In this document: in pieces, positions 1-38,034 of the stretch
Numbering within the stretch: position 1 is the stretch's first letter
Layout: each line of letters starts with the position of its first letter
From: a virus
Direction: 5' to 3' (one strand)
IMG/VR virus record: IMGVR_UViG_3300020436_000029
Location: 1-38,034 of that record
DNA length: 38,034 bases
Program-made: the position numbers and the translations under genes
The notes under the pieces: model-generated
Databases searched by the model: none
What the model saw: only the letters and a program-made list of their open reading frames with translations
Told to the model about the DNA's origin: nothing

Positions 1-3000
1 AAATCTAAAACACCAATTAATCAGTGGCGTGAACTTATTAAGTCTACAACACACCCTGCTGGTTTCCAGTTGTTTGGTCAGGTTGATGTAGAAGGCACTG
101 CTGATGCAGAGATGCCAGTTGAAATGCCAAAAGCATCTCACTTCTCTGTTGTACAACTTTGGGATCCTAATAAAAATAAGATTACAATTGAAAGCACTAA
201 ACAAGTTCTTACTCAAACTGTGCAGAAAATTGAGAACCAAAGAATTCGTAGAGGTGTTGGTGCTGCAGCATCTTCTGAATTTAATTTTAATGAACTTCGT
301 GCTTTTGAATTTAGAATATACAATCAGACTGCTAATTTTTACGATAGTACAACTGCTGCAGGGAAACCATGGTGGTCTAAAAATCCATTTACTGGATACT
401 ACGATAGCGAGGGTAGATTAAAAGGAGACACAGTATTTGAAATTAGAGATGATTTAGATAATCCATTTACACCATATAATGTTAATAACCTTATTATTAC
501 ACTAGATGGTGTTTTACAAGACGCAGGTGTTTCTTATACAGTTAGTGGATCTCAGATTACATTTTCTGCTCCACCATTAGGACCTGGTCAAAAACAAACA
601 GGAGAAGGACAGACTGATTTGACACCATATGGTGGTGTTAATTTTTATGGAAAATATATTGCATTTAAAGATAATCAATACAACGACAAACACTTTAAAA
701 AATTAAGAAATATTTTCCAACGTAACGGTAGATATATTGATGCTGCAAATCAGATTGAAAGAAATATTGAATTTATAATTGAAGAAACAATTGGATGGGG
801 AAAAGCAACTTATGGTAGTTTAGATTGGAGCACAAAGACTGATGATTATCAAGAAAACATCAGAACAATTTTAAGAGCATTAGATCATGATGTTAGATTT
901 GGTGGTAATGTAAAAACAGTAGATTATATTTCTACATTTAATAATGACGATGATTATCTTTATATTCAAAATTATAGAACAGAAAGTTCTAATATTTTTG
1001 CATATGCAGTAAGACTAGCAAAACTTGCTACTAGAAACTGGGATTATACAGATGTAGGTGCGTCTTATCTACAAGGTTCTAGGACTGTAGCAATTTCTTC
1101 TACAGAAAACGTTGCTGTTGGAATGTACTTAAGTTCTGGAAGAGCATTCCCTGTAGATACTAAAATCACTGCTATTAATAATGCTACTCAGGTAACTGTA
1201 AGTCATGCTGCACTTGCTAACTCTGGTGGAGGCGGTGGTGCTCCTGTGGGTGTTACAGATCTTAGTGGTACAGCAACTACTTCATCAGTTCCTACAGACA
1301 CTGGTAGAGTTCCTGTTGGTGATACTTATGAGTTACCATCTGGTGTTACTGTCACAGTACCTTCTTCATTCTCTGGTACTGATCAGATTACATTCTCTTG
1401 GAGTGGTCTTAACAATGGTATGTACTTCAAGGCAGGAGAACTAATTGGAAAGAATAAGACTTGGATACAAGAAACTTCTATCAACTGGGCAAAATCTACA
1501 TATCCTTCTTTAAATTGGGAAGATCCTACTAGCACAAGAGTACAAGCAACTGCTACTGCACAAACATTAAGAACACTAGATCCTGGTGCTGTACAAATCA
1601 ATAATGCAGGTGACGGTTATGAAACTGCACCAACACTATATGTTTTCCCAGCATCTGATACTGTAGTAAGTCCAACTAATCAAATTGGAATTGCTGTTGA
1701 ACTATCTGCTGATCTGGAGTTAAACGGTTATGTAAAATCAATTACCATTACCGATGGTGGAAGTGGATATGATCCTGCCAATCCTCCAACTGTCACATTA
1801 GGTGGTGACATGTATGGATTAACAGCTACTGCTGTTGTTACTGGAGACGCTGTTACAAGTATTAGTATCGATGGATACAATGGTGAAAGATATTCTAATA
1901 AAGAAATTACTATTGATGGTAATGCAACAGCAGAAATTGTATTAGGTAAGAAAGTTAGCAATATTTGGATTACTGAAGGTGGATCAGGATTTACTGATGG
2001 TACACCAATAGGTTACATCCGTGGTATTGGTGGTAGTCCAACAACTGATTTAGATGCACAATGTAATCTCACTAAGAGAACTACATTTACTGTTACCAAT
2101 CCTGGTTTTGGTTATGCCAAAAATCCAACTGTCACATTATCTGCATCGGGAGCTGGATTGTTCCCACCAACTGCAACTGCAGAAATTGATGAAGACGGTA
2201 GAATTACATACATCTATATTGATCAAGAAGGTAGTTATGGTTTAACTGTATCATCTGTGAACATTACAGGTTTTGCACCTGGCGGGACATATGATATTCA
2301 GACTAAGTGTAGTCGTGATATTGGATATTTGGTTGATGCTATCGCATATCATTTACAATTAGGTGGTAATGAAAATGTTGTTCAATTTGCACAGTTCTAT
2401 TATCAAGGTGCAAAATATCCAAACGGAGAGAAATTAGAGTTTGTTAATAATGAGATTACAGAAACATTAGCAACATTCCAATATGCAAAAGATCAAATGA
2501 TTACCGCTATGAGAAATGGTGGACAAGTCACTGATCCTAATGTTCTTGTAGATAGCGCAACTCCTGTATGTGCTGAAGTAGAGGCAACACTTAACACATA
2601 CTATGAAATTGTAGATGATATATTCAACAAAGGAAAAGGTGCAGTTGCCAAGACAAGTATTAATCCTAATAGATCTGGATATTATACAGGAACTCTTACA
2701 TATTCTAATTACAATATTATCTTAGATCCTAACATTCCTGCACAAGAATGTGAGGATGTGATTTCTGGTATTACATCTCTATATGATAATATTGATGATA
2801 TTATAAAACAAGAAACTGTTGTTAGAACTCTTCCTGACTTTATTGATGGTGAGACTAAAGAATTTGATCTCTTCTGGAACGATGGTACAAATGTACTATT
2901 AGAAGAGGATGAGAACTTATTCTTAACTCTTAATGCTGTATTACAGAAACCAAAGTATACAGAAGAATATCCATTGTTTGATGCATACTTTATTGATAAA

Positions 3001-5934
3001 GATGTAATTCCAAACAAAATTAAGTTTGATGTTCCTCCTATTTGGGATCAAGACTTTAGTGCCAAAACCATTGGTGAACCAACTGCTGTAGAGAAAGTTG
3101 TTGGAATTGGTGTTGGTAACTATAAGAGACTTACTATTGAACCTACTCTAGTAGATGATGTTAGATCAGGTCCTTTCTTAATATTAGATGTATTAGACAA
3201 CTCTGTACAAAATATTGAAGCACCAGAAAATCTTTATGTTTTCCTCGATGGTGTTCTTCAGCAACAGGGTGATAATAAATCATATATTATATCAGGTCCT
3301 AATATCTTCTTCAATGTTCCTATTAAAAAGGAGATGAAGATTGATATGAGATATCTCTATGGAAGAGATGTCGGATCTATTCTCAGCATTTATGATTATG
3401 CTCCTGACACTTATTTCAGTAGATCTCAATTTGTACTTGGAACTGTAACTACTTCTGTATGGGATACATATACCGCATTTGCATGGATGGGCGATGCTGT
3501 TGGAACTCCTATCGTCGCTTATCAAAGAAGAGGAGATGGAACTCTTAATGTTCTTGGTCAAGTTACCAATCTTAGTTATGATGCAACTAATAAGTATTGG
3601 GATCTAAAAGGTCAAAATCCAAAATTAGAAGATGGTTTAGGTATTACATTCGCTGTTATATCAAAACCTGATAGAACCTTTACAATTCCTGATAACGATT
3701 TCGTTACCTCTGCTATTCAGAATTTTGACACAGATGATTTAGGTAGAAAATTATTAACTGATGACAATGCTTCTTGGTTTGGAACTATCATTGGTAAAGG
3801 TTATAGAAACCCATTTGTATATCTTGCACAGAATGATAAAGTTCGTTTAGAAGGTGAAAAATCATTCCGTAGAATTAAACAGTTACCAGAAAAAACAACT
3901 TCCAGAGAAGGTAGAGATGGAAAACAGACATCACATGAAATGTTTGGTGCTGTTGAGATTGAAAATTATGTTGGTATTACAAGAGGTGAAGGTTTATCTG
4001 TAATTGCTAAGATCACTAACGGAGTTGTTACTGAACTTGTTTGGAACCAACGTAGTTATGATCCTATTACACAACCTACAGCATATCAATATTTTACACC
4101 ACCAGTTCTTAAGTTTGTACCTGTAAATGGTGATGGTGGTGGTGCAAGAGCAAACGTTCTTGTACAAAAAGGTCAAGTCATCAGTGTTGATCTACTTGAT
4201 GGTGGTTCTGGTTATACTAAAGCACCTCAAGTAATTGTAGCACGTAGATATGACATTCTAACAGAAAGAGATATTGGTGTTTCTATAGCACAGGGTGGTA
4301 TAAATCCAGTTCCACCACCAGCTGGAACCAATCTCAATATCATCTCCTTTATTTCTGATCAGAGACTTGCTGGTCTTACAGGAATTACTGGTATTGCTGT
4401 TCTTCTTGCTAGAAGTCCATCAGATACAGATAGAGTAATTGTAAATCATGTACAACCAGCATCTGAGTTTGCTGGAGAAAATCTTGAGCAAAAGATTACT
4501 GAGACTGTAGGATTTTTAGAACCAGATATTGAAGAATTTGAAACATTAGGTGGTAAAGTAACACCAGAGAAAGAACATCTACAAGTTGTAAATGTACTTT
4601 CTACTAGTGTAGATACAATCAAGAGTAGTTCTGTTGTACAGTTTGTTAATAAGTTCGTTACAACGTTTGAGAACCTCATTCCTAATGATGCACTTACTAA
4701 CGTTGCTTACTATGCTGATGGTGCATTCTTACAAGTTGACCTAGATCCAACAGAAAATGTAGTTTACATTTCAGACACCAGTAAATTTAAACCTTTTGGT
4801 TTCTTATTAATTGGTGACGAAGTTGTATACTACTATCGCAAACTTAATGATCGTTTCCTCAAGGTACAGAGAGGAAGACAAGGAACCACTGCTCAAGCAT
4901 GGACTGCTGGTACATTCTTGAGACAAATCCCAGATCCTATCTCTGTTGCATCTGTTGCTCTTGCTCAGATTGAAGCAGAGAGTAAGTTGGTCGCAGTATC
5001 TGCTGCAACTGGAACTGTAGGAAGTGGTCAGGATAGAGTAAGACAAGAACAGTATATTACACCTGTTGTAACTTTACAATCTACATCGACTGTAGCACTT
5101 GGACAAGTACAACTTCAGAGCACTTCTACAATTACAGAGGTTATTGTTGATGCTCAGAAAGTTCATGATATTGATCCAAATAATATTACTGAAAGTACTC
5201 TTTCTCATAATGCAACACAAATAGATGCTCAGATACAAACAGTAACTAGCGAGTTCCAAACTCAAGCTATAGATCTTACTGTTACTAAAGCAGGATCTGA
5301 ATTCTTCTTCGACCTACCACCAGGCGGTGCTGTTGATGGTTATGAAGAAAGCGCATTCTTTACTGATCCAATTTCTACTAGACTAAATGGTTTTGTAGAT
5401 CTTATAGACAATCAAGGTTTATATTCTGTTAGACGTAGAGACGGAACAGACCTTGAGATTGTTAACGAAGTATTTGGTGCGTTTGCAGCATTTGTTGGAG
5501 TATACGCTAAAACAAACGCTGGTTTCACAATTAGTCATAGAGATGGTATATTTGATGCTGGTACTGCTGGTGTATCTGGATTAACTATATCAGACTTTAC
5601 TTTCTACTTCCCATCACTTACAATTAGAGATTTTGCTGAGAGAGGATCATCCTCATTTGCTTTAGATGGTACTAAGTTTATTTTGATGCCACCATCTATT
5701 CAAAATCCTGTTGCAATCAGTCAAACTGCTGCTACACCAATACCTAGCACAATAACAGTTGCAACTACAAATTACTTCCCTAGCGAAGGATACTTATTCC
5801 ATAATAATGGATCACTTACTGGTGTAATTAAATACACTGGTAAGACTGCTAACACCTTTACTGGATGTACTTTACATAACGGTGACGATCAGATTGCGTC
5901 TGGATCTGAGATAGTCCCTATAACAATTGACTAA
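1..5934 (+). CDS. Giant baseplate/virion structural protein, positional counterpart of gp7 (5' end outside window)
   Basis: The frame is open from base 1, so the gene starts upstream and 1977 residues are visible; the TTG at 70 is not a credible start because in-frame sequence before it carries the HPAG motif (bases 52-63) common in cyanophage structural proteins. It lies directly before gp8, where T4 has baseplate wedge gene 7, so a baseplate role is inferred from position rather than clear homology. It is a mosaic: LDGV-type beta units at about 481-585, 2911-3030 and 3220-3350; helical segments at about 715-1060 and 2296-2800 with an RDI...GGN signature in the second; a VGM-type unit at 1075-1215; GSGY-type repeats at 1590-2270 and 4100-4250; and two units resembling the 'RG..GT...aGT' class of tail-protein motif at about 4740-4930 and 5760-5930. 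No enzyme motif or membrane segment is seen. It could equally be called a large fibre-base protein. Confidence 0.8.
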   Translation, partial: KSKTPINQWRELIKSTTHPAGFQLFGQVDVEGTADAEMPVEMPKASHFSVVQLWDPNKNKITIESTKQVLTQTVQKIENQRIRRGVGAAASSEFNFNELRAFEFRIYNQTANFYDSTTAAGKPWWSKNPFTGYYDSEGRLKGDTVFEIRDDLDNPFTPYNVNNLIITLDGVLQDAGVSYTVSGSQITFSAPPLGPGQKQTGEGQTDLTPYGGVNFYGKYIAFKDNQYNDKHFKKLRNIFQRNGRYIDAANQIERNIEFIIEETIGWGKATYGSLDWSTKTDDYQENIRTILRALDHDVRFGGNVKTVDYISTFNNDDDYLYIQNYRTESSNIFAYAVRLAKLATRNWDYTDVGASYLQGSRTVAISSTENVAVGMYLSSGRAFPVDTKITAINNATQVTVSHAALANSGGGGGAPVGVTDLSGTATTSSVPTDTGRVPVGDTYELPSGVTVTVPSSFSGTDQITFSWSGLNNGMYFKAGELIGKNKTWIQETSINWAKSTYPSLNWEDPTSTRVQATATAQTLRTLDPGAVQINNAGDGYETAPTLYVFPASDTVVSPTNQIGIAVELSADLELNGYVKSITITDGGSGYDPANPPTVTLGGDMYGLTATAVVTGDAVTSISIDGYNGERYSNKEITIDGNATAEIVLGKKVSNIWITEGGSGFTDGTPIGYIRGIGGSPTTDLDAQCNLTKRTTFTVTNPGFGYAKNPTVTLSASGAGLFPPTATAEIDEDGRITYIYIDQEGSYGLTVSSVNITGFAPGGTYDIQTKCSRDIGYLVDAIAYHLQLGGNENVVQFAQFYYQGAKYPNGEKLEFVNNEITETLATFQYAKDQMITAMRNGGQVTDPNVLVDSATPVCAEVEATLNTYYEIVDDIFNKGKGAVAKTSINPNRSGYYTGTLTYSNYNIILDPNIPAQECEDVISGITSLYDNIDDIIKQETVVRTLPDFIDGETKEFDLFWNDGTNVLLEEDENLFLTLNAVLQKPKYTEEYPLFDAYFIDKDVIPNKIKFDVPPIWDQDFSAKTIGEPTAVEKVVGIGVGNYKRLTIEPTLVDDVRSGPFLILDVLDNSVQNIEAPENLYVFLDGVLQQQGDNKSYIISGPNIFFNVPIKKEMKIDMRYLYGRDVGSILSIYDYAPDTYFSRSQFVLGTVTTSVWDTYTAFAWMGDAVGTPIVAYQRRGDGTLNVLGQVTNLSYDATNKYWDLKGQNPKLEDGLGITFAVISKPDRTFTIPDNDFVTSAIQNFDTDDLGRKLLTDDNASWFGTIIGKGYRNPFVYLAQNDKVRLEGEKSFRRIKQLPEKTTSREGRDGKQTSHEMFGAVEIENYVGITRGEGLSVIAKITNGVVTELVWNQRSYDPITQPTAYQYFTPPVLKFVPVNGDGGGARANVLVQKGQVISVDLLDGGSGYTKAPQVIVARRYDILTERDIGVSIAQGGINPVPPPAGTNLNIISFISDQRLAGLTGITGIAVLLARSPSDTDRVIVNHVQPASEFAGENLEQKITETVGFLEPDIEEFETLGGKVTPEKEHLQVVNVLSTSVDTIKSSSVVQFVNKFVTTFENLIPNDALTNVAYYADGAFLQVDLDPTENVVYISDTSKFKPFGFLLIGDEVVYYYRKLNDRFLKVQRGRQGTTAQAWTAGTFLRQIPDPISVASVALAQIEAESKLVAVSAATGTVGSGQDRVRQEQYITPVVTLQSTSTVALGQVQLQSTSTITEVIVDAQKVHDIDPNNITESTLSHNATQIDAQIQTVTSEFQTQAIDLTVTKAGSEFFFDLPPGGAVDGYEESAFFTDPISTRLNGFVDLIDNQGLYSVRRRDGTDLEIVNEVFGAFAAFVGVYAKTNAGFTISHRDGIFDAGTAGVSGLTISDFTFYFPSLTIRDFAERGSSSFALDGTKFILMPPSIQNPVAISQTAATPIPSTITVATTNYFPSEGYLFHNNGSLTGVIKYTGKTANTFTGCTLHNGDDQIASGSEIVPITID

Positions 5935-5954
5935 ATACAGTATAAATATAAATA
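5930..5954 (+). promoter_or_regulatory. Cluster of T4-type late promoter boxes before gp8
   Basis: ACTAAATA (5930-5937) overlaps the stop codon of the upstream gene (5932-5934). It is followed by two perfect TATAAATA octamers, at 5941-5948 and 5947-5954, which overlap by two bases. TATAAATA is the T4 late promoter -10 consensus, recognised by the gp55 sigma factor with the gp45 clamp. The cluster sits 40-60 bases before the gp8 start, in the only gap between these genes. Which box is used cannot be told from sequence. Confidence 0.7.
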
Positions 5955-5993
5955 ACTCAGGCACAAATTTCATAACGTCGGACAAAGAACACC

Positions 5994-7814
5994 ATGGCTG
6001 CTATTATTTCTGATAAGTTTCGTATATTTAACGCGAAGCAATTCTTAGAATCTCTCACAGAAGGATCATCTGCTACAGATCCAGGTAGGACGAGGATGTA
6101 TTTCTTCGTAGGTCGCCCTCAACCTTGGAGAGCATATCTAGAAATCTATTCAAAAGGTTCCACGACCTTTACTGTTGGTGACGAGGTATACGTCGGAACA
6201 TATAATTCCACTACTTTCCGTGCCACCATTGCTGCAGTTTATGATAGTGCCCTTCTTTTGACCGACGTTTTTGGTAGCAGCGGTGTTAACTCTACTCCTT
6301 CATTAGGTGCCGACCTCAAGTGTCGTACTGGCGCAACAGGTGGTTCTGGTGGATCCGATACAGGTGCTACTGCAAATGCAGGCATCTACCGTTATGCAAC
6401 TGAGGATCTTCCTCCATTGCCTCTTGATAACCAAGCAGAAAAAATAGCAATTTATGATGAACTAATCGCTGCAAAACGTATTACTGATGCGTTTGCAAGA
6501 ACTGTAATCCGTCGTTATAACTGGAATACTTCAGTCAACCCTAAGTTTGACATGTGGAAACCAGATTATGCTGACACTCCTGCTGGTGGTGGTGCTATTG
6601 GTAAATCAACCGCTACTGGTCAAACAAGTATTTCTGAAGCGAAGTTCTATGTAATGAACTCTAAGTATGAAGTATTCAAATGCCTTTACAATGGTGAGGA
6701 TCCTTCTAACGCTACTGGACAGGCTGCAACTGAAGAACCAATTAAAGATGCAGCAAACTATAGTTCATCTACTGGTCTTTATACTGAGACAACTGGTGCA
6801 GGTTATATTTGGAAGTATATGTACACCATCCCAACTGATGATGTTATTAAATTCCTTTCATCTGACTTTATGCCAATCGTTCTAAGCAATGATGCTTCTA
6901 GAATTGGTGTTGTAGCACAAGTAGTTGATGGTGCTATTGATGCTGTTATTATTGAAGACGCTGGTTCTACCTTACCTGCATCTCAAACTTTATACACTGC
7001 TATTAAAGGAGATGGATCAGGTGGTATTGTAAAATTTACAACAAATGGTTCTGGTACAATAACAGCTGCTGAAATTCAAGCTCGTGGATCAGGTTACACC
7101 TACGGAAATGTTCTTTTAGGTAATGGTAACTTATTCTCTGATGCTGGTTTATCAAGTGCTGTTGCAACTCCTGGCGGTGCAACTGGTGCTCTAGAAGTAA
7201 TCTTACCTCCTTTAGGTGGTCATGGTTCTGACCATGAAACAGAACTTAATGGTAAGCGTGTAATGACAAACATTCGTTTGACATACGCTGAAGGTTCTGG
7301 AGACTTCCCTGTAGATAACGACTTCCGTCGTATTGGTATTATTGCTGATCCTATTGAGCAAGGTTCTACTAACTTTATCACTGATGATACTGTTTCTGGT
7401 TTAAAAGCAATCAAAATTACTGGTGCAACTGCTGATTACGCAATTGACGAGAAGATCCAACAGACTGTTTCTGGTGGTACAGCATATGGTACAGTTGTAT
7501 CATGGACATTAGACAGTGGTTCTACTACTGCTGGAGTTCTTAAGTATATCCAAACAAACGATTCACACGTTGATAGTGGTGTTGTAAGAGATTTCGTATC
7601 TGGTGCAAACGCAATCACTGGTGAAAGTTCTACTGCATCTGGTAACGTACAGACTGGTTATAGTGGTACAACTTATGGTTCTACCTTTGCATCTGGACTT
7701 GCACCTGCTGAAATTAAGAACAACTCTGGTGAAATAATCTACGTTGAGAACAGAAGACTAATTACTCGTGCTCCTGACCAGATTGAAGACATCAAATTAG
7801 TTATCGAATTCTAA
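5994..7814 (+). CDS. gp8: Baseplate wedge subunit gp8
   Basis: The N-terminus (MAAIISDKFRIFNAK...) followed by a GRTRMYFFVGRPQPW segment is the form I recognise as cyanophage gp8, a structural subunit of the wedges that surround the baseplate hub. At 606 residues it is much longer than T4 gp8 (334 residues). The additional length appears to come from inserted repeat modules: an acidic/GSGY unit around residues 320-400, and an IDE...SGGTAYG unit at about residues 475-560 (bases 7420-7665) that resembles units in gp14 and the downstream giant proteins. The Gly-rich stretch near residue 115-125 looks like a linker. The ATG at 5994 is preceded by a 59-base leader with late-promoter boxes; the Shine-Dalgarno is weak (CGGAC about 12 bases before). 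A terminator follows the stop, so gp8 ends a transcription unit. Confidence 0.93.
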   Translation: MAAIISDKFRIFNAKQFLESLTEGSSATDPGRTRMYFFVGRPQPWRAYLEIYSKGSTTFTVGDEVYVGTYNSTTFRATIAAVYDSALLLTDVFGSSGVNSTPSLGADLKCRTGATGGSGGSDTGATANAGIYRYATEDLPPLPLDNQAEKIAIYDELIAAKRITDAFARTVIRRYNWNTSVNPKFDMWKPDYADTPAGGGAIGKSTATGQTSISEAKFYVMNSKYEVFKCLYNGEDPSNATGQAATEEPIKDAANYSSSTGLYTETTGAGYIWKYMYTIPTDDVIKFLSSDFMPIVLSNDASRIGVVAQVVDGAIDAVIIEDAGSTLPASQTLYTAIKGDGSGGIVKFTTNGSGTITAAEIQARGSGYTYGNVLLGNGNLFSDAGLSSAVATPGGATGALEVILPPLGGHGSDHETELNGKRVMTNIRLTYAEGSGDFPVDNDFRRIGIIADPIEQGSTNFITDDTVSGLKAIKITGATADYAIDEKIQQTVSGGTAYGTVVSWTLDSGSTTAGVLKYIQTNDSHVDSGVVRDFVSGANAITGESSTASGNVQTGYSGTTYGSTFASGLAPAEIKNNSGEIIYVENRRLITRAPDQIEDIKLVIEF

Positions 7815-7829
7815 TTAAAAAAAGAATTG

Positions 7830-7861
7830 AAAATCCCTCCAGCAATGGGGGGATTTTTTTT
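7830..7861 (+). terminator. Intrinsic terminator after gp8
   Basis: AAAATCCCTCC (7830-7840) pairs with GGGGGGATTTT (7847-7857) over 11 positions with one T-G wobble, around a 6-base loop. Eight T residues run from 7854 to 7861. It starts 15 bases after the gp8 stop and ends just before the next late-promoter box. Confidence 0.9.
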
Positions 7862-7867
7862 AACTCT

Positions 7868-7875
7868 ACTAAATA
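7868..7875 (+). promoter_or_regulatory. T4-type late promoter box (ACTAAATA)
   Basis: ACTAAATA matches TATAAATA at six of eight positions and lies 38 bases before the next gene, immediately after the terminator. The arrangement implies that transcription restarts here for the DUF4815-type gene. Confidence 0.6.
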
Positions 7876-7912
7876 CTAAATGACTAGATACTAGCGATAT
7901 TGGCGGAGTACA

Positions 7913-10900
7913 ATGCCACAGAAGACGAACCTCAATGTAAATCCTTATTATGAGGACTTTGACGCGACTAAGAATTTTTATAAGATTCTATTCCGTCCTG
8001 GTTACTCAATACAAGGGAGAGAATTAACACAAGTCCAATCAATTCTTCAAAATCAATTGGAGAGTTTTGGAAAATATGCATTTAAACAAGGAGAACAAGT
8101 AATTCCTGGTGAGGTAGGTCTCAACACGAAATTAGATTATGTTAAATTATCTTCTGTTTCTGAAGTTGCAATCTCAGAAGGAGATAGTATTGTCTATAAA
8201 AAATATGATATTTCACAACTAGTCGGTCAGCAGTTAAGAGGTTTGACTTCTGGCGTTTTAGCAAATGTACTCGCAACAAAACTAGCAACAGAAAGCACTG
8301 CTGATACTATTTTCGTAAGTTACCTTAATAGTGGTAATTCTAATACAGAACCTACTTTTAGACAAGGTGAGACATTAGAGGTAGTAGATGGTGTTAATAC
8401 TCCATTATTAGTAGTTGGAACTGATGGTAGTGTACTTCCTACTAGTATTCCTATTACTAATCCTGATACTGGAGAAACAACATCTCTAGAAAGTCCTGCA
8501 ATGGGATTTGGTTCTGCTGTTAAAGTAGAAGAAGGTATTTACTTTGTAAATGGATATTTTGTTCGTAATGATGAGCAGTTACTTGTTATTGATGAGTATT
8601 ATGATAAACCATCTGCAAAAGTAGGTTTTACAATTAAAGAAGAAATTATTACTCCTGAGGCAGACGTATCTCTATATGATAATGCTATTGGTAGTTCTAA
8701 CTATACTGCACCAGGTGCACATAGATTAAAAATTGGTTTAGAAATTAAAGAGTTTGCACTTGGTGCAATCACTGATAAGAATTTTATTCAACTACTTACA
8801 GTTAAAAGAGGAGTTGTACAAAGAAAAGTAACTCCATCTGACTTTAGTGTTCTTGAGCAAACACTTGCTCGTAGAACATTTGATGAGAGTGGTGATTATG
8901 TTGTAGATAATTTTAGTGTTGACGTCAGAGAATGGGCGCAGAAAGATAATAACAAAGGTATCTACGCTGCTGATGAATTTGGTTTATATAACGGATATAC
9001 TGCTGGGGAAGCATCTAGAAAAATGGTTGCCAGCATTGGTCCTGGTAAAGCATATGTCAAAGGATATGAAATTGTAAACAAAGAAACAAAGTATCTTGAA
9101 ATTAATAAAGCAAGAGAAAGTCTTTCTAGTGATAATGTAACATTAAAAACCAAAGGTCTCCCATCATTTAATATTTCTAATGTTTATGGTAGTGTTCCTC
9201 TAAACAAAGAGGGATCTGAACTTACAGCATATCCTGATGTATTTTTATATCAAACTTTTACTGATGGATCTATTGGTACTAACAATACAGAACTTTCTAC
9301 AGATCATAAACAAACAATTGCTAGAAGAGGTTTAAGTTTTACTGCTAATGATGCAATTAGAACTATTACTGTAAAAGTAAATGGTCTGAATGGTCAACCA
9401 ACTCTTGGTGACATTACTGATGCAAATTTTGAAAGTAAATACGCAGAAATTTATTATATCAAAACAAGAACCGATAGTGGTTTTGGTCAAAATATCGGAT
9501 CTTTTAAAACTTTATCTTTTGCTACAATTAATAGACCAGGTATTGATAGTAATGCATCTCAACAATTCCTAGAACTAACTGTCTTTGGTAATAAAGATGA
9601 AATTGAAAGTTCTATGATTGAATATGATGATGGTGATCCTTCAAAGAAAAGAACTATTTTTATTACAGAAAATGATGCGAAATCTCAAGCAGATCCATTT
9701 CCATACTATGGTGAGATTGTAGATTATAGAAATTCTATTACTCCTGTAATTGGTAAAGTAAAACCAAGTAATTTTTCTTTACAAGAAAGAGGTTCTGGTT
9801 TTAATCCTGATAGTGATATTATTCTATCTAAAGGTCGTCTTGCTGGTGGTGCTGAAATATACAACAGTATTTTTAAATTTTCTTATTTTGATCCTCAGTT
9901 CTTTACTAAAATTTTATTAGAAGATAATTTTGATGCAACTTCTTTTGAGGAAGGTAAATATATTTTTGGTTTGGAGAGTGGTGCATTTGGTGTTATTGAA
10001 GGTCCTGCTTCTGGAGTATACTCAGCAAAAAATCAACTCTTTGTCAAAACATTATCTGGAGAGTTTAAACCTGGTGAAAGTATTAGATCTGAAGATGGTA
10101 CAACAGTTAAAATTGCAACAGAAAATACAATATCTCACTTCATTACATTACAAAGAGGATCTGGTTATTCTGGATCAGCAGTGGTAAATCTAAATGGTGT
10201 TGATTATGATTCCTCTAAGTTAGAAGCAAATGTTTACGGTGCTGGTGTTTACAAGATTAATATTAATAATAGAAATGCATTAAGAAACATCCAATTTGCT
10301 CAACCACCTGAAGTTTTAATCAAAGGTTCAGGAGGTAGTGCTGCTGAAGTCCGTGCAGTTCTATTCAGAAATACTGTAACAACATACACACCAAATAATG
10401 TTAAATCTATTGGTGCTTCCTATGGATCAGGTGGAGGTAATAAATTTAATGGTGATTTAGTAGTAGATAATCAAGAATATTCTGAAATTTCTAACGTTAC
10501 CAATTTCACTTTCTTTGGAACTAAGGGGACAATGTTTGTAGAATCCACTAGTTTCAGTGCTAATGCTGCTGGTATACTTCTTCCTGGCGATCTTATTCAA
10601 TTCTCAGATGACGATAATAATTTAGTAAGATCAGTTGTAGAATATGCTACAGTTGCTCAAGGTTCTTCTAAAACTAGAATTTATCTAGACAATGCACTTC
10701 CTGGCAATGTTACAAATACTAGTATTGTAAGATTACGTCCTAAGAGTGACAATACTACAAGTGGCACACTACTATTCCCAACAGGTAGTAAACAAGTAGA
10801 AAAAATTTCTGTTGGTGGTGATGATACTAAAATTAAATACTATTTCCGCAGAGATTTTGTAACCACTGCATCTAGTTCTGGTGGTATAATTACATTTGCT

Positions 10901-13900
10901 GCACAGTTACCATTTGGTACACAAAGGTTTGCTGCATTTACTGAAGCAAATTATATTGTAACTGTTCTTGATCCTGGCGATGCACCTGATATAGCAATGG
11001 GTGACGTCATTTATATTCCAGAAGATGCTGTATCTATTAGTTCTGCTACTGATACTGCTAGTGGTCTTACTTCTGGATCTATTAGTCTTGCATTAAGTGA
11101 AGGATACTTTGGTAGTATTCCTGCTAATGGAGATTTTCCTAAACTTAAGTTAACTGCAACTCTAGAAGTATCTAATGCAAAACCAAGACTTAAGACTGCT
11201 ATAAGAAATAAGAGAATTGTTGTTGTTGCATCTGGTGACCGTGTTATTCCTTTGAGAGGTAATGATTACGATAGTGAAGTCATTGAAACATTATCTTACT
11301 CTGATGTATTTAAACTTAGATATGTTTATGAAGGCACTCCTTCTCAACCACCTGAGGTTGACACTGCAGGTAACTTAGTTTCTGGTACAGATGTAACATC
11401 TCGCTATACTTTTGATGATGGACAAAGAGATACAATTTATGAAGTTTCTAGAATTGTCTTAAAACCAGGTTTTGAATCTGCAGGTGGACAACTTGTAATT
11501 GCTTTTGATTATTTCCAGCAATCTCAGGGAGACTTTGTTACTATTGATAGTTATCTACACGAAGCAGGTGTTACAGAAGATGAGATACCTTCTTTTAACT
11601 CTGCAGTCCTAGGTAATGTTGAACTTAAAAATGTAATTGACTTTAGACCTAAAGTTGATGTTAATGCAATTATTCCAGGTTATCTTGATAAGTCTTTATT
11701 AGAAGTTACAGAGGGTTCATTCTCTGGAAATGGATCAGTTATTGCAAGTACACCTGCACCAGATAGTAATTTAGAGTATACATTCTCATTCAGTCAAGTA
11801 CAATACTTAGATCGTATTGATGGTGTATTCTTAACACAAAAAGGAAACTTTGTTGTTAAAGAAGGTAACTCTTCTCTAAACCCAACAAAACCAGATCCAA
11901 TCGAAGATGCTGTTGCTCTCTTCTATGCATACATTCCTGCATATACTAAAACAAGCAAAGATGTAAGAATTACTCCAGTTGATAATAGACGCTATACAAT
12001 GCGTGACATTGGTAAACTAGAGAAACGTATTGAACGTCTTGAATATTACACCACTCTTAGTATTCTAGAGCAACAAGCTCTTAATATGCAAGTTAAAGAT
12101 AGTGTAGGTTTAGATAGATTTAAATCTGGTTTCTTTGTTGATAATTTTGAGGCACATAGAGGTAATCTTAAATCTCTTGATCATATTTGTGCTATTGATC
12201 CACAACAGTCTGTTCTACGTCCACAGTCTAAAGAAGACAGTATTGATTTAGTAGAAGTAAATGTTAGAGAAGATCAAAGATCAGTTTCTGGTTATAAGAA
12301 AACTGGTAGTCTTGTTTCTTTACCATACACAGATTTAGAACTTCTAGGAAACTCTGCAGCATCTAAGGAACTTAATCCAAATCCATTTGTTGTACTTCAG
12401 TATGTTGGTGATGGTGTGGTTTCTCCTTCTATTGATCAATGGTATGACCAAAAAGAAGAACCAATTATTGTAGACACTAATACTACTCTCTTTAATATTT
12501 TCTTAGCAAAAGATAGTGTTGAAGAAGCGTTCTCTAGTATTCATAATTCTTTTGTTGTTAACTGGGTTGGTACTGCACCTTCCTTTACATCTATCAACTC
12601 ATTAGGTGAAGTAAATTCACAACAATCAAGTTCGACTGTTGAAAGTGCTGCTATCTCTAGTTCATCAAATATTAGTCCACAAAATAATGATGTTGGTAAA
12701 GGTATACAAACTAAAACTGTAGGTGGTAATATTGTTTCTACTGCATTGTCATTCTTTGCTAGAAGCACTCCTGTAAAATTTGTGATTAAGAGAATGAAAC
12801 CTAATACAAGGATGTATGTATTCCTTGAAGGTAGAAAAATTGATCGTTGGGTTAATCCAGATTTAAGATTTACTGGTATTGCTGGTAACTCTTTATCTGC
12901 ATTTAATGGTCCTATTACAACTGATGAGTATGGTAATGCATCTGGTTTAATTATTTTACCATCTGGTTATCCTCCACTAGAAAATGCAACATGGACAGGT
13001 GATATTGATACTGTAGGATATGATGCAGATGCAGAAGCAATATCTATTACTTCTGGTATATTGACATTTAGATTTACATCTAGTTCTACCAATGAAGCAA
13101 AAGAAGATGTAGATAGTTACACAGAAGTTAAGTACTATGCTACAGGTATTCTTCCAGAAAATCCTTCTAGTATCGTATCTACTAGACCTTCTTACTTTAA
13201 ATCCAATGAAGGTGTTCAGTTAATTGAAAGTAATACTGATAACCCTGTAAGACCTAATCCTCTTGCACAAACATTTAAAATTGAAAATCTAGACGGTGGT
13301 TGTTTTATTACTGGTGTAGATTTGTTCTTTAGTAAAAAGAGTACAAATGTACCAATCAAAACATATATCACTAATGTAGATGCAGAAAAACCAGGTAAGA
13401 GTATTGTTCCTGGTTCTGAGAAAACTCTTTCTCCAAATACTTTTCTTAAGTGTTATGCTAACGGTGACGTTTCAGTGTTTAAAGGAGAAAATGTAACTGG
13501 TGCATCTTCTGCTGCCTCAGGTCCTATTCTACAAATATTTGATAAAAATAATGTAGAATTAGTTGCTACTGCTTCTGGTAAATACAGTCTAACAAATGAA
13601 CAGGTATACACTATTGTTCTTAGCAATCATAATGGTAAATCTTTTGCTGCTAATGAAGATCTAACTGTTCCTTCTGTAACGTTATCTAATGCTACTGATG
13701 GAACTAGTTTAAAATTAACAATTGCAAAAGACAGTGGTAAGTTATCTGATATTAGAGTAACAAATCCTGGTCAAAATTATGATAGTGCAATTCTTACTAT
13801 TGAAAGTCCACAATTACCTGGCGGTTCTACCGCAACTGCAAAAGTAGAGGTTTCTGGTGGTCAAATTTATAACACTGAAATATCTCTGACTGGTTTTGGT

Positions 13901-16000
13901 TACACTGAACCACCATCAGTTGTTGTTAAAGGTATTGGTAATGGAGCAGGTGGATGTGAAATTCAAACCTTTATAGAAATTGATACTCCTGCTGTTAGAA
14001 TGGGTGTTGCTATTGATAGAGAGGGTATTACTAATTCTACTACACCAACAAACTTCAAGTTTGACTATCCTGTATATCTACAAAATGATACTGAGTATGC
14101 TTTAGTTGTAGAAACAGATTCTACTGACTACAAACTTTGGGCGTCTAGACTTGGTGAGACTGATATTGCAACTAGCACTGTTATTACTACACAACCTGCT
14201 TTAGGTTCTGTCTATAAATCTCAAAATACTGAGAGTTGGCAAGAAGATATTTTTGAGGATCTTAAGTTTAAGATGTATCGTGCAGAGTTCAATATAACTA
14301 GACCTGCTACTCTTGTTCTTAAAAATAAATCACTTGGATATGAATTATTATCTAATAATCCAATTGAAACTAATGCTAGTTCAAATAGCAATGCTAACTC
14401 TTTATTATTCAAGAATAACAATAACGTTATTAAGATATCACATAGAGACAATGGTTTTGAAGATAGTGGTAAATCATATGTCTTCTTTAGAACTGCTTTA
14501 GAAACAGGTGGTATTACATCTGCAACATTGAACAGTACTCTATTCCAAATTTCTAATAGTGGTATTGATACTTACAATATTAGATCTTCTACTGATGCTT
14601 CTGCTAATTCTTTTGGTGGCGGTGATAATGTATATGCTACATTTAATAGAAAATTTGAAACACTTTATCCACAGGTAGGATATTTAACATTTACAGGAAC
14701 AAAATTAGATTGTTCTGTTAAAACTACAAATGTAATTCCTGTTGATTCTAAAACAACAAATTACACTTCTTATAGTCAAACAGAATTTGAAAAAGCATTC
14801 TTAAATGAACCACAATACTTTACAAATCAGAAGATGATTGCTTCTGAAATCAACGAAACATTGAATAGTATTTCTCAAGGTTCTTTACAATATCAAATGG
14901 TTCTTACTTCTACTGCAAGTCATTTATCTCCAGTTATTGATTTAGGAAATGCATCAGTAAAGACTGCTAGTAGCAGAATTGAAAATGCTACAGGTCAAGA
15001 AGATAGATTTGGTAGAAGAGATCAAGTGGTTAAATTCTATCCAGTTTATACATTCCAACTTTCTGGTGCATCTGAAATTCAAGCAGATCAAACAATTAAA
15101 GGTGTTACAACTAAAGCTTCTGGAACTATTGTTAGGGTGAATGGTACTAACATATTTGTAAAAGTAAAAACAAGTCAATTCTTCCAGAAGGGAGAGACTG
15201 TAGTTCTTGGAGATCAACCAGATCAATTATCTGTGGTTATTAACTCTAATCCATCTGAACTATTTTTTGATATTAATGATGGTGCTACAATTATCGCACG
15301 TAATCCATCTAATACTGCCGAAACATACGATAACAAAATTACTGGTAAAGCAGTTATCTGGAATAGTAAGACACAAGAACTTAGAGTTAGAACTGATGTT
15401 CAACCTTTAGCAGATGATTACACTGGAAGAATTATTGACAATTCATTGTTTACAAGAAATTCTGTAGTGACAGAACAACTTGCGGATATCTTTAGAGTTG
15501 GTGATATTATTTCTTATCCTAATCAACCAGCAGAAGAATTTGGATATCTTGAGGTTGGAAATTTAACATACTCTGATGGTATTGATTTTGTTGCAGAAGA
15601 TACTTCTAAGAATAGTTCTTCAGTTGCTAAGTATGTAACTAAAGAAATTGGTATTAGTAATCCTGGTACTTCTATTGATGTCAGACTTACACTTAATGTA
15701 AAAGAAACTGAAAATGTAAAAGTTCTTTATAGAATTAAGAAAGCATCTAGTCAGGAAAACTTTGAGGATATTGATTGGGTATACTTCAACACAGATGGTT
15801 CTCCAGATGTACAAGAACTTGCTACTAGCGAAAACAGTATTTCTGGCACTGTTGAGAAACAATCTTCTTATCAAGAGTTTAAATATAGTGTTGCTGATCT
15901 TCCAGAATTTGCATCATTTGGTGTAAAAGTTATTATGCAAAGTGTTGATCCATCCTTTGCGCCAAAGATCCAAGACATTCGTGCAGTTGCCTCTTTCTAA
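7913..16000 (+). CDS. Giant DUF4815-type virion structural protein (baseplate/fibre)
   Basis: This 2695-residue protein opens with a region I recognise from cyanophage and other phage structural proteins of the DUF4815 type: an aromatic N-terminus with 'YYEDFDATKNFYKILFRPG', then ELTQ.Q...NQ. A second signature lies near residues 1360-1390 (bases about 11990-12080): NRRYTMRDIGKLEKRIERLE, a short coiled-coil-like helix. Between and after these are interspersed GSGY-type repeats (about bases 9780, 10150, 13760-13960) and F-x-x-GE-type units (about 9935-10130 and 15080-15215). The C-terminal ~600 residues look beta-rich. It occupies the slot of T4 genes 9-10, so it probably attaches or forms peripheral baseplate or fibre parts; its exact role is not known to me. 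The start at 7913 has GGCGGAG six bases upstream, a good ribosome site. No membrane or catalytic motif is seen. Confidence 0.88.
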   Translation: MPQKTNLNVNPYYEDFDATKNFYKILFRPGYSIQGRELTQVQSILQNQLESFGKYAFKQGEQVIPGEVGLNTKLDYVKLSSVSEVAISEGDSIVYKKYDISQLVGQQLRGLTSGVLANVLATKLATESTADTIFVSYLNSGNSNTEPTFRQGETLEVVDGVNTPLLVVGTDGSVLPTSIPITNPDTGETTSLESPAMGFGSAVKVEEGIYFVNGYFVRNDEQLLVIDEYYDKPSAKVGFTIKEEIITPEADVSLYDNAIGSSNYTAPGAHRLKIGLEIKEFALGAITDKNFIQLLTVKRGVVQRKVTPSDFSVLEQTLARRTFDESGDYVVDNFSVDVREWAQKDNNKGIYAADEFGLYNGYTAGEASRKMVASIGPGKAYVKGYEIVNKETKYLEINKARESLSSDNVTLKTKGLPSFNISNVYGSVPLNKEGSELTAYPDVFLYQTFTDGSIGTNNTELSTDHKQTIARRGLSFTANDAIRTITVKVNGLNGQPTLGDITDANFESKYAEIYYIKTRTDSGFGQNIGSFKTLSFATINRPGIDSNASQQFLELTVFGNKDEIESSMIEYDDGDPSKKRTIFITENDAKSQADPFPYYGEIVDYRNSITPVIGKVKPSNFSLQERGSGFNPDSDIILSKGRLAGGAEIYNSIFKFSYFDPQFFTKILLEDNFDATSFEEGKYIFGLESGAFGVIEGPASGVYSAKNQLFVKTLSGEFKPGESIRSEDGTTVKIATENTISHFITLQRGSGYSGSAVVNLNGVDYDSSKLEANVYGAGVYKININNRNALRNIQFAQPPEVLIKGSGGSAAEVRAVLFRNTVTTYTPNNVKSIGASYGSGGGNKFNGDLVVDNQEYSEISNVTNFTFFGTKGTMFVESTSFSANAAGILLPGDLIQFSDDDNNLVRSVVEYATVAQGSSKTRIYLDNALPGNVTNTSIVRLRPKSDNTTSGTLLFPTGSKQVEKISVGGDDTKIKYYFRRDFVTTASSSGGIITFAAQLPFGTQRFAAFTEANYIVTVLDPGDAPDIAMGDVIYIPEDAVSISSATDTASGLTSGSISLALSEGYFGSIPANGDFPKLKLTATLEVSNAKPRLKTAIRNKRIVVVASGDRVIPLRGNDYDSEVIETLSYSDVFKLRYVYEGTPSQPPEVDTAGNLVSGTDVTSRYTFDDGQRDTIYEVSRIVLKPGFESAGGQLVIAFDYFQQSQGDFVTIDSYLHEAGVTEDEIPSFNSAVLGNVELKNVIDFRPKVDVNAIIPGYLDKSLLEVTEGSFSGNGSVIASTPAPDSNLEYTFSFSQVQYLDRIDGVFLTQKGNFVVKEGNSSLNPTKPDPIEDAVALFYAYIPAYTKTSKDVRITPVDNRRYTMRDIGKLEKRIERLEYYTTLSILEQQALNMQVKDSVGLDRFKSGFFVDNFEAHRGNLKSLDHICAIDPQQSVLRPQSKEDSIDLVEVNVREDQRSVSGYKKTGSLVSLPYTDLELLGNSAASKELNPNPFVVLQYVGDGVVSPSIDQWYDQKEEPIIVDTNTTLFNIFLAKDSVEEAFSSIHNSFVVNWVGTAPSFTSINSLGEVNSQQSSSTVESAAISSSSNISPQNNDVGKGIQTKTVGGNIVSTALSFFARSTPVKFVIKRMKPNTRMYVFLEGRKIDRWVNPDLRFTGIAGNSLSAFNGPITTDEYGNASGLIILPSGYPPLENATWTGDIDTVGYDADAEAISITSGILTFRFTSSSTNEAKEDVDSYTEVKYYATGILPENPSSIVSTRPSYFKSNEGVQLIESNTDNPVRPNPLAQTFKIENLDGGCFITGVDLFFSKKSTNVPIKTYITNVDAEKPGKSIVPGSEKTLSPNTFLKCYANGDVSVFKGENVTGASSAASGPILQIFDKNNVELVATASGKYSLTNEQVYTIVLSNHNGKSFAANEDLTVPSVTLSNATDGTSLKLTIAKDSGKLSDIRVTNPGQNYDSAILTIESPQLPGGSTATAKVEVSGGQIYNTEISLTGFGYTEPPSVVVKGIGNGAGGCEIQTFIEIDTPAVRMGVAIDREGITNSTTPTNFKFDYPVYLQNDTEYALVVETDSTDYKLWASRLGETDIATSTVITTQPALGSVYKSQNTESWQEDIFEDLKFKMYRAEFNITRPATLVLKNKSLGYELLSNNPIETNASSNSNANSLLFKNNNNVIKISHRDNGFEDSGKSYVFFRTALETGGITSATLNSTLFQISNSGIDTYNIRSSTDASANSFGGGDNVYATFNRKFETLYPQVGYLTFTGTKLDCSVKTTNVIPVDSKTTNYTSYSQTEFEKAFLNEPQYFTNQKMIASEINETLNSISQGSLQYQMVLTSTASHLSPVIDLGNASVKTASSRIENATGQEDRFGRRDQVVKFYPVYTFQLSGASEIQADQTIKGVTTKASGTIVRVNGTNIFVKVKTSQFFQKGETVVLGDQPDQLSVVINSNPSELFFDINDGATIIARNPSNTAETYDNKITGKAVIWNSKTQELRVRTDVQPLADDYTGRIIDNSLFTRNSVVTEQLADIFRVGDIISYPNQPAEEFGYLEVGNLTYSDGIDFVAEDTSKNSSSVAKYVTKEIGISNPGTSIDVRLTLNVKETENVKVLYRIKKASSQENFEDIDWVYFNTDGSPDVQELATSENSISGTVEKQSSYQEFKYSVADLPEFASFGVKVIMQSVDPSFAPKIQDIRAVASF

Positions 16001-16009
16001 TTTCCGCGC

Positions 16010-16216
16010 ATGAAGCATATTAAGGTTGAAGGACATGATGGTCTCGTAAGAGATAAGAACACAGGTGCCATCATTAATTTGGATGATTCTGCCATAGCTG
16101 CAAGAAGAAAGTCTTTGCAGTTAGGTTCCGCGTTGGACGACATAAATATGTTGAAGAATGAAGTCTCTGAAATCAAGTCCCTTTTGCGCGAGTTAATCAA
16201 AAATGGCAGCAATTAA
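16010..16216 (+). CDS. Small conserved cyanophage-type protein of unknown function
   Basis: The 68-residue product begins with a basic/His-rich stretch containing 'GHDGLVRDKNTGAIINLDD', a pattern I associate with a small protein found in many T4-like cyanophages within the structural cluster. The second half is heptad-rich (DDINMLKNEVSEIKSLLREL), so a C-terminal coiled coil is likely. It starts 9 bases after the DUF4815-type gene and overlaps the next gene by 14 bases in another frame, which implies translational coupling with the 1436-residue protein. No function can be assigned; a small virion component or assembly factor is a guess from its position. Confidence 0.8.
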   Translation: MKHIKVEGHDGLVRDKNTGAIINLDDSAIAARRKSLQLGSALDDINMLKNEVSEIKSLLRELIKNGSN

Positions 16217-19200
16217 TGTAGCACGTACTGATACCTTTGAACAACAAAGGGTTAAAATTAATGATATCGGTGCACAACTTTTCAACATTGCACAAGGTGG
16301 TAGTGATCTATCGACTGGTATCCTAAAATTAGGAGACGGATCAGTTCCTACACCATCACTGGCTTTTACAAATGATGAAGATTTAGGTCTATACAAAGTA
16401 GAAATAGGAACTCTTGGAGTTGTTAGTGGAGGTAAAAAACTTGCTGACTTTACTCCAACTGGTTACAAAACTTACGGTGACAGTTTTGTACAAAAGAATT
16501 TTTTAGTAACAGCTGGTGTATCTTTAACAAATTCTGGTTCATTATATGAAGCAGGCACTTATGAAGATATTCTCCTAACTGGTGGTACTGGTAGAAACGC
16601 TGCAGCAACAATTGAAGTTTTAGCATTTGTTGGTAATATTACTAACGCTGGTGCTGGAATGATAGCTGGCACTTACTCTAATATACCTCTTTTCGGTGGA
16701 GCTGGATCAGGATCTATAGCATCATTTGATGTTGAAGGAATTGAAGGAACTATTACAAACAATGGATCTGGATATGATGAGGGTAGTTATAGTGACGTAG
16801 CACTAACTGGTGGAAGTGGATCAGGAGCAATTGGAACAGTTATTGTAGATAGTAATGGACAAGTAACACAGGTTACAGTAACTAATGCTGGAACTGGATA
16901 TTCAATAACCAATAATTTAGGTGTTGACAATTCTGATATGGAATATGTTGACGAGAATGGTGTTACGCAAACTAGTGGTGGTTCTGGTGCAGTATTTACA
17001 ATTAGCAATAATCCTGGATCTGTTGATGAACCAACTTTTACTTTTAACACAAGAGGAGCTGGATATGCAGTTGGTAATGTTTTAACTCTACCAGTTCCAT
17101 ATTCATTCACAGCAACAATTGACGAAGAAGAAGGAGCTCCAGTAACACAAATTATTATCTCACAAACTATTGCAGAAAATTTAGTTGTTGGTTCTACTAT
17201 AACTGCATCTGGAACTGGATCATTAGCTCCTGCTACAACAATTGCACAAGTTGAATTTGATGATGAAAGTAGTCAGTGGCAGTGCGTAGTATCAGATACT
17301 CCTCTTACTGCTGGTTCTGCTACCTTTACAGCAACTCCACTATTTGGAGCTCAAAGCACACCATTCAATTTTGAAGTAACTACTCTTGGTTCGATTGATA
17401 GCGTTCTTATTACTAACGGTGGTGTCGGTTATTTTGAAGGAAATTCATTAGGCGTTAATCCATCAGATTTAGTTCAAGATATTGCATATACAGTAACTAG
17501 TATTGAAGGTGCAAAATTATCATTTACTGCAGCTCTAGGATCCATTACAACCTCTAATACTATCAGAAGATTTGGTGGTGCAGCAGAAGACGCGACTATT
17601 TCTGCAGCAGGAACTGGAGGTACGCCAGATACTCAAGTATCAGGAGTTGCTTTTTCTGGTGGTTCAGGAACAGGTGTTGTTTGTGACGTAGATCTTGATG
17701 ACCAAGGTGCTGTTGCTGCTGTAACATTTACCAGTGGTGGTTATGGATATGTTGTTGGAAATAATCTTACCGCTAATGTACCAGGAACAACTGGAACCAC
17801 TACTATTTCTCTAGTACAAGTAAGTGATGTTGGTACAGACCAAACAATTTATCAGATATTAGATGATGGATCTCAAATCACTGGTGTTATTGCTGTAAAT
17901 GATAATTTTTCAGCAGGTGAAGTATTAAGAACTGATACTAGCGCTACACCATTAACTTTAACTGCAGCTGATGGTAATCAAAAGTTTTTATTAAACGACG
18001 CCTATATTCCTAGTTTAACACTTTATGTTGGAAATACATATGTTTTCAACTATGAAAGTAGTCATGTATTTGCTTTAAGTACATTTAGAGATGGACAATA
18101 TTCCCCAAGTCTAGTTCAAAACATAACAGCAACTTTATCTACTGGAAATACAATCTTAGCTGTATCAAGTTCTACTGGTATCCAAGTAGGAATGCAACCA
18201 GTATATTCTAGTGGTGTTGATGGAATTCCTGCAGGAACCACAGTTGTCTCAATTCCAAATGGATCATCTGTTGAATTGAGTGCAGCTCCAACTTTATCTG
18301 GTAGTGCAATATTAGATTTTGCTGGTGTTGAATATACTCAAGGTGTTACTAGAACTGGTAACGCTTTAGAAATTAAAGTAACTGAAACTACAGCAACTCC
18401 GCTCTATTATTATTGTACAGTACATCCAGATATGGGTGGTGAGGATAATTTAGAAGCAGTAATTACTATTGATGCTAATAATCCAAGAGTATTTGGTTCT
18501 GGTGCTGTTATTGATGTAACTTCAGTTGAAATATTGAACTTAATTGGAACTGATGTTGCGACTGATCTTGTTACTATTCCAACCTTAACAAGCACCACTA
18601 TTAATGCCACTAATGTTACCTTAGATCCTACAGGTAAATTAACTGCAGCAACTATAGATGGTGATAATGTTAACGCATCGACAATTGCAACTCTTGCATC
18701 TGCACCAAATTTAACCGTCACTGCTACTGGAGATCTAACATTAGGTGGTACAAATATACTAATCAATGATGATATTACAATCGATACTAATGGTAACTTA
18801 GATAACACAGGTTACATCAAGACTACAAGTTTAATTGAAGTAAACGAAAAAACAAGAATTTCAGATAATGTTATTTCTTCACTCAATGGAGAGGAATTAA
18901 CTCTTACACCAGATGCAACTACAAACCAAAATGTTAGAATTTCTGCTGCAACATCTATTATTATTCCTTCTGGTGATAGTGCAGCAAGACCTAACTTTAC
19001 AACTCCAAGTGATGGTAATGGTTCTATTCGTTTCAATACTGAAACTAATCAGTATGAGGGTTATAGTGGAACTAACCAATCATGGTCTTCTTTGGGTGGT
19101 GTTAGAGACTTAGATGGTAACACATATATCTTAGCAGAAGAAACTGTTGGTGCGAACGATAATACATTGTATTTCTTTAACAACGCTGTTAATACAATGA

Positions 19201-20513
19201 AGTTCTCTCCATTCCATATGGAGTTCCAGAACGTTAAGAAAATGCGTTCTAATAACGTAGCTGCACCAGCATATGTTAATTGGACTGCTAATACACCTGT
19301 ACTAGTTGGTGCATTTCTTAAGTATAAGAATGATATCTATGAGGTAATGGTAGCAGGTGTCACTGCAACCTCTGGTTCAGAACCAACTGATACAAGTGGA
19401 AATAATTTTAGTAACAATACTGCAACTTTAAGATGGGTTTACACTGCTGTTGATGCAATTACAGTTGAAGAAACATCAGAATTTAGAATTGACCCACTTG
19501 GTATTACTGATTTTGTTGTAAACGGTGAACTCCGTATGAGCAACAATGTAATTTCTACAGATGTTAATGATCTTGTTATCCAACCTAACTCTGGAAAGAG
19601 AGTAGAAATTAACGCAACATCTACTTTTGTTCTACCTGTTGGTGGTACTAGTGATAGAGGTGCTGAAACACAAGGTGCTATCAGATTTAATTCCACTGAT
19701 AATCAGTTTGAAGGATACGACGGAAATAACTGGGGATCTCTTGGTGGTGTAAAAGACGTTGATCAAAACACTTATATCATTCCTGAGACTGCGCCAGGTG
19801 CTAATGAGAATGTTCTATTCTTCTATAATGATGGAAACAATACAATGCAGCTCACAACGACTGCACTCGATTTCTATACAGTAGATACAATCAGATCAGT
19901 AACATCTGATGAATTAGAAATTACTGCATCTTTACTTACAATTGATAATGCTGATACAACTCTTGATAATACTGTAGCAGATACTACATTCTTACATTCT
20001 AGTAAAGCAAAATTTGATATTGGTATTTCTGCTGGTATTACAACAGATCCAGTTATAAGACTTACCAGCGATGGAGATGTTCTATTTAATAATACTGGAT
20101 TTGGTACTGGAAATTATTCTGGTTTAACCTTACTCAAAAATGACCTTAAGACTTTTGAATTAGAAGATTGTATAATTAAATCTGAAGATTATAGTTTGAT
20201 TAAAGGAACTACTGATCAAGGTAATTCTGTTATCTACTCTAGCGTTACATCATGTGCTGCTAAAACAACAATCTGTGCAATAAATACCAACAGCGGAGAT
20301 AGAGAATTTATAGAATTCGCTATGACTGATAATGGAACTGATGTATATCATACAGAGTATGGTAACCTCAGAACAGGTATCAAATTATTTGATGCTACTG
20401 TTGAATATGTTCCTGCTACGAATGAAGTAAGGATTAATACTGTATTAGATTCAGGTGTTCCTGCTACAAATACTATCTCATTCACATTCGTTTCTCAAGT
20501 AACTAAGAAGTAA
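16203..20513 (+). CDS. Fibre-like virion structural protein with cupredoxin-like domain
   Basis: This is a 1436-residue mosaic. Residues 1-100 are a conserved structural N-terminus (MAAINVARTDTFEQQRVKIN). Residues ~105-420 hold several Gly-rich GSGY-type repeats. Residues ~590-755 form a cupredoxin-like unit with candidate ligands His621, Cys738, His741 and Met744. Residues ~885-1235 hold a duplicated tail-fibre unit, each copy with the pattern G-x-IRFN-x-x-x-N-x-(Y/F)EGY followed by SLGGV.D.D.NTYI. The last ~200 residues are a fibre-like end. The ATG at 16203 overlaps the preceding small gene by 14 bases; a one-base gap separates it from the next gene. It lies between baseplate and tail-fibre genes, so it is likely a fibre or fibre-connector protein. 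Attachment to a specific T4 counterpart is not possible by eye. Confidence 0.87.
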   Translation: MAAINVARTDTFEQQRVKINDIGAQLFNIAQGGSDLSTGILKLGDGSVPTPSLAFTNDEDLGLYKVEIGTLGVVSGGKKLADFTPTGYKTYGDSFVQKNFLVTAGVSLTNSGSLYEAGTYEDILLTGGTGRNAAATIEVLAFVGNITNAGAGMIAGTYSNIPLFGGAGSGSIASFDVEGIEGTITNNGSGYDEGSYSDVALTGGSGSGAIGTVIVDSNGQVTQVTVTNAGTGYSITNNLGVDNSDMEYVDENGVTQTSGGSGAVFTISNNPGSVDEPTFTFNTRGAGYAVGNVLTLPVPYSFTATIDEEEGAPVTQIIISQTIAENLVVGSTITASGTGSLAPATTIAQVEFDDESSQWQCVVSDTPLTAGSATFTATPLFGAQSTPFNFEVTTLGSIDSVLITNGGVGYFEGNSLGVNPSDLVQDIAYTVTSIEGAKLSFTAALGSITTSNTIRRFGGAAEDATISAAGTGGTPDTQVSGVAFSGGSGTGVVCDVDLDDQGAVAAVTFTSGGYGYVVGNNLTANVPGTTGTTTISLVQVSDVGTDQTIYQILDDGSQITGVIAVNDNFSAGEVLRTDTSATPLTLTAADGNQKFLLNDAYIPSLTLYVGNTYVFNYESSHVFALSTFRDGQYSPSLVQNITATLSTGNTILAVSSSTGIQVGMQPVYSSGVDGIPAGTTVVSIPNGSSVELSAAPTLSGSAILDFAGVEYTQGVTRTGNALEIKVTETTATPLYYYCTVHPDMGGEDNLEAVITIDANNPRVFGSGAVIDVTSVEILNLIGTDVATDLVTIPTLTSTTINATNVTLDPTGKLTAATIDGDNVNASTIATLASAPNLTVTATGDLTLGGTNILINDDITIDTNGNLDNTGYIKTTSLIEVNEKTRISDNVISSLNGEELTLTPDATTNQNVRISAATSIIIPSGDSAARPNFTTPSDGNGSIRFNTETNQYEGYSGTNQSWSSLGGVRDLDGNTYILAEETVGANDNTLYFFNNAVNTMKFSPFHMEFQNVKKMRSNNVAAPAYVNWTANTPVLVGAFLKYKNDIYEVMVAGVTATSGSEPTDTSGNNFSNNTATLRWVYTAVDAITVEETSEFRIDPLGITDFVVNGELRMSNNVISTDVNDLVIQPNSGKRVEINATSTFVLPVGGTSDRGAETQGAIRFNSTDNQFEGYDGNNWGSLGGVKDVDQNTYIIPETAPGANENVLFFYNDGNNTMQLTTTALDFYTVDTIRSVTSDELEITASLLTIDNADTTLDNTVADTTFLHSSKAKFDIGISAGITTDPVIRLTSDGDVLFNNTGFGTGNYSGLTLLKNDLKTFELEDCIIKSEDYSLIKGTTDQGNSVIYSSVTSCAAKTTICAINTNSGDREFIEFAMTDNGTDVYHTEYGNLRTGIKLFDATVEYVPATNEVRINTVLDSGVPATNTISFTFVSQVTKK
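17970..18470 (+). other. Cupredoxin-like domain inside the 1436-residue protein
   Basis: The segment FNYESSHVFALST contains His621 and the segment YYYCTVHPDMGG contains Cys738, His741 and Met744. A His followed by Cys-x-x-His-x-x-Met at the end of a beta domain is the ligand order of type 1 copper proteins. About 70 residues between the two parts look like a separate inserted unit (VGM...GIPAGTTV type). Copper binding is inferred, not shown. Confidence 0.55.
18855..19905 (+). repeat. Two-copy protein repeat (tail-fibre RFN/SLGGV unit)
   Basis: Copy 1 is at about 18855-19255 and copy 2 at about 19533-19905. Each runs from an (I/M)SxNVIS motif, through IRFN and EGY to LGGV(R/K)D.D.NTYI, then GAN.N.L.F. 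The copies are clear in protein but diverged in DNA, so the duplication is old. About 280 bases of non-repeated sequence (an AFLKYKNDIYEV segment) separate them. Confidence 0.75.
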
Positions 20514-20514
20514 A

Positions 20515-21015
20515 ATGGCAACTACAATAGAAAATTTTGATTCAGTTGGTGGTTTTTCTATCGATAAAACTACTGTTGTCGATGAGTTAAGAAACGGAAA
20601 AGATTTTAATACATTTGAACTTAAAAATTCATCGTATTCCGATAGTGCAAGCACCGAGTATATTTTAAGAGGTATCAATACTGCTGTTCTTCAATTAGAT
20701 AATAACGGAACATTAATTAGTATTGGTAACAACACAATTAATTTTATCACAGGAAATATTATCGCTGTTAACCCGCTTGGTCAAGTCTACAATGCAAAAT
20801 TAGAATCAACTTTATTTTGCAATGCCTCTGGAGCAACTTCAGTGTTGTCTACTATGACAACAATTATCAAAGATGATATTCCCGAAGGACAAACTTGGAG
20901 TATTGATCCATTAGGTGGTACAAACAATTTTAGTTACAATACTGTCAGGGCAGGTACAACTAACACAATCAAATGGATTGCACATACTAAAGTTATAAGT
21001 ATCGACTGGGCTTGA
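20515..21015 (+). CDS. Conserved virion-associated protein of unknown function (166 aa)
   Basis: The product starts MATTIENFDSVGGFSIDKTT and continues with DELRNGKDFNTFELKN, a form I recognise as a small protein encoded within the structural region of T4-like cyanophages. It is beta-rich with no Cys pair, signal peptide or membrane segment visible. The ATG lies one base after the stop of the 1436-residue gene, so the two are translated from one message and the products may act together. A late-promoter box begins two bases after its stop, marking the end of this subunit. Likely a small structural or connector protein; no specific function is known to me. Confidence 0.82.
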   Translation: MATTIENFDSVGGFSIDKTTVVDELRNGKDFNTFELKNSSYSDSASTEYILRGINTAVLQLDNNGTLISIGNNTINFITGNIIAVNPLGQVYNAKLESTLFCNASGATSVLSTMTTIIKDDIPEGQTWSIDPLGGTNNFSYNTVRAGTTNTIKWIAHTKVISIDWA

Positions 21016-21016
21016 T

Positions 21017-21024
21017 GCTAAATA
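21017..21024 (+). promoter_or_regulatory. T4-type late promoter box (GCTAAATA) before the giant fibre gene
   Basis: GCTAAATA starts two bases after the preceding stop and 44 bases before the fibre start. It retains the TAAATA core of the T4 late consensus. The leader ends GCGGGAACACCATG, almost the same ending as the gp8 leader. Confidence 0.55.
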
Positions 21025-21060
21025 CAAAGTAGGAAAAAAGTCAAAGTAAGCGGGAACACC

Positions 21061-24000
21061 ATGAGTTTTCAGATTAATTCCGATAAAGAGAAAATTAAAG
21101 GGGGTAAACCCGCTTTTATCGGTGAGAATGAACTTACAATTCGCAGTGGCGCAGGGTCGGATGAACGAGAAGTTCTAAGAACCCAACTAGATGATGCAAC
21201 AAAATTACCCCGTGTCGGTATCAATAGAACGGGAGAAAGAATTAATAATATCGACATCGTTACTAGCGGTACTGGTTATACAACAGTTCCTTCTGTTTCT
21301 GTAGGACCTCCACAATTACCAGGTGGTACACAAGCATTAGCGTCTGCTTTTATTTTTAATGGTAGAGTTGTTAGTATTGCTGTTAATGATCCAGGTAGTG
21401 GATATAGTTCAGCACCAGATGTTGTAATTACAGGTGGTAATGGTAGCGGTGCTGAAGGAACTGCAGTTCTTGATACTGTTGACTTTGAACTTGATATTAA
21501 TGGTGCTATCAGAACTTCTACATCTATCATTTCTGATACTGCAAGAATTTTAAATCTGGACATTGATAACTTTGTTACTCCAGATGCAAACTTTAGAGGT
21601 CCTAACCTTAAAACTTACGTAAACAACACTGGTACTCAGTGGTCTGGTAATGTTATTTTACAGGAAAATAGTTATAGATATTTTGGTAATAATGTTTATC
21701 AAGCATTAAACAGTGGACAAACTGGTTCATCTGCTCCAGAACATCTAGATGGTGTTGAATTGAATGGTGAAGTACAATTCAAACATATTGGTTTTAGAGT
21801 AGAAGATCCAAATTCATTTAAATATAATGAGACTGGAGAATCAGGTATATTTCCAAGATCTATCACACCTCTACTAGGTGACAGATCAGACAAGATTGCA
21901 ACTACAGAATACGTCCTTAACCTAGCAACAAACGACGTTGGTGGAAGAGTTTATGTTTCATCTCAAATTGGTTCTGACTTAAACGATGGTCGTTCTGCTG
22001 TAAACCCAGTAAGAACAATCAAGAGAGCTGCACAGTTAGCATGGGCAACACCTGGCGTTAAAGAAACACTTATTGTATCTGGTGGTGACTACGTAGAAGA
22101 TAACCCAATATCACTACCTCCTGATGCATCAGTTGTTGGAGATAACCTTCGTTTGGTAATTATCAGACCTAACAATCCTGGTAAACACATCTTTAAATTT
22201 GGTGATAAAAACTACGTTACTGGTGTTACTTACAGAGATAAAATTGATTCCAATGGAGACGCAGTTTCTACTTGGGATTTTGCTATGGTCTTTGATGACA
22301 AACAGCAAATTCAAGTTGATATTGATGCTAATGGTGATGCTGGAACTGTTTTTGATATTGGTCATCAGATTTTCGGACCTGAAAGATTTCGTGTTACATT
22401 TTCACAGAACACAGGTTTATCACAACTCGTTAGTGGTTTAACAGTTGTTGGTGTTAACACTGGTGCTAGAGCAGGTGTTCTTGATGTTGTTTTTGATGAG
22501 ACTACAGGTGCTAGTGCACATATTAATGGTACTCTTGACGTTAACTTACTAAGTGGTTCTTTTGTTGCTGGTGAGCAATTTAGATATATTACATCTGCCT
22601 CTAGAGGATCTGAAATTACAGGTAATCTTGGAGTTGGTGGAGTTATTACTGGATCTCCAACAGTTAATACTATTAGGGTACAACAAAGTCCTTTAACTGA
22701 AATTCCACCAGGCACAAAAATTGAAATTGGAACCGTAGCTGGTGTTTCTTTCGGTTTTTATGAAGTTGCTTCTATCAATAGCGACAACTCTCCTACTTAT
22801 TGGGAAGTATTACTCGTACCAATTTTAAACAGTCAAGATATTCCTGAGGATGGAGTAAATGATCCATATAAGATTTACTCAGCATCTGTTACTGAATTTA
22901 CATTTGATAGTAACGACCTTCAGTCAATTAGAGCAGAGGGTGAAGTTGTATCTGTTGATGAAGATACTACAACTACTGTACCTATTGTAAGAATTGATTT
23001 TTCTCAACAAGGTCAAGCAGCAATTGCCACAGGTGGTTTCCAAAATGCACAATTTGGTAACGCAGAAGATTTAGGTGGTGTTGTATTCTATACTAATGAA
23101 CTGGTTGGTAGAAGTAATATTCATAATTTTAAAGAAGGACAAGAAATTATAATTGAGGGTCTTTCTACTACATCTCCTGACCTATCATTCTTGATGGGTA
23201 AACAAAGAATTTATAAAGTTTTAGAAGATGCAGATGGTCGTTCTAGAAGATTTGTTATTCCAAAGAAAGCAGCTTCTTTAACTAATGCAAATTATGATCC
23301 TGGTCAATTTGCTGTAGCAAGATCTAGTACTAAGACTGTTACATTATCATTACTTAACTCTCCAAATAAATTTCCTTTATCTTCACCTGTTGATAGAAGA
23401 TATCAGGATGCTTGTACATTTATAAGAAACAACAGAGAATTTATTGCAGATGAAGTTGTTGGAATTATCAATACACAATTTGCTAAGTATTACTATTCTA
23501 TTTTTGAATTAGATAGTTCAGCAAGAACTTTTAAAATATATCTTGGTACATCTAGTTTTGGACACACATACGTAAGTGGTGGTGTTGTTACTTTTGGTGG
23601 AAACACATATAATGTCACAGGTTTTGATTATGATAATACTGTAACAGGATTAGCAACTGTTACTACTGATGTTGCAGTTCCTGCTGTTGAAGATGAAATT
23701 GTAAAATTAGAAAATATTACAGTCAGTTGTGCTAATGGTAATAAGATATATCCTAGTTTTAGTATTCCAGTAGATGATGATCAGTGTCGTCAGGATATTG
23801 TACATTTCTTAAATGCATTATGTCGTGACCTTGAATTTGGTTCTAACCATAATATTATCGAAGGTGCAGAGAAATATATTGTTGGAGCAAAAATTGGATT
23901 AGTTGAAAATGAAATTATTCAAACTGTTCGTGCAATAGAATACGCTAGAGAATTAGCAATCTTTGCAATGTGTAACTGGAGAACAGGTAAAAGAATTCCT

Positions 24001-27000
24001 AGTGAACCAATTTACACACCTAAGCATTCTAGTATAACAAGGTATTTTGATGATAGTGTAATTACTTCAACTGCTCCAGATCCACAAACTGGTGTTGCTT
24101 GTGCAAACGTAGAAAGTGCGATCAATACATTATCGTATCTATTTGTAGATGTCTTAGCAAATAATACATCTGGTACATATCTAGACGCTGCATATTTAAT
24201 TGCAAGAAACAAAGATCTTATTGCTGATCAAGCATACAAAGACACTCAAGCAGCGTATCCTAATTTAGGACATAACAATATAGATGAAAGAAAATGTCGT
24301 AGAGATATTGGTTTAGTTCTTAAAGGTTTGGTAAGAGACTTATCACTTGGTGGTAACTCTGGTATTATAGAAAAAGCAGAATCATACTTTAGTGGTTCTG
24401 CATTAACTGGTGTTCAAACTGATGAGATTGGTGCTGTAAGATTTGCATTTAAACAAGCTGCACGTTATGCGACTGCTGCAATGCGTAACTGGACAACAGG
24501 TAACTACGTTGGAGTTACTCCAAGCACTGCAACATACGACGCTACTAATGGTAATTTAACTGTAACAATTCCAACTCCAACTCAAGGAGTACCTACAACA
24601 ACTGACAGAATTGCATTTGTAGAAGATGCCTTGAATTGGTCTTGTACTTACAATGGTACACCTGGCGAACATGCAGGTCCTTCAAGAACTGATCCTACTT
24701 TAGGAAAGAGTTTTACAATTACAAATGTATCTACCTCTGGTGGTAGTTCAGTAATTAGTTGTAACGTTGGAGATGCTGGTGCTGGTGCATCTTCTCCACA
24801 TACATTTGTAAGTGCTATAACAAATGGAACTATCATTGTTTATGATACTGTTGATGTATCATCAGATATTCCTAAATTTGAAGATTGGACAATCTTAATA
24901 GATCCTGGTGCTGCTCCATTACAATTACTTACTCCAACTACTGCAACATATGATCCTGCAAATGGTGATTTTACAATCACTACTGCAACTGCTCATGGAT
25001 TGTCTACAAACGAAGGACTTAGACTTGCACCAGAATCATTTGTGTTCACCTGTGCTATGGATAACAACAGGTCTGAGCATTACTTACCTGCAGTCAATCA
25101 ACCAGCATATGGTAACACTCTAGCAATTACTGGAGTTACTTCAAATACTATTACAGTTGACGTAGGAGCATCTGCTGCTGATCAACAATTTACACCAACT
25201 GATGCATCATATGATCCTGCTACTGGTTTATTAGATCTTACTATTGGCACACACAACCTAGGTATTGGTGAAGGTGTTATATTAGACAATGGCGCAGTCA
25301 GTTTCAAATGCGCGATGGATAACTTTGATTCTATCAAATCATATCCTCGTTCAAGTGGTGATCCATACGCTGGTAGATCTATGCCAATCGTATCATATAC
25401 CGATACGACAATTACCATCAACGTTGGTGCATCACCTGCTAACAAATATTTCCAACCAACAGCTGCTAATTATAATCATTTAAATGGAGATCTAAGATTA
25501 TCAATCGGACAACATGGTTTACGTGCTGGAGGAAACATTGTACTTGAAAACAATAGTTTAACATTTACTTGTGATATGGATGGTAATGCTACAGAGCATT
25601 CTTATCCTAGACCTACAGATCCATATGCTGGTAAATCAATTCTAATTGATAATGTAGTATATTCAAGTCATACTCCATCTAATGTAGATTATGATCCTGA
25701 GGTAGGTGAACTTACATTTACTTTAACAGGTCATGGATGGGAGACTGGTGATTACATACAACTTGCTGATAACGCTTTAACATTCACTTGTGATCTAGAT
25801 GGTAACGCTACTAATCACACATATCCTCGTGATTATGACTATCTTAGTGATAGATGGTCTGCTATCACCAAAATAGATAACGACACATTTAAAATTACTA
25901 ATCTTCCATCTACTAGAGGTGGTAATACTCCACATACATTTGTTTCTGCAGCTGCAGGATCATTGAGACGTCAGACTGGAGATATTGATATTAATGTTGG
26001 TACTCCTGGCACTAATAATCAATATCAACCTAGTAATGCTGTTTATGATCCATCATCTGGAGATCTAAGTCTAACACTTCCTTCTGCTTTTGTTTCAAGT
26101 CTAAGTGTTGGAGAGAGTATTGTTATAGAAAATGATTCATTGACATTCACTTGTACAATGGATGGAAATACTTCTCAGAAGACATATCCTCGTTCTGGTA
26201 TTGACCCATCTTCTGACAGATCAATTCCTATTACTGCAATAAATTCAAATGTAATTACAGTTAATGTAGGTGCTGCGGGTGCAGATAAATTATTCACTGC
26301 TACAACTGGTACAACATATAATCCTAATACTGGAGATTTAGTTCTTTCAATTGGTCAACATGGTATTGGCGTAGGAAGAAATATTGTATTAGAAGATGGT
26401 GCTGTTACCTTTACATGTGATGAAGATAATAATCAAACAACACATCCATATCCAAGATCAACTGACCCTGCATCTGGAACATCTCTAGCGGTAACTGCTG
26501 TTGGAGCAACACAACATACTGCAACTAACGCAGTATATAATTCTTCTACAGGTGTAATTGAAATTACAATAGGTGGACATGGTTTTGAAAATGGTGACTA
26601 TATTAAGATTGATGATAACGCCCTCACATTTACTTGTGCTTTAGATGGTAATGCAACACAACATACTTATCCTCGTCCTAGTTTTGATCCACCATCTGGT
26701 CGTTGGTTACAAATTTCTAACAAACAATTAAACACATTTGAAATAAACGTTGGATCTTCTTCTTACACTGGTGCTCACACTTTTGTAAGTGCAGCTGCAA
26801 ACGGTATTTCTCATCAGACAGGAACACTAACCGTCAATGTAGGTACATCATCTAACACAACCACACATACATTTACAACTGGTCTTACAAATGGAGTTAA
26901 GTATCTACCTCAATCTACTCATACATTTGTAAGTGCAAGTGCCACTGCTATAAAACACTTTCCACTAGTACCTCACACATTCAAGAGAGCGACTGCTCAA

Positions 27001-30000
27001 GCGGTACAATACTTACCACAGTCTACTCACGTATATCACGGATCAGCAACAAACTCAGTTAAGCATCTTCCACAAGCTGGACATACATTCAAACGTGTTG
27101 ACACCAACGCAGTTGCAGTATATGCATCAACTGGTGGTGCTCCTGCTTGTGCAAACGTTGCCTCTACCATTGATACAGAAATGGATCTATTTGATAGTAT
27201 CCTTCTGTACGCTACAGATACAACGAATGGTACAGAACCAGGATCTGTAACACCTAACTATGGTACTTTATTTGATACTACAACAATCAGAACATATCCT
27301 GATAGTTTTATTACAGATAAAAACTTCCAAAGAGTTGCAGTTAAAGGTGACTTTGATGAGTTCCCAATTATTGAAGCATCTCCATATACACAGAACGCAT
27401 CTGTTATCTCCTTCTTGGGAGGTGGCGGTGCACTGGTTGATGGATCTAAAGTTAAACAACCAAACTGCCCATTTCCTGGTCTTGAATTAGACGGATCTGC
27501 ATCCTTCCCTAACCAAGGTAAGTCGATGGTTGCTGCTGCATTCACGATCGTTTCCTTTGGTGGTACAGCATATAAAGTTATCAATGATGGTTATACACAG
27601 TTAGTTTCTGTGTTTGTTATTTTCTGTGCTGATGGTGTTTTCTGTGAAAGTGGTGGTTATGCATCTATTACTAACTCTGCTACAAACTTTGGACAGTTTG
27701 CTTTAAGAGCAAATGGATATAGAGCAGAATGCTATTCATTTGACGTAGCAACTATTACAAATGTTTCTTCTACTCCAACTGGTAGAACTATTCTAACAGT
27801 TAGTGGTCTTGGTAGAGAACCTATTGAGCATTACATCGCTAAAATTGATGGATATAGAAATACAAATGAGGATATTGAATATTTTGTTGATGCTATTACT
27901 GGAGTTACTGTAGGTCCTCCATTTGCTGCACAACTTACATTTGATAATGGTACTGGAGATCCTATGGATCTAACTGATACTGCTACTAACTCAGCGGTTT
28001 CTACGTCAGTTTTACAAGGTAAGACAATTAAGTTACATAGACCATCTATTGTTAACTCCTCATCACACACTTGGGAATTTGCTGGATCAGGTACTAACTA
28101 TCTTGCACTACCAGAAAACGGTGGTACTAAAGTTGAAGCAAACGAGCAAGTATCTGAACTATATGGTCGTGTATATGTCTCTGGTACTGACGAACTTGGT
28201 GACTTTAAAGTTGGTACATTTGCTAAGATTGAAAACAGAACTGGTGCGATTACCTTTACTGGTACGGTTACAATTTCTGAAGTTGAATTCTTGAAGTTGA
28301 AAGGTGGTGACGTTGTTGTTACTGGTTTCGATGCATCTAACACATTAGGTGGTGCTAATGCTTCTGATAGTAAGATACCAACTCAGAAAGCGGTAAAAGA
28401 CTTTATCACTAATAACTTAGGTCCTTACATTAACAAACCATACTCTACTAACGCTGTTCCTAGAGCACTGGTTGAACTTACAGATAGTGGTAAGATTTCT
28501 CTTGATCAAATCCCTGCCTTACGTCCTTTCCAAGTCTTTACTGTTGCTAACGCTCAAGAAAGAACTCAGTTAGAAGGAGCACTTGCTGGTGACATCGCAA
28601 TCCAACAGGATATCCAATCATCCTTTATTTTAAACAATGATTTAGATAGTTTGTTTATTGGATTTACTCCTGATCCAACATTACAGTTTACTACTAATGA
28701 CATCTTTACTGGTAGTATTTCTGGTGGTAGAATTCAAGCAACTGAATATAGAACAGGTGTTGTTTATCAACTTAATATTACTGACGGTGGTTCTGGATAT
28801 ACTTCACCACCAACTGTAGCTTTCTCTGGTGGATCACCTGGTTTAGGTGCTGTAGCAGCTGCTGCAGAATGTACTATTGCTAATGGAGAAGTTGTTACTG
28901 TAACACTAATTAACTTCAACGGATTTAAAGGTGGTAAAGGATATACCTCTGCTCCTACTATAACATTTGCTGCACCTGCTGGATCTGGTACACAAGCATC
29001 AGGTAATGCTTTAATTGAGAGTAGATTGTATGGTGACATTGTTAACAATATTGCGATTGAAGACACTGACACTATTGAAAGTAGTGACGTTCCTTCAGAA
29101 ACAGTTAATATTAATCGTATTGTTAATACATCTGCTAAAGACAGTAATAACTGGGTATCTCTATCTTCTAATCAGATTGCTGCAACTGATATTACATCAG
29201 GTACTATCAACACAGACAGACTTGCAAGTAGCGGTGCTGCAAACTCCTTCACCTTCTTAAGAGGTGATAGTTCATTCGCACTTGCAGTTCAATCAATTAA
29301 GGGTTCTGAAATTAGATACTTTGCTCAACTTTATAGTTCTGCAAGTGCTGGTTCTTCTCAGTTAGTATTCACCACAAACTCTGATGTATTAGTTGGACAT
29401 GAAGTTAAGAATACTGTTACTGGTATTCAATCAAATACAAACATCACAGGTGTTACAACTGTTGGTGGTTTAACTACTATTGCTCTTAACAACCCTCTAA
29501 CCAATACAATTCCAACTGGAACAATTATTGAGTTTGAGCGTGGCGAATCTCCAATGGTCTTTGAGTCATCCTTTACTCAAGGTAACTTTGTTGATGATGT
29601 TATTGTTTCAGTTGGAGGTTCTGGATTTACTAATGGACAATACTTTGATGTATCTCTAAGTGGTGGATCTGGTACTGGACTAAAAGCAAACATTATTGTT
29701 TCTGGTAATGCAGTTACTGACATTACCGTTACTGATGGTGGTAGTGGATACAGTGCAGATTTCTCAATTACGGTTGCACCTGGCGAAATTGGTGGTGGTT
29801 CTGGTCTTGTATTAGAAGCAAAAGTTTCTACAGTTAACAGACAATATGCAAACGTTTCTCTTGACGTTCAAAGAGCATCTGATTTAACCATTTCTGCTGA
29901 TGATTACGGTACAATTGGTGTTGCGAGATTTAAGAAATCACAGTTTAATATTGGTCAAGAAGGAAACGGATCTGTTGAACTTAAGACTGGTGCCGATAGT

Positions 30001-32547
30001 AACCTTGATGCTGACCTACTTGATGGTGTGCAAGGTGCTTACTATCTAAATTCATCTCATCAAAATGCTGGTACTTTACCAAAAGATCGTTTGTCAGGTG
30101 ATTACAATATCGATATTATTGGTTCTTCTACCAACACACTAAGATTAATTACTGGTACTAACAACCCAACATCTTCTCCAACTCCAAATAACTTTGTTGA
30201 AGGTGTTGTTTCTAACACTATCAACAACCAAGCAGATGGATTATTTGATGGTGGCACGAGACACCTAGTATTGACTATCAGAAATGGTGGTGTTGACTTT
30301 GATGCTACTTATGGTGGTGCAAGACAACTAGCATTTACTGATAATGATAACATGTATCTCCGTGGTTCTGGTAGTGCAGTTACTACATGGGGAACTTGGC
30401 AGAAGGTGTGGACATCACTTAATGATGGTGCATTTTCTGGTCTAGATGCTGACAGATTAGATGGTAATCAAGGTGGTTGGTATCAAAATGCTCTTAACAT
30501 AAGATATGGTACTCTTTCTGAAAGAAGATTACCAAGATTTATTGAAGCAACTGGTTTTAGAGATACTTTATCAGTTAAGACTTATAACGGTGATCTAGTT
30601 TTAGAAGTCTATATTTCTGGTGCTATTCTTAACACTGCACCATTTACTCCAAGTAGCACTGTTAAATTCTATGATGCTAACTCTCAGGCTGCTGGTGACT
30701 TTGTTCTTAGCAACATTATTATTAATGATGATACTAGTGATAACACAGAAGACTTTACAATTCTTGTTGGTCGTCTAATTTCTGGTAACTTAACAACTGT
30801 TAGTAACGCAGTTCAAGTTGGTACTGCAAGTAACAGAGTTAACTTTGATTCCTTCAACTTAGAAGATCAGAACACTTCTACAATCGCAGAATTAGAAAGT
30901 GATAGTGGAACTGCAAAATTAAATCTAGGTAGAAAAGATGGTATTGGATCATCACCAGGTATTTTCTTCAATAGTTCTGTATTAGCAGCAAACTTTAACG
31001 TTGCAATGGTTGCAACAGGTGGTAATGGTACTGACGGATCTGGTTCTCTAAACGTACAGGTTGCTAACGCAGATGCAATGACAATTCTAGGTCAGAAGAT
31101 CTGGAACGAAGGTAATGTACAATTTAACTCTGCTAACGTTGTTTCTACTGCTGTTATTCGTGACGGTTCTGGTAACTTCTCTGCAGGAACAATTACTGCA
31201 TCTCTAACTGGTGCTGCATCACTTAACGTACTGAAAGCTGGAGACAGCATGACTGGTACATTGAATATCACTGGTGCTAGTTCTCAATTAGAAGTAGATG
31301 GCGCAGCAACTTTCAACAGCACCGTTACTGTTACAAATGACCTTGCAGTAGATTCTGACACATTATTTGTTGATGTATCTGCAGATAAAGTTGGTATCAA
31401 TGCAGGTTCAACACCAGACTTTAACTTAGAACTTCGTGGTGATGATGGTCTTGCCATCTATTCAACTACAAATACTGGTAATGGTGGAGTTGGTATTAAT
31501 GATGGTGTAGGTGGTGCAAGACTAACATTTAGTGATCACGCTGGTGGATCTTACGCACAGAAAGGTTTCATTGTTTATAAACACGCTGATAGTAGTATAG
31601 CTGGAAGTCCTTTCAGTAACTATTTCTTTGTAGATAGTACTGAACCTAATTTAGTCATGAAAATTGGTTCTTCAGCATGTCCTGGTACTCTTTCAGTAAC
31701 AGAAGGTCTTGCTATAGGTGGTGGAATTGAACCTAACACTGGTAAAAGATTTACGTGTAATGGTGATGCTGAAGTTTTAGGCACTTTCTCTGTTGACAAT
31801 GCTAATGATAACTCTGGTGCAACAATTAAATTTAATGGTTCTTCTACTAGAAGAAACTTTAGAATTGCTAACCAAGAAGGTTTTGATCGTTGTTTTGAAA
31901 TTACAAGAAGTACATCAAATGGTAATACTACCAGTTACGATAGCACTCCTGCTCTACTCATCCGTGATGACAATAGAGTTGCAATTGCAACTTCTGCATT
32001 CCAAGGTAACGACCCAGAGGATAACACTCTAAGAACTTACACTCTAAACATCAATGGTGATGTTAACTTTAATGGTACTCTATTCCAGAACAATGGCGAG
32101 TTCGTTACATCTAGATGGACTGAAGCAACTAACCAAACTGATATCTATAGATTATCTAAAGTTGGTATTTCACAACAAAACCCAACCTACACATTACAGG
32201 TTGGCACATATGGTTCTGAGAATGGATCATTCAAGGTTGCAGGTAACTCAGAATTAGATGGAACTCTATATGTTGGTACATCTTCTACAAACAGAGTATA
32301 CATTAATGGTTCTCAAATCGACCTTCAAAATGGTAGCATATCCAATGGGCAAGTTTCCAATGGATTGTTAGTCAGTGGTGACAAGCAGTACATTGATAGA
32401 TACGGTGTAATCAAGAGAAATAGAGCTAACATAACTGAGAATGTAACTATTAATAACGGAGACCGTTGTATGTCTACTGGTCCTCTTGAAATTAATAATG
32501 GTATAACCGTTACCATTAATAACGGTGGCTACTGGACAGTGGTCTAA
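21061..32547 (+). CDS. Giant modular tail fibre protein (3828 aa)
   Basis: The product reads as a long tail fibre. In order: a structural N-terminus with LPRVGINRTGERINNI; two GSGY repeats (to residue ~145); a fibre joint with DRSDKIATTEYVLN; from residue ~294 a pectate-lyase-like beta-helix start (VYVSSQIGSDLNDGRS); an F-x-x-GE-type segment; helical units (residues ~780-1150, RDI...DL..G(G/S)N); an eight-unit TFTC array (~1152-1935); five 18-residue repeats (1936-2025); a second beta-helix part (SPYTQNASVISFLGGGGALV, NQGKSMVAAAFT); a joint with SDSKIPTQKAVKDFI; more GSGY repeats; two LDG..G..YQ/Y shaft units (DADLLDG, DADRLDG); and a C-terminus ending GPLEINNGITVTINNGGYWT. No catalytic residues are seen, so the beta-helix is probably structural or receptor-binding. 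It precedes three small adhesin candidates. Length is far above T4 gp34 or gp37 (about 1000-1300 residues). The ATG has a CGGGAA ribosome site. Confidence 0.88.
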   Translation: MSFQINSDKEKIKGGKPAFIGENELTIRSGAGSDEREVLRTQLDDATKLPRVGINRTGERINNIDIVTSGTGYTTVPSVSVGPPQLPGGTQALASAFIFNGRVVSIAVNDPGSGYSSAPDVVITGGNGSGAEGTAVLDTVDFELDINGAIRTSTSIISDTARILNLDIDNFVTPDANFRGPNLKTYVNNTGTQWSGNVILQENSYRYFGNNVYQALNSGQTGSSAPEHLDGVELNGEVQFKHIGFRVEDPNSFKYNETGESGIFPRSITPLLGDRSDKIATTEYVLNLATNDVGGRVYVSSQIGSDLNDGRSAVNPVRTIKRAAQLAWATPGVKETLIVSGGDYVEDNPISLPPDASVVGDNLRLVIIRPNNPGKHIFKFGDKNYVTGVTYRDKIDSNGDAVSTWDFAMVFDDKQQIQVDIDANGDAGTVFDIGHQIFGPERFRVTFSQNTGLSQLVSGLTVVGVNTGARAGVLDVVFDETTGASAHINGTLDVNLLSGSFVAGEQFRYITSASRGSEITGNLGVGGVITGSPTVNTIRVQQSPLTEIPPGTKIEIGTVAGVSFGFYEVASINSDNSPTYWEVLLVPILNSQDIPEDGVNDPYKIYSASVTEFTFDSNDLQSIRAEGEVVSVDEDTTTTVPIVRIDFSQQGQAAIATGGFQNAQFGNAEDLGGVVFYTNELVGRSNIHNFKEGQEIIIEGLSTTSPDLSFLMGKQRIYKVLEDADGRSRRFVIPKKAASLTNANYDPGQFAVARSSTKTVTLSLLNSPNKFPLSSPVDRRYQDACTFIRNNREFIADEVVGIINTQFAKYYYSIFELDSSARTFKIYLGTSSFGHTYVSGGVVTFGGNTYNVTGFDYDNTVTGLATVTTDVAVPAVEDEIVKLENITVSCANGNKIYPSFSIPVDDDQCRQDIVHFLNALCRDLEFGSNHNIIEGAEKYIVGAKIGLVENEIIQTVRAIEYARELAIFAMCNWRTGKRIPSEPIYTPKHSSITRYFDDSVITSTAPDPQTGVACANVESAINTLSYLFVDVLANNTSGTYLDAAYLIARNKDLIADQAYKDTQAAYPNLGHNNIDERKCRRDIGLVLKGLVRDLSLGGNSGIIEKAESYFSGSALTGVQTDEIGAVRFAFKQAARYATAAMRNWTTGNYVGVTPSTATYDATNGNLTVTIPTPTQGVPTTTDRIAFVEDALNWSCTYNGTPGEHAGPSRTDPTLGKSFTITNVSTSGGSSVISCNVGDAGAGASSPHTFVSAITNGTIIVYDTVDVSSDIPKFEDWTILIDPGAAPLQLLTPTTATYDPANGDFTITTATAHGLSTNEGLRLAPESFVFTCAMDNNRSEHYLPAVNQPAYGNTLAITGVTSNTITVDVGASAADQQFTPTDASYDPATGLLDLTIGTHNLGIGEGVILDNGAVSFKCAMDNFDSIKSYPRSSGDPYAGRSMPIVSYTDTTITINVGASPANKYFQPTAANYNHLNGDLRLSIGQHGLRAGGNIVLENNSLTFTCDMDGNATEHSYPRPTDPYAGKSILIDNVVYSSHTPSNVDYDPEVGELTFTLTGHGWETGDYIQLADNALTFTCDLDGNATNHTYPRDYDYLSDRWSAITKIDNDTFKITNLPSTRGGNTPHTFVSAAAGSLRRQTGDIDINVGTPGTNNQYQPSNAVYDPSSGDLSLTLPSAFVSSLSVGESIVIENDSLTFTCTMDGNTSQKTYPRSGIDPSSDRSIPITAINSNVITVNVGAAGADKLFTATTGTTYNPNTGDLVLSIGQHGIGVGRNIVLEDGAVTFTCDEDNNQTTHPYPRSTDPASGTSLAVTAVGATQHTATNAVYNSSTGVIEITIGGHGFENGDYIKIDDNALTFTCALDGNATQHTYPRPSFDPPSGRWLQISNKQLNTFEINVGSSSYTGAHTFVSAAANGISHQTGTLTVNVGTSSNTTTHTFTTGLTNGVKYLPQSTHTFVSASATAIKHFPLVPHTFKRATAQAVQYLPQSTHVYHGSATNSVKHLPQAGHTFKRVDTNAVAVYASTGGAPACANVASTIDTEMDLFDSILLYATDTTNGTEPGSVTPNYGTLFDTTTIRTYPDSFITDKNFQRVAVKGDFDEFPIIEASPYTQNASVISFLGGGGALVDGSKVKQPNCPFPGLELDGSASFPNQGKSMVAAAFTIVSFGGTAYKVINDGYTQLVSVFVIFCADGVFCESGGYASITNSATNFGQFALRANGYRAECYSFDVATITNVSSTPTGRTILTVSGLGREPIEHYIAKIDGYRNTNEDIEYFVDAITGVTVGPPFAAQLTFDNGTGDPMDLTDTATNSAVSTSVLQGKTIKLHRPSIVNSSSHTWEFAGSGTNYLALPENGGTKVEANEQVSELYGRVYVSGTDELGDFKVGTFAKIENRTGAITFTGTVTISEVEFLKLKGGDVVVTGFDASNTLGGANASDSKIPTQKAVKDFITNNLGPYINKPYSTNAVPRALVELTDSGKISLDQIPALRPFQVFTVANAQERTQLEGALAGDIAIQQDIQSSFILNNDLDSLFIGFTPDPTLQFTTNDIFTGSISGGRIQATEYRTGVVYQLNITDGGSGYTSPPTVAFSGGSPGLGAVAAAAECTIANGEVVTVTLINFNGFKGGKGYTSAPTITFAAPAGSGTQASGNALIESRLYGDIVNNIAIEDTDTIESSDVPSETVNINRIVNTSAKDSNNWVSLSSNQIAATDITSGTINTDRLASSGAANSFTFLRGDSSFALAVQSIKGSEIRYFAQLYSSASAGSSQLVFTTNSDVLVGHEVKNTVTGIQSNTNITGVTTVGGLTTIALNNPLTNTIPTGTIIEFERGESPMVFESSFTQGNFVDDVIVSVGGSGFTNGQYFDVSLSGGSGTGLKANIIVSGNAVTDITVTDGGSGYSADFSITVAPGEIGGGSGLVLEAKVSTVNRQYANVSLDVQRASDLTISADDYGTIGVARFKKSQFNIGQEGNGSVELKTGADSNLDADLLDGVQGAYYLNSSHQNAGTLPKDRLSGDYNIDIIGSSTNTLRLITGTNNPTSSPTPNNFVEGVVSNTINNQADGLFDGGTRHLVLTIRNGGVDFDATYGGARQLAFTDNDNMYLRGSGSAVTTWGTWQKVWTSLNDGAFSGLDADRLDGNQGGWYQNALNIRYGTLSERRLPRFIEATGFRDTLSVKTYNGDLVLEVYISGAILNTAPFTPSSTVKFYDANSQAAGDFVLSNIIINDDTSDNTEDFTILVGRLISGNLTTVSNAVQVGTASNRVNFDSFNLEDQNTSTIAELESDSGTAKLNLGRKDGIGSSPGIFFNSSVLAANFNVAMVATGGNGTDGSGSLNVQVANADAMTILGQKIWNEGNVQFNSANVVSTAVIRDGSGNFSAGTITASLTGAASLNVLKAGDSMTGTLNITGASSQLEVDGAATFNSTVTVTNDLAVDSDTLFVDVSADKVGINAGSTPDFNLELRGDDGLAIYSTTNTGNGGVGINDGVGGARLTFSDHAGGSYAQKGFIVYKHADSSIAGSPFSNYFFVDSTEPNLVMKIGSSACPGTLSVTEGLAIGGGIEPNTGKRFTCNGDAEVLGTFSVDNANDNSGATIKFNGSSTRRNFRIANQEGFDRCFEITRSTSNGNTTSYDSTPALLIRDDNRVAIATSAFQGNDPEDNTLRTYTLNINGDVNFNGTLFQNNGEFVTSRWTEATNQTDIYRLSKVGISQQNPTYTLQVGTYGSENGSFKVAGNSELDGTLYVGTSSTNRVYINGSQIDLQNGSISNGQVSNGLLVSGDKQYIDRYGVIKRNRANITENVTINNGDRCMSTGPLEINNGITVTINNGGYWTVV
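24514..26865 (+). repeat. Eight-unit tandem protein repeat (YDP...TFTC...YPR units)
   Basis: Each unit follows the plan Y(D/N)P..G.L.(L/I)T...H....G..I...(N/D)..(L/V)(T/S)F.C..D.N....H.YPR.........I......ITVNVG. The Cys-bearing anchors lie near 24639, 25040, 25300, 25558, 25774, 26140, 26404 and 26625. Unit spacing is about 215-400 bases because some units carry extra beta segments (HTFVSAA). The first two units are the most degenerate. DNA copies have diverged, so the array is maintained at the protein level. Confidence 0.85.
26866..27135 (+). repeat. Five tandem 18-residue repeats (HTF...LPQST)
   Basis: Five units of exactly 54 bases each encode H-(T/V)-(F/Y)-x(7)-(A/G/S)-(V/I)-x-x-x-P-x-x-x type sequences: HTFTTGLTNGVKYLPQST, HTFVSASATAIKHFPLVP, HTFKRATAQAVQYLPQST, HVYHGSATNSVKHLPQAG and a degenerate last copy ending in ASTG. 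They directly follow the longer array and share its HTF edge. Regular length and an alternating pattern fit stacked beta rungs. Confidence 0.85.
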
Positions 32548-32553
32548 TAAATA
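32546..32553 (+). promoter_or_regulatory. T4-type late promoter box (AATAAATA) overlapping the fibre stop
   Basis: AATAAATA matches TATAAATA at seven of eight positions. It begins inside the stop codon of the giant fibre (TAA, 32545-32547) and lies 20 bases before the next start, so a transcript from it would have a very short leader of about 13 bases. Confidence 0.55.
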
Positions 32554-32572
32554 ATTAAAAGTCTTATATAAA

Positions 32573-33178
32573 ATGAGTAAAATCGTCGTAAGAGAATTAA
32601 AAAGTCCGACAGGAAACTTGGAGTTTCAAGGTGGTCTCACTATTAGTGATACTACAAGCATTTCATATCCTGGCAGAATTGTTCAAATGAAACATAAATT
32701 ATATCATACTAGAACTTCTTGGGGTAATCCTGGTAGTGATACTGGTAGTGTGAGCAATGACGTGCCTGGCATGAATATGGATTTTCAATGTAAGTTTTCT
32801 GATTCACTTGTGATAATAGAAGCTAGAATTATGGGGGATGTTCATCACAATACAGTTTTTAGATATACTGTTAATGGTAATAAAATTACCACTGCTGCAT
32901 ATGATTCTTACAATGATGATGAAGGTGCAAACCGTTGGTCTGGTTTAACGTGTGCTGCATATGATGGAGCAGATAATAACTCATCCACTCCTGGTGATAC
33001 TTTTGTGATGGTGTATTATAAACCAGGAAATACTAGTAACAATACTTATAGAATTGTTGCTAGAAATGGAAACACAGGTGCTAATACCAATTACATCAAT
33101 AGATGTGGAAGTAGTAATGGACAAAATAGTTATGAATGTGGTGTTTCCAGTATAATTATGTACGAAATCGAGGAATAA
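32573..33178 (+). CDS. Probable adhesin/fibre-tip protein A (paralogue 1 of 3)
   Basis: This 201-residue protein is the first of three adjacent relatives. It starts with a short conserved lead (MSKIVVRELKSPTGNLEFQG) that looks like an attachment segment, then a beta-rich domain with RWSGLTCAAYDGADNNSS and an end reading NRCGSSNGQNSYECGVSS. The NR...GQN.YE signature and the W-SG...YD..N segment recur in both following genes and in small proteins I recall from the tail-fibre region of other cyanophages. It directly follows the giant fibre, so a fibre tip or receptor-binding role is inferred; no biochemical function is established. Two Cys residues near the C-terminus flank the GQNSYE core. Confidence 0.78.
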   Translation: MSKIVVRELKSPTGNLEFQGGLTISDTTSISYPGRIVQMKHKLYHTRTSWGNPGSDTGSVSNDVPGMNMDFQCKFSDSLVIIEARIMGDVHHNTVFRYTVNGNKITTAAYDSYNDDEGANRWSGLTCAAYDGADNNSSTPGDTFVMVYYKPGNTSNNTYRIVARNGNTGANTNYINRCGSSNGQNSYECGVSSIIMYEIEE

Positions 33179-33181
33179 AAA

Positions 33182-33790
33182 ATGGAAATTAAAGTCGATA
33201 CTCTCCAATCAGATAATGGGATACTGCAAATTGCAGATGGAACTCAGTTAGATTTTGGTGATAGTGGAGCATTGGTATTACCTGGTTCTGTTGTTAACTT
33301 CGCTTTTGTAGAGTACGATGGTAGAACTAGTACAAGTTGCAATAATAACTCTTTTACTGTGATACCACAGATGGAAATTGAAATTGAAAGAAAAGTAGCT
33401 GGATCTTCATTTCATATAGCATTCATGATTAATGGAGAAAATACATCACATGACCATGGTCTTACTATTCATAGAAGACCAGCAAATGGTAGTTGGTCTT
33501 TAATTGGTTACAATACAGATGTTGGAACTCAAAGATGGAGTGGTGTAAATCACGGTTGGTATGACCGAGATAACAATAGTACTCCTTATAATATGAGTGG
33601 TATTTGGTATGATCCAGCACCAAGTAATTCTACTTTTCCAGTAGGTTCAAAGATAGGGTACACTGTTGGTACTAGATCATCCAATAGTAGCAACTTTACC
33701 TTCTGGATAAATAGAACTGATTCACGTATCGGTCAAAACGCATATGAGAATATGGTATCATCAGGTTATGTAATGGAGATTGCACCATGA
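33182..33790 (+). CDS. Probable adhesin/fibre-tip protein B (paralogue 2 of 3)
   Basis: The 202-residue product shares the family pattern: an N-terminal lead (MEIKVDTLQSDNGILQIADG) similar to that of protein A, a central QRWSGVNHGWYDRDNNST segment, and a C-terminal NRTDSRIGQNAYENMVSS signature. It lacks the C-terminal Cys pair of A. It begins three bases after the stop of A and its stop overlaps the start of C (ATGA), so the three are made from one message. Function is inferred as receptor binding or fibre decoration from position and from the variable middle region. Confidence 0.78.
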   Translation: MEIKVDTLQSDNGILQIADGTQLDFGDSGALVLPGSVVNFAFVEYDGRTSTSCNNNSFTVIPQMEIEIERKVAGSSFHIAFMINGENTSHDHGLTIHRRPANGSWSLIGYNTDVGTQRWSGVNHGWYDRDNNSTPYNMSGIWYDPAPSNSTFPVGSKIGYTVGTRSSNSSNFTFWINRTDSRIGQNAYENMVSSGYVMEIAP

Positions 33791-34380
33791 GCGTATTAAC
33801 AGTACAAAAAATTGTTCCTAGAACACTAAATCAAATTAATATAGCATCAGGAACTTCACTAGGTCTTTCTGATAGTGCATTCGGTGGTATTAGAGGAACA
33901 CCTGTTCAAATGTCAGTAGCTAGAACTGATACTAGAACTACATTCACTTCTCCTAATAATGGACAAATTGAAATACCACAGACTGCTGTTACAATTACAC
34001 CTAAATTTACTGGTTCTTTAATTGTTTTAAAATGGATGTGCACTGGTGAAATTCATCAAGATAATGGATTTAGAATATTGAAAAATGGCACCCTATTTAA
34101 AACTACAACTCAAACTAATGAAAGATGGGGTTCATATGTTTCTGCTTGGTATGATAGAAACCAATCATCTACTATGTCAAACTGGTATATTAATGCATTT
34201 GATAATGATGTAGTAGCAGGAGCAGAAACTACATATACTCTCTCTACTGGTTCTTCCTCAAATGGAACATACACGTTCTATCTAAATAGGTGTGTATCAA
34301 ATGGTGGTGGTAACAACAGTTATGAAAACGGTTGTACTGTTATGACAGCAATGGAAATTACTCCAGGAATTTACTCATAA
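33787..34380 (+). CDS. Probable adhesin/fibre-tip protein C (paralogue 3 of 3)
   Basis: The 197-residue product has the same plan as A and B: a short N-terminal lead, ERWGSYVSAWYDRNQSS in the middle, and NRCVSNGGGNNSYENG near the C-terminus. The region before the middle motif (FTGSLIVLKWMCTGEIHQDNGF) resembles the parallel stretch of A (SDSLVIIEARIMGDVHHNTVF), which suggests A and C are closer to each other than to B. The ATG overlaps the stop of B by four bases. It is followed by a gap with a late-promoter box. Same inferred role and same uncertainty as A and B. Confidence 0.78.
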   Translation: MSVLTVQKIVPRTLNQINIASGTSLGLSDSAFGGIRGTPVQMSVARTDTRTTFTSPNNGQIEIPQTAVTITPKFTGSLIVLKWMCTGEIHQDNGFRILKNGTLFKTTTQTNERWGSYVSAWYDRNQSSTMSNWYINAFDNDVVAGAETTYTLSTGSSSNGTYTFYLNRCVSNGGGNNSYENGCTVMTAMEITPGIYS

Positions 34381-34388
34381 TTAATCAT

Positions 34389-34396
34389 CATAAATA
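34389..34396 (+). promoter_or_regulatory. T4-type late promoter box (CATAAATA)
   Basis: CATAAATA matches the late consensus at seven of eight positions and lies in the 43-base gap after adhesin C, 28 bases before the next start. An AAAAGGA ribosome-site candidate follows at 34404-34410. Confidence 0.6.
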
Positions 34397-34423
34397 AAAG
34401 TACAAAAGGAATTATTTGGTAAA

Positions 34424-34891
34424 ATGGCACTAGTAATGCACTACGATTGGTCACATGCTTTATCAGCATTGTATCCTGGAGCACATTGGCAAGTCGAATT
34501 AACTAAAGATGATAAACAAATCCTTCATTGGATGGATGATAATATTCCTCGTCCTAATGAAGCTGATCTTGAAGCTTGGTGCATCGAAAAATCAAAGCAA
34601 GAACCAATGCGTCTTCTTAGAAGAGAGCGTGATAAAGAACTTGATTTGTGCACTTGGCGTGTAATGAAAGCAGTTACAATGGGAGAAGAACTCCCACAAG
34701 AGTGGAAAGATTATATGCAAGCACTAAGAGATCTACCTCAAAAAACTAATTGGGAAGATATTAGAAGCGATGAAAGAGACTATAAAAGAATAGATAGGTC
34801 ATCTGTTGACTGGCCAACTCCACCATCAGAACAACATTACCCAATTACACTTAAAGATCATTTCCAAGAACCAGAACTATTTGAGTTCTAA
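34424..34891 (+). CDS. Putative tail-fibre assembly chaperone-like protein
   Basis: The 155-residue product has an N-terminal half with YPGAHWQVE...ILHWMDDNIPRP and a helical segment LLRRERDKELDLCTWRVMKA followed by PQEWKDYMQALRDLPQ. The second part matches the general pattern of phage tail-assembly chaperone segments (Phage_tail_APC type): R-x-x-R-(D/N)-x-x-L-x-x-x-D/C-W, then a W/Y-x-x-Y-x-x-x-L-R-D-L-P ending. Its place immediately downstream of the fibre and adhesin genes fits a helper of fibre folding or attachment. The rest of the protein (DERDYKRIDRSS...) is unassigned. It has its own probable late promoter. Family assignment is from pattern memory, not a search. Confidence 0.7.
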   Translation: MALVMHYDWSHALSALYPGAHWQVELTKDDKQILHWMDDNIPRPNEADLEAWCIEKSKQEPMRLLRRERDKELDLCTWRVMKAVTMGEELPQEWKDYMQALRDLPQKTNWEDIRSDERDYKRIDRSSVDWPTPPSEQHYPITLKDHFQEPELFEF

Positions 34892-34923
34892 TATAACTAA
34901 ATTATACTACATCATTCAAAACT

Positions 34924-35133
34924 ATGGATCCTGCAACACTGAAGAAAAATTTTGAGGAACAAATTGCTACTACTGAAAAGCAAATTGTAGAATTAGAAGA
35001 CAATCTCAAGAAAGCACAAGAATATAAAATTAAATTACAAGGTGGTCTAGAAACCATCGGACTTTTAGAAGACAAGAAAGACGAACCAGCACCTGATACT
35101 GCTCCGTCAAGCATTGATCCTACAGTCCAATAA
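34924..35133 (+). CDS. Small coiled-coil protein before the neck genes
   Basis: The 69-residue product is almost entirely one helix: residues ~5-45 have heptad-like spacing (ATTEKQIVELEDNLKKAQEY), followed by an acidic, Pro-rich tail. Small proteins of this kind precede gp13 in other T4-like cyanophages as I recall, but no function is known to me. It starts 32 bases after the chaperone-like gene. A late-promoter-like box overlaps its stop codon and a terminator follows six bases later, so it ends a transcription unit. A role as a virion assembly factor is a guess from context. Confidence 0.75.
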   Translation: MDPATLKKNFEEQIATTEKQIVELEDNLKKAQEYKIKLQGGLETIGLLEDKKDEPAPDTAPSSIDPTVQ

Positions 35134-35136
35134 ATA
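35129..35136 (+). promoter_or_regulatory. T4-type late promoter box (AATAAATA) overlapping a stop codon
   Basis: AATAAATA spans the TAA stop (35131-35133) of the coiled-coil gene. It sits before the terminator stem, so a transcript started here would carry the left arm and be exposed to termination. Confidence 0.4.
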
Positions 35137-35138
35137 TC

Positions 35139-35175
35139 AAATCCCTTCTTCCTAAATAGTATGAAGGGATTTTTT
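35139..35175 (+). terminator. Intrinsic terminator before gp13, with a promoter box in its loop
   Basis: AAATCCCTTC (35139-35148) pairs perfectly with GAAGGGATTT (35163-35172) over 10 base pairs, and a T-run continues to 35175. The 14-base loop holds CCTAAATA. The stem resembles the gp8 terminator (AAATCCC...GGGATTT). Confidence 0.85.
35151..35158 (+). promoter_or_regulatory. Late promoter box (CCTAAATA) inside the terminator loop
   Basis: CCTAAATA keeps the TAAATA core of the late consensus. By T4 geometry (start about six bases after the box) a transcript would begin near 35164, at the right arm of the terminator, leaving out the left arm. It would drive the gp13-gp14-gp15-gp16 block. Confidence 0.55.
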
Positions 35176-35182
35176 GTATGTA

Positions 35183-36007
35183 ATGGCATCTCCAAGTTCA
35201 AGAGCAGAATTAATTACGTATGCTAAGAGACAACTTGGCGAACCTGTGCTGCAAGTCAATATAGATGATGAACAGGTCAACAACGTAATAGACGACACGT
35301 ATCAGTTTTTTCAAGAGAACTGTTACAATGGGATGGAGCGTGCATACTTATATCACGAAATTACTGCAGATGATAAAACTCGTTTCGCAGCAACCACTAC
35401 TACTATAGCTCAAGATGGTGGTGTAGCCCCAGTTGCAGTTGGAACTTGGAAAGAAGCGCAAAACTTCATTCCGATTCCTGATCATGTAGTTGGTATTACT
35501 AGAGTATTTGGTCTTGTTAGTAATTCAATTCGTTCTAATCTCTTTGGTGTTGAGTATCAGTTATTCTTGAATGATCTATATGCATTTGGATCACTTGATA
35601 TTCTTAATTATTTTATGACTAAACAATATCTAGAAACTCTAGATATGGTTTTGAACAATGGTTCATTCCAACAGTTTAGATTTACAGCACGTCGTGATCG
35701 TCTTTACATGGATCTTGACAAAGATTTTCTCAAAAATGGATCCAATATCCTAATTGAGTGTCATCGTCTTATAGATCCTACGGAAGCTACAGAAATGAAC
35801 AACGATATGTTTGTTAAGAAGTATGCTACTGCTCTTATGAAGAGACAGTGGGGTATGAATCTAATCAAATATACTAACGTTCAACTACCTGGCGGTGTAA
35901 CACTTAATGGTAGAGAAATTTATATGGACGCACTAGCAGAAATTGAGAAAATCGAAAGTGAGGTTCTCAGTAAGTATGCTATACCACCAATGGATATGAT
36001 CGGATAA
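35183..36007 (+). CDS. gp13: Neck protein gp13
   Basis: The sequence MASPSSRAELITYAKRQLGE, followed by VNIDDEQVNNVIDDTYQFFQ, is the form I recognise as cyanophage gp13; T4 gp13 is 309 residues, this one 274. In T4, gp13 forms the upper neck ring beneath the portal and, with gp14, connects the DNA-filled head to the tail. The ATG at 35183 is chosen because the family starts at MASPSS; a TTG at 35174 would add three residues and sits at better spacing (five bases) from the AAGGG ribosome-site candidate. It begins a tightly packed block: gp14 starts one base after its stop. Transcription probably starts at the box in the terminator loop. Confidence 0.93.
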   Translation: MASPSSRAELITYAKRQLGEPVLQVNIDDEQVNNVIDDTYQFFQENCYNGMERAYLYHEITADDKTRFAATTTTIAQDGGVAPVAVGTWKEAQNFIPIPDHVVGITRVFGLVSNSIRSNLFGVEYQLFLNDLYAFGSLDILNYFMTKQYLETLDMVLNNGSFQQFRFTARRDRLYMDLDKDFLKNGSNILIECHRLIDPTEATEMNNDMFVKKYATALMKRQWGMNLIKYTNVQLPGGVTLNGREIYMDALAEIEKIESEVLSKYAIPPMDMIG

Positions 36008-36008
36008 A

Positions 36009-36899
36009 ATGCCTACCAGTCCCTACTTTCCAACTTACCACCAAGGTCACAGTGGAGAACAGAATCTCGTACAAGATCTCGTGGATGAGCAAATCAAATT
36101 GTTTGGTTCAGATATATATTATCTACCAAAGACGATTCTAGCGGATAATACTTTGGATGAAGTTAGATACACTAAGTATCAAGATCAATTCCAAATTGAA
36201 ATGATGTTAATTAACGTCATGGGTTTTGGAGATAACGCAGAATTTGTAAGTAAGTTTGGTTTGCAAATTACAGACGAGATAATTTTTCGTGTGTCTACAA
36301 AAAGATGGGAAGAAGAAGTAGCAGAACATAGTATGGCTGCAAAACTTACAGTTCCTGAGAGACCTAATGAGGGAGACCTTTTATATTATCCTCTCACACA
36401 AAACTTATATGAAATTAAATATGTTGGAAAAGAAGAACCTTTTTTCCAGTTTGGTAAGATACAATTTTATGCGATCACTGCAGAACTATATCAGGTTGGT
36501 TCAGACGATCTTGCTACAGGTGTTGCAGAGATAGATGCTATAGAAGAATTGTTCGATACTGCTATATCTCTTACAATGGGAGTTGGTGGTACAGGTGATT
36601 TTACTGCTGGTGAGACAGTAACTGGTGGTACTACTTCTACAACAGCAGAAGTCAAGTCATGGGATAGTTCTACAAGAATACTACAGGTAATTAATAGAAC
36701 TGGAACATTTGCTGCAAATGAATCACTTACTGGTAATGATAGTAGTGCTGTATGGGTTGTATCAACCTTCGACACATTGCAGAATACAAACAGTGAGTAT
36801 GATCAAAATAGAGCAATAGAGAATGAAGCTGACAATGTAGTTGATTGGTCAGAAGGTAATCCATTCGGTGAGTTTGGTAATTTTACAGGTAGCATATAA
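36009..36899 (+). CDS. gp14: Neck protein gp14
   Basis: Order and sequence (MPTSPYFPTYHQGHSGEQNL, then LVDEQIKLFGSDIYYLPK) identify gp14, the second neck ring of T4-like phages, which joins gp13 to the tail-completion protein gp15. It has 296 residues against 256 in T4. The extra length is a Thr/Gly-rich module at about residues 190-252 (bases 36580-36765): F-x-AGETVTGGTTSTTAEV..W......VINRTGTFAANESLTG. The end (NPFGEFGNF) follows an acidic segment, ENEADNVVDWSEG, which I recall in other cyanophage gp14 proteins, so the module is probably a lineage feature rather than a recent insertion. The stop and the gp15 start share one base (TAATG). Confidence 0.92.
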   Translation: MPTSPYFPTYHQGHSGEQNLVQDLVDEQIKLFGSDIYYLPKTILADNTLDEVRYTKYQDQFQIEMMLINVMGFGDNAEFVSKFGLQITDEIIFRVSTKRWEEEVAEHSMAAKLTVPERPNEGDLLYYPLTQNLYEIKYVGKEEPFFQFGKIQFYAITAELYQVGSDDLATGVAEIDAIEELFDTAISLTMGVGGTGDFTAGETVTGGTTSTTAEVKSWDSSTRILQVINRTGTFAANESLTGNDSSAVWVVSTFDTLQNTNSEYDQNRAIENEADNVVDWSEGNPFGEFGNFTGSI

Positions 36900-37699
36900 T
36901 GTTAGGAAATCATTTTTACAACCAGATAGTTCGTAAGAACATCATAGCATTTGGAACTCTCTTCAATAATATTACAATGAAGAGTACAGATCCAAGCACT
37001 GGTGATGTATTAGAAGAAATTAAAGTACCGTTAGCATACGGTCCTAAACAAAAATTTATTGTACGTTTAGAAGAAAACGCAAGTTCTAGAAAGGTAGCGA
37101 TTACTTTACCTAGATTGTATTTTGAAATGACGAGTATCGATTATGATCCTACTCGCAAAACATCTCCAATTCAAAAATACAAAACTATCATTGATGGCAA
37201 TGGTGGAGAGGTAAGAGTTCAATACGTTCCTGTTCCATATAACTTATCATTTGAACTTGGTGTTATGGCAAAGTCACAAGACGATGCTTTACAAATTACT
37301 GAGCAAATCTTACCATATTTTCAACCATCATTTAGTGTTACTCTCAACATGATACCTGACATGAATGAGAAAAGAGATATTGCTGTTGTATTAAATAACG
37401 TTACATACGAAGACGCATGGGACGATAGTTTTTACGAACGTAGATATATCGTTTACACTTTAAACTTCACAATGAAGTCTTACTTATACGGTCCTTACAA
37501 CACATCAGATGTTATCAAGAAAGCAATCATACATGAGACACTTGGTGACGCTGCAGTCAACCGTAGAACTATTACAAGAACATATACACCCAAAGCAAAA
37601 ACAGATATCAATCAAGACGGTCAAATTGATGCTGCAGATGATGTATTGGTCGATGCTGGTGACGACTTTGGATTTAATGAAGGAATAGAATTCTTATGA
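36899..37699 (+). CDS. gp15: Tail completion / sheath stabiliser protein gp15
   Basis: The 266 residues match T4 gp15 in length (272) and in position. In T4, gp15 caps the finished tail and sheath, and provides the surface to which the head-neck docks. The start MLGNHFYNQIVRKNIIAFGT and the internal NMIPDMNEKRDIAVVLNNV are the family features I recognise. The C-terminus is unusual: residues 236-247 (bases 37604-37639) read D-I-N-Q-D-G-Q-I-D-A-A-D, an exact EF-hand/dockerin-type calcium loop. The stop overlaps the gp16 start (ATGA), so the two are translationally coupled. Confidence 0.92.
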   Translation: MLGNHFYNQIVRKNIIAFGTLFNNITMKSTDPSTGDVLEEIKVPLAYGPKQKFIVRLEENASSRKVAITLPRLYFEMTSIDYDPTRKTSPIQKYKTIIDGNGGEVRVQYVPVPYNLSFELGVMAKSQDDALQITEQILPYFQPSFSVTLNMIPDMNEKRDIAVVLNNVTYEDAWDDSFYERRYIVYTLNFTMKSYLYGPYNTSDVIKKAIIHETLGDAAVNRRTITRTYTPKAKTDINQDGQIDAADDVLVDAGDDFGFNEGIEFL

Positions 37700-38034
37700 G
37701 TAACCTAGAAGACAACATGGAAGAACTTCTTAACATGGAAGTAGAACCTGTTGATAAACCTAATATACCCAGAGTAAAATCAAAGGAAGACGATCAGGAA
37801 AAAGACTATGAATATACACGCGGAGAATTGTATAGTCTTATAGATCAGGGTCAGGAGGCGGTCAGAGGTGCCTTAGAGGTAGCACAGGAAAGTGGGCATC
37901 CAAGAGCATATGAAGTCGCTGTAGCAGCAATGAAGCACGTTGCAGACATGACTGAAAAACTTCAAGACCTACATAAGAAAATGAAAGACCTTGATGAAGA
38001 AGCAAAAGGTCCTAAAAATATTACTAACAACGCT
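37696..38034 (+). CDS. gp16: Small terminase subunit gp16 (3' end outside window)
   Basis: The frame runs 113 codons to the last base of the window without a stop. It starts at ATG 37696, overlapping the gp15 stop by four bases. The N-terminus is acidic (MSNLEDNMEELLNMEVEPVD), followed by a YTRGELYSLIDQGQEAVRGA helix and a long helical segment ending MTEKLQDLHKKMKDLDEEAK. T4 gp16 is 164 residues; the acidic start, central helices and position before gp17 support small terminase, which assembles as a ring and regulates the large packaging motor. The last visible residues (GPKNITNN) lie past the helical core, so little of the protein is missing. Confidence 0.9.
   Translation, partial: MSNLEDNMEELLNMEVEPVDKPNIPRVKSKEDDQEKDYEYTRGELYSLIDQGQEAVRGALEVAQESGHPRAYEVAVAAMKHVADMTEKLQDLHKKMKDLDEEAKGPKNITNNA

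Follow-up and report, generated by a model that had tools for sequence, protein, structure and literature searches.

How can one transcription unit end and the next begin within 49 bases? The question arises from a gap in a 38,034-nucleotide stretch of viral DNA (the window), between an upstream ORF of 69 amino acids (34924–35133) and gp13 (35183–36007, with its ATG at 35183); the features of this gap and its flanking genes are all on the + strand. The upstream ORF, assigned by PHROG to phrog_580 (function not known), is the end of the upstream unit. gp13 encodes the neck protein, or head-tail adaptor Ad2 (PHROG, E 2e-43), and the first gene after it encodes a gp14-like head closure protein Hc2 (36009–36899; PHROG), followed by that for a gp15-like tail sheath stabilizer (36899–37699; PHROG). 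The phrog_580 ORF is small and rich in Glu and Lys, and comparable short ORFs occur in several relatives.

The gap holds an element in which a late-type promoter box is nested within a hairpin. The left arm AAATCCCTTC (35139–35148), identified by sequence, fold, and covariation, is separated from the right arm GAAGGGATTT (35163–35172) by a 14-nt loop TTCCTAAATAGTAT (35149–35162), and the T-run of this terminator-like hairpin spans 35170–35175. Within the loop is the T4-type box CCTAAATA (35151–35158), whose TAAATA core is present in every stem-bearing relative seen. The right arm includes AAGGG (35164–35168), a weak Shine-Dalgarno (SD) candidate as judged by an anti-SD pairing calculation. A first-pass annotation of this DNA had described the 10-bp stem, the loop with its box, the T-run, and AAGGG, and each was found where it had been placed. 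The RNA from 35125 to 35190 has a predicted folding energy of −17 kcal/mol (z −3.55), and none of 200 shuffled sequences folded equally well. At ~−13 kcal/mol, the stem itself (10 bp, 14-nt loop) is less stable than those of most relatives (−16 to −22). On the + strand of the 38-kb window, a TAAATA is enclosed only once by a stem with ≥10 Watson-Crick pairs (≥4 G-C), versus a mean of 0.0 in 200 Markov samples. TAAATA is enriched in the gaps of the window (9 vs 1.5 in shuffles) and rarer than chance in the window overall. Three TAAATA boxes (CTAAATA, TATAAATATAAATA) are grouped in one gap at 5932–5954, before an ORF at 5994. A terminator scan of the window, with a loop limit of ≤8 nt, omitted the gp13 element; an Rfam search of the window gave no match at gathering score, and a sigma-70 scan gave chance-level matches only, none informative at the element.

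As judged by folds and T counts, the hairpin has the makeup of an intrinsic (Rho-independent) terminator: a stable, G+C-containing stem is followed immediately by a U-tract on the transcribed strand. Five to seven T occur among the 7 nt following GGGA in 53 distinct leaders, and the T-run is nearly universal in class I. Unlike that of the usual terminator, the loop of the element bears a promoter and is longer (7–15 nt). To our knowledge cyanobacteria lack Rho, and intrinsic terminators are therefore the expected device. RNA would be released at the U-tract of the gp13 hairpin.

The nested box resembles the T4-type late promoters TATAAATA and NATAAATA of S-PM2 and other cyanomyoviruses in its TAAATA core, in a purine at +1 spacing, and in its location upstream of late structural genes. 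Late boxes, together with g55, g33, and g45, have been reported in cyanomyoviruses (PMC2984593). CCTAAATA deviates from the published cyanophage NATAAATA at one position, and it has C, not A, ahead of TAAATA; in relatives this base is always A or C. T4 late transcripts start ~6 nt after the box. This spacing gives a predicted transcription start (+1) at 35164, within the right arm, where a purine is present, a match of sequence only. Among the 98 distinct gp13 leaders that have a box, 94 have a purine (A or G) as the sixth base past it, and bases 1–5 are mixed. In the window's class, base 6 coincides with the first bases of a conserved (GA)AGGGA, and therefore the predicted start divides the hairpin arms. 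Since the start would open the right arm, a late-promoter transcript would lack the left arm, as the first-pass annotation had anticipated in proposing a start near 35164. Initiation at the nested box would be carried out late in infection by the gp55/gp33/gp45-dependent polymerase. There is a second late-type box, AATAAATA (35129–35136), which is not conserved in relatives. Transcription solely from this box is unlikely, because it overlaps the stop codon of the upstream ORF and is absent in many relatives.

The linkage between stem and box was examined in 278 gp13 leaders from T4-like marine phages, gathered by protein similarity alone. A box and a terminator-like hairpin occur together in 182, a box only in 41, and neither in 55; because many are close relatives, these are not 278 independent cases. 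A hairpin without a box was seen in none of the 278. The first-pass annotation had named a stem retained after loss of TAAATA as an observation that would speak against it, and had suggested an alignment of relatives, in which we found that stem and loop box co-occur and that the stem covaries. In 32 distinct elements, including two in which the stem has been lost, 92.1% of stem cells are paired, versus 81.5% when shuffled, and six stem pairs are altered on both sides. The covariation score is 0.310, versus 0.124 for shuffled sequences (0/500) and ≤0.099 for a slid control, the latter being biased toward the structure because the structure was read off the same sequences. The stems contain 40 G-U cells versus 2 A-C cells, with G-U on the sense strand only, and the selected structure therefore appears to be a sense-strand RNA.

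Nearly all of 80 IMG/VR loci from a gp13 protein search have AATCCCTTCTTCC-TAAATA-GGTAAGAAGGGATTTTTT ahead of gp13, and the stem in these close relatives is usually 12 bp, better than the 10 bp in the window. The element persists in L021, L026, and L027, which seem to have another ORF upstream. A sub-family pattern matched 76 IMG/VR contigs, with gp13 next in 75; the 76th contig stops 16 bases later. Inner arms have been rebuilt in relatives (CTTCTT/AAGAAG, CCTG/CAGG, CTTC/GAAG, and CATG/CATG). In the seven loci of the L013 group, the stem has been rebuilt through compensatory A/T changes as AATAATCCC-TAAATATAAAAGAA-GGGATTATT (9 bp) and the T-run is broken (GGGATTATT), so some lineages keep the stem without a good U-tract. 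The left arm has been lost in L078 and L080, where box, right arm, and T-run are still present, and in L152, where box and right arm are. A second search by protein, together with annotated phages, supplied distant relatives. Their elements include AAATCCCTATCTG-ATAAATA-CAGGTAGGGATTT in S-PM2; AAGTCCCTGCCTG-ATAAATA-CAGGTAGGGACTT in S-RIM32, Syn1, S-RIM44, and S-H9-2; and AAATCCCTGCTTC-CTAAATA-GAAGTAGGGATTT in Sf-CH3. The arms are AATTCCCTGCTTC/GAAGTAGGGAATT in L137 and ATCCCTACATG/CATGTAGGGAT in L160, and have been rebuilt as AGTCCTCT/AGAGGACT in L275. Nesting is conserved across gp13 proteins to ~50% identity. At the level of sequence comparison, this shows that in many ocean cyanobacterial viruses selection keeps stem and box together ahead of the neck gene.

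Other marine T4-like phages have a second geometry in the gp13 leader, TATAAATACCTCTAG-GAAA-CTAGGGG-TATTTTTTTATGG, with a GAAA loop and the box placed in the hairpin's 5′ foot. The predicted start, AGGAAAC, omits most of the left arm. gp13 is next in all 80 contigs examined from a scan with this pattern, and the isolate S-SCSM2R carries this geometry. Some gp13 leaders have a box without a stem. In the L156 group (also L157–L159, L164, L166, and L167), a terminator-like hairpin GGAGGGGGGGCAACCCCCTCTTTTTTT and two TAAATA boxes lie side by side, with the terminator ahead of the box and clear of the ribosome site. The window has a comparable tandem at 7815–7912, ahead of a 2695-amino acid ORF, in which a terminator-like AAATCCCTCCAGCAATGGGGGGATTTTTTTT is followed by CTAAATA. 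The tandem arrangements, like the nested element, place a terminator and a late promoter at a unit boundary, but the two do not overlap, and stem and promoter share no DNA. Leaders in which gp13 directly adjoins the ORF before it have no box (P-SSM2, Syn33, S-CAM1, S-CAM3, S-T4, Melnitz-2, P-RSM6, and ACG-2014f). A tree of gp13 implies several gains or losses of the nested classes (8 changes for class I and 10 for class II, approximate counts because automatic class labels err at the margins, e.g., L138). Short stems around TAAATACC..GGTA are retained or rebuilt (ACATCT/AGATGT) without a T-run in the L259, L265, and L268 leaders, and these are possibly a purely translational version.

In the 37-base element, a T4-type late promoter dependent on gp55/gp33 is probably fused to an intrinsic terminator. 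Polymerase from the upstream tail-fiber/small-gene unit would transcribe both arms, and the hairpin and U-tract would stop most of this transcription. Late RNA polymerase would bind CCTAAATA in the loop DNA and start ~6 nt downstream of the box, at the right-arm boundary. The late RNA, having no left arm, would form no hairpin and would pass through the T-run to give a gp13-gp14-gp15 mRNA. Masking of the ribosome site in read-through RNA may form a weaker second layer; the case for it is more convincing in sister elements, but it is possible at gp13 as well. We infer termination, initiation, and the use of gp55 from sequence, predicted fold, covariation, G-U strand bias, box-stem linkage, and the +1 purine. 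The earlier idea that one element ends the upstream unit and restarts the neck unit thus appears sound as to a stem and box that are nested, covarying, and linked in relatives, but its ribosome-site switch is weak here.

Late promoters, intrinsic terminators, and starts that remove a hairpin arm are each already known separately. In T4 e, soc, 49, and I-TevI (PMC3014915), and in segB and mobE of phage Aeh1 (PMC2988022), a late promoter lies within hairpin DNA, in the region encoding the 5′ arm of a hairpin that masks the ribosome-binding site, with late RNA lacking that arm and read-through RNA containing the full hairpin. The gp13 element is like those of T4 e, soc, 49, and I-TevI/II/III, segB, and Aeh1 mobE in having the promoter within hairpin DNA and a predicted late RNA without the 5′ arm. 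It differs from them in adding a U-tract, in placing the box in the loop, in having a weak and distant ribosome-site candidate, and in preceding a neck structural gene. Our literature search, which lay outside the S-PM2 genome and Syn9 transcriptome papers, turned up no cyanophage described as carrying a late promoter within the loop of a hairpin with a U-tract.

Predicted folds pair every base of AAGGGA in read-through RNA and leave it open in late RNA, in line with the first-pass suggestion of a hidden AAGGG. However, AAGGG is a weak SD sequence (calculated anti-SD pairing −3.8 kcal/mol), situated 12 nt from the ATG of the window's gp13 by our script's measure and 12–19 nt from the ATG in class I leaders (the S-PM2 group has ~19 nt between AGGG and ATG). 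With an AGGG-ATG distance that is long and variable, support for a hidden ribosome site at the window's gp13 is weak. AAGGG would be well spaced from a TTG at 35174 in the gp13 frame, but this alternative start was dropped, since the S-PM2 group does not conserve the frame. Masking is much more plausible at two other places. The second gp13 class has an SD UAGGGGUA (−6.3 kcal/mol, 7–11 nt), for which hiding is possible, and a site after mazG has the SD GGGAGG (−10.9 kcal/mol, 6–8 nt), which is fully paired in the predicted read-through RNA and for which hiding is plausible.

The main role of the hairpin might instead be to conceal the ribosome site in RNA initiated upstream, with late RNA lacking the left arm being translated and the T-run being incidental, as in a T4 gene e or I-TevI type of translational switch. 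This reading, which we consider rather unlikely, draws on the identical topology of T4 e, soc, 49, I-TevI, mobE, and segB, on the pairing of AAGGGA in read-through but not late RNA, on the short stems without a T-run in L259 and L265, and on the strong SD hidden in the mazG element. It accounts poorly for the weak, distant SD candidate and nearly universal T-run of class I, and for the L156 group, whose terminator precedes the box and leaves the ribosome site untouched.

Conservation of both loop and stem, as in protein-bound hairpins, would also suit a UAAAUA-loop hairpin acting as a site of RNA processing, stability, or protein binding, with the box being no promoter. This is very improbable, as the box survives loss of the stem (L078, L080, and L152), occurs in leaders of the stemless and tandem kinds, has a purine at base 6, and is also enriched elsewhere among the window's gaps. 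A cruciform or protein-bound palindrome at the DNA level would have perfect inverted repeats that covary too, but the G-U cells are mismatches tolerated by sense RNA only and the T-run is on the + side only, making such a structure extremely unlikely. The tandem pair at 7815–7912 indicates that terminator and late box also occur apart, and in so short a gap as that at gp13 the two, each of an ordinary kind, might overlap by chance. We give this next to no weight: it is already contradicted by comparative sequence data, namely nesting conserved to ~50% gp13 identity, two geometries, compensatory changes, and a second recurrent site. The fused terminator and late promoter is the reading we favor.

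The second site recurs after the gp41-mazG cluster, at an early/late boundary, as ACCTCCC(C)TCTAAATAGTTAGACGGGAGGTTTTTTCATG. This mazG-type element is on at least 120 IMG/VR contigs, and mazG is ≤1.5 kb upstream in 63 of 80 examined contigs that have it; the downstream genes vary (phrog_8438, phrog_1462, and others). The predicted late RNA starts ACGGGAGGUUUUUU..AUG, with the strong SD in the right arm. Examples are found in S-RSM4 (44460; L549, ~1961–2000, − strand), Syn1 (L550, ~1035–1070), and Sf-CH1b (L551, ~857–890). Whole-genome scans gave one to three nested elements each in S-PM2, S-RSM4, Syn1, Sf-CH1b, and S-SCSM2R, versus 0–1 in shuffles, and none in P-SSM2. We tentatively suggest that T4-like cyanophages may have a general, compact boundary device, in which a stretch of 35–40 bp ends read-through, masks the ribosome site of transcripts that escape, and restarts a late unit from a start that divides the arms. 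The device would recur at defined boundaries, namely before gp13 and past mazG, where replication genes give way to late ones, and would have arisen anew with varied stems and two geometries. Such a device offers a specific model for how cyanophages with few regulators separate neighboring transcription units: if it is true, one transcript stops and the next starts on shared DNA, and the new transcript cannot terminate itself. By its signature, the element would also allow the boundaries of late units to be recognized in marine phages that have not been cultured, and it would offer a compact design for an insulated promoter. In S-SCSM2R, further TAAATA-overlapping hairpins with T-runs occur directly before ORFs (L512, record position 190795; L510, 148618).
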